Part shown: in pieces, positions 1-64,000 of the stretch
Layout of the letters: each line of letters starts with the position of its first letter
How positions within the stretch are numbered: the stretch's first letter is position 1
Assembly: GCA_012960305.1 (NCBI GenBank)
Contig: DUBM01000014.1
Coordinates: 434,001 to 498,000, forward strand
Reading direction: 5' to 3'
Length of the DNA stretch: 64,000 nt
Source: Gammaproteobacteria bacterium
GTDB taxonomy: Bacteria > Pseudomonadota > Gammaproteobacteria > Pseudomonadales > Pseudohongiellaceae
Program-made: the position numbers and the translations under genes
Notes under the pieces: model-generated
The model's database searches: none
What the model was told of the DNA's origin: nothing
Seen by the model: the letters and a program-made list of their open reading frames with translations, nothing else

Positions 1-782
1 TTTTTAATTTGTCTGCCGAAGAAATTGCTACTGAAGTAGCCATTGCACTAAATGCTGAGAAGCTAATACTGATGATTCCAGAAGACGGAGTTATCGATGA
101 TAAGGGACAACTAATACCTTCTCTGTCAGAAAGTGACGCCAAGAAATATGCCGACAACAAGGCAATACTTAAGGATGAGGATTCTAAGTGCATTAGTCAG
201 GCTTTATACGCCTCATTACGAGCATATTCGAACCATGTGCACAGAATTCATTTGATTAGTTTCAAATCTAACGGCGCATTGTTACAGGAATTATTTACCC
301 GTGAAGGAAATGGCAGTCTAGTCAGTAATGATAGTTTTGATCAATTACGAGACGCATCTATTTCTGATGTCACTGGCATCCTCAATTTAATCAAACCTTT
401 GGAAAACGATGGCACTCTAGTAGAAAGGTCGAGAGAGCTTTTAGAAAATGAAATTCAAAATTTCAAAATAATTGAACTTGAGGGTGCAATTATTGCTTGT
501 GCTGCCCTTTACCCAATTGATTATCAGAGTGGCGAGATAGCGTGCATTGCGATTGATTCAAACGAACAAAAGAACGGCTACGGAGCGCGACTTCTTACAA
601 ATCTGGAGAAAAGCGCTAGCGAACTTGGTTTCACTAAACTCTTTGTTTTAACTACAGTGGCATCGCATTGGTTTATTGAAAAAGGTTTTTCTGAAGCAGA
701 ATTAGACGATCTTCCGGATCAGCGAAAAGGGCTCTATAACATGCAAAGGAAATCGAAGGTGTTGCTCAAACAGTTGTCGTGA
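1..782 (+). CDS. argA: N-acetylglutamate synthase (amino-acid N-acetyltransferase), C-terminal part, 5' end outside window
   Basis: AAK-like region followed by GNAT domain (EGAIIACAALYPIDYQSGEIACIAIDSNEQKNGYGARLLTNLEKSA...LFVLTTVASHWFIEKGF), typical of ArgA. Confidence 0.9.
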   Translation, partial: FNLSAEEIATEVAIALNAEKLILMIPEDGVIDDKGQLIPSLSESDAKKYADNKAILKDEDSKCISQALYASLRAYSNHVHRIHLISFKSNGALLQELFTREGNGSLVSNDSFDQLRDASISDVTGILNLIKPLENDGTLVERSRELLENEIQNFKIIELEGAIIACAALYPIDYQSGEIACIAIDSNEQKNGYGARLLTNLEKSASELGFTKLFVLTTVASHWFIEKGFSEAELDDLPDQRKGLYNMQRKSKVLLKQLS

Positions 783-796
783 ATTCGAGATGTTTT

Positions 797-1306
797 TTAG
801 GATTGGATTCTTTCCAATAGACAAATACTATAATTGTAAGGATTGTCTTCATCTTTTTTGTAGTCATCACGACTAAGCTCTTGCCAATCAGACTCGTCAA
901 ACTCTGCCAGGACAGTGTCGCCACCTACCACTGCATGTACTCGGGTGAGATGAAACCTTTGCGCTCTGGTTAATGCTGCTTGATACAGGTCCGCCCCACC
1001 AATTACAAAGGCTTCTTCTGAGCCGTCAATAAGAGAAATGCCCTCAGCAAGTTTTATAGCCTGCTCCAGAGAATTAACCACTTTGGCTCCCTCTACAACA
1101 TAGTCAGTATCTCTACTAATAATGATATTTGTACGACCTGGCAATACTCGGCCAATTGATTCCCAGGTTTTTCTCCCCATGATGATGCAGCAACCCATGG
1201 TAGTTCGTTTGAAATACTTGAGATCCTCAGAGAGATGCCAAGGCAAGGCATTATTTCTGCCGATGACTCTGTTTTCCGCCATGGCACAGATTAGTGCTAA
1301 TTTCAT
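797..1306 (-). CDS. folA: Dihydrofolate reductase
   Basis: LICAMAENRVIGRNNALPWHLSEDLKYFKRTTMG...IMGRKTWESIGRVLPGRTNIIISR. Confidence 0.97.
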   Translation of the reverse strand: MKLALICAMAENRVIGRNNALPWHLSEDLKYFKRTTMGCCIIMGRKTWESIGRVLPGRTNIIISRDTDYVVEGAKVVNSLEQAIKLAEGISLIDGSEEAFVIGGADLYQAALTRAQRFHLTRVHAVVGGDTVLAEFDESDWQELSRDDYKKDEDNPYNYSICLLERIQS

Positions 1307-1337
1307 TTAATAGTCTCGAAGTTTGCCAAGATAGAGT

Positions 1338-2189
1338 TTAAACAGAAAAAGGATAGCTTATGGGCTCATGATGCTGATATCCCTCAACAGAGAAATCATC
1401 TAGCGTAACCCAGGTCTCGATATCCTCTAGAGATTTAATTTCAGGATTGATTGTTAGCTGAGGTAGATCAAATGGATCCCGCTTAAGCTGCACTGTCCGC
1501 ATCAATTCAAGCTGATCTTCATAAATATGAGCGTTAATAATCTTGTGATAGGCAAGACCAGGAGTCTTGCCGGTAATCTGCGCCATTAGCGCAAGTAGAG
1601 AAAATACCTGAATCTGATTGAAGTTTAATCCCAAGGGCACGTCGCAAGATCTTTGATAACTGGTAAGGTAAAGTGACTCTCCCAGCAAAGAAAAAGTGTG
1701 GGTATGCATACATGGACGAAGGCACCCTAATTCAAACTCCCCTGGGTTGTAGAAGGTGAGAATTTCACCACGATCGTCAATATCATTATTTAAATTATCA
1801 ATAATCTTCTTTAGCTGATCCAATACTGTGCCATCGGGCCTTTGCCAGGACCGGCCCTGCACTCCATAGACCCTGCCCATATCATCTTCGCCCTTGCGGA
1901 CTGAGTTATTCAACCAAACTTCATTCTGATTGGCATTAGCATCCCAAGATTTGGTGCCCAATTTTCGAAAGCTCCGAGCATTATCATAGCCTCGCATATA
2001 ACCCAATAGTTCGGCTATAGCTGCTTTCCAGAAGCTTTTTCTGGTGGTAATAATGGGGAATTGATTGGCGGCAACATCGTAGGTTAGATCAGCATTGATT
2101 GCTGTTAAACACTTCTTACCGGTTCTCTTGTTTTCTATCCAAACGCCTTGGTCAATAATTCGTTGGCAGAGATCTAGATACTGTTGCAT
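1338..2189 (-). CDS. thyA: Thymidylate synthase
   Basis: ThyA motifs [39 protein letters not shown] and [13 protein letters not shown]; located next to folA. Confidence 0.97.
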
Positions 2190-2202
2190 AACTATTTAAA
2201 CC

Positions 2203-3000
2203 CTAACTAAATGATTGCGACTGCGGCTTATGGGAAGACAGAAATAGTAAGATCAAACCACCAATTATCATCGGCATCGATAAGAGTTGCCCCATCGTCA
2301 GCCAATCCCATGCAATAAAGCCAATGTCTTGATCGGGCTCTCTAAAGAACTCTATAAGAAATCGAAAGCAGCCGTAGCCGAGGGCAAATAGGCCTGTTAC
2401 GGCAAACCGCGGACGCGGTTTTGCAGAGTACAGCCAAAGCACAGTGAAGAGCACAACTCCCTCTAGAGTGAATTCATAGAGCTGGGATGCATGTCTCGGT
2501 AATTGATCAACATGAGGAAAAACCATTCCCCAAGCAACTTCGGTTGGTCGACCCCATAGTTCTCCGCCGATAAAGTTACCAAATCTACCCGCTCCTAAAC
2601 CAAAAGGAACAAGTGGTGAAATGAAATCCATAGTTTCCCAAAAACCCTTCTTCAGATACTTAGAATAGAAGAACAAAGCAAAGAGTACCCCCAGTAAGCC
2701 ACCATGGAACGACATACCCCCTTCCCAAACTTTGAATAACCACAATGGATCGCCGAGAAAGCGATCGAAGTTATAGAAGAATACATAGCCAACTCGCCCC
2801 CCCAACACGGCTCCCAAAGCACCATAGAAAATAAGATCAGATATTTGATCCGCCGACCAACAACCTGCAACTTGTTTGCTTCGGTAACTGGCGAGCGCCC
2901 AAGCACCTCCAAAAGCGATTATGTAGGTGATGCCATACCAGTGAATACTGATAGGGCCAAGAGAAAGTGCGACGGGATCAAATTGTGGAAAAGTAAACAT
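2203..3000 (-). CDS. lgt: Prolipoprotein diacylglyceryl transferase
   Basis: WEGGMSFHGGLLG and GRFGNFIGGELWGRPT signatures; multiple TM segments. Confidence 0.97.
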   Translation of the reverse strand: MFTFPQFDPVALSLGPISIHWYGITYIIAFGGAWALASYRSKQVAGCWSADQISDLIFYGALGAVLGGRVGYVFFYNFDRFLGDPLWLFKVWEGGMSFHGGLLGVLFALFFYSKYLKKGFWETMDFISPLVPFGLGAGRFGNFIGGELWGRPTEVAWGMVFPHVDQLPRHASQLYEFTLEGVVLFTVLWLYSAKPRPRFAVTGLFALGYGCFRFLIEFFREPDQDIGFIAWDWLTMGQLLSMPMIIGGLILLFLSSHKPQSQSFS

Positions 3001-3131
3001 GGGATAATTCTAATATTAGAATGCTTGATTGAGCAGAGATTATACCTGCATTCTTTCGCTATTTCTTTTGCTGGACTATTTTCCCCAACAATAGATGTAA
3101 TCCCAAGCCAATAAACGTTAACATTTCGACA

Positions 3132-3923
3132 ATGTGTCTAATAATTTTCGCTCATCAGGCAGACCCTCGTTATCGCCTGATTGTGGCAGCAAACAGAGAC
3201 GAGTTCTTCGCTCGCGCAACGAATCACGCCCATTTCTGGACCGAATTCGACAAGAAACCTCAAATTCTTGCCGGCAAGGATTTAGTTGCCGGGGGTACCT
3301 GGTTAGGATTGACACGAAGTGGTCGCTTTGCCGCGGTAACTAATATTCGTGATCCTTCACAGCCCGAGAAGAAACCAAAATCCAGAGGCCAACTAACCTT
3401 GGATTTTCTTGCAGGAGATCAATCCCCTCTGGACTATTGCGGAATGCTCCAAGAACATTTTAACGAGTTTGCTGGATATAATCTTTTAGTCGGGGACAAA
3501 CACTCTATGTGTTACGTCAACAATTTTGAAGAAAAGCTAATCGAACTTAAACCAGGAATCTATGGTTTATCTAATGGCCTACTGAATTCAAGCTGGCCAA
3601 AAATTGAAAAGGGGCGCGATAGTTTAAAGGAACTACTAACAAGTGATGTTCAAGAGGATAGCGTCAGCACTGACAGGCTTATCGATATGATGAATGACAG
3701 ATCACTCGTAAAGGTCGAAGACCTCCCTGATACCGGCATTCCAAAAGAACTAGAACACAGACTTTCACCAGCGTTCATTCAGAATCAGCAACGTCAATAC
3801 GGAACTCTGTGCACATCGGCCGTAATTATCGAAAACTTGGGCGTCAGCAGATTCAGTGAGCAAAATTATGATAAAAGTGGTAAGGAAACCGAACGAATTT
3901 TCTTCGAATTTAACCTTGTTTAA
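3132..3923 (+). CDS. NRDE (TANGO2-like) family protein
   Basis: N-terminal MCLIIFAHQADPRYRLIVAANRDEFFAR...WTEFDKKPQILAGKDLVAGGTWLG. Confidence 0.9.
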   Translation: MCLIIFAHQADPRYRLIVAANRDEFFARATNHAHFWTEFDKKPQILAGKDLVAGGTWLGLTRSGRFAAVTNIRDPSQPEKKPKSRGQLTLDFLAGDQSPLDYCGMLQEHFNEFAGYNLLVGDKHSMCYVNNFEEKLIELKPGIYGLSNGLLNSSWPKIEKGRDSLKELLTSDVQEDSVSTDRLIDMMNDRSLVKVEDLPDTGIPKELEHRLSPAFIQNQQRQYGTLCTSAVIIENLGVSRFSEQNYDKSGKETERIFFEFNLV

Positions 3924-3959
3924 CAGTGTCGCTGACTCTTTGAGGATTGAGGATTGACT

Positions 3960-4550
3960 ATGTATATTCCCGAACATTCTAACGTCACCGATGAGGAAGA
4001 AGTTGCTCAGTTTATTAACGCGAATTCCTTTGGCCAACTGATTACAAACAATAATGGAAAGATGGCAGTAAGCCATATGCCCTTTTTGTTTCATGCGTCT
4101 ACGAAAAGGCTATTGGGTAATATATAAAAAGCAAATCCTCAATGTGAGACCTTAGTCGGACAAGAAATTTTGGTTATACTTTCTGGCCCCCATGACTATA
4201 TTACTCCTAGTTGGTATAGCGAACCTGGAGCGCCTATCTAGAACTATCAATGGGCACATATCTACGGCACTGCTGCCAGTTTCAGCCATGCAGAGCAACT
4301 TAGGGATGTGGTCAATAGATTGACCAAAGTGCACGAAAGCAACTTCGCAGAACCTTGGCAAGGTAGCTATGATGACAATATGCTGAGAGAGATTGTTGGT
4401 ATAGGGATTTCCATAAACGAAATTCAATGCAAATATAAGCTGAGTCAGAATAGATCTGCAGCTGAACAAGAAACTGTCGCATTACAATTAAAACAGCAGG
4501 ACGAAATTTCATTGGCAGAAGCCATGCTTCGTTCAAATAGCAGTAACTAA
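3960..4550 (+). pseudogene. PaiB-like FMN-binding negative transcriptional regulator, disrupted by two in-frame stops
   Basis: One continuous frame from ATG 3960: MYIPEHSNVTDEEEVAQFINANSFGQLITNNNGKMAVSHMPFLF...GNI*KANPQC...ILSGPHDYITPSWYSEPGAPI*NYQWAHIYGTA; TAA and TAG in frame, no frameshift. Confidence 0.85.
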
Positions 4551-4743
4551 ACCTTCTCTTTGAAAAATTAAGCTATATAACAAAGAGTCCTGCATTACTT
4601 TGCTGAAATGTATAAGAATCCAAAGTCTGGATAAGATTGATATGCCAATCGCCCAAGAATAGTTCCAATTATCGCTCTAGATTCATAGCACCCTCGGATA
4701 GCACAAGGTAGAATCCTTGCAGCAAATGAAGTGACCATTTTTA

Positions 4744-5352
4744 ATGATTAGTGCTGAAGATGCGCTTGTGCGCCTAAAAGAAGGCAACGTAAGATTTCGT
4801 GCTGGTGAAAGCCAACATATCGAGATCGATGCTATTGTTAGAGCGCAAATGGTTCCCGAGCAAACTCCATTCGCTATTATCCTTGGCTGCTCCGATTCTA
4901 GAGTTCCAGCTGAACTTGTTTTCGGCCAAGGGATTGGTGATCTATTCGTTATCCGCGTGGCAGGGAATATTGTCGCGCCCTCGCAAATAGGCAGTATCGA
5001 ATTCGCCGCGGAAAAATTTGGCACTCGTTTGGTAGTGGTATTGGGGCACTCGAAGTGTGGGGCCGTGGAAGCAACCATTCAAGAACTCGCGCAAACAACT
5101 GAAAACCGCTCACCTAATCTAAGCGCTATTGTAGACAGAATTCAGCCAAGCATAGAATCTCTAATTGGTTCTGAAGCTGATAGCAATCCAGAAAAACTAT
5201 TGGAGAGCGCTGTACGTGCGAATATTCAAGCATCTGTTGATAATTTAAAGCATGGGTCCGGAATTTTAGAATTTCTAGTAGCCAACCATGACTTAATTAT
5301 CACTGGCGCGGAATATTGTTTAGAATCAGGGACTGTCGAGTTTTTTGAATAG
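4744..5352 (+). CDS. Beta-class carbonic anhydrase
   Basis: FAIILGCSDSRVPAELVFGQGIGDLFVIRVAGN ... VVVLGHSKCGAV, zinc-ligand motifs. Confidence 0.95.
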   Translation: MISAEDALVRLKEGNVRFRAGESQHIEIDAIVRAQMVPEQTPFAIILGCSDSRVPAELVFGQGIGDLFVIRVAGNIVAPSQIGSIEFAAEKFGTRLVVVLGHSKCGAVEATIQELAQTTENRSPNLSAIVDRIQPSIESLIGSEADSNPEKLLESAVRANIQASVDNLKHGSGILEFLVANHDLIITGAEYCLESGTVEFFE

Positions 5353-5428
5353 ATTTAGCTCCCTAGATTCTCAGGTTCTTAAGTTACTTTCAATTTTCGT
5401 TTCAGCTACTTTCAAGCCCGAGGCTGTA

Positions 5429-5977
5429 AATGAAGCCGCCTGCTAAATTGGAAACTCCTCACTTGATGTTCTGGTCAATGACAAGACTCAGATCTTATAC
5501 CGGTTGCAGGAATGAACTCCGATAAAAAGGTTATGGGATTCTTCCCTAACATTCTGAATTTCGATCAAACTCGTAACGCAATTAAGCAATACAGCGCGCA
5601 TAGAAGAAAATGGATGGTGTTTTAGAGCATTGGAGCGGAAAGTAAACCGAAAATTTATAGACTTGGTAAGTCTGGCACCAACAGGTTATCTATCGCTGAA
5701 TAATGAAGTAGAAGTTGGCTGGAGATTAGCTAAAGTTTATTGGCACCAAGGGTATGGCATCGAAGCCGCCCATCGGGCAATGAATTTTGCCTTTGATGAG
5801 CTTTATTCAGAGAAGGTTGCCACTCTGACAGCTGCAGCTAATATTTCCCCACAGAACTTAATGGAAAAACTAGAAATGACTGACGCAGAAGAAAACTTAC
5901 CACATCCGGAAGCACCCAAAGAAACTGGCTTACGAAATCATATATTGTATCGAATAGCGAAAGAGAATTTTAGTTAG
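5429..5977 (+). pseudogene. GNAT-family acetyltransferase (RimJ/RimL type), degraded
   Basis: Fragments in different frames: KPPAKLETPHLMF, MNSDKKVMGFFPN...FDQTRNAIKQY, then EVGWRLAKVYWHQGYGIEAAHRAMNFAFDELYSEKVATLTAAANISPQNLMEKLEM. Confidence 0.75.
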
Positions 5978-8243
5978 TACGAGAAGAACGTAACAACCGG
6001 TCTACACCTGCATTATAAAGTGCTAAGTCGACAGCACTCCTAATCATTTGCGCATCGTCAAGGTGCATAGCTTGATCGAGCAAATCCTGCGCTGCTTCCA
6101 TACTCATACTTCTTATTACCGATTTAACTTTTAACAATGTAGTGGCATTCATTGAAAGAACATCATATCCCATTGCTATCAGTAGAACTGCTGCGCCAGG
6201 ATCTCCCGCCATTTCACCACAGATACTAACAGGAATACCCTCTGTGCGAGCTTCGGTTACAACGAATTGCAATGCACTAAGAACTGCCGGATGAAATGCA
6301 CTGTATAGATTTGCAACTCGCGGATTGTTTCTATCAACTGCTAACAAATACTGAGTTAGATCGTTACTACCAACAGAAACAAAGTCCACCATCTTGCATA
6401 GTGCTCGAGTTTGATAAACTGCTGCCGGCAATTCAATCATCACACCAATCGGTGGATACTTTACTTCTAGACCTTCTTGAACAAGCTCACGATAGGCTTT
6501 CTTAATAAGCTGGGTTGCTGAATTTACTTCATTTACATTAGAAATCATTGGCAACATGATTTGAAGATTTTCTAATCCAATACTTGCCCTCAACATCGCG
6601 CGTATCTGTGCGGTGAAAATTTCTGGGTGGTCCAGAGTCACTCTTATCCCTCGCCAGCCGAGAAAAGGATTAGCCTCTTCAATGGGAAAATAAGGTAACG
6701 CCTTATCGCCACCAACATCGAGTGTGCGCATGGTCACTAATTTAGGTGAAAACGCTAACAATTGTTCTCTGTATATATCTGTTTGTTCCTGCTCACTTGG
6801 AAATCTTTCACTTAATAAAAAAGGAACTTCTGTTCTGAATAGACCAATTCCTTCAGCTCCCTGGTCCAATGACTGCATAACATCTGACATTAGGCCAGTA
6901 TTGACCCAAAGATGAACACGATGACCATCAGAGGTTTCACACGGTAAATCTTTTAGTCCTTCTAAACCTTGAATTAATTGATCTTGTTCTTTGATAATTT
7001 CGAGATAGCGGTTGCGCAATTGATCAGATGGATTACTGATAACTTCGCCTTTGTAGCCATCAACAATTAGTTCTCTTCCATCCAATTGATTGTAAGGTAG
7101 ATCAACAACACCCATCACTGTAGGGATGCCCATAGTCCTCGCGAGAATCGCTACGTGAGAGTTACCGGAACCTTTTACTGAAATCAAACCTTTGAGTTTA
7201 GCCTTAGGTACTTCGACCAACATGCCAGGTGTAAGCTCTTCACTAACTAAAATAGTGTTGTCAACATACTCAGTTTTTATAGTTTCCTTTTCTTGTAAGT
7301 AAAACAATACGCGACTGCATAGGTCTTTTACATCTATAGCTCGCTCACTGAGATAATCATCATTCATCGTTTCGAATTTTTGAACGTGCTCATTAGCTAC
7401 ATAGGCAAGCGCCCCCTGAGCCCAAGAGCCCATTTTGATCCGTTCAACTACTTCGTTACCCAAAGCATCATCGTCGAGCATATGTAGATAGACATTAAAT
7501 AACTGACGCTCCTCTTCAGCAACTTGGCCCGCTAATTTGTCATGCAGCTTCGCCATGTCTCCCCTAACAGCGCTCAGGCAGGTCGCGAAGAATTCTATTT
7601 CTTTGTCTATATTTTTCGCACGTCTGTCTGGAATAAGACTCAGATCGGCGTGGGGGAATACAACGACAGCTTCTCCGATGCTTACACCAGAAGATCCGGA
7701 AACTCCCGCGAAGGCAGTATCCGAGGTTTTCTGCCCCGATGGGCTAATACCCTCGATCGCTCCAGTTGCTTCGGCATGGGCGATTACTCCGGCTAACTGC
7801 GCGGACAGCGTAATTAAAAACGCTTCTTCGCCTTCATCAAATCGTCGGCGTACCTCGTGCTGAACGACCAGCACACCCAGTACAGCGCGATGGTGAATGA
7901 TTGGGACGCCAAGAAAAGCGTGAAACTCTTCTTCGCCAGTTTCTTTAAGGTAGTGATAGCTAGGATGCAAAGGCGCATCTTGCAGGTTTATCGGCTCGGC
8001 ATGTTTCGCCACCAAACCAACCAGGCCCTCGCCTAATTCTAAACTTACATGACCAACGGCTTCTTCGTTTAGGCCTTCTGATGCCATAAGAACATGGCAG
8101 TTAATATCAGAATCCAAAAGATAAACAGAACATACTTGTGTGGAGAGCGATTCGCGAACTCGACTTACAATGATGTTTAATGCCGATTGCAGATCCTTAG
8201 CTGCATTAACTTTTTGCACTATGCGGCGTAATTGATCCAGCAT
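5970..8243 (-). CDS. ptsP: Phosphoenolpyruvate-protein phosphotransferase PtsP (GAF + EI domains, nitrogen PTS)
   Basis: N-terminal GAF, GNSHVAILARTMGIPTVMG (phospho-His domain), and EI PEP-binding domain FRTEVPFL, SVGSNDLTQYLLAVDRNN, PVSICGEMAGDP. Confidence 0.96.
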   Translation of the reverse strand: MLDQLRRIVQKVNAAKDLQSALNIIVSRVRESLSTQVCSVYLLDSDINCHVLMASEGLNEEAVGHVSLELGEGLVGLVAKHAEPINLQDAPLHPSYHYLKETGEEEFHAFLGVPIIHHRAVLGVLVVQHEVRRRFDEGEEAFLITLSAQLAGVIAHAEATGAIEGISPSGQKTSDTAFAGVSGSSGVSIGEAVVVFPHADLSLIPDRRAKNIDKEIEFFATCLSAVRGDMAKLHDKLAGQVAEEERQLFNVYLHMLDDDALGNEVVERIKMGSWAQGALAYVANEHVQKFETMNDDYLSERAIDVKDLCSRVLFYLQEKETIKTEYVDNTILVSEELTPGMLVEVPKAKLKGLISVKGSGNSHVAILARTMGIPTVMGVVDLPYNQLDGRELIVDGYKGEVISNPSDQLRNRYLEIIKEQDQLIQGLEGLKDLPCETSDGHRVHLWVNTGLMSDVMQSLDQGAEGIGLFRTEVPFLLSERFPSEQEQTDIYREQLLAFSPKLVTMRTLDVGGDKALPYFPIEEANPFLGWRGIRVTLDHPEIFTAQIRAMLRASIGLENLQIMLPMISNVNEVNSATQLIKKAYRELVQEGLEVKYPPIGVMIELPAAVYQTRALCKMVDFVSVGSNDLTQYLLAVDRNNPRVANLYSAFHPAVLSALQFVVTEARTEGIPVSICGEMAGDPGAAVLLIAMGYDVLSMNATTLLKVKSVIRSMSMEAAQDLLDQAMHLDDAQMIRSAVDLALYNAGVDRLLRSSRTN

Positions 8244-8380
8244 TCTATTTTCCGGTCAGTGGCCTTATCAAACTCCGCTCGCTCTTCCTCTCTATAATGA
8301 CAAGAGTCAAGATACAGGTAGCGAGCTATTGTTGTGATACACCATTATTAGCTTGTCGAAAATATTGATGATGCGTTTTA

Positions 8381-8878
8381 TTATTGTTGCTTTAGATATT
8401 GGTAAAGAGGATCTACTAGTTCTTTTAGTGCCCTTCGATACACATCTCGTTTAAATTCAATTACTTGATTGATCGGATACCAATAGCTCACCCATTTCCA
8501 ATCATCAAATTCCGGTTTATCTGCCCTGCTAAGTACTACATTACTTTCGTCACTCTCAAGACCTAAAAGAAACCACTTCTGTTTCTGCCCAATACAAAGA
8601 GGATCTTTGTGATGTCGAATAAATTTTTCTGGTAAACGGTAATGTAACCAATCATTAGTTTGATAGAGGATGTTTACATCATCCGCGGCTAAACCGACTT
8701 CTTCACCGAGCTCGCGAAACATAGCATCTTCAATAGATTCACTCTGTTTAATTCCGCCCTGGGGGAATTGCCACGCGCTCTGTCCAATTCGTTTAGCCCA
8801 CAGAAGTTGGCCAAGACGATTGCAAATAACAATTCCCACATTAGAACGAAAGCCTTCCGAATCGATCACACTCATCAA
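8381..8878 (-). CDS. rppH: RNA pyrophosphohydrolase (Nudix)
   Basis: Nudix box [56 protein letters not shown]; adjacent to ptsP as in many gammaproteobacteria. Confidence 0.96.
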
Positions 8879-9055
8879 CTTTTAGACAAGGATAACCACT
8901 TATTGTTTCATAAACATCCTCCTCGGATCAATGTTGCTACACCCGTACTTCTACATTATTTCTATATATTACAATATGTTATGTAATATTAATCCCACCT
9001 AATTGGCTGCTAATTGTGCTAATAAATGTGCTGAAACTAGAGTCTAGAGGGTATA

Positions 9056-9751
9056 ATGCGCGAGATAATCGTGATGAAAAACCCTATGTCGACTCGTTTA
9101 GCTCTTTTTGATTTGGACAATACTCTGTTAGCTGGTGACAGTGATCACGCTTGGGGAGAATTTCTCATTACAAAGAAATTAGTCGATGAAGCTAGCCACC
9201 GCAAAACTAATGACGAGTACTATAACGACTATCGTGCTGGCAAACTCGATGTCCACGCCTATGTGCGGTTTACCATTACCCCGATTCTTTCCCTCTCTCC
9301 CGAAGAACGTAGCGATTTACATAGAGAATTTATGGATACTTTTATCCAGCCGATGGTTTTAGACAAAGCACAGAAGCTTATTAATTCTCACAAGCAAGCT
9401 AGTGACTGCTGCATCATCATTACGGCGACAAATGAATATGTCACCGGACCAATTGCTAAGATTTTTAACGTCCATCATTTGCTAGCCACGGAACTTAAAA
9501 TTGATTGTGGGCAATTTACCGGGGAAATTTTAGGGATACCCTGTTTTCGTGAAGGTAAGTTTGAGCGGTTAAAATTGTGGATTTCTAGCCAAACAGAATC
9601 ATACGACTTGACAGCTAGCATATTTTATAGCGATTCGATAAATGATCTACCTCTCCTTGAAAAAGTAACGCAAGCAATTGCAGTAGATCCTGACGAAAGC
9701 TTGAGACAAATTGCACAAACGCGGAATTGGGAAATTATCAGTTTACGATAA
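9056..9751 (+). CDS. HAD family hydrolase (HAD-IB, SerB-like)
   Basis: LALFDLDNTLLAGDSDHAWGEFL ... IITATNEYVTGPIA ... FYSDSINDLPLLEKV. Confidence 0.9.
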   Translation: MREIIVMKNPMSTRLALFDLDNTLLAGDSDHAWGEFLITKKLVDEASHRKTNDEYYNDYRAGKLDVHAYVRFTITPILSLSPEERSDLHREFMDTFIQPMVLDKAQKLINSHKQASDCCIIITATNEYVTGPIAKIFNVHHLLATELKIDCGQFTGEILGIPCFREGKFERLKLWISSQTESYDLTASIFYSDSINDLPLLEKVTQAIAVDPDESLRQIAQTRNWEIISLR

Positions 9752-9806
9752 TCCCTTATTAGCGAAAATTCGAAGTTAATAATAGATACTCTAGCTGGTT
9801 AACAAA

Positions 9807-11090
9807 ATGTTACTACAGCTCACCCTGCCAGCTTTTGTTCAAAAATTTTCTAACTTCCTGCTTGGCTGCGCCATAGTGTTGTCAGCCTGCAGTCCAGAGC
9901 TAGACTCTGAATCCAGTATCTTAGCTACTAGATCTGAAACATTGACCAACGAACCTACTAACTCCAGTGTAGATTCAAATTCTGAAACTACTGACATCAC
10001 ATGGGACTTAGTCTACGGTTACTTGGAATTAATCGATGCCGATAACCAAGCAATACTAGCTAACCTTCAATCTTTTCAAGAAACACTAAATGAATTCATC
10101 ACGCAATCAAATGAAACTAAGCTTCAAGCTCTGCGCTCAAGCTGGCTCGTTGCGCACACTTCCTATGAACTGGCCAACTTACATAGACACTTTTCTGCGG
10201 CGGTTGTAAGCGAAGAATTTAATTTGGAACTATTGCAACTGCAATATCAGATTAATCATTGGCCGATTCTGCCTGGATACATAGATTATGTCGATGATTA
10301 TCCAGACAGTGGGATCGTGAATGATATGACGGTTAGCCTAGGTTCGGACAATATTCGTCAGCAACATGGTGTTTTTGATTTATCTGAATCAACTCTCGGT
10401 TTTCATGTATTAGAATTTCTGCTGTGGGGAGAATCAACTATTGATGGTGTAGCTAGGCCCGCTACAGAATTCGCAGAAATCTCTCAACTTAGTGAAGCAC
10501 CATTAGAGGCTAGCTTTAAACTCGAATAACTAGGCAATAACCGTCGGCGTGAATTCATAACCGTAATAACTTCTTCACTCCTAGAAGATTTTGGCAGATC
10601 AAAAACTATCTGGGATCAAACGAATTTAGCCTTACGTGAATGAATTGATACGTTTACAGCACAGAGGCTACTCAGAATTTTTGTGGATGCTATCAGCACA
10701 CTCCTTTCCGAAGAAATTCTTATAAGGTCACTGTATCCGCTTCTTAACGAGGAATTCAGCGATAGTATCCAGTCCCCGTATAGCAAGTCGACTCCGAGTG
10801 CAGTTACTGCTCAATTGAGTGGTATTGAGCGACTATTACTAGAAATTCGTAGTGATTCTGGGAAGAGCCTGGATGAGTTATTTATTTCATTTTCTCCGGA
10901 CTATGAAGAATTATTCTATGCAAGTTTTGATGCAAGCAAGGAGTGTTTAGTGTTGTTATACAGCTCCTTGCAGAATTTTCAAACTTCTCTATCGCCCTTG
11001 CAAACAGAATTTGATGTTGTGGAATGTATAAATCTCGTTACCAACACGATCGATCATCTCGGACAAATTGATGTCAATCTATCCAACTGA
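9807..11090 (+). pseudogene. Imelysin-family lipoprotein, interrupted by two in-frame stops
   Basis: Lipobox-like VLSACS; GFHVLEFLLWG motif; ORFs 9807-10529 and 10683-11090 share one reading frame, separated by TAA (10527-10529) and a later TGA with coding-like sequence between (LGNNRRREFITVITSSLLEDFGRSKTIWDQTNLALRE*IDTFTAQRLLRIF). Confidence 0.75.
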
Positions 11091-11097
11091 TCATCTC

Positions 11098-11619
11098 TCA
11101 ACTTAGAAGCTCGACTATTAGATCATCAGCGATTTCTTCGAGAACTGACTGCAGTTCATCCAAATCTAGAGAACTAGGGACCTTAAGCTGAGCGCTGGCT
11201 TTAAACAAAATTCCCCCAGACATCGGTGCTGCTATGCATTGAGTGCTTAGTTTTTCCACGCTTACCGATAAACTCGCTAATGCATGGGAAATCTCTCGAA
11301 CTATTCCCGATCTGTCGTTGCCAACGACACTTAATTCAATAGAGTTAATTATGATATTCTCGTGATCTCTCCCTTCTGCTCTCCCAGCTTTCTCAACGAT
11401 GATCTTAAGATCGCCGGATAGACTCTCTAGTTCGCTAATTAGCTTATCTACAGCTTGATTAGCTACGCTGACTCTCAATACTCCAGCAAATTTTCCGTCC
11501 AGTTGAGACATACTACTTTCTAACCAATTTCCAGAATTTTCGGCAATGATTTGTGAAAGAGATTCCACCAACCCCGGTTTGTCATCCCCAATTATTGTTA
11601 ACACAAGATAATTCGTCAT
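11098..11619 (-). CDS. gcvR: Glycine cleavage system transcriptional repressor-like (tandem ACT domain) protein
   Basis: Two ACT-like domains: TNYLVLTIIGDDKPGLVESLSQIIAENSGNWLESSMSQLDGKFAGVLRV and SVVGNDRSGIVREISHALASLSVSVEKLST. Confidence 0.8.
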   Translation of the reverse strand: MTNYLVLTIIGDDKPGLVESLSQIIAENSGNWLESSMSQLDGKFAGVLRVSVANQAVDKLISELESLSGDLKIIVEKAGRAEGRDHENIIINSIELSVVGNDRSGIVREISHALASLSVSVEKLSTQCIAAPMSGGILFKASAQLKVPSSLDLDELQSVLEEIADDLIVELLS

Positions 11620-11636
11620 AACTAGTTGGTATACCC

Positions 11637-14081
11637 CTAAAACAATCCAATCTGTTGATTCAATATTTCGTTCATTGATGAAGATTTAAAAACCAAAATT
11701 GAATCCACTATTGGTGTTAATTGTTTTTCAATATAAAAATTAAAGTCGATGGGCGATTGTCGATACTGCCTGGGTTCAGGCCCGGACACTGTCATTATAT
11801 ATTCAATCCAACCTCCGGACTCATAGAGACTTGGAAGATTCTTTCCCTTTCGAATAACTTCGGCTTTGCGAGCCGCCTGAACATGAGGAGGAACATTCTT
11901 TACATAGTCGCCTAATTTTCTCCTCAAGCGCTTACGTAATACTAATTCTGACTCAAACTTTTCATCCAGTATATCGGCCACAGTTTGCTTTATGAAATCA
12001 ACATAAGGCTGATCACGAAAGATATGCTCGTAAAGCACTTGTTGGAACTCTCTAGCTAGTGGTGACCAATCGCTTCGTACTGTTTCCAGCCCTTTGAACA
12101 GCATCTTTAATATCGACTGGTCCTTGTTATCCATTACCATGCCAGCATAGCGTTTCTTGCTACCTGCATCGGAGCCTCTTACGGTGGGCATTAGAAATTT
12201 GCTGAAATGAGTTTCAAATTCGATTTCCAAATAGCTTTCTATGTTGTAGTCCTTTTGAAGCCGTTCTCGCCACCAGTCATTAAGTTCTTCAGCCAATCTG
12301 TTCCCGATATCTGGAACATCACTGGTTTTAACTTCTCCGAGTAATACAAACACCGAATCAGTATCCCCATAAATTACCTCATAGCCTTTTTTCTCAATTT
12401 GATTCTTACTCTCAATAATTATTTCATGACCTCGCTTGGTAATGGAACTCACTAGCCGGGAATCCAGAAACCTGCACCCTGAAGTACCGAGCACACCATA
12501 GAACGAATTCATTATGATTTTAATTGCTTGTGACATTACAGCATTGTGATTGGCTTTGGCCTGATCTCTTGCAGCCCACAGAGAAGCAATCAACTCTGGC
12601 AGGATATATGCAGAGCGAGAAAAATTGCCATTGTCATAGCCTGGAATCGCATCCTCTTCTTTTTGTGCAACTACCAAGGCGAGAGGATCTACATGGAATG
12701 TCCTAATTATGCTAGGGTACAGACTCTTAAAATCGAGAACTATTACATTATTGTGAATCCCCGGTATTGAACGCATAACATACCCTCCGGGACTCACATT
12801 GCTGGCCGCCACCTGACCCAAGGAAGGAGCAACAAACCCTTTGCGGTGCAACCGAGGCAAATAAAGGAAATCAAAGGCAGCGACAGACCCGCCGTATCGA
12901 TCTAGCTCTAAACCGGTGAGAGAACTCCGTTCAATCGCAAAATTCAACAAATTCTCTAACTCAAAAATATCCCACACCAGGCGGCAGTCTTCGAGATTGT
13001 AACGAGCGAGAGCGGGTTTGTTACTGTTAAAGAGCTCGGTGATTTCTTCACCTCGCTGATCTATGTCCTCAACTAACTTCCCTCTATTCAGCAGCTTTCT
13101 CGCGACGAATTCTAAAGAGAAATTCTCGAACTGATAAGTTGCACTGCGCATCAGTTCGATCCCATCTAGAACAGCTCTTCCCGGTACTAACGCATAATAC
13201 CTGTCGTTGCCCTCACGGGCTTTGCGCCAGATCACCTGCTCATTGTTGCGGCCAAACCGAAAGGAGATCCTCCATCTATCGCATATATTCTGTAAAACAC
13301 GCAGGTCAAAATTTACTACGTTCCAACCCATCACTACATCAGGATCAATAGAATTTATTCGATCTAAAAATGCTAAAATTATATTGCGCTCATTTGCACA
13401 ATAAATGAGGTCTATCGGAGCTTTCTCATCTCCAATCTGCACAGGTGCAGAGTTACCACTTTCGCCGATCATAAAGACTTCTGAAATAGTATCGGAATAA
13501 AGACCAATTGAATAAAGTGAAGTCCCGGCGTAATTGGTTTCTATATCGATAGACAATGCTTTAAACTGCGGGCGATAGTCGGATGGCGTTAGCTTACCGC
13601 TTACTAATTCACGGAAGTTTAATTTGTCTTTTGGCTGACCTTTTGATTGCCCTTTTGACGGCTCAATAACCTCTCCAGAATAACTCACTGCGCCGGTGAT
13701 AAAACGTTCCATCAGAAATCGGTCGGTTGGCTTTAAATCTGACTCGGCCAGCGCTACGCCGTTGATCGCTAATTTATCTCGACAATCGAATAAAGCTCTC
13801 TGACTTTGAAAATAAAGTGCTGATACATTTTCATGGGAAAAGTTTTGTAGTTTGGTAGGCTTTATTCGCCAATTGGATTGATTAGCCAGGAGCAGACGGA
13901 CCTCCTCTTCTTGATGGGATGGAAAAAAGCTAACTGCCTCTTGTCTTGAGGTCTGGAAGCGCAGTGGACCTAAGTCTCCCGCCAGCCAGTAGATTAGCTC
14001 AACACCGGTAGCCGATTCACGCCATTGGCGGGTGAGTATAAATCCGCTAAGAGAGTGCGATAAAGATTGGTCTTTAGACAA
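11637..14081 (-). CDS. polB: DNA polymerase II (family B)
   Basis: ALSIDIETN exonuclease motif, VLDFKSLYPSIIRTF and VIYGDTDSVFV polymerase motifs; length 814 aa. Confidence 0.95.
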   Translation of the reverse strand: MSKDQSLSHSLSGFILTRQWRESATGVELIYWLAGDLGPLRFQTSRQEAVSFFPSHQEEEVRLLLANQSNWRIKPTKLQNFSHENVSALYFQSQRALFDCRDKLAINGVALAESDLKPTDRFLMERFITGAVSYSGEVIEPSKGQSKGQPKDKLNFRELVSGKLTPSDYRPQFKALSIDIETNYAGTSLYSIGLYSDTISEVFMIGESGNSAPVQIGDEKAPIDLIYCANERNIILAFLDRINSIDPDVVMGWNVVNFDLRVLQNICDRWRISFRFGRNNEQVIWRKAREGNDRYYALVPGRAVLDGIELMRSATYQFENFSLEFVARKLLNRGKLVEDIDQRGEEITELFNSNKPALARYNLEDCRLVWDIFELENLLNFAIERSSLTGLELDRYGGSVAAFDFLYLPRLHRKGFVAPSLGQVAASNVSPGGYVMRSIPGIHNNVIVLDFKSLYPSIIRTFHVDPLALVVAQKEEDAIPGYDNGNFSRSAYILPELIASLWAARDQAKANHNAVMSQAIKIIMNSFYGVLGTSGCRFLDSRLVSSITKRGHEIIIESKNQIEKKGYEVIYGDTDSVFVLLGEVKTSDVPDIGNRLAEELNDWWRERLQKDYNIESYLEIEFETHFSKFLMPTVRGSDAGSKKRYAGMVMDNKDQSILKMLFKGLETVRSDWSPLAREFQQVLYEHIFRDQPYVDFIKQTVADILDEKFESELVLRKRLRRKLGDYVKNVPPHVQAARKAEVIRKGKNLPSLYESGGWIEYIMTVSGPEPRQYRQSPIDFNFYIEKQLTPIVDSILVFKSSSMNEILNQQIGLF

Positions 14082-14179
14082 ATTACCTCAGTAATAAATA
14101 CGAGCAGTTCGCGGGAATTTACCGCTAATAAATAAATAGCAACCGTTGAGTAATTTTCTCTAATCCCTGAATTTAACGA

Positions 14180-14728
14180 TTAATGTTTGTGTCCACCAGG
14201 CCCATGCACGTGACCGTGGTCAATTTCCTCTTGAGTAGCATCTCTGACTGTAACCACTTCGATCTGATAATAAAGAGTCTTTCCGGCGTAAGGGTGATTG
14301 AAATCCACATCAGCATTAAACTTGCCTGCCTTAACTACAGTTACATTTCGTCGGCCCTCATTTGTTTCTACTGCGGCAAAAGTTCCAGCGACAATTTTTT
14401 TAGTACCAGGTGGGATCATTAAGTGCTTTATAGGAACCCTTAGCAGTGCTTTTTTTACTCGAACCCCATAAGCATCGAGAGGGTCCAATATTACTTCAAC
14501 TGCATCGCCTGGTTTCTTGCCTTCAAGTTCTCGTTCCAATCCTATGATGACATTATGAAACCCATGTAAATAGTAAAGCGGCTCGTGACCATAAGATTCT
14601 TCCATCAAATCGCTATAGTTTCCTTCTTCATCAACTTCTCTTAAGCGATAGTGAAATGTTACTACCTTATTCAGGGCAATCTCATCGCCACTGACTTCAG
14701 TGTCAATAGCTGGGACTTCTTCAGACAT
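14180..14728 (-). CDS. slyD: FKBP-type peptidyl-prolyl cis-trans isomerase SlyD-like
   Basis: VTFHYRLREVDEEGNYSDLMEESYGHEPLYYLHGFHNVIIGLERELEGKKPGDAVEV; His-rich tail HGHVHGPGGHKH. Confidence 0.9.
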   Translation of the reverse strand: MSEEVPAIDTEVSGDEIALNKVVTFHYRLREVDEEGNYSDLMEESYGHEPLYYLHGFHNVIIGLERELEGKKPGDAVEVILDPLDAYGVRVKKALLRVPIKHLMIPPGTKKIVAGTFAAVETNEGRRNVTVVKAGKFNADVDFNHPYAGKTLYYQIEVVTVRDATQEEIDHGHVHGPGGHKH

Positions 14729-14806
14729 TAAAAATCTCCTTTAGGAAACTAAATTCTAACAGATGGAGACTATTAATTAGCAACTATAGTGAGCAATGTT
14801 AGACGG

Positions 14807-14835
14807 TTTTTAGCGAAGACTATCTTCGCTAAAAA
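14807..14835. repeat. Perfect 13-bp inverted repeat with 3-nt spacer (TTTTTAGCGAAGA-CTA-TCTTCGCTAAAAA)
   Basis: Direct reading; lies in the divergent intergenic region between slyD and the 14975 gene. Confidence 0.85.
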
Positions 14836-14974
14836 CTCACTTATTGTAAAAATAATCAACATCATTACGCAGGCTTTTTCTTTGCCTCTACCAATCTTTT
14901 ATGCCCTGAATTACCCGAAAGCGCGCGATTCGTGTATAATCGACCGGTTATTTGCGCAGAGAGAGAAAGTTGTT

Positions 14975-15151
14975 ATGGCAAACAAATCAAAAAAAGATGC
15001 AGTTATCAGTAATCGAGCGGACCTTAACTTACACGTAGAGGCTTTTCTAAAAGCCGGTGGTCAAGTTCAACAGATTCCATCGGGTGTAAGCGGCCAAACC
15101 TCAACAAGTGGACCAAGGCAAATCGTCCTCAGCCATAAAACCAGCTCCTAG
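14975..15151 (+). CDS. Small basic conserved-looking protein (SutA-like C-terminal signature?)
   Basis: MANKSKKDAVISNRADLNLHVEAFLKAGGQVQQIPSGVSGQTSTSGPRQIVLSHKTSS; TATAAT at 14935-14940 upstream; ATG at 14975 more plausible than the track start 14789. Confidence 0.55.
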   Translation: MANKSKKDAVISNRADLNLHVEAFLKAGGQVQQIPSGVSGQTSTSGPRQIVLSHKTSS

Positions 15152-15301
15152 TTAGCTGGCACTCTTATTTGGTTAGTAGCTATTTGTAATATCTATTTTA
15201 GTATTTAGAACTCAGTTATTAAACTCCAACTCTCGATCACTCACTCTTTTTTCGTGGCGAGAAATTTGATTAGTATCGCTACTCTGTTTAGAACAAATAC
15301 A

Positions 15302-16222
15302 TTAGAGTTGGCTTACTTTATAGCCTCTAGCTTTGAGAAGCTCTAAAAGACCATCATTACCAACCAAATGGGCAGCGCCTACCAACACAAATTCCACATC
15401 CTCATCCGCTAACATTTTATCTATTTGCGGTATCCAGTTAAGGTTGCGACCTCGCAAAAGAGATGCATAGAGTTCTGGGGCCTCATTCAACATGTCCGCA
15501 ACAAACATTTCGGATAGTTTTTCATTATCACCGGTACGCTAGGCAAAAATCATATCTTCCATGACTTCAGCGGTTTCATCCAAGTCACTGAGAGAAAGTA
15601 AGATAAATTCATTTTCGTTACCCTCTCCCATCGCAGCAAGAAAACCAATTTGTTCTTCAAGAGACTCTAACTCTTCAAGAGTTTTTGCATCACTCATAGC
15701 GCGAATATTGAAATAAGCGTCAACTCCTTGCGGCGTAAAGCCAATCTTCTGAAACTCTAAAAATTGCAGCATGCTAATAATCACGCCCAGCTTAAACTGT
15801 TCTATCATCGCCATAGGTATACTGATAGTCGCAATATACTCGGATAGTGCATTGTAGGCTTCGTCGTTTAATACAGTATCTAAACTCTGCCCGGCAGTGT
15901 AGGTGAGCTGCTTTAACGTCTCTGCCTGAATTGATAAATCATTCATGGAACTAATATCAGTCTCAAATACAAGTACCGCCGATTCTTGATAGGCTTGTTC
16001 ATATTCTTCGGGCAATGGATAGTCTGATGGGCGAAGCAGATGAACTGTACCACCCAAATACACGGTATTCTCGCCCGATGTAATTTTCAATACAGATGAA
16101 TCGGCTGAGATTGTAGGCATAATATCTAAAAGGGAAACCAAACTGAGCAACAGTAATAATGACTTTAGCTTTAACTTAGATTGGGCTCCAAATAATCTAT
16201 CTGAATTCATTTTCACCTTCAC
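15302..16222 (-). pseudogene. TraB/GumN family protein, split by one in-frame TAG
   Basis: SGENTVYLGGTVHLLRPSDYPLPEEYEQAYQES ... EVMEDMIFA*RTGDNEKLSEMFVADMLNEAPELYASLLRGRNLNWIPQIDKMLADEDVEFVLVGAAHLVGNDGLLELLKARGY; both halves in the same frame. Confidence 0.85.
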
Positions 16223-16418
16223 CTTGAATTTTCATCCTGCGCTTGTCATTAAATTATAACCAGTGCACATGGGGCTATGCTTCTTTAACAAGTTTTACAC
16301 ATCGATAGCTTAAAGGTAGCATGCCCTCGTTTATAGAAAAAATTGATTGTTACTCTTTCTAATCACCAGATTACTGTGTTCATCTTAATAATAACACCGA
16401 ACATGCTTAGGTTAGTCG

Positions 16419-16778
16419 ATGGCAAAAATACTCTTTAAATTGCGTAATGTCCCCGATGATGAAGCTCAGGATGTTCGTGAAATCTTGGAATCCAATAACA
16501 TTGAGTATTTCGAAACCACGGCGGGAAACTGGGGTGTCTCAGTACCAGCGTTGTGGACTAATAATACAGAACACTATGATCACGCTCGATCGCTAATTGA
16601 TGAATATGAGTTGAATCGTTCGGTGGCGATAAAAAAAGAATATGAATTAGGCCGGCAAAGAGGTGAAACTAGAACGATGTGGAATAGTTTTATTGAGAAT
16701 CCTGTACGCTTTGTTCTTTACTTGGCTTTAATAGGAGGCGTGCTATTTCTTTCCTTGCAGGTTTTTCTTTCATTTTAG
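16419..16778 (+). CDS. DUF6164-like small membrane protein
   Basis: MAKILFKLRNVPDDEAQDVREILESNNIEYFETTAGNWGVSVPALW...; C-terminal TM segment. Confidence 0.7.
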   Translation: MAKILFKLRNVPDDEAQDVREILESNNIEYFETTAGNWGVSVPALWTNNTEHYDHARSLIDEYELNRSVAIKKEYELGRQRGETRTMWNSFIENPVRFVLYLALIGGVLFLSLQVFLSF

Positions 16779-17040
16779 GTTTTAATCTGATTATTAGGCT
16801 GGTTCCTGCAATGCTTGGTAAGAGAATACTTTCTTCGTATTCCCCTTTCAGCAGCGTCGGATTACCATTATTATGAATTATTCCTAGTAATCTTTTCTAA
16901 TAATCTATCTCAGTATTGACAGTGTAGTTGGATATCCGAGCATCCTAGGGTGTTATCATAGCGATACAATAGATATGAAGTGCGCTTTCCGTCTGATTTT
17001 TATGTGACAGTCCGCTCAATAATCTTAATGCATTAGCTGC

Positions 17041-17069
17041 TTTACACTCACAATGATGTGTTATATAAA
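17041..17069 (+). promoter_or_regulatory. Putative sigma70 promoter of orphan RNA: TTTACA (17041-17046) - 17 nt - TATAAA (17064-17069)
   Basis: Near-consensus hexamers with optimal 17-nt spacing immediately upstream of a structured segment. Confidence 0.6.
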
Positions 17070-17075
17070 AACCAC

Positions 17076-17306
17076 TAACTTTTGCTAGCGGTTCTTTCGG
17101 GGGGAACCTCCTAGCAACCATTGCTACCCTGGCAATCCAAGGAGGTGATCCCATTAATAGCCAATCTATGAAGGGAGCCTCCAGTTACTCTTGCTAGCAT
17201 TTGCTTGCTGAGTGATTGGAGGGAAATTTCTGGTTAGAGTTGAGATTTCTGAGCTCCCATAAAGTAGAAGATCCCGCTGACGAATTAATTCGTCAGCGGG
17301 ATTTTT
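17076..17306 (+). ncRNA. Candidate orphan structured small RNA (about 230 nt) ending in an intrinsic terminator
   Basis: Stems: GCTAG/CTAGC + GGTTC/GAACC (17084-17115); ATTGCT/GGCAAT (17120-17136); 13-bp CCTCCAGTTACTC/GAGTGATTGGAGG (17178-17190 / 17210-17222); enclosing GGGAG/CTCCC (17173-17177 / 17254-17258); GAAAT/ATTTC (17223-17227 / 17245-17249); terminator 17271-17306. Confidence 0.6.
17271..17306 (+). terminator. Rho-independent terminator, 16-bp perfect palindrome followed by T-run
   Basis: ATCCCGCTGACGAATT|AATTCGTCAGCGGGAT then TTTT. Confidence 0.9.
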
Positions 17307-17488
17307 CATTATTAAATTAAAATCCAGAGCCCCAGCGTAAGTGTCGAGGAATTAGTGCGATATCTGAGGGGTTTGGAGCTAATGCGCTTCAGTTATGACT
17401 AAATTCATCATAGACCGAATTGACAGAGTCAATTTAGCCCGGTAATTTAGCTTACCAACAACAGAAACAGGACTGGCTGAACAAGACT

Positions 17489-18202
17489 ATGGAAGAATTA
17501 AACAAATTGAATAAGCTCTCCAAAGGCGAGCGCTTTCGGGGGCATCTCGGCTTTTTCTGGAAAGAAAATAGCCAATTCTTCCTATTACTGTCCTGTATCG
17601 TTTTCTTTAAAAGCGCGATTGCTGACCTTAGCTCAATTTCCGGCGCCTCCATGCAGCCATCCCTTTTAGATGGCGATAAAGTCTGGGTGAACAAATTAGC
17701 TTATGATGTAAAGATTCCATTTACCGAAATTTCCCTGGCTGAAGTCTCTGACCCTCAACGAGGAGACGTCGTCATTATTGACTCCAAGAAAGCGGCCAAG
17801 CGTCTAGTTAAGCGAATTATTGGTGTCCCCGGTGACACTATCTATATGCAAAACAATTCGTTGGTTATCAACGGTATTGCCGCCAACTATGAAGTTTTAT
17901 CGCGCGATGAAGATACGTTGATTATTCTCGAAGAACTGCCAGACCGTTCCCATCAAGCCAAGCTTTCCCGCCACTTTATTAACCGTTCCAGTCGATCTTA
18001 CGGTCCAACAGTGGTGCCTGAAGATCAGTACTTCGTGCTTGGAGATAATCGTGATAACAGCGCTGATAGCCGGGTGTACAGTTTTGTACCTCGTGGTGAA
18101 ATCATTGGCCGGTCCAATTCCGTAGTCTTCTCCCTTGACAGTGATAACCGCTATTTCCCTCGGGGTGAGAGATTCCTCGCTGGAATTGACGAAATTCAGT
18201 AA
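17489..18202 (+). CDS. lepB: Signal peptidase I
   Basis: SGASMQPSLLDGDKVWVNK, RGDVVIIDSKK...LVKRIIGVPGD, FVLGDNRDNSADSR. Confidence 0.95.
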   Translation: MEELNKLNKLSKGERFRGHLGFFWKENSQFFLLLSCIVFFKSAIADLSSISGASMQPSLLDGDKVWVNKLAYDVKIPFTEISLAEVSDPQRGDVVIIDSKKAAKRLVKRIIGVPGDTIYMQNNSLVINGIAANYEVLSRDEDTLIILEELPDRSHQAKLSRHFINRSSRSYGPTVVPEDQYFVLGDNRDNSADSRVYSFVPRGEIIGRSNSVVFSLDSDNRYFPRGERFLAGIDEIQ

Positions 18203-18509
18203 TGCATTCCCTGGTTATCGCCGGTGATCTTCTGACTGCTAACAACTCTCCTTCATTCCCAGAAAGGCTTGAATCCAAACCCTGCCCTCCGCTAATAAAC
18301 TTCATGAGCTGCAGAGATACATCTGCTTAACTGTCTGAATTTTACTTTTATCCTAGCTAAGCGCTATTTATGCAATAAAATTGCCGGTTATCCGGTAATA
18401 TCTCTTCAAGCATCCAGTCTATTTCAAAGCGTATTGGGTTCGAGCACTGCCAACAGCTCAAAGATCTAAACTAAAGGACCCCCATCAGCCACAACCAAGA
18501 GGCCAAACC

Positions 18510-19097
18510 ATGATTCGCAATAAATCTCAACGTTACAGCTCAGCAAGCAAAACATTGCTTGTGCTCTGTGTACTGGGCATGTTTCAGGGTTCGATCGCTC
18601 AGGAATTTGTCTGGGCTCCAGAGTTTCCGGTGGGGTCATTAATTCCCGAGATATCTGCTCTGGACCAGAATGGAGAGGAACGCACATTTAATGACCTCAC
18701 GGGTGAAAATGGCATACTTTACATGTTGAGCCGCTCTTTTGACTGGTGACCATTCTGTAAATCCCAGCTCGTGCAGCTGGTAGAAATCACTGACCAATTT
18801 AAGGCAATGGGCTTGGAAATCGTTGCTATGACCTATGATTCAGTCGAAGTTTTAAAAACTGTAGAAGAAGATCAGGGAGTTGAATTTACGCTGCTTCACG
18901 ATGAAGAGGTAGGCCATGTAAATGGTTTAGGTATTAGAAACTTGGACTATGAGCCTGGTCACCGTGTTTATGGAATTCCTTACCCGGGCATCTTTTTAGT
19001 GGATCCTAATGGTGTCATCCAGGCAAAGTTTGCTGAAGAAAGTTACCGGGATCGACCGGACTTTGGGAATGTATTAGAGGCCGCAGCCAATTTGTAA
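18510..19097 (+). CDS. Putative exported redoxin (AhpC/TSA-thioredoxin fold) selenoprotein; in-frame TGA at 18747-18749 read as selenocysteine
   Basis: ORFs 18510-18749 and 18771-19097 are in one frame; translation through the TGA gives ...ILYMLSRSFDW-U-PFCKSQLVQLVEITDQFKAMGLEIVAMTYD..., a UxxC version of the CxxC motif; N-terminal signal peptide MIRNK...LLVLCVLGMFQGSIAQ. Confidence 0.85.
18764..18780 (+). promoter_or_regulatory. Candidate bacterial SECIS hairpin (CCAGCU-CGUGC-AGCUGG)
   Basis: Perfect 6-bp stem with 5-nt apical loop; loop starts 20 nt after the TGA; G at second loop position. Confidence 0.75.
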
Positions 19098-19138
19098 TTG
19101 GAGATGAACAAATAATGGTAGTAGTTAACTGTGTAAAG

Positions 19139-19169
19139 GCAGGGGCCAGCAAAGCTTCCTGCTTTTTTT
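19139..19169 (+). terminator. Intrinsic terminator downstream of the selenoprotein candidate
   Basis: GCAGG...AGC aaa GCT...CCTGC followed by TTTTTTT. Confidence 0.7.
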
Positions 19170-19341
19170 GTGCGATTCAGCGACCAAGTGTGATACTTTT
19201 TTGCAGCATAATCGTCTAAATTGCAATAGCAGAATCCATCATAGCGAAATACTTATTATTCAGACATAGTTAGTCCGGCACCCGTATTATCCAGCCTTTG
19301 CGCTGAGAGAGTGGACTCGGCGCCATTCTGGAGTAGTAGTA

Positions 19342-21618
19342 ATGGTTCAAACGCACTCACGTCATTCAAGCCCTACAAAAAACCATGCTACTCAACTCAG
19401 AATATCTGCACTTTTGAGCATCACAGTTCTTGCTGTGTTTTTCGCAAATTGCAATAGCTTTGGTCAGAGTGTCGTTACTTTTAATATTCCTCGAGTTAAC
19501 GATGCCCCGGTGATTAATGGAGAGATAGATGGCGACGAGTGGGTGGATGCCACCCGCATTGATTCCAATATAGAAATCGACCCACGAGACAGCGTAGAAG
19601 CTGATGTGAAATCCCATGCTCTGTTAATGGAAGACGGTGAAAAGCTCTACGTGCTGTTTGTCGCGGAGGACCCTGACCCTGAAAACATCCGGGCTTTCTA
19701 TCGAGATCGAGATAATGCTTTTCAAGATGACTGGATGTCTATTGTTCTAGATACGTTTAATGACGAACGACGCGCATACGAATTCTTCGTAAATCCCTTA
19801 GGCGTGCAAATCGACGCCATCTATGACGATGTCAATCAGCGAGAAGACTCTTCCTGGAATGGCATTTGGGAAAGCGAAGGTACGATAACTGACTCAGGTT
19901 ATTTAATTGAAGTAGCCATTCCCCTTCGGCAACTGCGCTTCTCTCCCAACAATGGCAAACAAACCTGGGGCATCGATATCGCAAGAAGCTATCCACGTAA
20001 TCGCGGTGTCCGTATGCGTAGCCAACCCCGAGACCGCAATATCTCCTGCTATCTCTGCCAATTGAGCAAGATTGAAGGGTTTGCCGATCTGGAGCCAGGG
20101 CGAAATCTTGAGATTATCCCTACCTTCACCAGCAGTTCAGTGGAGACCCGTGATATACCAAAAGCCGATTGGTTGGGTGGTGATATCGATTACGATGGTG
20201 GGCTAGATGTGCGTTGGGGTATTTCTCAGGACACCTACCTTAATGCCACAATCAACCCGGATTTCTCACAAGTCGAAGCTGACAGCGCCCAGCTGGATAT
20301 AAACAATACCTTCAGTTTGTTCTTTCCAGAGCGTCGAACTTTTTTCCTCGATGGAGCCGACTACTTCGATACTGATCGAAATTTAGTTCATACCAGAAAC
20401 ATTGCTGATCCCGAGTACGGTGCCAAGCTAACCGGCAAGACAGGCAATCATACCTATGGCTTACTTACTGCCAATGATGAAACTACCAGCTTTATCATTC
20501 CTCAGAGCCTTCGTTCTAGAGTAGCTTCACTTGATGGCTTTGAAAGTGATGTGGCAATAGGTCGTTATCGCTACGATATTTTTGGTAATTCAACTGTTGG
20601 CGCTTTAGTCACCGATCGCAGCGGCGATGGCTATAGAAACACTGTAGTAAGTTTAGACACTGTGCTCAAGCCCACGGATCAGGACACCATCTCGATCCAA
20701 GCTATGCACTCCAGCTCCGACTACCCAGTGCAAATTCAAAATCAATACGGGCAGGAAAATAGTATTGACGATGACAACCTCTATGTTCAATACAATCACA
20801 ATGACCGACGTTGGGATTGGCGAGTTGGATATTGGGATATCGGCTCCGACTTTCGAGCTGACCTTGGTTTTGTGAATCGAGTTGATATAAAACACTTCGT
20901 CGCCACCGTCGGACACACTTGGCGGTCTGATGGCGATAGCTTTTTCACTCGGTTTAGGTTTGCCGCAGATTATGATCGAACTGAAGATCAATCAGGACTA
21001 AAGCTGGAAGAGGAAGTAGAGTTTTTTATAAATGCCGAAGGCCCCATGCAGTCATTTTGGAATGGTCTGTTCGGTGGTAGTGAAACCTATTGGAATGGCC
21101 AATATTTTGATGAACAGTTTAATCAAATGTCGGTGACCTTTTCGCCGACGACAAACCTGCGTATTTCTAACCGCCTTAGAATTGAAGATATTGTCGATTT
21201 TACCAATACCCGTTTAGGCCGATCGAAGCGCTGGACGCCTGGAATCAATTATCGTTGGGGTCGACATCTGGAACTGGATTTAGATCACACGATCCAACAT
21301 TTTGATGTCGATGGCGGCAGATTATTTACCGCTAACTTGACTGATTTACGCACGACTTATCAATTCAGTGTCCGTAGCTTCTTGCGTTTCACTCTTCAGC
21401 ACCAAAACAATGAGCGAAATCAAGATCTTTATCAATTTCCGGTACAGAAACGAAATAAGGAGCTCACCACACAGTTGCTGTACAGCTATAAGCTCAATGC
21501 TGCTACTCGATTCTTCCTCGGTTATTCCGACGCCGGGTTTCAGAATGATAGCTATGACTCTATTGCGCAGACCAATCGCACTTTCTTTTTAAAACTGAGC
21601 TACGGCTGGCAGCCTTAA
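19342..21618 (+). CDS. DUF5916-type outer-membrane beta-barrel protein with N-terminal carbohydrate-binding (CBM9-like) domain
   Basis: INGEIDGDEWVDATRI...DPRDSVEADVKSHALLMEDGEKLYVLFVAEDPDPENIRA...; YLNATINPDFSQVEADSAQLDINNTFSLFFPERRTFFLDGADYF; alternating beta-strand C-terminus. Confidence 0.85.
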   Translation: MVQTHSRHSSPTKNHATQLRISALLSITVLAVFFANCNSFGQSVVTFNIPRVNDAPVINGEIDGDEWVDATRIDSNIEIDPRDSVEADVKSHALLMEDGEKLYVLFVAEDPDPENIRAFYRDRDNAFQDDWMSIVLDTFNDERRAYEFFVNPLGVQIDAIYDDVNQREDSSWNGIWESEGTITDSGYLIEVAIPLRQLRFSPNNGKQTWGIDIARSYPRNRGVRMRSQPRDRNISCYLCQLSKIEGFADLEPGRNLEIIPTFTSSSVETRDIPKADWLGGDIDYDGGLDVRWGISQDTYLNATINPDFSQVEADSAQLDINNTFSLFFPERRTFFLDGADYFDTDRNLVHTRNIADPEYGAKLTGKTGNHTYGLLTANDETTSFIIPQSLRSRVASLDGFESDVAIGRYRYDIFGNSTVGALVTDRSGDGYRNTVVSLDTVLKPTDQDTISIQAMHSSSDYPVQIQNQYGQENSIDDDNLYVQYNHNDRRWDWRVGYWDIGSDFRADLGFVNRVDIKHFVATVGHTWRSDGDSFFTRFRFAADYDRTEDQSGLKLEEEVEFFINAEGPMQSFWNGLFGGSETYWNGQYFDEQFNQMSVTFSPTTNLRISNRLRIEDIVDFTNTRLGRSKRWTPGINYRWGRHLELDLDHTIQHFDVDGGRLFTANLTDLRTTYQFSVRSFLRFTLQHQNNERNQDLYQFPVQKRNKELTTQLLYSYKLNAATRFFLGYSDAGFQNDSYDSIAQTNRTFFLKLSYGWQP

Positions 21619-21820
21619 GCTGCTTGCCTAACGTACATTTAGCTATACCCTGCCGGCGATTTTAAAATTCAGCTCTGAAACTCTGCTCCAAAAACATTGT
21701 GGAGAAATCGTCGTGGCTAAACCCTGGGTAACACTGCTCTGAAAGACTCCAATTTTTGAAATCCTGCAAACCTTTCTAGTCCCGCAACATCTCATAAAGA
21801 GAGGATAAACAGAGTTTCCA

Positions 21821-22258
21821 ATGGGAGTTGGCTCTATCCATCCCATCAAGACTCATAGTAATGCCGACAAGCTATCAATAAAAGCTGATCAAGTATTAGC
21901 AAAGCAAGCGAGCAATGGTGATCGCAAAGCCTTCCGTCTTATTGTACATGTGAACATTCGGCTAACATTCATTGTGACGCGCAACGAGATTGAAGACGTC
22001 GCCATAGCTGAAGGAACGATACAAGATTCATTTATAAAAGCTATAAGATCTTGCAAAACTTCCGTGGAGATTCGGAACTCTGAACCTGGCTACACTGAAT
22101 CCCATATCTCACCGCCATTGATATTAAGTGACAACAAAAAGACACACCTCTGGGTTGCAACTGATAAAGCGGTAAACCGCTCTACCATACGTTCTCTGCG
22201 ACGACTAGATTATTACGCGAATACTATAGATCGTCTGAAAGAGATTCCAGAAGACTAA
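21821..22258 (+). pseudogene. Possible decayed ECF sigma factor-like ORF
   Basis: KADQVLAKQASNGDRKAFRLIV...EIEDVAIAEGTIQDSFIKAIRS resembles sigma70 region 2 spacing (D-LV-A--GD--AF--L, -D--Q--F-KA-R) but is poorly preserved. Confidence 0.4.
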
Positions 22259-22405
22259 CTCAATGAAGCAGGCGCATCCCAACAAAACTCATCGAATCAG
22301 GCAGAAGAAAACACCCTCTAAATCCCGGTAAGTTAGCTATTAATACTGAGTACTGCGCTGTAGAATTGCAGCCTTCCTAACAGCAGTCATTAAGAGCAGT
22401 ATGCG

Positions 22406-23494
22406 GTGGGCCAACAAACTTCCCTTTATCAAAAACATCTCGATGCTGGCGCCAAATTGGTAGATTTTGCTGGATGGGATATGCCCATTAATTACGGTTC
22501 TCAAATCGAGGAACATCAGCAAGTTCGAACTAATGCTGGAGTCTTCGATGTCTCCCACATGACCGTTCTCGACATTTCCGGGCCAGATACTAACGCCTTT
22601 CTGCGTTACCTCCTCTCAAATGACGTTGCCAAGCTCGATGAAGTTGGTCGAGCGCTTTATAGCGCCATGCTCAATGAGAATGGTGGAGTAGTTGATGACC
22701 TTATACTTTATCGGATGGAAAACGGTTTTCGTATTGTCTCAAATTGCGGCACCCGAGAGAAAGACCTGAACTGGATGGCTGAGCAAAGTAAGGCATTCAA
22801 CGTCACCATTGAAGAAAAGCCACAACTAGCAATTCTAGCAATTCATGGCCCTGCTTCTCCGGAGAAAGTCTGTCAGGTTTTAGACCAAGACAGAATCGCA
22901 CCAGTTCAAGCGTTGGTTAATTTCCGTGGAGTGTTGTTGGGAGACTGGTTTATTGCCCGCACTGGCTACACCGGTGAAAAGGGGGTAGAAATCATACTCC
23001 CTAATGAAGAAGCTCCTGCCCTTTGGGACAAGTTGTTAGCAGCAGGGGTTAAGCCCGTGGGGCTGGGAGCACGTGATACGTTGCGCTTAGAAGCAGGTAT
23101 GAATCTTTACGGTCATGACATGGATGAGGACACGTCGCCCTTAGCCGCTAATATGGAGAAAACCATTAGCTGGGAGCCACAGGATCGTAATTTCCTTGGC
23201 CGCCAAGCATTGTTGGAACACAAAAAGAATCAAGATGCTGGCAATCTGCCAAAACTGGTGGGACTAGTTCTGGAGGAGCGTGGGGTATTGCGAAAAGGTC
23301 AGCGAGTCGTTAGTAATGCTGGCGAAGGTGTTATTACCAGTGGCAGCTTTTCACCTACATTGAAGCATTCCATCGCATTAGCTAGAATCCCCTTCAACAG
23401 TCAATCCTGTGAAGTAGACCTCAGGGGCAAATTGACTCCGGTTCGGATCGTTAAACCGAACTTTGTTCGATTTGGAAAGAAGGTATTCGAGTAG
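22406..23494 (+). CDS. gcvT: Glycine cleavage system aminomethyltransferase GcvT (GTG start)
   Basis: LVDFAGWDMPINYGSQIEEHQQVRTNAGVFDVSHMT ... GLGARDTLRLEAGMNLYGHDMDEDTSPL. Confidence 0.97.
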   Translation: MGQQTSLYQKHLDAGAKLVDFAGWDMPINYGSQIEEHQQVRTNAGVFDVSHMTVLDISGPDTNAFLRYLLSNDVAKLDEVGRALYSAMLNENGGVVDDLILYRMENGFRIVSNCGTREKDLNWMAEQSKAFNVTIEEKPQLAILAIHGPASPEKVCQVLDQDRIAPVQALVNFRGVLLGDWFIARTGYTGEKGVEIILPNEEAPALWDKLLAAGVKPVGLGARDTLRLEAGMNLYGHDMDEDTSPLAANMEKTISWEPQDRNFLGRQALLEHKKNQDAGNLPKLVGLVLEERGVLRKGQRVVSNAGEGVITSGSFSPTLKHSIALARIPFNSQSCEVDLRGKLTPVRIVKPNFVRFGKKVFE

Positions 23495-23559
23495 TACTCG
23501 ATTGATCTAATAAAAATCTGGTTCTGAATCGAGATACCAGCGTTATAAGGGGCCGTTTA

Positions 23560-23949
23560 GTGAGTAATTTTCCAGATAATTTAAAGTACGCTTCTACCCA
23601 TGAATGGATTCTTATCAATGAAGATGGCACGGCAACTGTTGGTATTAGTGATCATGCCCAGGAAGCTTTGGGAGACATAGTCTTTGTCGAACTGCCTGAG
23701 TCTGGAACTAGCGTAAATGCAAAGGATGAAGTCGCCGTAGTGGAATCTGTTAAGGCTGCCTCTGACATCTATAGCCCGGTATCTGGTGACATTATTTCAG
23801 TTAATAAAGATCTCACAGATGCACCAGAAACTGTAAATTCAGTACCATACGATGGTGGTTGGTTTTACAAAATCAGATTAACCAATGATCTGGAATTGGA
23901 CGAACTCATGGATGCAGAAGCATACGCAGACCATGTTGAAGAAGAATAA
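23560..23949 (+). CDS. gcvH: Glycine cleavage system H protein
   Basis: KYASTHEWI...[21 protein letters not shown]...[16 protein letters not shown]. Confidence 0.98.
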
Positions 23950-23979
23950 CGAATCCTGATTTACTAGCCAAAGGCTGCA

Positions 23980-26934
23980 ATGCAAACTCAAACTTCTCCT
24001 ATGGCCAAACCCACAGACGCACAAAATGATTCGACCCCAACACTGGAAGCTCTGCAGTATAAGGAAGAATTTATTGATCGCCACATAGGCCCCAGCGAGA
24101 AACAAATTCGAGAGATGTTAGACGAGCTTCAGTTGAAGTCTCTTGATGAATTAATTAGAAATACGGTTCCTGTATCCATCGCTCTGAAAAAACCTCTGGC
24201 ACTGGCTAGGCCGTTAACTGAAAACGACGCTTTAGCAAAACTTAAAGCCATCGCTAGTAAGAATAGCAGTACTCGTTCATTCATTGGTCTCGGTTATTAC
24301 GACACTTACACGCCAAATGTAATTCTTAGAAATGTATTAGAAAATCCGGGCTGGTACTCCGCTTACACTCCCTATCAGCCGGAGATATCCCAAGGCAGAC
24401 TAGAATGCCTGCTTAACTTTCAGCAAATGACTCTTGATTTTACGGCTATGGAGCTTGCCAATGCTTCTTTGCTAGACGAGGCTACAGCGGTAGCAGAGGC
24501 TATGGCATTGGCGAAACGGGTGAGCAAGAATCGTAATGCAACGAAGTTTTTTGTAGATCAGAACTGCTTCCCACAAACAATTGACGTTATTAAAACTAGG
24601 GCCGCCTGTTTCGGTTTCGAATTAATCATTGGTGACACCAATGAAATGCCGATGGAAGAATTGTTTGGAGCCGTTTTCCAGTATCCTTCAATGCTGGGCG
24701 ATGCTCAGGATTTGAGTAGCCGAATTGAATCCCTTCATCAACACAATGCCATTGCTGTGGTCGCTGCTGACTTAATGAGCTTGGCCCTGTTGAAGCCGCC
24801 AGGAGAAATGGGGGCTGATGTGGTTACCGGGAGCGCTCAGAGATTTGGCGTGCCCATGGGGTATGGTGGGCCACACGCTGCGTACTTCGCCACCAAAGAT
24901 GAATATAAACGTGCTGTCCCTGGTCGCATCATCGGTGTTTCGGTGGACTCAAGAAAAAAACAAGCATTCCGCATGGCTTTACAAACACGCGAACAACATA
25001 TCCGTCGCGAGAAAGCTAATAGCAATATCTGCACAGCACAGGCACTTTTGGCAAACATTTCAGCCCTATTTGCCATGTACCATGGCCCCAAAGGAATAAA
25101 AAATATTGCTCAGCGAATTCATCGGTTGGCGTGCATTCTTGCCTGTGGGCTGGAGCAAGCAGGCATAGAAGTGGTGAATGAAAATTTCTTCGATACTTTA
25201 ACTGTAAAAATTCCTGTAGAACAGAAAACGGAATTTCTTGAAAGAAGCAGCCTTGCCGATGTGAACTTGCGAATAGACCGCTTCTCGTCTGATGGCCAAG
25301 TTAGTATTAGTGTTGACGAATGCACCAGCGCTGCAGAGATCACAAAGATCTGGCAAGTGGTCGCAGGAAAACAGAGCGAGCTATTATCAGTTGGCAATAT
25401 TGAAGCCTTAATTACTAGCGGCGCTAAAGCGCCAGTTATTCCATATAACTTAATTAGAAAGAGTAAATATTTACAGCATCCAAATTTCAACAGTTATCAC
25501 AGCGAAACTGAAATGATGCGCTATCTAAAACGCCTTGAGAATAAAGACATTTCTCTAACTCATGCAATGATCCCACTTGGATCTTGCACGATGAAATTGA
25601 ATGCCAGCGCAGAAATGATTCCAATTAGCTGGCCCCAATTTGCCAAACCTCATCCTTTTACACCCCTTGAGCAAATGAATGGTTATCAGCAAATAATTAC
25701 TGAGCTGGAAGATATGCTTGCCGAGATCACGGGGTTCGATGCAATAAGCATGCAGCCTAATTCCGGAGCTCAGGGAGAATACGCAGGCTTACTCGCTATA
25801 AAAAAATATTTGGAGAGTCTGGGTGAGTCGCAACGAGACGTCTGTCTAATTCCTAATTCTGCCCATGGCACCAACCCCGCTAGCGCCCAAATGATTGGTA
25901 TGCGAGTTGTGCTCATAGCCTGTGATGACAATGGCAATATTGACGTAGACGATCTTAAGGCCAAGGCAGTTGAGCATGCAGATAAGCTCGCCGCCCTAAT
26001 GATCACTTACCCCTCCACTCATGGCGTGTATGAAGAATCGGTAAAGGAAATTTGTCAGGTGATTCATGACAATGGTGGCCAGGTTTACATGGATGGCGCA
26101 AATCTAAACGCTCAAGTTGGTGTCGCAAAACCTGCAGACATTGGCGCTGACGTTTCCCACGTGAATCTGCACAAAACATTCTGTATTCCTCATGGAGGCG
26201 GTGGCCCAGGTATGGGGCCAATTGGAATAAAGAGCCACTTAAAACCACATGTGGCCAATCACTCATTAGTAACATTGAAAGGCCCTCAGGCTGAAAACAG
26301 TGCGATATCGGCCGCGCCATGGGGAAGCTCTGGCATCTTACCGATCTCGTGGATGTATATTGTAATGATGGGTGGTGAAGGCCTCTTGAAGGCCACGCAA
26401 GTGGCAATACTATCCGCTAACTATTTGGCGGCGAAGCTAGCGCCACACTTTCCTGTTTTATATACAGGTCGAAATGGCATGGTGGCCCACGAATGTATTA
26501 TTGATATGCGCCCGCTGAAACAGGTATCTGGCATTACTGAAGAAGACGTTGCAAAACGCTTAATGGATTTCGGTTTTCACGCACCAACAATGTCTTTCCC
26601 TGTCGCTGGAACTTTAATGATCGAACCTACTGAGAGCGAGTCAAAGCAAGAGCTCGATCGATTCGTTGATGCCATGGTGAAAATTCGTGAAGAAATCGCC
26701 GAAGTTGAAACAGGAAAGATTAACAGCGAAAACAACCCTTTAAAGAATGCGCCACATACCCTGGCAGATATGGTCGATGAAAATTGGGATCGACCTTACA
26801 GCAAACAACGAGCAGCCTTTCCGGAAGAAAAGCAGCGAGACCATAAGTATTGGCCCAGCGTCAATCGTATTGACAATGTTTATGGCGACCGTAATTTGTT
26901 TTGCGCCTGTCCAGGCATAGATGACTACAAGTAA
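23980..26934 (+). CDS. gcvP: Glycine dehydrogenase (decarboxylating), fused single-chain P protein
   Basis: [53 protein letters not shown]; 984 aa. Confidence 0.98.
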
Positions 26935-27189
26935 AAGTTAGTCTGGGATGGAGAAATTAAACCGGCTTTCGTTGGGAAAAACTTCTGAAAGCTTAAATAA
27001 ACTAATTTTTTTCTTCTATGTGAAAATAAGCTTGCTAAGTAACTTATACCATTTGAATTCTATTCAGCTTCTCATTAATTTCTTTCATTTTCAGAATAAT
27101 TTCATCGCCAACTTTTTCATTAATTTTTTAAAAGACGAATAGAGCTTTTCTTTCTTTTGGTTGAAGGACTTTATAAGCTTTGTAGTAAC

Positions 27190-27538
27190 TTAACCTAGCG
27201 CTGAACAGCGAGCCCAAGGTTCAATATGATTAATATAGATCAATGTATGGAAAGGTGACCAACCCAGTAAGATGAGTTGCACATACTCTTTGTATATATT
27301 TATCCAGTTCACGCCAAAAGTGTATGCCGAAACTAGAATTCCCGCAGCACCCACGAACATGCCACAATAGGAGAGCACATCTCCAAGCTTTGAATATCAC
27401 CGGTACCGCCGGAATTCTTGAGGTCTTATAAGTGTAGATGATTGGGATAAATTTTAAGTACAAAGTATTTATCAAGCAGATACCGAGAAGACCTATGCCT
27501 CTAGCAAAACCTGTAAGAAAGAAGCGAACATATGCCAT
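27190..27538 (-). pseudogene. Small multi-TM membrane protein with a frameshift
   Basis: N-part MAYVRFFLTGFARGIGLLGICLINTLYLKF...(27538 frame) continues in another frame as GDVLSYCGMFVGAAGILVSAYTFGVNWINIY... Confidence 0.45.
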
Positions 27539-27607
27539 TGTTAGCTTGGAGGCTATCTAGTGTTTACTTCTTCCCCGTTTACGCTAACCAACATCAAGCC
27601 GCCTTGT

Positions 27608-27922
27608 TTAAGACCGTGGTGGGAGGGCGTGAACCATAGTTAGACTTTTTAAGGTTGTACCTGCACGACGGAATTCAGACAAGGCCTGATACTCATCATC
27701 GTTGTACCAATCTTTGGCTGCCTGCTCCGATGGAAATTTAAACATGATAACCCTGCCTTCTGTTGGAGCTGTCCCTTCCAGTGTTTGGTGATTATCATCG
27801 AATGTTATGAACTCTCCATCGAACCTTTTTAAAATAGGGAAAAACCCTTTTTCATAAATACGATACTCATCGACATTGTGTACAACAAGGTTGGCTATCA
27901 TATATACGGCTATATCTGACAT
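27608..27922 (-). CDS. DUF1330-family protein
   Basis: MIANLVVHNVDEYRIYEKGFFPILKRFDGEFITFDDNHQTLEGTAPTEGRVIMFKFPSEQAAKDWYNDDEYQALSEFR. Confidence 0.85.
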   Translation of the reverse strand: MSDIAVYMIANLVVHNVDEYRIYEKGFFPILKRFDGEFITFDDNHQTLEGTAPTEGRVIMFKFPSEQAAKDWYNDDEYQALSEFRRAGTTLKSLTMVHALPPRS

Positions 27923-27969
27923 TAGTTACTCCATTTGCTAAAAGTTCAGGGCTCCATTTAAGCGGATGA

Positions 27970-28405
27970 AATTAGCCATCGCAAGGAACCAAGCTTCTTC
28001 CAAAGCTCTATCGCCCTAATTCGCTGCCAAAAAGAGGGCAGCCATATTCCCAACACTCAGAGATTACCGAGGCCTAATATCGTTATGCGAGGCAATACAT
28101 TGTTGTGTCTGAAATGGATCGCTGTGTAAATAGTTCTTAATGCCACGTATACCCAAACTAACATATAGGGCAAGTACGCCGTTGGCTTCATCGGTATATA
28201 GATAATTCCAGCCGCGCAGAACAGAGTTGGCACTTCAAAAAAATTGTTACATTGCCGTCCGATCTTAGCTACGAATTCTGTAACCTAGCGGCCAGACATT
28301 AGTGAACGACAGTTTAGAGGCACTGCTTCTCTTCTCGCCGTATCGACCCTGAACAGAAAAGTCAGAAAAATACCAAGTACGTGAGAATTAGCAGAGCCAA
28401 CATTA
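27970..28405 (-). pseudogene. MAPEG-family membrane protein remnant
   Basis: Minus-strand reading ...VTEFVAKIGRQCNNFFEVPTLFCAAGIIYIPMKPTAYLPYMLVWVYVALRTIYTAIHFRHNNVLPRITILGLGNL*VLGIWLPSFW; in-frame TAG and TGA plus a probable frameshift near the N-terminus. Confidence 0.7.
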
Positions 28406-28518
28406 AATATAATATTTACAGTGTCACTCTCTTTCTCCCCAAAAAATGTTAATTGTCAGTATAATTCTGACAAGCGTAAAGCAAGTAAACGAATTTCTGA
28501 AGAATCAAATTGGCCATT

Positions 28519-29907
28519 ATGACTACTCTCGCCTATACCACCTCTGAGACCTACAGCAATCACGTAAACCGACTTATAGAAGTTTATGAAAATGCCATCA
28601 ATGCTATCTCCACTAATAGCTGCGGACCCATCTCCCACATTGAATCTGTGTTAATACACAGCGGCCGCGCGGGTCACTATTTCGGCGACGATCGTAGTAT
28701 CCCTTTTCAAGCCTATGGGCATTTTTCTCATTGGTTGCCGGTCAATCAACCAGATCAATTTCTTCATATCCGCGCAGGTGAAAAACCTACTTATTTTCAG
28801 ATTATCCCCTCTGATTTTTGGTATGAGCAAAGCATTGATTTACCGGATTGGTGTGCTGAACAATTTCAACTCGTAACCTTAACTGCAGCCAATCAATTGC
28901 CCCGACATCTACAAGGCAAAGGAATTGCCTATTTGGGCGAACAACCAGGGCTGGGCGATTCATTGGGCATATCAGCTGATATGCTTAATCCCCAACCGCT
29001 GCTTCACTATCTTGACTTCAATCGCGCCTATAAAAATGAGTATGAGCTTGAGCAATTAAGAGCTGCAAACAAACTCGCGATGACTGGACATTCTGCTGCT
29101 CGGGAATGCTTTCTTAAAGGTGGTAATGAGTTTCAAATTCACATGGCCTATTTAAGTGCCTGCGAAATACTGGAGAACGAATGTCCATATACCAATATTG
29201 TCGCTTTAGATGAAAAATCTGCAATTCTTCATTACCAGCATAAACGTCGAGGCAGCAGAGCTGATAGTCGAGTACTGTTAATAGATGCAGGTTGCCGAGT
29301 GAATGGCTACGGTTCTGACGTAACTCGAACATCAGTCAGGCCTAACGTAAATTCACTTTTCCAACAGTTGCTAATAAAAATGGAACAGCTGGAGAAAGAC
29401 TTGGTCGGTTTGGTAAAACCACGCATGGACTATACCGAGCTTCATTCCTACACATTAAGGACAATTGCGGAGCTATTGGTTGATCTTGAAATTTGTAGCG
29501 GTAATGCTACTGAATTACTTGAGAGAGAAATCCCACAACTTTTTATGCCACACGGAGTTGGACATTTGTTGGGAGTGCAAGTTCATGACGTTGGCGGCCA
29601 TCAATCAGATCAAAATGGTGCTATCTTGCCACCCCCCCCACATTCTCCAGCCCTTAGAAATACTCGTGAGTTGAGGGAGTCAATGGTGTTCACCATCGAG
29701 CCTGGATTTTACTTTATTCCCCTATTGTTAGAGCCGGAAAGAAATGGAAGTCGTGCAGAGCTCTTCAATTGGTCACTGATTGATGAACTGTATTCCTGCG
29801 GGGGAATTCGTGTGGAGGATAATATTTGTGTGACTAATACTGGCGCTGAAAATTTAACCAGACAATTCGAAGTGGGTTCGCAAATTGACCTTAGGAAGAG
29901 AAATTGA
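28519..29907 (+). CDS. pepQ: Xaa-Pro dipeptidase PepQ-like (M24 family)
   Basis: HIRAGEKPTYFQIIPSDFWYE; LLIDAGCRVNGYGSDVTRT; FMPHGVGHLLGVQVHDVGG; MVFTIEPGFYFIPLLLEP. Confidence 0.93.
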   Translation: MTTLAYTTSETYSNHVNRLIEVYENAINAISTNSCGPISHIESVLIHSGRAGHYFGDDRSIPFQAYGHFSHWLPVNQPDQFLHIRAGEKPTYFQIIPSDFWYEQSIDLPDWCAEQFQLVTLTAANQLPRHLQGKGIAYLGEQPGLGDSLGISADMLNPQPLLHYLDFNRAYKNEYELEQLRAANKLAMTGHSAARECFLKGGNEFQIHMAYLSACEILENECPYTNIVALDEKSAILHYQHKRRGSRADSRVLLIDAGCRVNGYGSDVTRTSVRPNVNSLFQQLLIKMEQLEKDLVGLVKPRMDYTELHSYTLRTIAELLVDLEICSGNATELLEREIPQLFMPHGVGHLLGVQVHDVGGHQSDQNGAILPPPPHSPALRNTRELRESMVFTIEPGFYFIPLLLEPERNGSRAELFNWSLIDELYSCGGIRVEDNICVTNTGAENLTRQFEVGSQIDLRKRN

Positions 29908-29941
29908 TTCTAACTTGTATTAAGGGCGATTTTATAGCAAT

Positions 29942-31228
29942 TCAGCTTACTTTTTTAATGATATCCAATAATGCTGGCAAAGCATTCTGGTTTCTTTTCA
30001 CCACGGCTAAACCTTGATCCGCCATTAGTTTTTGCTTCTCAGGATTGGCCATCAACAGCTGGACTTGCATGGCAAGTTCGTCTTCATTTTGCACAGTTAC
30101 CAAAGCTCCAGCCTCTTCCAATAATTTACAAATAGTGGCGAAGTTAAATTGAGAAGGCCCCACCACTATTGGAATTCCTAGTGCCGCAGGCTCCAATACG
30201 TTCTGGCAACCGGTATCAACTAAACTGCCACCGACAAATGCAATTTTCGCGAGTCGGTAATAGCTAAGCATCTCGCCCATAGAATCGCCAATCAAGATTT
30301 GAATCGGTTCATCTGATGAATGAAAGCTTGCAGTTGTTGTACTTCGACGCTGTACAGAAAAATTACTCTTCTCACAGAGATTAGTTACTTCATCGAAGCG
30401 TTCCGGATGACGTGGAACGATGATAAGAAGTAATTCTGCAGAAGATTCCAAGCATTTTTTAAATGCATATAGGATTTTTTCCTCTTCTCCCAGCCTGGTG
30501 CTCGCCGCAATTAATATCGGTCGTCCAGACAGACTGATTTTTTCGAAAACCTCATCTTCATGCTCGGCTGCTTTATTGACATCAACGATGAATTTTAAAC
30601 TACCGGTAACTTCTACTCTTTCTGGGTTTGCACCGAGATCAATTAATCTAATGGCGTCGGCATCGGTCTGTGCTGCAATGAAATCAATTTTTCTCAACAT
30701 GCCTTTGGTCAGACTAGCGATCTTCCTATAATTGGCTGCAGATTTTTCTGAAAGCCTGGCATTGGCTAAAATTATCTTGACCGAACTAGAATGACAATAA
30801 TGAACTGTATTGGGCCACAGTTCAGTCTCCATCAATATCAGCATATTAGGGTTTAGCTTTTTTATGAATCGAGTCAGAGAACCAGGTAGGTCATAAGGCA
30901 TATAAGAATGAATAACAGAATTGCCGAACAGCACTCTTGAACGAACCGAACCCGTTGGAGTCATGCAGCTAACTACAATTTGAGTCCCTGAGTCTTGATT
31001 CAACAGCCCACGAACTAGGGGGCTCGCTGCCATGATCTCACCAACAGAGACCGCATGAATCCATATTGTACTTTTCTTAATGTCGAAATTAGCAGGTAGT
31101 GTAAATCCACCAAATCTTTCAGCGATACATTGTCGATACCCTGGTGATTTAAATGATCTCAGATAAAGGCGCAGGAGAATAAACGGTACCGAGAGATAGA
31201 GAAGAAAACTGTAGAGAAATCGTTGCAT
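29942..31228 (-). CDS. waaA: 3-deoxy-D-manno-octulosonic acid transferase (Kdo transferase)
   Basis: IWIHAVSVGEIMAASPLV; MPYDLPGSLTRFIKKLNPNMLILMETELWPN; AFVGGSLVDTGCQNVLEPAALGIPIVVGP. Confidence 0.95.
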   Translation of the reverse strand: MQRFLYSFLLYLSVPFILLRLYLRSFKSPGYRQCIAERFGGFTLPANFDIKKSTIWIHAVSVGEIMAASPLVRGLLNQDSGTQIVVSCMTPTGSVRSRVLFGNSVIHSYMPYDLPGSLTRFIKKLNPNMLILMETELWPNTVHYCHSSSVKIILANARLSEKSAANYRKIASLTKGMLRKIDFIAAQTDADAIRLIDLGANPERVEVTGSLKFIVDVNKAAEHEDEVFEKISLSGRPILIAASTRLGEEEKILYAFKKCLESSAELLLIIVPRHPERFDEVTNLCEKSNFSVQRRSTTTASFHSSDEPIQILIGDSMGEMLSYYRLAKIAFVGGSLVDTGCQNVLEPAALGIPIVVGPSQFNFATICKLLEEAGALVTVQNEDELAMQVQLLMANPEKQKLMADQGLAVVKRNQNALPALLDIIKKVS

Positions 31229-31372
31229 TTATTCGCCTATGTTGGAAAAGGTTTTGCTCGTTGGGAAATTCGTTTTGATGTCGATATACTCTACTTGCTC
31301 TTAGTCTTAAAGGGCATTCGTTAATTGGCCTAAGCTTGGTGACCAGCTTCAGGCAAAGAGTAAAGGTAACCA

Positions 31373-32587
31373 ATGACTCCAACCTATTCAACCGACATTG
31401 TCATCTTTGGTGGCGGCATTGCTGGGCTTTGGTTATTGAATCGACTGCGAAACCAAGGATTCGATGCGATTTTGTTCGAGTCTAATCAAATCGGTAGTGG
31501 CCAAACGATAGCCTCTCAGGGAATTATTCACGGCGGGCTCAAATATGCGCTAAACGGTGCATTAACCGGAGCGACGGAAGCCATTGCCGATATGCCGTCC
31601 CGCTGGCGCAATTGTTTGGCTGGATCTGGCGATGTCGACTTGCAGGGAACAGCCATTCTTAGTAATCATTACTATTTGTGGTCGGCTGCAGGATTACGAT
31701 CAAAACTAAAGACTTTTCTAGGCAGCAAAAGCCTGCGAGGAAAAGTCAATCCACTACAAAACAAAGAGTTCAGTAGCCTTTTCAGGAATTCGACGGTTCA
31801 AGGGAATCTCTACGAGCTACCGGACTTTGTGATTAACACCGATTCGCTACTGCAAGTACTTGCGCGCAACCAATTCGACCATCTTTTTAAATACGAAAAA
31901 GACGCCATCGAATTTAATCGTAACCAGTTAGGCGATATTGAGAGTGTGTCCATAATAAGTAATTTGCCTAACAGCACTTCCTCTGAAATTCAGATAGAGG
32001 CCCAGCAATTTATTTTTTGCGCCGGCGGAGGAAACGAAAAGTTAATTTCACAAGCAAATCTAAAAACCCCCAACACACAGCGCCGCCCACTAAAGATGGT
32101 ATGGATTAGAAATAACGACCTTCCCCCAGCTTATGTTCATTGCATCGGGGATAGCTTTAGCTTAACTCCAAGGCTCACAGTCACTACACATTACAATGAT
32201 GAGAATGATGTTGTTTGGTATCTAGGTGGAGAACTAGCCGAAAAGGGTGTGGAACGTTCTAATGAAGAACAAATTCAAGCAGCAAAGAACCAAACTGCCG
32301 AGTCATTCCCTTGGGTCGATTTTTCAAACGCTAGTTGGAACTGCATTTCTATAGATCGTTGTGAGGCTAAGATTGAAAATAGATTTAGACCTGACGATAC
32401 CTGCTTAATTGCAGAGGACAATGCAATAGCAGTCTGGCCAACAAAACTTACTCTCACTCCCTCCTTGGCCGATAAGATAGTAGAGCATCTCGCTAACAAC
32501 TCCATTGCCGCGAGGCCCACCAATGATAACTCGACACTTCGACAATATTTTGGTGAACCAAAGATTGCGGTTCCCTATTGGAACTAA
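31373..32587 (+). CDS. FAD-dependent oxidoreductase (DAO family)
   Basis: TDIVIFGGGIAGLWLLNRLRNQGFDAILFESNQIGSGQTIASQGIIHGG. Confidence 0.88.
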   Translation: MTPTYSTDIVIFGGGIAGLWLLNRLRNQGFDAILFESNQIGSGQTIASQGIIHGGLKYALNGALTGATEAIADMPSRWRNCLAGSGDVDLQGTAILSNHYYLWSAAGLRSKLKTFLGSKSLRGKVNPLQNKEFSSLFRNSTVQGNLYELPDFVINTDSLLQVLARNQFDHLFKYEKDAIEFNRNQLGDIESVSIISNLPNSTSSEIQIEAQQFIFCAGGGNEKLISQANLKTPNTQRRPLKMVWIRNNDLPPAYVHCIGDSFSLTPRLTVTTHYNDENDVVWYLGGELAEKGVERSNEEQIQAAKNQTAESFPWVDFSNASWNCISIDRCEAKIENRFRPDDTCLIAEDNAIAVWPTKLTLTPSLADKIVEHLANNSIAARPTNDNSTLRQYFGEPKIAVPYWN

Positions 32588-32593
32588 TTGATA

Positions 32594-33364
32594 ATGACCG
32601 TAGCAAGACGCGTATTAGGTCAAACAGGCATCAATATCTCATGCATCGGCTTGGGCACGACCAAATTTGGTCGTAATCAGGAAGTTAAATACCCAAGTGG
32701 TTTTTCGCTACCCGAGGACAAGGAAATTTCCGCTCTGTTAGACAGAGCTCAAAGCCTGGGAATAAATTTAATCGACACATCACCTGCTTATGGCAGTAGT
32801 GAACAACGGCTTGGGCGATTAATGCGCAATCGTGATGATTGGGTTATATGCACGAAGGTAGGCGAGGAGTTTCTTGGCGGAAAATCTTTCTATGATTTTT
32901 CTAGTGGGTATGTCCAAAAAAGTATTGAAAGAAGCCTGCGCGATATGCAAACCGATTATCTTGATGTCGTACTTGTACACTCTAATGGCAGGGACGCTCA
33001 CATTATCGATTCAACTGACTGTCTGCCTACGCTACTGAAACTCAAAGAAAAAGGACTGATCAAGGCAATAGGCATGTCCACTAAAACCGTCGATGGAGGG
33101 CTTAAAGCTGTTGAAGTTTCCGATGTGGTGATGGTCACTTACAATCCTTCCAGCACTGCAGATGAAGTGGTAATCAATCGAGCAGAAAAACTCGGAAAGG
33201 GCGTACTAATAAAAAAGGCGCTCAATAGTGGTCATGTTAACGATACCGCTATGAGCGTTGATGATTGTATTCGTTTTGCGCTACATCCGAACGGAGTATC
33301 CAGTGTCATTCTCGGCACCATCGATGAAGGTCATTTACGCCAGAACGCGGCCGCACTGCAATAA
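32594..33364 (+). CDS. Aldo/keto reductase
   Basis: VLGQTGINISCIGLGTTKFG...LGINLIDTSPAYGSSEQRLGRLM...WVICTKVG. Confidence 0.92.
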   Translation: MTVARRVLGQTGINISCIGLGTTKFGRNQEVKYPSGFSLPEDKEISALLDRAQSLGINLIDTSPAYGSSEQRLGRLMRNRDDWVICTKVGEEFLGGKSFYDFSSGYVQKSIERSLRDMQTDYLDVVLVHSNGRDAHIIDSTDCLPTLLKLKEKGLIKAIGMSTKTVDGGLKAVEVSDVVMVTYNPSSTADEVVINRAEKLGKGVLIKKALNSGHVNDTAMSVDDCIRFALHPNGVSSVILGTIDEGHLRQNAAALQ

Positions 33365-33828
33365 ATCTAAAAGAGCCAAAACGCAACACCCTATTCCTAC
33401 TCTTCGCAGCTTAAGGAAAGTCTTTCACTAAGTGTTTCTAATATGCGATTTCATTTTCTGTGATTGCCAATAAGTAATCCAATTATTTTATTTTGCTGCA
33501 ATTTTCTTATAATACAAAAATATTTTATAATTAATCAGGTTGTCGATGTTCGCACCAGGTCGCAGTGAATAAGTAATTATCAATTCATTCGGTTAGTAAC
33601 ATAACTTACAAAATCCTCAGCATGCACACAGGCATTTTGATACACGATAAAAAAATTGTTGACTGTATATAAGAAGAAGTTTCTCAGGAACTAAGTATTT
33701 TTTGAGGAAGAGCTACGCATTACCGGCCGAAGAATCCGCATAAGAAATTATAGCGTTTAATGCATTTTTTGGCATGACTTAGTTGACTATTGTCTTTCCA
33801 ATATCAAGAATATTTTATTCAATACCTT

Positions 33829-35259
33829 CTAGTCACTTACTGTTTTCATTTTTTCCATTATCGCTGATGTCGAACAGTCGTCTAGAAATTCGAGAGCCTG
33901 AACACTGCCACCATAGGATTCCACTAATTCTCCGCCAACTACTTGATCGATTGTGTAATCGCCGCCTTTGACTAGAATTTCTGGCTGAATGGCTTCGAGT
34001 AAAACTTCCGGCGTATCTTCAGCAAAACTAACTACCCAATCTACGGCCTCGAGACCTGCGAGGACAGCCATGCGTCTGTCTACGGGATTAATTGGGCGAC
34101 CCGCCCCTTTTAATCGAGTAACTGAATCATCATCATTGATTGCAACGACTAATCGATCGCCCAATTTCTTAGCTTCTGCTAAATAGCCAACGTGGCCAGC
34201 ATGAATAATGTCAAAACACCCATTGGTAAAGACAATTTTTTCTCCATGGGCTTTTGCATCCTGTACGGCAAAATGTAATTGTTTTGCACTCATCACGCCT
34301 CGACCTGAATTTTCTTCAATGAGAATAGCCCGTCGCATTTCTGGTCCGCTAATAGCCGCTGTACCTAATTTCCCGACAACGAGCCCACCTGCTAAATTAG
34401 CAATAGCAGTTGAATCGGCTAAATTTTCACCAGCGGCCAAGGCTGCAGCAAGAACGGATATGACTGTGTCTCCAGCACCCGTCACATCAAATACTTCCTG
34501 TGCTCTGGCCGGAAAATGTAATTCTGCTGAGTCAGGTCGAATTAAAGTCATACCGTATTCGCCTCGAGTGATCAACAAAGCTTGCAGGTCGAGGTCGGTC
34601 AATAATTTTAAGCCCCGAGCAAGCAATTCATCTTCATTAGCACAGTGGCCCACTACTTCTTCAAACTCGATGAGATTCGGAGTGATCAAAGTTGCGCCAC
34701 GGTATTTTTCAAAATTGGAGCCTTTCGGATCGACAACAATGGGAATATTACGCGCCCGGCCCAGAGCAATGATTTCTTCTATATCTTGCAAAGCACCTTT
34801 ATCATAATCAGATAGAACCAGTACTTGTGCTGAATCAATAAGGCCGGCAATTTTTCCTACCAGGCCATCAACATCTTTTTTATCGAATTTTTGTTCAAAG
34901 TCGAGACGGATAAGTTGTTGATGCTGACTAATAACTCGGAGTTTTGTAATCGTTGGTTTATCTTCAGACTGCAGAAATTCGCAATAGACTCCTGCCGCTT
35001 TTAGCCGCGAAGCTAACTCTTCTCCGGTGTCATCTTTTCCAACCAACCCAACCAGAGTGGCTGCGCTTCCCAGTGCTGCAATATTGAGAGCAACGTTGCC
35101 GGCACCACCGGGCCGGTCTTCTTTATTTTCGACTCGCACCACTGCTACAGGCGCCTCAGGAGACACACGAGATGCGGCTCCATGCCAATAGCGGTCCAGC
35201 ATCACATCGCCAACAACGAGAAGTTTGGCTTGCTGGAATGAAGGCATCTCAAGTTTCAT
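33829..35259 (-). CDS. hldE: Bifunctional heptose-7-phosphate kinase / heptose-1-phosphate adenylyltransferase
   Basis: PfkB kinase (VVGDVMLDRYWHG, DVTGAGDTVISVLAAAL) fused to cytidylyltransferase (VFTNGCFDIIHAGHVGYLAEAKKLGDRL). Confidence 0.97.
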   Translation of the reverse strand: MKLEMPSFQQAKLLVVGDVMLDRYWHGAASRVSPEAPVAVVRVENKEDRPGGAGNVALNIAALGSAATLVGLVGKDDTGEELASRLKAAGVYCEFLQSEDKPTITKLRVISQHQQLIRLDFEQKFDKKDVDGLVGKIAGLIDSAQVLVLSDYDKGALQDIEEIIALGRARNIPIVVDPKGSNFEKYRGATLITPNLIEFEEVVGHCANEDELLARGLKLLTDLDLQALLITRGEYGMTLIRPDSAELHFPARAQEVFDVTGAGDTVISVLAAALAAGENLADSTAIANLAGGLVVGKLGTAAISGPEMRRAILIEENSGRGVMSAKQLHFAVQDAKAHGEKIVFTNGCFDIIHAGHVGYLAEAKKLGDRLVVAINDDDSVTRLKGAGRPINPVDRRMAVLAGLEAVDWVVSFAEDTPEVLLEAIQPEILVKGGDYTIDQVVGGELVESYGGSVQALEFLDDCSTSAIMEKMKTVSD

Positions 35260-35611
35260 GATTTTCTGCTCTATTAGTTCATTGTTTTGCTTCGATTGAC
35301 TATGCCATTAAAACCACTGGAGCAGCCGGGAATAGCCAAAAATCTAGGCCGAAGATAATACCACATGGGTGTCATACAGTCTTAAGGGCGCATAATTGCG
35401 CAAAAATGGAGATTTAAATATATTATGGGAAATATTTTTGCTTATTGCTCGGGTTTCATGCCCAAGGTGGATATTTATTCCTTTTTATAACCAATTTTCA
35501 AAGGCATTATGGGGAAATGAGAATGATTAGGACATTTGCTACACTACTCCATCTCTTAACAATGAGTTTAAAGCTAATTATTCATGCTCCGACGTCGATC
35601 TAGCTATTACC

Positions 35612-36541
35612 GTGCGTGACTCTACCCACACTAGCATCCCTCTTGGGCAATACAAAAGCCCCCGTTACTGGCCAACCTGGATAAACCTGGCAGTTATGTG
35701 GATTGCCGCCCATCTGCCTTACTTCCTGCAGATTAAAGCGGGGCAGTTATTGGGTATCCTCGCCTATTACTTCGCCAGAGATCGCCATCATGTTTGCGAG
35801 GTAAATCTGCGGCTTTGTTTTCCTGACCTGAACGAAAAAGCTTTAAAGCAATTGGTGAAGAAAACTTTCGAATCCAACGGCATCGGGCTTATCGAAATTT
35901 CCATAGCCTGGTACCGCAACCCAGAGGACTATAGAGAACGAGTAACAGTAGATGGCTTGGAGAACTTGAATAAAGCTCTAAGTCTTGGCCGTGGAGTTCT
36001 ACTGCTAGGGGCCCATTACAGTACTCTGGAACTCGGAGGATTCTTCTTAAGTCTTTATCATGAGATGGATGCTACCTATCGCCCAAACGATAATCCTTTG
36101 TTTCAAGCCGCAATGCTGAATGGGCGTACTCGCCATCACCGAGGTGTATTCGAACGGAGCGATGTACGCTCTGCCTTGCGAAGCTTAAGGACCGGAAGAA
36201 TACTTTGGTACGCCCCGGATCAAGACTACGGTGCAAAACACTCAGTGTTTGTCCCATTCTTCGGAGTACCCGCTGCAACGATTACGGCCACAAGTCGTTT
36301 TGCCCAGGTTAATAACTCTGCAGTGGTGCTTTTTAGTCATTATCGTAAAGAGGACAACTCAGGTTATCATCTTAACTTCAGCCCAATATTGGAAAACTAC
36401 CCAAGCGGCGATGACGTAGCAGATGCCACCAGAATAAATTTACTGATTGAAGAATCCATCCGCAAGCAACCTGATCAGTACTTATGGCTTCACAAGCGAT
36501 TTAAAACTCAAGCGGCAGGCAAATCCGCAAGACCTTACTAA
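35612..36541 (+). CDS. lpxL: LpxL/HtrB-family lipid A lauroyl acyltransferase
   Basis: LLLGAHYSTLELGGF (HxxxxE motif), WYAPDQDYGAKHSVFVPFFGVPAATI, WLHKRFKT. Confidence 0.93.
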   Translation: MRDSTHTSIPLGQYKSPRYWPTWINLAVMWIAAHLPYFLQIKAGQLLGILAYYFARDRHHVCEVNLRLCFPDLNEKALKQLVKKTFESNGIGLIEISIAWYRNPEDYRERVTVDGLENLNKALSLGRGVLLLGAHYSTLELGGFFLSLYHEMDATYRPNDNPLFQAAMLNGRTRHHRGVFERSDVRSALRSLRTGRILWYAPDQDYGAKHSVFVPFFGVPAATITATSRFAQVNNSAVVLFSHYRKEDNSGYHLNFSPILENYPSGDDVADATRINLLIEESIRKQPDQYLWLHKRFKTQAAGKSARPY

Positions 36542-36558
36542 AACTAACTAGGATTATC

Positions 36559-38064
36559 GTGTCTCAATTTAATTGGCGCCAACTAGATATACGAATTTAT
36601 GCGGTGTGTGCCAGCTTAATGATATCTCTGTTTACGATTTTTATTCCCGATACGCTTAATGATGATGCCTATGTATATATTCGGACGGCGGGTATAGCCC
36701 TCGATGACGGAATTGCCGCTGCCTTTCAACATTATTCCTGGGCCACATACTCTTTATTAATTGCCACTGTCAGTCAGGTCGGCCTAGACCTCTTCAGTGC
36801 AGCTTTTATAATTAACGGCCTCTTTTATGCTCTGTTGGTTTATGCCTTTGTCAGTATTATTTCTGAGATTGACAACTCGAGATTAACACTGACTTTTGCC
36901 GCTATCTGTGTTTTGGTTTATCCGCAGTTAAATGAGTATCGATATTTAATTATTCGCGATATAGGCTTTTGGGCTCTAACTCTTTTTTCAGTTTGGCTAT
37001 TTATTCGCCATAGAAAAACTCGAAAATTTAAATTTGCTTTTGGGTGTTGTTCTGTATTAATCCTTGCAGCTTTTTTCCGTGCAGAAGCCGCCGCTTTTTT
37101 ATTTCTTATCCCATTCACTGTGTTACTAGATAAACAGAAAAACAATAAAGCAAAAAAACAAATATTTGTGCACTTAATGGCAACCGCGATAGGCTTTTCT
37201 ATGATTGCGATATTGCTATTAGCGCTAATTGGGTTTGATATACCAAGCCTCTTTGTTGAGTTTGTTTCTGTATACGAACCCTTCGTTGCTAGCACTTTTA
37301 GCCCTAACGAACTTGAATTGTCTGCCCTCAGCACATTGCTGTTTGGGGAATATGCTGCAGCATATTCCGCAGAATACATCAGTATTTTTATGGCAACTGG
37401 TCTACTCGCGATACTCTTCGCAAATGTGTTCAATGCTATTGGTGGACCTTATTTCTTCGTTCTTGTCTATGGGGCGATTTTCAAGAAAATCAAAATTGAT
37501 CGCGATCTTGCTAATGCCGTATTGGGATACATATTAATAAATCTTGTAATCTTGTTTTTATTTCTTTTTATCACTCGATACTTAACTAGTCGTTATGCCA
37601 TGATGATCTGTTTACTAGTGGCATTAGCTGTACCTCTGATTCTTAGCGAACTCTACCGGCAGGCACTCGAAAAGAAACAGTCACTAGTAACGGCTGCATT
37701 GGTTTTATTTCTCAGCTATTGCGCCGCAGATGCATACTATAGCTTCGGTGATTCTAAGAGCTTTGTTTTTGATTCTATTGATTGGATAGCTGATAGTTCA
37801 GACAAATCGAGGCGAGTTATTACCAATAATCATGCTATCGCTTACTATTCAGGGCGAGTGGAAAATTATGATTCGGTATTAAAATTTCTTACCCAAGACC
37901 AATTATTAAATGCAGTTGAAGAAGATCTAATCGTAATTGAAATGAATCATGAAATGACTCGGCTGGTAGAAAGCGATTTGATCGCACCCAATCTAAAATT
38001 CGAAATCGCATTCCCTGATAACGAAGATCGGCGTGTATCTGTCTATAGCCGTATTCAACTTTAG
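36559..38064 (+). CDS. Polytopic membrane protein, possibly a glycosyltransferase-like (GT-C) protein
   Basis: About 10 hydrophobic segments; early acidic pair NDDAYVYIR after the first TM, as in GT-C enzymes. Confidence 0.55.
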   Translation: MSQFNWRQLDIRIYAVCASLMISLFTIFIPDTLNDDAYVYIRTAGIALDDGIAAAFQHYSWATYSLLIATVSQVGLDLFSAAFIINGLFYALLVYAFVSIISEIDNSRLTLTFAAICVLVYPQLNEYRYLIIRDIGFWALTLFSVWLFIRHRKTRKFKFAFGCCSVLILAAFFRAEAAAFLFLIPFTVLLDKQKNNKAKKQIFVHLMATAIGFSMIAILLLALIGFDIPSLFVEFVSVYEPFVASTFSPNELELSALSTLLFGEYAAAYSAEYISIFMATGLLAILFANVFNAIGGPYFFVLVYGAIFKKIKIDRDLANAVLGYILINLVILFLFLFITRYLTSRYAMMICLLVALAVPLILSELYRQALEKKQSLVTAALVLFLSYCAADAYYSFGDSKSFVFDSIDWIADSSDKSRRVITNNHAIAYYSGRVENYDSVLKFLTQDQLLNAVEEDLIVIEMNHEMTRLVESDLIAPNLKFEIAFPDNEDRRVSVYSRIQL

Positions 38065-38069
38065 CAAAA

Positions 38070-39815
38070 TTACCAGTTCTTCGGCTCTTCTTTTTTCGTC
38101 ACTAGTATATCTTCAAGTATAAGAAACTTTAAGTCTGTCCCCATAAACATGGAGAGTGCGTCCGCTGGCGTGCAAACAAGAGCCTCTCCTGGCCGACACA
38201 AGGCGGTATTGATCAACAAACCGTGACCTGATAATTTTTGGAAGCACTTTAGTAGGCCATATAGATCGGGATTATTCTCTTGTTTTACGACCTGTGCGCG
38301 TGTAGATCCATCAATATACCTTAAGGCCGGGTAATCTTCTTTGGCCTTGTTACTCAACAAAGAAGAAATACTCATATACTCATCTTCCTGTTGTTCAACA
38401 ATTCCATCGGCTACGCTGTCGAGCATACAGGGAGAGAAAGGCCTCCAACTCTCACGAAATTTAACTTGCTGATTCAGAGCCTCTCCGATATTCGGAATAG
38501 TGGGATTCGCCAGAATAGATCGATTTCCTAAAGCTCGGGGACCAAACTCCATTCGGCCTCGAAAACAAGCCACAATTTCGCCCCGCTGTAGCAACTCCGC
38601 TGCTTTTTGTTGAGGATTATCGAGAAGTTCCCATTGCGGTTTCTCTCGATGCACTTTGCAAGCACCAACGCAATCATCCATAGAGTAAGAAGGCCCTAAA
38701 AACATATTATTCGGAGATTTTATTGCAGCCCCCGTTTTTCGAATAGCATAAGCTGCAGCACCTATTGCAGTTCCAGAGTCACTACAAGCTGGTGATACAA
38801 TCAATTCCTTAACCATCTCCATAGATGCAAGGCGCCGATTGAGCCGAATATTCATCGACCCGGTGCCGGCAACAGCCAAGCGACCTGACTCCTTCAAGAC
38901 ATCAGAGAGATAGTGCTCTATCAATCCTTCCGCAATATCCTCATAAAGTTTTTGAATCGCTGCTGCGTAATGTACGTAGGGGTCATCGACAAGATTCCCG
39001 ACCCGGCGCGGCCCCAACATGTCGACTAATTTCTTGCTGAAATAGTGACCTTTAGATTTTGCCTTATATCTTCTAAGTCCAACGGTACCGATCAGTTGGT
39101 TATTAACCTTGAAATTTTTACCGGTAAAGTGCGCCAGAGAACTCAAGTCGTATTTCTCTGGATCACCGAATGGAGCTATACCCATTACTTTGAATTCACC
39201 ATCAAGAATTTCAAATCCAAGATAATCTGTTAACGCTGCATACATGCCGCAAAGAGAATCAGGATTATAAAATTCCTTTATGCGTACAATTTTTCCTTTG
39301 TGCCCGTAACCAAGAAAGATCGTAGAATATTCCCCTTTCGAATCCAAACAGAAGATTGCTGTCTTTTGATCAGTTTCATTTAAGTGATAGCAACTGCTCG
39401 CATGGGCTAACTGATGCTGAACAGGAACTAACTCGATACTTTGTAGAGGAATGTTGAGTTTTTGAAGTAAGCTGTTTAATTCATGGATGTAACGGCGGTA
39501 ACGACGATTGCCATTAAACAAGCTATCGATGCTGCGATCTGGAGCGTACCAGTGGCGATAAGCGTAATGCCAGCGGGCTTTGCTAAATAAAGAGATAGGC
39601 GCGTAAGGAATTGCAACACGATTGACTTGGGAGGGTGATACACCGGCAATTTGCATGCAATGACGTGCTGAAAGATAAGCTTGCTCTTCTTTTGCGTGCT
39701 TCCTCCGCAACAGCCTCTCTTCTTCAACAGCGGCCACCAACTCATTGTCAATAAACAAAGCTGCTGAAGGATCATGTCCTATCGCGCCTGCAAGTCCAAG
39801 AGTGATCGTAGCCAT
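38070..39815 (-). CDS. Carbamoyltransferase (NodU/WapO type)
   Basis: LGLAGAIGHDPSAALFIDNELVAAVEEERLLRRKHA; HQLAHASSCYH; FRGRMEFGPRALGNRSILANP. Confidence 0.94.
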   Translation of the reverse strand: MATITLGLAGAIGHDPSAALFIDNELVAAVEEERLLRRKHAKEEQAYLSARHCMQIAGVSPSQVNRVAIPYAPISLFSKARWHYAYRHWYAPDRSIDSLFNGNRRYRRYIHELNSLLQKLNIPLQSIELVPVQHQLAHASSCYHLNETDQKTAIFCLDSKGEYSTIFLGYGHKGKIVRIKEFYNPDSLCGMYAALTDYLGFEILDGEFKVMGIAPFGDPEKYDLSSLAHFTGKNFKVNNQLIGTVGLRRYKAKSKGHYFSKKLVDMLGPRRVGNLVDDPYVHYAAAIQKLYEDIAEGLIEHYLSDVLKESGRLAVAGTGSMNIRLNRRLASMEMVKELIVSPACSDSGTAIGAAAYAIRKTGAAIKSPNNMFLGPSYSMDDCVGACKVHREKPQWELLDNPQQKAAELLQRGEIVACFRGRMEFGPRALGNRSILANPTIPNIGEALNQQVKFRESWRPFSPCMLDSVADGIVEQQEDEYMSISSLLSNKAKEDYPALRYIDGSTRAQVVKQENNPDLYGLLKCFQKLSGHGLLINTALCRPGEALVCTPADALSMFMGTDLKFLILEDILVTKKEEPKNW

Positions 39816-39819
39816 ATGA

Positions 39820-41274
39820 TTAGCCGGATGGTGAAGTATCAATATCTACAAATAACCGATTTACTAATGGTTCTAATTTGCTCCCAATCCAGTTTTTCCT
39901 AAATCGCACCATATCCCTGGAAAATAGAACCATGAACTTCTGTCTAGATTTATGCCGTTGCATCGCATCGAGATCGAGCACATAGAGTTTGCCTCCAGAA
40001 TAAATAAAATTTGAAGCTTTCATATCTCCATGATTTATCTGGTACTTTTTCATGATCTGAAAAACGTCTGTGAATTCTTGCAGAATTTTCTCAGCCTCGG
40101 GGCTTTCAGCGCTATCTTGCAGTTGCTCCAATACCGTGTTGCCTTCTATTTTTTCGCAAAGAATATAGGCTCTACTTCTGAAAACCCACAAGAATCGCTC
40201 CTCCATGAAGAGAAAAGCATGAGGTGTTGCCAAACCCAACATCTCCAACATTGCGGCATTGCGCCACGAATAGTGCGCTCGGCTAGGTTGAAGACTGCGT
40301 TTGAGTCCATGCCAGAATCCCTTGATGTTATAGCGCTTGAGCATAAATTCCTTGTTGTTAATACGTACCGATGCAACGGTAGAGGTATTCCCTTTTTTGA
40401 CCAATTGTCCTTCATCGATATATTCGTTTGGCTTGTTAATGAAGGACTCGATTTCTTCAGAATGAATAGATCGGTTATAAATGACGAATCTATTTCCATT
40501 CTGGACACACCGATTTGCAGTAGTGGAACGATAGAGCTTACGTTCATAATGGTCGAGTCGGGTAACACGAGCGTCGGTAACCTTCTCTTTAAGTGAAGCA
40601 ATATCAAGCTGCACACTTAGATCTGAGTTGCTTTGGTAATGCTCAACTGCTTGTTCGAGATGGTCGTCTGTAGCTATTGGAAACTGTGCAAAGAACATTG
40701 CCAGGTTTTTCATCCGAGTACGCTCATCCAAAACACCCATGGTTGATTCTATTTCACTGCCATCTAGTAAATATATACAGCCATCAGACATCATAAAATT
40801 ATCTAAATGTATGTCTTCTTGCCATACCCCGGCACGATGACATTCTGCGATTTTGCTTGTTGCTGTCTGCAATATATCTAATTGTTCAGCGTCTGTGCTT
40901 GCCTTATCAAACATTGCTGCAAGGCTAGCTCCACGCTGAAGGTAATCAATAATCAACACACCTGCAGCAATATCAGTGGTAGTTGTTTGATGAATTATGT
41001 CCGGAGTTTGGATTGAGGATTGTCTAAGTAAATTGACACCTTTGATATCCTTTAATAGATTACGTTTCCAATGCCCAGGCTGGAAAAATAATTTTAGAAT
41101 TACGAGCTCGTCTTTCCACCGGGTAACAGCAACTAAGCGCTTTCCGGGAACAATTCGGAGGATGGTTTCAATCTTTAACTCTATTCCACCCTGATCTTTT
41201 GCGATACTAAGACGAAATGGGGTTGGAATGTGGCGGCCCATTGCGATTAGATTCGTACAGGTAAAAAGATTCAT
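39820..41274 (-). CDS. LPS core kinase-like protein with two kinase-fold halves
   Basis: First half HRAGVWQEDIHLDNFMMSDGCIYLLDGSEI; second half YQINHGDMKASNFIYSGGKLYVLDLDAM. Confidence 0.85.
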   Translation of the reverse strand: MNLFTCTNLIAMGRHIPTPFRLSIAKDQGGIELKIETILRIVPGKRLVAVTRWKDELVILKLFFQPGHWKRNLLKDIKGVNLLRQSSIQTPDIIHQTTTTDIAAGVLIIDYLQRGASLAAMFDKASTDAEQLDILQTATSKIAECHRAGVWQEDIHLDNFMMSDGCIYLLDGSEIESTMGVLDERTRMKNLAMFFAQFPIATDDHLEQAVEHYQSNSDLSVQLDIASLKEKVTDARVTRLDHYERKLYRSTTANRCVQNGNRFVIYNRSIHSEEIESFINKPNEYIDEGQLVKKGNTSTVASVRINNKEFMLKRYNIKGFWHGLKRSLQPSRAHYSWRNAAMLEMLGLATPHAFLFMEERFLWVFRSRAYILCEKIEGNTVLEQLQDSAESPEAEKILQEFTDVFQIMKKYQINHGDMKASNFIYSGGKLYVLDLDAMQRHKSRQKFMVLFSRDMVRFRKNWIGSKLEPLVNRLFVDIDTSPSG

Positions 41275-41279
41275 CTCAC

Positions 41280-42068
41280 TTAACTCGAAGGTCCTAATTT
41301 TTGATACATTGCATTAGCTCTTTTCTGGACTGACAACCAAAAGCGATTCCTTGTTACTAGACATTCACGCAGACTCGTCTGATCATAATGCTGCATAAAA
41401 CGAAACAAATCTCGTTGAGTCAACCCTATATCCATTGCTGAATAGTATAGCCCAGACACATCTTTAATCATCCAGCGCGGGGCCAAATTCTTCTTGATAA
41501 GCGCTCGATGGAGATCTATCAGCGATAGTTTCAAACTTTCTTCTTGATCGTGTCGAAGAAAATGACACAAATAAAAATCTCTGTGACAAATTCCATTGGC
41601 ATGCAATTTACGAGCAATGGTGGCAACCGCGATAACTAGTTCTAGCTTCATTCTAAATTGTGGCTTTTCCACTGGCCAAGTCTTGCAAACATCTTCCAAG
41701 CTTGATGTCTGGATCAGATCTTCAGTGACAATAAATGAACTCCGGTTTGCAGGGTTCCAACCACGTTCAGCAAATGCGACTGCTGTCATTGTGGCTAACC
41801 CTAATTCTTTCAAGCAATTAATTGCCCGCCACTCATTGCGAGCTCCCAACACCGGCATACGAAATTGGACTAAGTTCTTAAATATTTCTAACCAACCAAC
41901 ACCAGAATGAACCTTTGCAAAAAAACTTTTACCACCGAGATCAAATTGAAAGGTCTTACGCCCCGCTACATAGCGATAGATTCTTCCTTCGATTGCAGAC
42001 ACTGCCGCAAACGGATCCTTTCCCAGCCAATTCTTTTTGAATTCGTTATTGAGATAAAGCTTATTCAT
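41280..42068 (-). CDS. waaP: LPS core heptose(I) kinase
   Basis: VAGRKTFQFDLGGKSFFAKVHSGVGWLEIFKNLVQFRMPVLGARNEWRAI; GICHRDFYLCHFL. Confidence 0.94.
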   Translation of the reverse strand: MNKLYLNNEFKKNWLGKDPFAAVSAIEGRIYRYVAGRKTFQFDLGGKSFFAKVHSGVGWLEIFKNLVQFRMPVLGARNEWRAINCLKELGLATMTAVAFAERGWNPANRSSFIVTEDLIQTSSLEDVCKTWPVEKPQFRMKLELVIAVATIARKLHANGICHRDFYLCHFLRHDQEESLKLSLIDLHRALIKKNLAPRWMIKDVSGLYYSAMDIGLTQRDLFRFMQHYDQTSLRECLVTRNRFWLSVQKRANAMYQKLGPSS

Positions 42069-43228
42069 TACAACTCACTGCCTTGGATAGAAGGTTCTGC
42101 TTGGCTTTGAGTGCGAATTAGCTGCTCGATGAAATTTGTTGCATCCTCGGGAAGCGCAAAGAGTTTTTCGTTCTCTCCGTATTTACGACCGTTCTGAGAC
42201 CAACTCGCTGAGTCCAGGTTTTGCAACATACTGGAAAGTTTTTGATTAAGATCTTCTTGATCGAACGGCTCACCACACACCTCTCCAGATCCCGCCTCCT
42301 CAATATGGAATGAATAACCACAGGTAGCCGTTGTCAGAACCGGCAATCCCGCAATAGTTGCCTCCAACAACACGTACCCGGCGCTCTCCATATAGGCAGG
42401 ATGCAATAGCAGGTCAGCACCAGCAAGAAATCTAGGAATATCGTTCCGGCCAAGTAATATCGAAAAGCGATCATCGACGTTTAGCTGTTTCGCCAGCTTC
42501 AGATAACGATCTGGTTTGTCCTGTCCAATCAGCAGAAAGCGCGAACTATTACGGATAGAATCTGGCAGAGAAGCGAATGCTTTCAGGGAGCGATCAACAC
42601 CTTTCACTTTAAAGCCTGAACCGATCTGTAGAATTAAGTGCTCATTCTCAGCGAGATCAAACTCCTCTCGAAACTGTTTCCGCGTGGCATCATTTTCTGA
42701 ATTTGGTATACGATCGCGATCAATCCCTGGTGGAACTAAGTGCAGCCTTGCGCCACAATTGGCGTAGTGGGCCGAAAACGCAGTGCGCTGTTGTGGAGAA
42801 AGGATCATTACTTCCGTTCGACTAACATCTCCAAATACTTCTTCTTCATATTTTTTAAAATGCCTGTACCTGCTGGTGTAACGATAATAAAAGCTACGCT
42901 GGTTTTCTGCTTTATCTGCAAAACAAGGATCAGCCGCAAAGTAGAGATCGAGCAGCGGCATTTTGTTAAAACCAATGGTCAGTTGAGTAGGCCGCTTTTT
43001 CAACGCAATAGCGACCCATTCTGTGAATCGTTGATAAAGTTTAATCTTGGTAAATGCCTGCACGGGAGCTTTGAAGAGGTTAACCCCCTCAGGAATACCT
43101 CCTTGCCAATGAATCGTATAAACATCGATTTCATGACCACGCTTAAGACACTCAGAAACAATTCGATGAAAGTCTCTCTGCTGACCCCCGTAAGGAAAAT
43201 AAGAATAAATGAGAAAACTCAATTTCAT
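42068..43228 (-). CDS. waaG: LPS core glycosyltransferase family 4
   Basis: SYFPYGGQQRDFHRIVSECLKRGHEIDVYTIHWQG; LLHPAYMESAGYVLLEATIAGLPVLTTATCGYSFHIEEAGSGEV. Confidence 0.93.
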   Translation of the reverse strand: MKLSFLIYSYFPYGGQQRDFHRIVSECLKRGHEIDVYTIHWQGGIPEGVNLFKAPVQAFTKIKLYQRFTEWVAIALKKRPTQLTIGFNKMPLLDLYFAADPCFADKAENQRSFYYRYTSRYRHFKKYEEEVFGDVSRTEVMILSPQQRTAFSAHYANCGARLHLVPPGIDRDRIPNSENDATRKQFREEFDLAENEHLILQIGSGFKVKGVDRSLKAFASLPDSIRNSSRFLLIGQDKPDRYLKLAKQLNVDDRFSILLGRNDIPRFLAGADLLLHPAYMESAGYVLLEATIAGLPVLTTATCGYSFHIEEAGSGEVCGEPFDQEDLNQKLSSMLQNLDSASWSQNGRKYGENEKLFALPEDATNFIEQLIRTQSQAEPSIQGSEL

Positions 43229-43234
43229 GGCCGT

Positions 43235-44296
43235 CTACTGATTTTCTACAAGTTTCTCAAACTGCTGCCATACAGTTTCAGGTTTTTGCGTCGCGAAACA
43301 AGGAGGCGTAACTGCAAAGGATTGATTTCGAAATTCATCGGTAACCCCGGGCCCAAAGTAGCCGCAAATCTTCCTGACACAGGGAGCGCAATTGAGATTT
43401 GAATTAAGATGTAACTGATTTCGTCCAAAAGTACCTGATAGGCCAGGGTCGGTCGGACCATAGAGAGAAACCGCTGGTTTTGCTAAAGCAGCCGCCATAT
43501 GTCCTAGCCCAGTATCAACGGCGATGACACCCTGAGACTGTTGAATATGACTTGCTAACCCCGAAAGAGATTGCTTATCGAGCACAACTACATTGTCATT
43601 ATCAAGACCGATAAAGTTCGCTCGCTGCCGTTCGATTGAGTTTCCCCAGGGAAGATTAACTCTATAGCCTGCTTTAGTTGCAATATGTGCGAGATGGCGC
43701 CAATAATACTCAGGCCAATGTTTTGTGTCCCACGTAGTGCCATGGAGAAAAACTACAGATTTTTGATCACTGGATTCAATTTTCCCTTTGATTCGACTTA
43801 CGTCAATTCCATAATCAATATGATCTTTGTCATATTCATAGCTCAATGCTCTGGCAAATAGCTGTCTGATTCTATCAACAGCATGCACCGTCCATGGGAC
43901 TGAATAAACTTTGTTATAAAAGAGTGTCGCCATAGGCTCCCGGATTGTTCGATTACTTAGACCAATTGTTAATCCTTTGGATAAGCGACTAACCATTCCG
44001 CTTTTGATCAAGCCCTGAGCGTCTATCACCAGATCATAGTGGACCCCCTGCAGAGAACGTTTGAAAGACCTAAATTCATGATTCAGATAGGTTTTTACAA
44101 TATTTCTTCGCCACCGGCGAATTGCAATGGGAATTACATTTTCTACCGCAGGATGCCAACTGGGCACTTCAACAAAATTTTCTTCAACGACCCAGTCAAA
44201 TACCAAATTTCTATGTGCGCGCTGTGCATCAGTTACAGCTGGCAGGGTATGAATGATGTCTCCTAGTGAAGACACTTTAACAATGAGCACTCGCAA
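43235..44296 (-). CDS. waaC: LPS heptosyltransferase I
   Basis: MRVLIVKVSSLGDIIHTLPAVTDAQRA; AVDTGLGHMAAALAKPAVSLYGPTDP. Confidence 0.95.
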   Translation of the reverse strand: MRVLIVKVSSLGDIIHTLPAVTDAQRAHRNLVFDWVVEENFVEVPSWHPAVENVIPIAIRRWRRNIVKTYLNHEFRSFKRSLQGVHYDLVIDAQGLIKSGMVSRLSKGLTIGLSNRTIREPMATLFYNKVYSVPWTVHAVDRIRQLFARALSYEYDKDHIDYGIDVSRIKGKIESSDQKSVVFLHGTTWDTKHWPEYYWRHLAHIATKAGYRVNLPWGNSIERQRANFIGLDNDNVVVLDKQSLSGLASHIQQSQGVIAVDTGLGHMAAALAKPAVSLYGPTDPGLSGTFGRNQLHLNSNLNCAPCVRKICGYFGPGVTDEFRNQSFAVTPPCFATQKPETVWQQFEKLVENQ

Positions 44297-44333
44297 TTCT
44301 TGTTAATCCTTTAGTTTGAGAAAATCAGCACTA

Positions 44334-45374
44334 CTAAGGCTCTATTAGTCCCCGAGCTGCATCTAGAACACGGCTTGGCTCCAAATCTTTAAGACAGCGG
44401 AGATGGCCATAAGGGCACTCCCGCTTGAAACAGGGACGACATTCAATATCAGTGAACATCAATTTTACCCTGTCTGCTAGCGGAGGGGTAAATTCTGGTG
44501 ACGTCGAACCATAAATGGCGATAATTGACTTATCAAGTGCTGCCCCAATGTGCATCAAGCCGGAATCATTTGATATTACAGCATCTGCGACTGACATGAG
44601 ATCAATTGCCTCGGCGAGGCTGGTTTTACCTGTTAAGTCGTTAACCTCACTGGCACTAGCCCTAGGTATAAATTCCAAGAGGTCCTGGGCAGCGGGAGAG
44701 TCATTGGTGGAGCCGAAAACCCATACTCGCCAGCCCTCGGAAATCAACTGTGCACACACCGCTCCATAGTGCTCAACCGGCCACTGCTTCGCCTTGCCAA
44801 ACTCTGCGCCCGGGCATATGGCGACAGTTCGCGGCCCTTTACTCAACCGAAAGCGCTCCAACACTTTATCTACATTCTCATGGTTTATCGAAAGCCTTGG
44901 CCTGGGGATGTTCTCTGGGGGGTTTTTAGAAACTGGATGAGCGAGACCAACAAAACGATCTACCATTCTCGGAAAAGCTTGTTTGTCGAGAGCGCGACAA
45001 TCTGTTAATAGCAGATTACGCCACTCCCCTCGCCAAGCGGTTCGATTACGGATTTTTGCATGATAGGGGATCAATGCCGACTTTAAGGAATTAGGCAGAA
45101 CAATCGAAGAGGTAAATCCGCTCGAGCGGAGCGATTTACCGATTGCCCGGCGTTCGGCCCATTTCAATTCTCCATGGGCTATGGAAATATCGATACCCTC
45201 ATCAACTTCGGGCATACGATCCAATAGGGGCCTGGTCCAGGGTGGTGCTATCACAGAAATTGAGCTGTTAGGGTTTTGCTGCTTTAACGATATAAAGAGA
45301 GATTGAGCCATCACCATGTCACCCACCCATGATGGCCCTACTATCAGAACCTTTTCATTTTTTTGTTTGTTCAT
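44334..45374 (-). CDS. waaF: LPS heptosyltransferase II
   Basis: KVLIVGPSWVGDMVMAQSLF; ISNDSGLMHIGAALDKSIIAIYGSTSPEFTPPL; CRPCFKRECPYGHLRCL. Confidence 0.95.
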   Translation of the reverse strand: MNKQKNEKVLIVGPSWVGDMVMAQSLFISLKQQNPNSSISVIAPPWTRPLLDRMPEVDEGIDISIAHGELKWAERRAIGKSLRSSGFTSSIVLPNSLKSALIPYHAKIRNRTAWRGEWRNLLLTDCRALDKQAFPRMVDRFVGLAHPVSKNPPENIPRPRLSINHENVDKVLERFRLSKGPRTVAICPGAEFGKAKQWPVEHYGAVCAQLISEGWRVWVFGSTNDSPAAQDLLEFIPRASASEVNDLTGKTSLAEAIDLMSVADAVISNDSGLMHIGAALDKSIIAIYGSTSPEFTPPLADRVKLMFTDIECRPCFKRECPYGHLRCLKDLEPSRVLDAARGLIEP

Positions 45375-45418
45375 AGTGTAAGTGGGCAAATGCCTGCCGA
45401 ATTCAGTTCGAGGCAACT

Positions 45419-46879
45419 TTACTCAATTAGCTTAATCCAGTCGCCTTCATCAGGACTCCCGGAAGGATAGTAGCCATTCAGCAAGCGTAGCGTTTCTTCT
45501 GGGTAATTCACAATCTTGCTGGTCTTGGCTACCACCGCAAAATCAAAAAATTCGCTAGCTTGAACATATTTCAATTTTAATTCTGAGCCAGAATGGGTCT
45601 CGCCATTCTGTATCGCTCTGAAAGATCGAATAGAATCTAAAAGTAAGGCGTCTATATCATCTTTTATATTTGTATTATCTATCTCGCCACGGATTATAAA
45701 AACTCGCGGCCCATAATAAATAGCAGCGACTCGCTCAGTTTTACCCGTTTCAGGATTAACCGCAGTTCCGGTATGGCCAATCAGTCGGAACTGTTCTAAT
45801 CGCTCGGACTTCTGCAGGCTGGGGATTCCCATATTATCTCTAATAAAGATACGTGGCTCTATATTGTCTTGAAGTCGCTGAACCTCGACTTTTATTCGGC
45901 CAACACCTACAGATGCAGCCGCAACGGTTGTAGTGGTTTCAGACAATTCCCATTCATCTGGGAATACCAATGTATAATCAAGTAACGGCTGATAATATCG
46001 ATTGCGTGTCTCTTGAGTTTGCGAGCCTGCACTCGCTCCAACAATCAGGCCGTTCATATTAGTTCTAAATTTTCGGTTATCTGTTTCAGTAATCTGAATT
46101 TCTTCTAATTCTCCAACTGCTGCTATTGCTTCTTGAAGACGGGTATCATTGCGCGGATGCGTTGCAAACAAGCCATGATAACTTTGCGCACCATTAGAAA
46201 TACGCCGATTAAAATCTTCCTGGTTTTTAAGCACCGTTACGACTTGGATTACAGCTTGTGGGTCGTAACCAGCACTCACTAAATATTCTGCGCCGAGACT
46301 ATCAGCTTCTAACTCATGCTCACGACCAAAACCGCTTAAGCCAGTTTGTGCCCAGATTGAAGCCACTTCACTTATCTGAGACCCAACGTAGCCACTCCCG
46401 GTTGCCACAGCCGTAACAAAACCGCCCACACTCGCAGCGCCTCGAGCCAGAGCCCCTCTCGCTTGTTGCTGCACAGCATGGCGAGCGGTAATGTGGCCAA
46501 TCTCATGGGCAAGTACCGCTGCTAATTCGGCCTCCGAATTCATAAAAGTCAACAACCCGCGGTTTACATAAACGTAGCCGCCCGGCAACGCGAAAGCATT
46601 AATATCGGGGCTATCAATGATATGAAATTGATATTCAAGATTAGGCCGATGGCTTACATTCGCTACCTTCTCGCCTACTTCTCTTACATATTGCAAAAGC
46701 TCCTCGTCTTCAAATAAACGCTGGCTGCTGAGTACTTTCTCGTGTTCTTCCAGCCCAATTTCTTTCTCTTTATTCTCTGTCATGAGAACAAGATTGGGAC
46801 CACCAGTGGCAGGATTTATCGCACAGGAATTAAGAATCGGTAGGCCTAAGAGAAGTAAACCAAATAAAATATTTTTCAT
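45419..46879 (-). CDS. M48-family metalloprotease lipoprotein
   Basis: Lipobox LPILNSC; AVLAHEIGHITARH; GREHELEADSLGAEYL; internal ATG at 46879 gives a proper lipoprotein signal. Confidence 0.92.
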   Translation of the reverse strand: MKNILFGLLLLGLPILNSCAINPATGGPNLVLMTENKEKEIGLEEHEKVLSSQRLFEDEELLQYVREVGEKVANVSHRPNLEYQFHIIDSPDINAFALPGGYVYVNRGLLTFMNSEAELAAVLAHEIGHITARHAVQQQARGALARGAASVGGFVTAVATGSGYVGSQISEVASIWAQTGLSGFGREHELEADSLGAEYLVSAGYDPQAVIQVVTVLKNQEDFNRRISNGAQSYHGLFATHPRNDTRLQEAIAAVGELEEIQITETDNRKFRTNMNGLIVGASAGSQTQETRNRYYQPLLDYTLVFPDEWELSETTTTVAAASVGVGRIKVEVQRLQDNIEPRIFIRDNMGIPSLQKSERLEQFRLIGHTGTAVNPETGKTERVAAIYYGPRVFIIRGEIDNTNIKDDIDALLLDSIRSFRAIQNGETHSGSELKLKYVQASEFFDFAVVAKTSKIVNYPEETLRLLNGYYPSGSPDEGDWIKLIE

Positions 46880-46964
46880 GTTAAGTATTGAGTTTAGATT
46901 TTTAATTAAGTCGAGTATTTTCATGGTTCCACCTGTCATTCTTTACGGATCGCCAAATTCTTAT

Positions 46965-47642
46965 TCAGTTACCAATTAAAAATTCTTTGAGTTGTGTGGC
47001 CAAACGACTACATGCGTTGGCTTCTACCCGAGCAATTAGCGGAATAGGTACAAAAAATGCGGGGATATATGATTGACCGGTAGCATCAGCATTTATTGTG
47101 CCGACTGAAGTTAATTCACCCACATCCCAAATTCTAGCGTCAAAGTTTGAGTCATCTTCCCAAGTACCAAAACCAAAGCAACCACCTCCGCCAGGGCCGA
47201 TTGCGCAGGTTAAGCTTCCCGACCGACCTGATTGTACGGTCGAACCATCAACCCACACGATATAACGTATACCGAAATCATTCATCTTTTCAGCGATAAC
47301 ATCTTCTGCCATCAACCTTTCTAAATCTTGTGTGCGCAGGGGAGCAGTTCGGGGCTCAAACCACGGAAACATCGCGTCGACAAATTCCTGCTCAGGCACT
47401 ACATTAATCGCGTTCTCCCCGCGATTCATTCCCTCGCCGACACAACTGATGAATTCAGAGCGAGTTTCATAATCACTAGCCTGTCGTCTACCAAGAATTA
47501 CAACGGACTCATCACTCTCAATGCCTGTTTCGCCCTGGCGAAATTCATCAACAGTTGTGCTGGTACAGGAGACAAACAACGTCAACAAAATTGAAGCTGA
47601 CAGTAGTCGAGTATGTTTCATAATTAAAAGATAGAGCTTCAT
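46965..47642 (-). CDS. Hypothetical lipoprotein
   Basis: Signal with lipobox LLTLFVSC; coding-like ORF in operon orientation. Confidence 0.7.
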   Translation of the reverse strand: MKLYLLIMKHTRLLSASILLTLFVSCTSTTVDEFRQGETGIESDESVVILGRRQASDYETRSEFISCVGEGMNRGENAINVVPEQEFVDAMFPWFEPRTAPLRTQDLERLMAEDVIAEKMNDFGIRYIVWVDGSTVQSGRSGSLTCAIGPGGGGCFGFGTWEDDSNFDARIWDVGELTSVGTINADATGQSYIPAFFVPIPLIARVEANACSRLATQLKEFLIGN

Positions 47643-47667
47643 ACAAACCTCGGCATAGCGCTTTGAT

Positions 47668-48294
47668 CTACAGATTACTTAACCAGGTTCGAACTTCAGG
47701 GACTTGGCCGAAACTGAGAGAAAAACTCGACGCCAAATCTCGTAATGCAACAATCGCCGCATCATTGATTGCTGCTTCGGTTGAGCGGAAAGTCTCAGCG
47801 GGAGTCTTTCCATAAGATGTCAGAACCCAATTTGCAATATAGTCACCTTCAGCGGTCAACAATCGCATGTTATATTTTATCCACACTTCATAAACATCAA
47901 GTTTCGTTTTTGCCGGCAACGCTAGTTGGAATTCCTCAATAGCAGGCGCAAAAATTGCATCGGCTCCAGTCGCTTGCACCTCCTCAATAGTATCGACGAA
48001 CACTACTTCATCGAACATTGCTGGCAGAACTGCATTGAACAATTGAATATGGGAGCCGCCACTTTCAATATTGAATTCTTCTTCACCAGTTTCGGTGTAC
48101 TCCATGAAAGAAAATTCACGGAGGGCGTCATCATAGATGACTGCCACAAATATGGGTAATTTGGCTATATTAGGAGTCGGAAAGCTGCCATCGATAACGA
48201 CATTGCTTACACCACAGCTCACGATAATCAACATCATTAGCGCCACGCCACAATTTTTCCATTTTTTAGTGTTCATTCTACATATGTTCCGCAA
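47668..48294 (-). CDS. Hypothetical lipoprotein
   Basis: Lipobox-like MLIIVSCG; coding-like ORF. Confidence 0.7.
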   Translation of the reverse strand: MRNICRMNTKKWKNCGVALMMLIIVSCGVSNVVIDGSFPTPNIAKLPIFVAVIYDDALREFSFMEYTETGEEEFNIESGGSHIQLFNAVLPAMFDEVVFVDTIEEVQATGADAIFAPAIEEFQLALPAKTKLDVYEVWIKYNMRLLTAEGDYIANWVLTSYGKTPAETFRSTEAAINDAAIVALRDLASSFSLSFGQVPEVRTWLSNL

Positions 48295-48358
48295 TTTATT
48301 TTATTTCTAAGCCTTTACATTACTATTGTTTAAGGCCCAACCGGTAGTGTTTCGAGTC

Positions 48359-49366
48359 TTACTGATAATCGTTGAGACCAACAAATGTACCACCATTTCG
48401 AGATGTCATCTCTCGCATTAAAGTGGAATATCGGTAAACACTCTGATGAAACCTCTGGGGACCAGCAAATATGGTGGGAAAGCCGATTCCATGTATTCTC
48501 ACCAAACGATCTCCATTTTCATCTTCGACATTAATTCGGTCAATTGTTCGAAGCACGTCTTGAATAGACCCGCCAGGTTGGAAATCATCACCAAGAACGT
48601 AAATACTTATTTTTTTATCTGGCGCGTAGAAGGTATTAATTGCCCTCGTTACCCCTTCAACCGGACTGCTGTTGCTGTAAGGGTTCCAACTACGTAGGGT
48701 AGACATAATCTGAGTCCGCCGACCAGGGGTATCAGGTATCCACTCCCCTCTGTATGAATCGAACATGTAATCACCCATGTCATTCATTACTTGTATGCCC
48801 TTAACTTCAGGATAAACATTAAGCGTGTCATCAATAATACCAAGCATTTTGCTCCAACTTGGATTGTTAAACATGCTACCGGAGGTGTCTATTACAAAAA
48901 TTATATATTCGCTATCAACTGGAATACCACCAATAGCGTTGTTCTCAGGTGCTGCGCTGTTCGCTAGCAGACGCTGCATCTCGTCGGTCATGGACTGCTG
49001 CGCCAAAGATAATCGACCTATCTCATCAGTGGTTTCATCAGAGAGTTGACTGGATGTTTGGTATTCACCCTGAATGTCCGTGAGGTCACGGCGAAGGCGG
49101 GCAATACGGTCTTTCATTGCCGAAAGTTGCTCGTGTTTCGCATTCAAATCTCGATTATAAATTGTGGTTTCACCACGGATAGCAAAGAGTTGTTCCTGTA
49201 ATTCTACAATACTCCCTTCTGGATCAGGCACATCCACATATTCTATAGTTATTGGTGCTGCGGATTTTGTAATCATTAGAAGAATGATCATCGCACCAAA
49301 GCCACAGGCGGCAACGTCCAAGAAGGACACGGAAAATGAATCTGCTTCTCTATTCTTACGCTTCAT
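48359..49366 (-). CDS. VWA-domain protein with N-terminal ExbD/MotB-like TM anchor and coiled coil
   Basis: SVSFLDVAACGFGAMIILLMITKSA; heptad-like region; MIDAS YIIFVIDTSGSMFNNPSW. Confidence 0.88.
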   Translation of the reverse strand: MKRKNREADSFSVSFLDVAACGFGAMIILLMITKSAAPITIEYVDVPDPEGSIVELQEQLFAIRGETTIYNRDLNAKHEQLSAMKDRIARLRRDLTDIQGEYQTSSQLSDETTDEIGRLSLAQQSMTDEMQRLLANSAAPENNAIGGIPVDSEYIIFVIDTSGSMFNNPSWSKMLGIIDDTLNVYPEVKGIQVMNDMGDYMFDSYRGEWIPDTPGRRTQIMSTLRSWNPYSNSSPVEGVTRAINTFYAPDKKISIYVLGDDFQPGGSIQDVLRTIDRINVEDENGDRLVRIHGIGFPTIFAGPQRFHQSVYRYSTLMREMTSRNGGTFVGLNDYQ

Positions 49367-49369
49367 AAT

Positions 49370-50470
49370 TTATGGCCAATCAGAAGACGGTGTTAAATAG
49401 GATCCCCGAGAGAATTGTGCCAGCTCCCAAAAAGCCGCTGAAGCACTGGGGTCGCCCTCCAATGGCATTAGTACAATGTTTATAGGCACACCCCGCGGAA
49501 GCTCTTCTACCGCTTCAGCATAGAGGTCCATACGCTCAGAAGGAGTCACCAGAGAATTTGACGAACCACGATCACTGAGAGTTGGCAGGCCATCGGTAAT
49601 GAGGAAAATATTATCAGGTGGCGGAGACATATTTGCTGCTGCTCTAAATATTCGCTCCATATTAGTTCCATTATTGGGCACGATACGTTTCACCGACTCG
49701 ATGGCTTGGTTTAGTTGATCTCTATCTGCCACTTCAAGCCATCGCCCCTCAGTACCTGGAATCACTGCCTCGTAGCCAGTATTAAAATTCAAAATCTGGT
49801 ATCTGCTAGTAACTGGGAGTTGTGTGCTAATCCAATCTACAGTTTGGACAACGCGTTGCCATTTAGGTGCTTCCCGCTTCCTTTCGTCAGACATATTGCG
49901 GGTTCTAATAATGTTTACGATGGTGCTATCCAGCATACTGGCGGAGCTATCTACGAGCACCAAAATCCGCTGCCCTCCAAGGTAAAGCCCGGAAAGATAC
50001 TGGCGGTTACCGTCTCCGAGAAACTGTCGCACACTATTGCCATCTTGTTCAAATGCACTAGCCTGAAGCCGCTGTAGCTCTTCTTCCAGTGCTCGTACGT
50101 CAGCTCGAAGTTTTTCGATGCTCTCTTCGGTAGCCAGACTGGAATTTTCCAATGCGGCTAACTCCTGCAGAAATGTATCTAGTTGCTGTTGGATCTGCCT
50201 GGCCAGTCCCTCGGCGGTGACCACGTCAAAATCTACGTCCGATAAAGTATTGCGCAGCTGCACCAAGCCAAGCTGACCTTGGTCTATCTCTTCCTGGAGA
50301 AGATTAATTTCTGCTGTTAATTCAGGATTACTCACTACATCTGCGACCGTGCTGGTGTGATCCAAAATTAAGAAAATCAAAATAACAGCACCAAAACCGC
50401 AAAACATGACATCCAAAAATGCCAAGCTAATTGGGTTCATTTTGCGACGATCAGATTTCTTACTAGGCAT
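49370..50470 (-). CDS. VWA-domain protein with N-terminal ExbD/MotB-like TM anchor and coiled coil (second paralogue)
   Basis: SLAFLDVMFCGFGAVILIFLILDHTS; MIDAS RILVLVDSSASMLDSTI; IFLITDGLPTLSD. Confidence 0.9.
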   Translation of the reverse strand: MPSKKSDRRKMNPISLAFLDVMFCGFGAVILIFLILDHTSTVADVVSNPELTAEINLLQEEIDQGQLGLVQLRNTLSDVDFDVVTAEGLARQIQQQLDTFLQELAALENSSLATEESIEKLRADVRALEEELQRLQASAFEQDGNSVRQFLGDGNRQYLSGLYLGGQRILVLVDSSASMLDSTIVNIIRTRNMSDERKREAPKWQRVVQTVDWISTQLPVTSRYQILNFNTGYEAVIPGTEGRWLEVADRDQLNQAIESVKRIVPNNGTNMERIFRAAANMSPPPDNIFLITDGLPTLSDRGSSNSLVTPSERMDLYAEAVEELPRGVPINIVLMPLEGDPSASAAFWELAQFSRGSYLTPSSDWP

Positions 50471-51890
50471 TGCTTACCTGTATCAACTGAATGTCTTCTG
50501 CATTCTCCGCGAATTTAACTCTGTCGCCGAGACCTAATTTTTGCTTTCCACTAACTTTCTTTTTGTTTAAGTAAAATTCCTGACTACCACTGTCTAAATA
50601 CAAATCTCCATCACTACTTTCCATGTGGCCTAATTGTTCTGGTAGTTCATCCAAAGACAGGACCAATGCATTTCCCCCGTCACCATTAAAAATTACATTA
50701 TTCTTGATCTGCAGCTTTTCCACTGCTATCGCTCTATTGGAATACAATGCATGGGTTGGGTTTGTCTCTACACTCTCTTCGATTCCTGTTTTAACTCGAT
50801 CGGCACCTTTATTTATCGCCACGCTTGTTTGAACTGATTCTTTGCTTGATTCGAGTTCCAAAACATCAGTGTCAGTATTTCCAGAACTGGTCTTGTCCAG
50901 GGGAAGAGTATTAACCAAATGAATTGAGTGCGCGTCAGCAAGGATGTGTTGCTGACTTTCCAAACAGGCTGAATTAATAGTCTCTGCATCCAGTATGTGT
51001 AGGTTGTTTGATTGTTTCAACGAAGAAACAAATCCTGGAAGTGCCGCAAGAGCGTTACTAACTAGCAGCTGAGTGTTTTTCTCTGTCGCCAACGCATCAA
51101 TTTGTTGATTAATTTTTTTGTAATAGTCGCCCAAGTTGTTTACCAAACTTTCCCGAGGCATTTTTGCAGTATGAACTGCACTACCAGTATTTAGTTCCAT
51201 CAACAAACTATTCTTGTTTTCATTATCTCTCTGTAGCCAACTTGGTAACGCGTTGTAAAGAAGCTGTTCTGAGTCGGCATTGTGTTGAGGATTGAATCGA
51301 CATTGTTGTATAAATAGATCGGTAGTTACCTGCATTAGCAAGTCCATAAAATTCTGAGAACCAACACCTGGAACCTGGATAACAGATTCTGTAGTTAGAG
51401 CTGAATCACTAATGGTTAATTTAGTGAGGAGAACTTGATGCAGCTGAATGTCGACATAGATTAACGAATGAGAATTTGCCACAGATACAGCTGCTGCCAG
51501 GGCTGAGTCAACTACCCCCAGTGGGGTAAAGGGGCATTGTTTTGCTAGACCTAAAAGAATTGCTAATTGCTGCCGAGTGAAATTCCCTGGCACAGCAAAA
51601 ATTACATCCCCATCGATATTTGCTTTTTCAGCGAGATGCATGAGGTGTGCGTAAGCGATATCAGCAAAATGTCGAATGCCATTGCCATGTGAAAGTGGCT
51701 CCATACTCAACTCATGCCAATACTTGTTGTAGCTGTCGGTTGGCTGCAGTCGTGCCTGCTGCTCGGCTGCCTCACCCAACTGCAAGCCGGTTCCTGCGGT
51801 TAGTGCAAAGCCTGGGCTTTGCAGCAGTAGTCCGCTGTCGTCGCCAACCTTGATAGCGCTATCGTTTAGCTCTATAACTTTTAGACTCAT
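50463..51890 (-). CDS. Hsp70/actin-like ATPase-fold protein with possible C-terminal FHA-like region
   Basis: DGDVIFAVPGNFTRQQLAILLGLAKQCPFTPLGVVDSALAAAV (Hsp70-type); C-term LYLDSGSQEFYLNKKKVSGKQKLGLGDRVKF. Confidence 0.6.
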   Translation of the reverse strand: MSLKVIELNDSAIKVGDDSGLLLQSPGFALTAGTGLQLGEAAEQQARLQPTDSYNKYWHELSMEPLSHGNGIRHFADIAYAHLMHLAEKANIDGDVIFAVPGNFTRQQLAILLGLAKQCPFTPLGVVDSALAAAVSVANSHSLIYVDIQLHQVLLTKLTISDSALTTESVIQVPGVGSQNFMDLLMQVTTDLFIQQCRFNPQHNADSEQLLYNALPSWLQRDNENKNSLLMELNTGSAVHTAKMPRESLVNNLGDYYKKINQQIDALATEKNTQLLVSNALAALPGFVSSLKQSNNLHILDAETINSACLESQQHILADAHSIHLVNTLPLDKTSSGNTDTDVLELESSKESVQTSVAINKGADRVKTGIEESVETNPTHALYSNRAIAVEKLQIKNNVIFNGDGGNALVLSLDELPEQLGHMESSDGDLYLDSGSQEFYLNKKKVSGKQKLGLGDRVKFAENAEDIQLIQVSNA

Positions 51891-52702
51891 AAATGACCAA
51901 CCCTTTCAGGAACTTGCAAGTGTCTTACCATTTTTTCATCGCAGTAATGTTGACAATCAAGCACCAGGCGGTCCTGTAATAGCTGTAGTTGATGGAGCAG
52001 AAACATCAATAAGATACTCACTAATAAGGCGACCCAAGTAGAGTTGAATGCCACACCAAGACTAACGGTGACGCCAACAATATCCCCGCTCACTGCTTGA
52101 TACGCTTGACCCAAGGCTGTACCAATCCCGCGCACCGTTCCAAGAAATCCTATAGAAGGAATAGCCCAAGCGATATAACGCACGATAGTCAATTCGGTTT
52201 CCATACGATCGGCTTCTATTTCGCAAGTGTCTTTCACTGTCGTTGAAACATCCTGAATATTTCGTGTTGTCTGAAATCGATGCAAGCCTCCAAGAATAGC
52301 TCGGGGCAGTAGATAAGCTTTTTCTTTCTCCGGCAATGCCTGAACTGGTCGCGCATAGTTACGCGAATCCTCCGGCAATATACTCATTCCGTCAGATACT
52401 TGTATTAAGGTCCTTTCAAGCAAGGCTCGTTCACGAAGAACCTGTTGTGTTTTCATGCCTATAATGGCCATAGCCCAGAGCAAGAGTATGATACAAAACT
52501 CTTGCTCCATATCTCGGAGAATAATATACACCGATCGTTCCGGTTCAAAATTCTCATCGGTCTGCTGCAGCAAATTCTGCTGCTCCTGTATCAAATCTGC
52601 ATTCGGTCTAATCACCGCGACATAGGCTGCATGCACGACTATTATCGCAGTTACTAATGCTGCAATTTGATATAGAGCTTCCGACATCAAACCTTCTTTC
52701 AT
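51887..52702 (-). CDS. MotA/TolQ/ExbB-like proton channel family protein
   Basis: YIAWAIPSIGFLGTVRGIGTALGQAYQ...VTVSLGVAFNSTWVALLVSILLMFLLHQLQ. Confidence 0.88.
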   Translation of the reverse strand: MKEGLMSEALYQIAALVTAIIVVHAAYVAVIRPNADLIQEQQNLLQQTDENFEPERSVYIILRDMEQEFCIILLLWAMAIIGMKTQQVLRERALLERTLIQVSDGMSILPEDSRNYARPVQALPEKEKAYLLPRAILGGLHRFQTTRNIQDVSTTVKDTCEIEADRMETELTIVRYIAWAIPSIGFLGTVRGIGTALGQAYQAVSGDIVGVTVSLGVAFNSTWVALLVSILLMFLLHQLQLLQDRLVLDCQHYCDEKMVRHLQVPERVGHL

Positions 52703-52770
52703 GAATATTTCCTTGCTACTAATTCTATTGTTTCTTTTGTTCTATCGACCTTTCAAATCTATTAATCTCT

Positions 52771-53079
52771 CTAAATGTCTACCGGAAAAGAAACACCAAG
52801 GTCCTGTGAAATTTCTTCAGTTGGTATAAATCGGCGGCGAGATTGCTCTTGGTCATCTTCAACTTCGGCCAAAATTAGGTCTTCTCCTTCACCAATTGCT
52901 GCACTACTTTGATCTTCACCATCTGTGCTTTCCTGTTCACCTTTTGCAGCCTCAGCAAGCAATGAAGGCTGCTGTTGCTGTGGATCGTTTTCCGCAGCAA
53001 CGGTCAATCGAAGAAAAAATATTGTGGTAATTGGGAAAATTAATAACAAAATAAGTGTACGCATATTCATAATTCTCAA
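52771..53079 (-). CDS. Small exported acidic hypothetical protein
   Basis: Signal-like N-terminus TLILLLIFPITTIFFLRLTVA; start overlaps the 53076 stop by 4 nt. Confidence 0.65.
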   Translation of the reverse strand: MRIMNMRTLILLLIFPITTIFFLRLTVAAENDPQQQQPSLLAEAAKGEQESTDGEDQSSAAIGEGEDLILAEVEDDQEQSRRRFIPTEEISQDLGVSFPVDI

Positions 53080-55202
53080 ATGTCTTCTAGATATCGAGCC
53101 ACGCGAAAACCAACATCGTCTCGCGGCTCTTCGCCAAAATCTCTAAACGATAGACGCAATTCTGTAAGTGAACCATGAGCCCAACTGGAACCGCGAATCG
53201 TGTGAAATTGGCCCAGCTCTGGCCCCAGAGGGTCGATTTCTGTGCCTATTGATCCGACGGAGCCATAATAGTCATGCACCCACTCGGCTACATTTCCTGC
53301 CATGTCGTAAACTTCATAATAATTTGCATCGAATGATTCAATCGGCGAAGAGGCAAAATAGCCATCATTATAACCAAACATTATTTCGCCGAGGTAATGT
53401 TGCACAGTGATGTCAGCAAAGTTACCTGCATTCTCTGGAGGTGGTAATGTGCCCCCCCAAGGATATTTGAGTTGTGAGCCGCTCCCATCTGTTCGAGCAA
53501 TCCATGCCCACTCCGCCTCACTGGGAAGTCGATAACCGATGGAGTTCTGATTGAAACCAGAAATTTCCTCTCCTTCTACATCGTAAAACGGCTCAAGTGA
53601 TTCTTGCTCGCTAAGCCAATTGCAATACAGAGCTGCTTGGGTCCAACTGATTTGCACGACCGGTTGTGCTTCGTTATCTAGCGTCGTTCCTTCAATCGTA
53701 CCTGAAGAATGTTCACCGTCGAATAACCGATACTGCGAGTTACTCACTTCTGCGGTACTTATATAGAATGGTTTTTCTAGCCGTATTTCACGCAGGTTTT
53801 CATTTGGTCTCCTGCCTGCTTCTCTGCGAGAGGCGCCCATTGTGTAATCACCACCATAGAACAACTTCAGAGTCTGACCACCGGCGCTGCTAATAATTGG
53901 TAGGATTTGATCAATCCTTGCTTGCTCCAGTGATTTTAGTGAAACCTGTATTACCTGGTCCAATCCAGGGCGCGAGGTGAAATCATCGGTATAGGGCACG
54001 AAACCGTCTTTGCGGATTTCAATTTTCTGGCTCGCAGCCATTAGTTCGATGGTTTGATTTGCTAACCCTTTAAACTCGCCGTTCACATACAGCTCAGCGT
54101 CCGCAGGTTCAACAACTACGCTAACACTGGTAAGTATTGGATCGAGAACAATCGACATTTCTTTTTCTTGATTTGGTTCTGTGCGAATAGAACTCTTTCC
54201 TGAGTGATAGCCATTCTTAAAAAACGTGAGCTCATGATTAATGTCTGGCGCCAGAGCAACTTCAAGAGGAGTCAGTCCTTGAAATTCACCACCAATTGTG
54301 ACACTTGCAGCGCTAGGATCTGAACGCAGAAGCACTAGTCCGTCAGCTGGAATTAGATCAACTTGAGGCACTGCGAAATCTTGACCGGCGTAAATATCAA
54401 AATCCTCCTGCCAGGCTTTATGTCCTGCCAGTTTGATCATGATATCTCGATTCCCCTGAATTAATTCCGCATTCAATGGCGTAGTGCCGACTAATGCACC
54501 ATCAATTAAAACATCTGCACCACTCGGAGATGTGATTAAGCTAACTACGGCCCAAGCTGGTTCCAAGACTGCTTGGTAGCGCTGCTCTACCCTACGGCCT
54601 TCGATCTCTATGGTTTCGCTGTAATCCAGATAACGATCTCTTGAAAACGTAAGTTGGTGTTCGCCTGGTTCCACCGGGATATCTATTAAGGGTGTTAAAC
54701 CAAAATCTACGCTGTCTATTTGTACCCGCGCATCTTCCATATTCAACGTGACAAATGAAACCATCCCAGGTAATTTTCGCATAGTGAAAGGATGAATTTG
54801 AGCTTGCTCGGCACCGACTAATAATTGAGTTGCCATGTCGTGGTAGCCTTCGTTGCGCAAAGTTAAATCGTAGTTGCCAGAACGAATGAGATAGCGCTGA
54901 CCTAATTGGAAAGCAGGGCCTCCCACAATTTGTATTTCAGCAGTTATCGGGTCAATCTCAAGCGATACTGATCGCGCAGTTAATACGAAAAAAGCCGCTA
55001 TACCACTAATAGCCGCGAAGACAAACATAACTGCGTGAATCCAGCGAAAATTAAATGCGGCTTTAGACCCTTTCCCATCATGAGGGGTAAAGTCGATAGG
55101 GATTATGGGGTTAGTTAGCCCGCTAAGAGAATTAATATCTTCGTTGTTTGCCATGCTGTCACTGCCTTCTAGTGGCAACAATGCGTTCTTCACATTGCAC
55201 AA
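53076..55202 (-). CDS. Membrane-anchored protein with PEGA repeats and C-terminal formylglycine-generating-enzyme (SUMF1/EgtB) fold
   Basis: TM HAVMFVFAAISGIAAFFVL; PEGA-like SPSGADVLIDGALVGTTPL, DPSAASVTIGGEFQGLTPLEV, PADAELYVNGEFKGL; FGE-like GGDYTMGASRREAGRRPNE...GYRLPSEAEWAWIARTDG...YDMAGNVAEWVHDYYG...RGSSWAHG. Confidence 0.92.
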   Translation of the reverse strand: MCNVKNALLPLEGSDSMANNEDINSLSGLTNPIIPIDFTPHDGKGSKAAFNFRWIHAVMFVFAAISGIAAFFVLTARSVSLEIDPITAEIQIVGGPAFQLGQRYLIRSGNYDLTLRNEGYHDMATQLLVGAEQAQIHPFTMRKLPGMVSFVTLNMEDARVQIDSVDFGLTPLIDIPVEPGEHQLTFSRDRYLDYSETIEIEGRRVEQRYQAVLEPAWAVVSLITSPSGADVLIDGALVGTTPLNAELIQGNRDIMIKLAGHKAWQEDFDIYAGQDFAVPQVDLIPADGLVLLRSDPSAASVTIGGEFQGLTPLEVALAPDINHELTFFKNGYHSGKSSIRTEPNQEKEMSIVLDPILTSVSVVVEPADAELYVNGEFKGLANQTIELMAASQKIEIRKDGFVPYTDDFTSRPGLDQVIQVSLKSLEQARIDQILPIISSAGGQTLKLFYGGDYTMGASRREAGRRPNENLREIRLEKPFYISTAEVSNSQYRLFDGEHSSGTIEGTTLDNEAQPVVQISWTQAALYCNWLSEQESLEPFYDVEGEEISGFNQNSIGYRLPSEAEWAWIARTDGSGSQLKYPWGGTLPPPENAGNFADITVQHYLGEIMFGYNDGYFASSPIESFDANYYEVYDMAGNVAEWVHDYYGSVGSIGTEIDPLGPELGQFHTIRGSSWAHGSLTELRLSFRDFGEEPRDDVGFRVARYLEDI

Positions 55203-56694
55203 CGACTGAATCAGGTGTTTGTCCGAAGCCTACTGTAAACTCTTCTCGAACCTCTCGATAACCAATGCGTTTTCCGACGGCAACATATCGCCCTGGCTTT
55301 AGAGAAATCGAACGCTGTTCGAATGTTCCCATGGTACCGATACGCAATAATGTGACATCGGTTAAGCTGTCTGAAACTAGATTAATATCAATCTCAACTT
55401 GTGAGCTTTCAAGTAGTGCTTCCAGCATGTTTAATTGGTTTTTTAAGCGAAATCCAGGTTGATCAATCGCTCTTCCAGTGTAATAAACATCTAAAGTTTG
55501 TTGAAAAACATCGTCCGCTGAAAAACGCTCCGGATTCTCAACAGCATCCACAAGTAGCCGATCCAATTGCGCCCGTTTACTCGCATTGTCACGACCATTG
55601 ATCGCAAAAATTAAATTTTCATCAATAAGTAAAACGTTTACATATTCGGCAACAGCTTCCTGCCAGCGCTCAGCTGCCTCGGCTTCATTGATTAATTCTT
55701 GCAGTGCATTAATCTCGGCGTTGGCTAGATCGTTTTCGGTTTGAGTAATTGCAGCCAACGCTTGGTCTTCATTTATACGTAATGTGGCAGCTCGTTGAAA
55801 TTCTGCAATGGCTTGGTCCGGGTCATCGGCCTCAAGAAACGCATAACCAATTGACATAATACCGACAAACTCATTCTCTAAAATCTGAGCAGCAACCGTT
55901 AAAAGTTTTTCCTGGGCCTGCTCGTTGTACTCATCTAGGTCTGCTATCTGTTGATATTGTGTTTCCGCTTTTTCCAGCTCGCCGTCTTCGAAGAAATCAT
56001 CTGCTGAGGTAAAGAGCTGGGTTACTTCATCCAAGGTCTGTGCTCTCCGCAGGCCAATTTTTGCTTCTTCATTTTCCGGATCCAGGAGTATTGCCAAGGC
56101 ATATTTTCCCTCTGCCAGAGTGGAATTTACCTCCAGCAAGGCTTTATCTGCATCAATCATGGTCTGCGCAAGAACCGTAGAAATGGAATCAATCAGCTCA
56201 GTTAAACCGACAAGACCCATAGAATAAGATTCCCGTGCGAGAACAAAATCTTGGGCGCGATAGTATTCATCGCCGATACTTGCCTGCTCTAGAGCAATGC
56301 TGTAGTCAGAGTCTCCCCAATCAGATACTTGCTGTGCCTCCAGTTTTTCTTGCCTTTGCAATAATTCTGCTAGCACGTCCTGTGCATTTTTCCGCTGCAA
56401 TGAGCGCTGAGCTTCTTCAAAAGGAGAAATGGTTGTAGAGGGATCAACTTGCTCTGCCGCTGGCTGACGTTCCGCAACTTCGACGCGACGCTCCAGAGGT
56501 AATTCGTATTCAGTTACTAAAACGGGAAGAACAAAGATAACAAACAGCGCGGCAACAAATAGACTTCCTAAACCAATCCAGACAATCACCGGTGGCTTAT
56601 TAGATTGCAGTTTCGCTGGTTGACTTGAAAATAATGGACTTTCATTGAGATCAAAATCAACGGGCTCTATCTTATCAATATCTTTGTCTGACAT
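55159..56694 (-). CDS. TM-anchored TPR/coiled-coil-like protein
   Basis: TM VIVWIGLGSLFVAALFVIFVLPVLV; repeated LEQASIGDEYYRAQDFVLARESY / ADDFFEDGELEKAETQYQQIADL TPR-like units. Confidence 0.75.
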   Translation of the reverse strand: MSDKDIDKIEPVDFDLNESPLFSSQPAKLQSNKPPVIVWIGLGSLFVAALFVIFVLPVLVTEYELPLERRVEVAERQPAAEQVDPSTTISPFEEAQRSLQRKNAQDVLAELLQRQEKLEAQQVSDWGDSDYSIALEQASIGDEYYRAQDFVLARESYSMGLVGLTELIDSISTVLAQTMIDADKALLEVNSTLAEGKYALAILLDPENEEAKIGLRRAQTLDEVTQLFTSADDFFEDGELEKAETQYQQIADLDEYNEQAQEKLLTVAAQILENEFVGIMSIGYAFLEADDPDQAIAEFQRAATLRINEDQALAAITQTENDLANAEINALQELINEAEAAERWQEAVAEYVNVLLIDENLIFAINGRDNASKRAQLDRLLVDAVENPERFSADDVFQQTLDVYYTGRAIDQPGFRLKNQLNMLEALLESSQVEIDINLVSDSLTDVTLLRIGTMGTFEQRSISLKPGRYVAVGKRIGYREVREEFTVGFGQTPDSVVVQCEERIVATRRQ

Positions 56695-56757
56695 ATAAAT
56701 TTCTACTATAGAGAATTAAAACTTCGACGAAGAATATACTCTCTAAATTTTCTATCT

Positions 56758-57966
56758 TTACAGCTCACTTGCCATACCAATATTTTCTGCATAAAGATCG
56801 GCTAAGATTTCTCGCCATTGGCCATACTGTTCTTCAACTGAACCGGTGAGAGTAATCGTGCGATCTTCGAGATTGATAACTTGAGGGGCTACTGCATTTT
56901 CTAAAGACTGACCAAGTTCTTCTAGAGCTTCCTGGTGAATCTTAGCTTCTGCTTGTTTATCGAATCCACTTTTAATTAGATAAGCACCCGCACTCGCAGC
57001 AATTGCGCCACCCGCTTGTGTAGCATAATTGCCACTGCTACTGGTCGCTGCTGCCAAACCGCCAACGACGGCAGCAGTACCGGCAATAAATCTTCGACGA
57101 GCTGAATCTCTAAGTTCTCGTAATTCGATTGTTTCAAAATAACTTTGCTCTCTCCAAGAATCATAAGGCACGCGCATTTGTCGTACATAGGTCGCATAAT
57201 AGTCTTGTACCGTATCAATAAACATAAAATCTCTTTCGCGAATATCCCGCACGCGATCAAGCAATGGATCAGTATCAGCCGGTAGTGACACTATTCGATA
57301 GTTACCTCGTCGATCCTGAGTCAGATACTGATCAAATAATTCGATTGAGAATCGCTGGGCAAACAAAATTTCTGAGATAGTTCGAATTTCAGTAATCTGC
57401 CCATCTGTCATGTTTTGCTGTCGGTAAACCAACAAATCATTGGCGATGTTGTTATAGATAACTTGGAAGGGGTCGTTCTGCTGCCGCTGGGTTGAGTCAT
57501 AGCTAAACTGACTGATGACTTCACTGTAAACTTTGGTATACCAAGCACGGCCGGTGGCATCAGAAACATTGACACGAATGCTCATCGATTCACCGTTGGA
57601 CTGAAGAATAGTTCCTTTTACTAATACATCCATGGGGCTGGAAGTGTTCGGCATCAGGCGAACGATTCCCCAGTTGCCAGAACGCTGAAGTGTTTCAGCC
57701 GTTAGATAAGGTGCGTAACGAGATTCTGCAATTCGAATCTCGTGATTCGTAGTCTCTTCTTCATTTCGTTTGATCTCGTCGATACCGGGATCAAAAGTAA
57801 AAACCCCTACATCGAGAAGTAAATCCTCGGGAACATCCTGACTATCAGAGACGATTGGTACGTAGCTTGTCGATTTAACAGTATGAGTTGCACAAGCACT
57901 GAAAAAAGTCGCAACTATCATAGCCAACATCGCGATACCAAACTGCTTAAAATATTGGGTCCTCAT
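56758..57966 (-). CDS. Hypothetical lipoprotein
   Basis: Lipobox VATFFSACATH; coding-like, 402 aa; Ala/Gly-rich glycine-zipper-like segment AAVVGGLAAATSSSGNYATQAGGAIAASAGAYL. Confidence 0.7.
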   Translation of the reverse strand: MRTQYFKQFGIAMLAMIVATFFSACATHTVKSTSYVPIVSDSQDVPEDLLLDVGVFTFDPGIDEIKRNEEETTNHEIRIAESRYAPYLTAETLQRSGNWGIVRLMPNTSSPMDVLVKGTILQSNGESMSIRVNVSDATGRAWYTKVYSEVISQFSYDSTQRQQNDPFQVIYNNIANDLLVYRQQNMTDGQITEIRTISEILFAQRFSIELFDQYLTQDRRGNYRIVSLPADTDPLLDRVRDIRERDFMFIDTVQDYYATYVRQMRVPYDSWREQSYFETIELRELRDSARRRFIAGTAAVVGGLAAATSSSGNYATQAGGAIAASAGAYLIKSGFDKQAEAKIHQEALEELGQSLENAVAPQVINLEDRTITLTGSVEEQYGQWREILADLYAENIGMASEL

Positions 57967-59120
57967 TGGTCCTCACCTATGCCTGTATAGTTTCTGTACT
58001 CGTCCCAGAGCGCCTCACGCAATACTGGATCAGGCTCGCTCGTCGCGGCCTCTCTAAGTTGTCTTGCTACTACATCATCATCTCTGCCACCGGGTATATC
58101 TTCCGGTGGTGGAAAATTCTCCGGTGGGGGCGACGACGGAGCCCCACTGCTAATGGTTGGCATTGATTGCGCAACCCCAGCTGGAGCCCCTGCATCTTCC
58201 AATGTCTGCGGTTGATCTGCGGGGCTTCCACCACCGCCTCCACTAGCCCCGCCAATGGCAACACTGCCTGCAGCATTGCTTTCGTTCTGCGCACGTTCCC
58301 GTTCACTCAGTATAAAGCCATCAAATGCTTCATAGCCTTTTCGAAGTCGTTCATCGAGCACCGCTGCTCTCTCAGCAGCTGTCATCGCACCAGTATCTTG
58401 GCTAGTATTTCCAGACCTTGCGCCACTTAATACCCCAGAAGGCAATGTATCAAGGCTGTAATCCCCACTTGGCGCCGGTAAACTGTTGCCAGAAGATCTT
58501 GGTGCCCCACTACCTAAGTCTGCAGATGAACCATCTCGATTGCCATTTTCCACAGACTGCTGATCATCAGGGAAGCGGGATTGAGTTCCTGAATTCCGGC
58601 TTGGGCTGTCGCCTGCATTGTCCTGGTTTGAGTTACCTTGCTGGGAACCTGCTGACTGGGGAGCACCACCGGCCTGTGAGCGAGATTGAGATTCCTGCCC
58701 TGAACTTTGACCAACACTGGGGCTAGAGCTCGAACCTCCGGGCTGACTGCCACTCCCATTCGTGGACGCAGAACTGGCAGGGCTGGAACCTTGTTGTTGG
58801 CGGCCCTGTGCTGCGCCTGGTATTGCAGGCATTGCACTACTGGAGCTCTGACTACCACGGCTCGGAGAACCGCTTGACTGGGAACTTTGTGACGATTGCG
58901 AACTTCTTGAGCCCTGAGACTGGGAACTCGATGAACTCTGCTGAGAACTCGAAGAGCTTGAAGATGAGCTGGATGAAGGGCTCGGAGGCACTGGCGTACC
59001 GCTACTTGACGAGCTTTGAGATGTGGACTGGCAAGCCAGTAAAGCGGCACTCACACTCACAATTAAAAGTAATCGTACAAATGTTTTTGGCGTCTTAAAC
59101 ATAGCGTTATACCGGTCCAA
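57963..59120 (-). CDS. Ser/Gln/Gly-rich low-complexity lipoprotein
   Basis: Lipobox SVSAALLACQ followed by a long Ser/Gln-rich tract; 4-nt overlap with downstream gene. Confidence 0.7.
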   Translation of the reverse strand: MDRYNAMFKTPKTFVRLLLIVSVSAALLACQSTSQSSSSSGTPVPPSPSSSSSSSSSSSQQSSSSSQSQGSRSSQSSQSSQSSGSPSRGSQSSSSAMPAIPGAAQGRQQQGSSPASSASTNGSGSQPGGSSSSPSVGQSSGQESQSRSQAGGAPQSAGSQQGNSNQDNAGDSPSRNSGTQSRFPDDQQSVENGNRDGSSADLGSGAPRSSGNSLPAPSGDYSLDTLPSGVLSGARSGNTSQDTGAMTAAERAAVLDERLRKGYEAFDGFILSERERAQNESNAAGSVAIGGASGGGGGSPADQPQTLEDAGAPAGVAQSMPTISSGAPSSPPPENFPPPEDIPGGRDDDVVARQLREAATSEPDPVLREALWDEYRNYTGIGEDQ

Positions 59121-59444
59121 AAATGCAATTCCTGATAGATTGAAGTGCTGCGTTTAGATGCACTTTTTATGGATTTTAGCGTACTTATCACGTTTTTACC
59201 GCAAGATAGGGACAAGACTACTAGTTGCGACGACTGCGAATATTAGCAATCTAGCAAAATACTTTTGCTGAACTATAAGGGAAGCAATGCGCATTCTCTT
59301 TCTAAATCTATACGAATTAAGTTCGCATTCCCGGCATCTAATTAGTGATAATTTTAAAAGTTGCGCGATGTAGTTCATAGCCCCTTAACCTTGGCTCAAT
59401 AGCAGATTAGACTACGCATCGATCGTACATCTTCGTCCTTACAA

Positions 59445-60797
59445 TTAGTACCAATACCGAAAACGAAACTGCAGGTTATCTGATCTTACTCTTTTTCCAT
59501 CTTTCAACACCGGGCGAAAATGCGAATCCCTCAATACCCGGCGGACCTGCAACAATTGGCTTCGATTCGCATCGGTCTCTTCACTGAGAAGTCTAATATC
59601 ACGAACCACCCCATTTTCGGTAACGTCAAAAGCAAAGTCCGCAGAATCAAAATTTAATTCCGCACCGTCATTCAAGGCGGCATTTCTCGCAACTAGTTCA
59701 CCTATCTCACTGGCAAAAGTAGGTAGTGACTTTACCTGGCCGAAAAGTTGTTGAATTAATTCTGCGCCATTTTCCTGCTGTGACAGTAAATCCCAAGCTT
59801 CCTGATAATTCGTGGCCGCAGCTTGGCGATAGCGAAACATTAGGTGCCAGTCCCCTAAGTTAGTAACCGCTTCGGCAAATTCATAGGTACTGTCCGGAGC
59901 TGTTGAATAATATGTCGCTATTTCTGTGAGCGCGTCTTTACCAGCGTTAAAGCCGCGAGGACGTGAGCCCCCCCGCTGATTCAGAGATAAGCGTAGCCTT
60001 TCCAAATCTTCTACATACCGAGACTGGCTTGCTTCGACAGCGAGGTCTGGATTTAAGGAAACCAAATAGGCGGAGTTTGCGATGCTAAGTAAAAAATCCA
60101 CGAATCGTTCATCATTCTTACCAAAGTGTTTAATAACCATGCGAGCCCCGGTGAGAAAGAGCATTTGCGCAGCGGCTAGCCTGACACCAAGAGCATTGCC
60201 GTAGCCAATATGAAAGGCTTGAATATTCCAATGGCCTAATCTATCCAACTCCGAAATCATTCTCGGATCATCTAAGCCATAGGCTTTCTGATGAACATAA
60301 AACAGATAGTTATAAAATAAATCTGTTTTCCCCCAGTCCCCCACTGCCATGTGGCTTTCAATTAGACCCTCGATTAGCGGAATTTGTTCGGCTGTATGCA
60401 GCCCAGAATTAATTCGATTCACATGGATCGCACGATCGAACGAATTGATGGCTTCGAGGTGCTGGCCCTGTTGCTGTTGTAAATTTGCCAGCGAAGCTAA
60501 TAGCTCAACTAATCCGACATCCCAAACACCATTACCAGATTCGAGTTCAGTAACTGAATTGCTGTAAAGGTCAATCGATGCCATCCTGGCCCCGAACTCT
60601 GAATCGTCCTCTGGATTGCTGGGCTGGAAAGGCAGAGCCAACTGAGGTTCAGCATCGGGCTGCAGCAGTAATGGTGTTTCAACATACAACACTGCTGGCC
60701 GCGTCTGAGTTGCAACCTCGCTCTCAACCGCTGTAGTGTCAGAGGGGTCACTTTGCTGCGCCCATGCCCCACCATTGGCTAATAGCATGGCGGCCAC
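59445..60797 (-). CDS. TPR-containing protein with TonB C-terminal-like domain
   Basis: C-term DFAFDVTENGVVRDIRLLSEETDANRSQLLQVRRVLRDSHFRPVLKDGKRVRSDNLQFRFRYWY; LQQQQGQHLEAINSFDRAIHVNRI. Confidence 0.7.
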   Translation of the reverse strand: MAAMLLANGGAWAQQSDPSDTTAVESEVATQTRPAVLYVETPLLLQPDAEPQLALPFQPSNPEDDSEFGARMASIDLYSNSVTELESGNGVWDVGLVELLASLANLQQQQGQHLEAINSFDRAIHVNRINSGLHTAEQIPLIEGLIESHMAVGDWGKTDLFYNYLFYVHQKAYGLDDPRMISELDRLGHWNIQAFHIGYGNALGVRLAAAQMLFLTGARMVIKHFGKNDERFVDFLLSIANSAYLVSLNPDLAVEASQSRYVEDLERLRLSLNQRGGSRPRGFNAGKDALTEIATYYSTAPDSTYEFAEAVTNLGDWHLMFRYRQAAATNYQEAWDLLSQQENGAELIQQLFGQVKSLPTFASEIGELVARNAALNDGAELNFDSADFAFDVTENGVVRDIRLLSEETDANRSQLLQVRRVLRDSHFRPVLKDGKRVRSDNLQFRFRYWY

Positions 60798-61171
60798 TAT
60801 CCCGAAGGATCTAATATTTGAGGGCCTAGTATTTATAGTGCAGTTACCCGTTAGTTAGTATGCGATTCAAACATTGACCTAGGACCAGCCTCACATTTGA
60901 TGAAGTTTTCCTTATTCACTTTGTTTTGTCTGCGTTGACCGGCCTTTCTTGCTCTGCCTGCTTTACTTTGCTCAATCAAAGAACGAGATGCCCGTAAAAT
61001 CGAGCGCTCAGTTATATCACCTGCCAATTTGGTGTGTAAACAATCCTGCCCCAATTATAACCGAAAGGTAATTTCTTACACGCTCTTCGAAGCTGTGTCA
61101 TGCGCTTAAAATCCCAATAGCAAGTAATCGGAGCTAAACCGCAGAAGTCTATTCGAAAGATTGCGCTGGTA

Positions 61172-63193
61172 TTATTCGGCGGAAAATTTTTCTAACAATA
61201 AATTTCCCAACGAATCGATACTGACAGACCATGAAGGAGCAATATAAGTAGTGGCGGAATACTCACTAATTATTGCTGGCCCGACTATCTTCCGACCCTT
61301 CTCTAAGTCGCTCCTACTCAATATTAATACTTCCTCTGCACAACCATAGATCTTGCCTGTCTCTGAATTATTACAACTGTTTCCAGCCTGATGTGGCGGC
61401 AGCTTGACCTCAATGCTCTTAGCTTGCGCATGAACCCGAATATTCACCAGCTCCGTATCAAGATTTAATGCGTAACCGTACCGTTTTTCATGCAGAGCAT
61501 GGAATGCAGCTATAGCACTCCCGATAGTTTTCCATTCCACATTAAGGGTATACGTCTGACCTATGTAACGCAGATCAGCTGATAAGTGGAGTGACAGATT
61601 ACTAACGGATATTCCCTCCACTGATAGTTGTTCCCTAGCCAACTTTGCCAACTGTGCAAATTCCTCTTCTATGCTAGCAATATTTCCTTTGGCCCATCCC
61701 GTACCCATAAGCTTTGTACTTATTGTTTTAGAAAACTGCCGACCTTTTTTTGCTACAACCATGCCCAGCGCAGATAGCACTCCTCCATGAATGGGCACGA
61801 TAGCTCGATTCATTTGCATTGCTTCGGCTAGATCACAAACATGAAGACCACCTGCTCCACCAAAACTAATAAGTTCGAATTCATTAGGATCGTAACCACG
61901 GTTTACCGAAATCAATCGCAAAACCCCGGCCATATGCTCATTTACAATTTGCACAATTCCTAAAGCGGTCTCTTCAACAGAGAGATCAATTTTCTCGGCA
62001 AGTTTTAATATTGCATTTCTCGCATGACTTAAACTTAACTGAAGACCTCCTGCGAAAACGGCTCCAGGCAAGAGCCTGCCCAGCACCAAATTTGCATCAG
62101 TGACAGTAGCTTCGTCTCCGCCATGGTTATAACAAGCTGGACCTGGCTCAGCACCTGCGGACTTGGGACCAACTTGCAACATACCGCCATCATCAACATA
62201 GGCAATTGATCCGCCGCCAGCGCCGATTGTATGCATGTCAACCATAGGAACTGCGATGGGATAGCTGGCAATTCTTCCTTCGTTAGTCGTACTTATCTCG
62301 CCATCTAAAAGTGACACGTCAGTAGAGGTGCCTCCCATATCAAAACTTAGTAATTTTGTCCGCCCAGTTTGAACTCCTAAATAATGCACCGCGGTAAGAC
62401 CACCGGCGGGGCCAGACAGCAACAAATTGACCGCCCGTTCAGCTGCTGTACTCGCAGAAATTGTTTCCCCTGAAGATTGCATAATTTGTAGCGAGCAATT
62501 AGAAATCTGACTCTGCAATCGTGAAAGATAACCGCTAATAACAGGCCCAAGCGACGCATTTAGCCAGGTCGCGATTCCTCTTTCATATTCCTTATACTCC
62601 GGTAAAACCGCTGAAGATCGGCTCACGAAGAGAGTCGGATCGGCGGTTTTAATGGCGTGGTAAATTCTCTTTTCGAAGCTGTCATCGAGGAATGAGAACA
62701 ATAAATTAATAGCGACAGCTGCTGGCTTCAGCTGCTGAATCTGCTTTACTAGAGTATCTAGCTCAGTAGCATCAAAGGAATTTAAAACCGAACCGTCAGC
62801 GGCAAGCCTGCCATCGATCTCAAGACAGAGAGTAGGATCAACCGGCGGCGGAGCGGGTTCAAATTCCAGTTGATACAAACTTGGCCGGGTTTGTCGCGCC
62901 AACTGAAGTAAGTCAGCAAATCCTTTATTGGTAACGAAGATAGTCTTGGCGACCTTGCCCTCGAGCACCGCATTAGTCGCAACTGTGGAGCCATGGATAA
63001 TACTTAAGTCTCCTGCAGCCACTTCTTGCTCTAATTGCAAGTCTCGAATCCCATCGAGTATGGCTTGCTCAGGCGCCGAGGGTGTTGAAAGCGACTTATG
63101 GATTCGAAGCGATATTGACGTACCAATTTCGATTAAAACGAAATCAGTAAAAGTGCCACCTGCATCAATGCCTAAAATTTTTATCGAGGACAA
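61172..63193 (-). CDS. Hydantoinase/oxoprolinase A-subunit family protein (probable TTG start at 63193)
   Basis: KILGIDAGGTFTDFVLIE; IIHGSTVATNAVLEGK; LSFDMGGTSTDVSLLDG; MHTIGAGGGSIAYVDDGGMLQVGPKSAGAEPGPACY. Confidence 0.93.
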   Translation of the reverse strand: MSSIKILGIDAGGTFTDFVLIEIGTSISLRIHKSLSTPSAPEQAILDGIRDLQLEQEVAAGDLSIIHGSTVATNAVLEGKVAKTIFVTNKGFADLLQLARQTRPSLYQLEFEPAPPPVDPTLCLEIDGRLAADGSVLNSFDATELDTLVKQIQQLKPAAVAINLLFSFLDDSFEKRIYHAIKTADPTLFVSRSSAVLPEYKEYERGIATWLNASLGPVISGYLSRLQSQISNCSLQIMQSSGETISASTAAERAVNLLLSGPAGGLTAVHYLGVQTGRTKLLSFDMGGTSTDVSLLDGEISTTNEGRIASYPIAVPMVDMHTIGAGGGSIAYVDDGGMLQVGPKSAGAEPGPACYNHGGDEATVTDANLVLGRLLPGAVFAGGLQLSLSHARNAILKLAEKIDLSVEETALGIVQIVNEHMAGVLRLISVNRGYDPNEFELISFGGAGGLHVCDLAEAMQMNRAIVPIHGGVLSALGMVVAKKGRQFSKTISTKLMGTGWAKGNIASIEEEFAQLAKLAREQLSVEGISVSNLSLHLSADLRYIGQTYTLNVEWKTIGSAIAAFHALHEKRYGYALNLDTELVNIRVHAQAKSIEVKLPPHQAGNSCNNSETGKIYGCAEEVLILSRSDLEKGRKIVGPAIISEYSATTYIAPSWSVSIDSLGNLLLEKFSAE

Positions 63194-63338
63194 GTTAACT
63201 TCTTCAAGAATAATGAGAAAGAGAATGATTATAAAGTAATTCTGCAGATCGACTAGTAAGCTGAACATTAATCGCGGAGAATCCTTATTAAGCATTGTTT
63301 GAATCAACATCCTTTCTAATTAAAAAGTGGATTAACTG

Positions 63339-64000
63339 TTGCCTGAACTCCCTGAAGTTGAAACTATCCGTCGCGGAATACTCCCTCATATAAAAGGGAA
63401 AAAGGTATCCCGCGTTTTAGTTCGACAAAAACAATTAAGGTGGCCAATACCTTTATCCCTGAGTAAAGAATTACCAACACAACGAATATTGGCGGTTCGA
63501 CGGCGCGGAAAATACCTGTTAATTGAATCTGAAAATGGCAATCTGCTTATTCATCTCGGAATGTCAGGTAGTCTCCGTATCCTAAAAAAACAAATCCCAC
63601 CGGCTAAACATGATCACTTAGATATTTTATTCGACGACAACTCACTGCTGCGTTATACAGATCCTCGTCGATTTGGCTGCATACTTTGGCAACATGACAA
63701 CTTCGAAAGTCACCCGCTGATAAAGTCCATGGGTCCTGAACCGCTCGAAGATGGATTCAATGGCGGCCATCTTTATAAGCAGAGCAGAGGACGAAAAGCT
63801 CCGATAAAAACATTTATTATGGATGGAAAGATAGTTGTCGGTGTGGGAAACATTTATGCCAATGAATCACTGTTCATGGCAGGTATTAGTCCGAAGCGTG
63901 CAGCGGGGAAAATTTCTTTATTGAGTTACGAAGAATTGGCTTGTTGCATTAAGAAAATTTTAGCGACTGCGATTGGGGTTGGAGGAACAACTCTAAAAGA
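63339..64000 (+). CDS. mutM: Formamidopyrimidine-DNA glycosylase, 3' end outside window, TTG start
   Basis: (L)PELPEVETIRRGILPHIKGKKV...IHLGMSGSLRI...YTDPRRFGCILW...VVGVGNIYANESLFMAGI; open to window end, hence absent from ORF track. Confidence 0.95.
   Translation, partial: MPELPEVETIRRGILPHIKGKKVSRVLVRQKQLRWPIPLSLSKELPTQRILAVRRRGKYLLIESENGNLLIHLGMSGSLRILKKQIPPAKHDHLDILFDDNSLLRYTDPRRFGCILWQHDNFESHPLIKSMGPEPLEDGFNGGHLYKQSRGRKAPIKTFIMDGKIVVGVGNIYANESLFMAGISPKRAAGKISLLSYEELACCIKKILATAIGVGGTTLK

Follow-up and report, generated by a model that had tools for sequence, protein, structure and literature searches.

A conserved small RNA of Pseudohongiellaceae and relatives, probably a structured mRNA with a mini-ORF behind a full Shine-Dalgarno and a non-AUG start

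The 64,000-nt stretch of DNA analyzed here (the window; GCA_012960305.1, contig DUBM01000014.1, positions 434,001-498,000 of the forward strand; Pseudohongiellaceae) contains an element that is probably a stand-alone, structured small mRNA of ~235 nt, with throttled initiation at an AUH start codon. Comparison of homologs shows a separate transcription unit with a covarying stem, a conserved frame, and a start codon that is conserved as non-AUG in one clade and is AUG in outgroups. The unit is delimited by a sigma-70-like promoter on the forward strand (17041-17069; TTTACA at 17041-17046, a 17-nt spacer and TATAAA at 17064-17069) and by an intrinsic terminator with T-run (17270-17306, forward strand). 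Nearly all homologs keep the promoter at a constant distance from the ribosome-binding site, and most have the terminator; a generic promoter scan made no call here, owing to the final A of TATAAA. A first-pass annotation had located the promoter, the dense pairing and the terminator correctly, and its view of an independently transcribed, structured RNA outside known families is supported by promoter and terminator conservation, covariation and absence from Rfam. That annotation overlooked three features described below: a short frame that is conserved, the complement to the 16S rRNA tail and a loop pairing.

A scan of the window against Rfam 15 yielded no family at gathering score, in line with the claimed absence of known RNA motifs. 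Lax matches over the gap were chance miRNA and snoRNA hits far below cutoffs, and no Rfam match was obtained at the element in 18 loci with distant members. The downstream-peptide/glutamine-II model matched neither the window nor these 18 loci, and ARAGORN reported 0 tmRNA genes in the window. Phage or plasmid matches to the element were not found; viral carriage was considered, and the single viral match proved to be an ordinary long gene. No literature on this RNA or peptide was found among open-access papers. The element represents a conserved RNA gene absent from Rfam 15. As it illustrates, very short genes within structured RNAs are missed by RNA-family searches and also by gene finders, for which AUC is not a candidate start.

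The RNA had been described as an orphan, a label that is wrong, as its homologs form a family. Among 72 other genus genomes, blastn identified the element in 58; blastn combined with a covariance model placed it in 68 of 84, the window's own included (~80%), with one full copy per carrier. Named carrier records include uncultured Pseudohongiella and OM182 bacteria; conservation is thus a feature of marine bacteria of the Pseudohongiella/OM182 type, with sporadic occurrence outside them. Sixteen genus genomes, two of them single-contig, lack the element, no remnant of a degenerate copy was found near lepB in six genus genomes without a match, and one further genome (L098) harbors a diverged copy missing the conserved stop. 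A chance structure or an assembly artefact is refuted by this conservation, promoter and terminator included, and hardly deserves further consideration.

The conserved upstream neighbor, outside the element, is a DUF6164 gene (16419-16778, forward strand; Pfam PF19661, E 5.5e-41; synteny), and the next gene downstream in the window is a lepB-type signal peptidase (17489-18202, forward strand; Pfam PF10502). An open reading frame that overlaps a hairpin and is followed by a terminator resembles an attenuator, and with lepB next in line the element could be read as a leader that controls lepB or another downstream gene via leader-peptide translation. This is very improbable. In most genus relatives the next downstream gene runs convergently and encodes a helicase whose N-terminal part is a DEAD domain (Pfam, synteny), and the element is therefore no lepB leader; lepB adjoins it in the window because the intervening helicase gene is absent, and the setting in a gap upstream of lepB, mentioned initially, is incidental. 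A consistent co-directional downstream gene is lacking, and genomic neighbors differ completely between clades. Conserved promoter and terminator and the convergent neighbor, all judged from sequence only, agree with an independent transcription unit. Several relatives have the large helicase gene in fragments, and the window, like a few other sequences, lacks it (L066, L068, L072, L074, window), which in the sequences compared is lineage-specific decay of that gene.

The energy of the predicted fold is far below that of shuffled sequences (z = -7.8; 0/200 shuffles as low). Without the terminator z is -3.3, and folded alone, the 3′ three-way element reaches -6.4 and the 5′ part -0.7, so that the low energy comes mainly from the 3′ element and the terminator; the 5′ stem is therefore supported by covariation and not by energy. 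This stem, P1 (17084-17094 with 17104-17115, forward strand), corresponds to the bulged stem noted at 17084-17115. In a genus alignment made without structure, P1 plus loop pairing scored 0.32 compared with 0.23 for shuffled alignments, and 94% of cells pair within the genus compared with 34-56% for slid versions. Among 48 family members the P1 covariation score was 0.75, compared with 0.26 shuffled and at most 0.11 slid, in an alignment that was fitted to P1 and is biased towards it.

The P1 loop (CGGGG/CAGGG, 17098-17102) has been assigned to a putative pseudoknot with CCCTG (17127-17131, forward strand), as its CAGGG is able to pair with CCCTG 25-30 nt downstream. Within the genus 99% of these cells are paired, mostly invariant and with exchanges restricted to A-U/G-U, and the pairing is also present in distant members. 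These near-invariant positions are consistent with a pairing that covariation does not prove. Another small stem, P2, around CTACCCTGG (alignment 51-54/62-65), was dropped, as its pairing is lost in relatives by eye; CCCTG instead fits the P1 loop. The minimum-energy fold of the window has the CCTCC of P1 sequester the Shine-Dalgarno; this pairing was likewise rejected, since the partner is not conserved and the covarying P1 excludes it. In folds without the pseudoknot the Shine-Dalgarno is often paired (mean unpaired 0.20-0.27), which weighs against the small-mRNA reading, although a consistent partner is absent.

The 3′ three-way element (17173-17258, forward strand) comprises P3 (17173-17178/17253-17258), P4 (17179-17190/17210-17221) and P5 (17222-17230/17242-17250), all on the forward strand and judged by fold and pair counts. 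It contains the 13-bp stem of the first-pass annotation as the hairpin 17179-17190/17210-17221, its GGGAG/CTCCC stem at 17173-17177/17254-17258, and the second hairpin. Covariation had been expected in both stems. For GGGAG/CTCCC this was not borne out, as P3 is invariant in the genus save one cell and hence uninformative; P4 does vary, mostly on one side, and the strongest covariation lies in the 5′ stem. P5 receives moderate support on a plain MAFFT alignment, and a hairpin equivalent to that of the 3′ element is seen in other clades. The 5′ strands of P3 and P4 coincide with the end of the mini-ORF, so the 13-bp stem is the end of the reading frame folded back. An antiterminator pairing of GGGGAGCC with the 3′ arm of the terminator, considered in one clade, was set aside as G-U-rich.

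Between the pseudoknot and the 3′ element lies AAGGAGGTGATCC (17139-17151, forward strand), a full Shine-Dalgarno whose 13 nt are perfectly complementary to the genus 16S 3′ end GGATCACCTCCTTA, which was read from another genome of the same genus; the 16S 3′ end was not found in the window's own assembly. AAGGAGGTGATCC is near-invariant among homologs. Seven nucleotides past its GGAGG, at normal start-codon spacing, an ATT opens a mini-ORF (17153-17197, forward strand) that ends in TAG. It would encode INSQSMKGASSYSC, presumably beginning with fMet. Genus members display a conserved near-cognate AUH start behind an extended Shine-Dalgarno (ATC 50, ATT 8, ATA 1, ATG 0), and a conserved in-frame AUG or GUG start upstream was not found among them. 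Of the 58 genus sequences reaching the frame end, 50 stop at codon 15 and 6 at codon 16, with TAG, TAA and TGA all in use; of the other forward frames, frame 1 shows scattered stops and frame 2 is closed early. Across the family, 93 of 95 distinct members stop within codons 12-16 (TAG 50, TAA 35, TGA 10), and frame length changes, in the genus as well as between L147 and L178, are multiples of three. From this conservation we infer that the mini-ORF is translated. The label "noncoding" is accordingly probably wrong, given the fixed-start frame of 13-15 codons and its conserved in-frame stop; the structured, independently transcribed RNA stands.

Amino-acid conservation is less pronounced. The core IxGASG recurs across clades, and Ser/Cys at position 5 is written TCT, AGT or TGT. 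The synonymous share of codon differences in the AUH clade is 0.28 in frame compared with 0.20-0.21 out of frame; among ATG members it is no higher in frame than out of frame. Strong purifying selection on the peptide is not demonstrated by this comparison, and with amino acids weakly constrained, constraint at the RNA level may account for part of the conservation. In its extreme form this would make the element a purely structural small RNA, the open frame being a by-product of conserved structure and of a UAG/UAA motif conserved close to the hairpin loop. Weak amino-acid constraint and an ORF end buried within paired P3/P4 suit such a reading, which we nevertheless consider unlikely in view of UGA in 10 of 95 members, the in-frame length changes, the fixed start spacing and ATG in outgroups.

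Members outside the genus were identified in two ways. A covariance model built from the genus detected members in four further genera of the class, with ~270 genera sampled. A pattern scan of GTDB genomes returned at least 119 rows and added Ectothiorhodospiraceae, Pontibacterium and Nitrospinota among the matches listed; eleven of the rows listed are chance matches as judged by eye. The pattern fixed GGGG, CCCTG, AGGAGGTGAT and CAT, whose conservation in that set is by construction, and placed no constraint on reading frame, stop codon or the final base of the start codon. The first codon of the 119 distinct sequences among the matches listed is ATC in 93, ATT in 14, ATG in 10 and ATA in 1, with one misparse. 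In several distant members an ATG occupies the same position, and the peptides are related (for example MSNECINGASGGTC and MLSDSIRGASGVIC; further MSNDSMCAASGATC, MSNRCIIGAPGGTC, MLSDSTRGASGVIC, MSNLLVEHTPGVTC and MSNGCIEVLTG). A member of the ATG type occurs in the cultured Pontibacterium granulatum. A 1.3-Mb genome of another family displays an ATT start (ISIYLKSGSGGFAF). Another gammaproteobacterial clade, comprising K189A and OM182 records, shows AUH starts with INSQSIKGASELN-type frames, whose stops fall within the hairpin loop or close to it. The AUH clade possesses the full 13-nt 16S pairing and ATG members often 10-11 nt, as if the longer pairing compensated for the start codon.

These start codons also bear on a reading in which the RNA is a noncoding 30S decoy, its 13-nt complement binding the 16S tail and holding the subunit at an inefficient codon as a sink or sensor of free subunits. 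The near-invariant complement and the strict avoidance of AUG in the genus are what such a decoy would exhibit. Several distant members, however, have a normal ATG, and the in-frame stop is conserved 13-15 codons downstream; a decoy that is never translated would have no use for a stop codon, which makes it the less likely option, and we regard this explanation as improbable.

Most carriers are metagenome bins, and some taxon labels are doubtful, among them those of near-identical elements in an Armatimonadetes (L147) and a Chlorobiota (L178) record and of a Pseudohongiella-type element in a Planktomarina record (L117). In the Armatimonadetes record a ksgA/rsmA-type 16S dimethylase gene (L147:7618-7998; Pfam RrnaAD) follows immediately downstream of the element, and the Chlorobiota record seemingly has the same start. 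The target of ksgA/rsmA-type dimethylases adjoins the 16S tail with which the element could pair. ATG-type members L094, L096, L148, L167 and L154 share GTTGACGCC/GTTAACGCC or similar, running across the stop codon into the adjoining bases, a motif conserved in ATG members and not seen in the AUH clade.

For the favored small mRNA, the following sequence of events can be proposed. The 5′ end would fold into P1, whose loop would pair with CCCTG just upstream of the ribosome-binding site, and Shine-Dalgarno pairing with the whole 16S tail would recruit 30S subunits. AUH start codons are discriminated by IF3. Holding the start at AUC, AUU or AUA would therefore result in weak initiation, with an expected check by IF3, such that 30S subunits would be captured very well and commitment would be poor; we infer that IF3 limits initiation at the mini-ORF. 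Ribosomes that do initiate would translate some 14 codons into a peptide of the (M/I)xSxSIxGAS type and would terminate within the P3/P4 hairpin, which they would open in the process. The output could be the peptide or a translation-dependent refolding of the RNA, and more broadly peptide, RNA refolding or 30S binding may each serve as such. It is unusual for a whole clade to avoid AUG in a frame that follows the strongest possible Shine-Dalgarno, and this arrangement leads one to expect that a separate small RNA is translated, dependent on IF3, into a peptide of 14 residues. A more speculative extension, which we consider unlikely, is an undescribed RNA family, spread over several phyla, whose pseudoknotted small mRNA would report translation-initiation stringency, as a sensor of initiation fidelity or of free 30S subunits. 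Pairing with the full 16S tail would then ensure maximal 30S loading, commitment at AUH would depend on IF3, and the few ribosomes passing would open the P3/P4 hairpin and change RNA activity.

Among known systems, SgrS/SgrT, SR1/SR1P and RNAIII are dual-function or peptide-coding small RNAs with ordinary start codons and known targets. The element resembles them as a stand-alone RNA with promoter, terminator and short reading frame, and differs in sequence and structure, in its ~14 codons, its AUH start and a Shine-Dalgarno pairing with the full 16S tail. tmRNA, too, is structured and has a short reading frame preceded by a pseudoknot; unlike tmRNA, the element has a Shine-Dalgarno and a start position and is without a tRNA-like part. 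The downstream-peptide/glutamine-II riboswitch also sits in a short-ORF context. The likeness to this riboswitch (PMC6698751) is a pseudoknot upstream of a short reading frame, whereas the element has no Rfam match and occurs in different phyla, and its putative pseudoknot is formed simply by a stem-loop and CCCTG. Conserved AUU/AUA starts accompany extended Shine-Dalgarno motifs in S. aureus as well, with ~10% of AUG expression (PMC13009471). There the combination concerns ordinary protein genes, cvfC1, ccpN and infC (PMC13009471), as opposed to a tiny ORF in a structured small RNA of other phyla. For Streptomyces sigR, IF3 is reported to repress a non-canonical start codon (PMC5472188).

A different, transcript-like small unit was observed in genus g47 of the same family (L097, L243, L244, L245). 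It comprises a TTGACA-type promoter, conserved AATTCAACTGAAA, AAAAGGAGGTGATCCA ATG, a 26-33-codon frame (MSSDMCRVSTGIGVMVQFGFYGRRQT) and then a GGGAGCC..GGCTCCCTTTTTT terminator, with P1/CCCTG absent, and is possibly a sibling of the element family.
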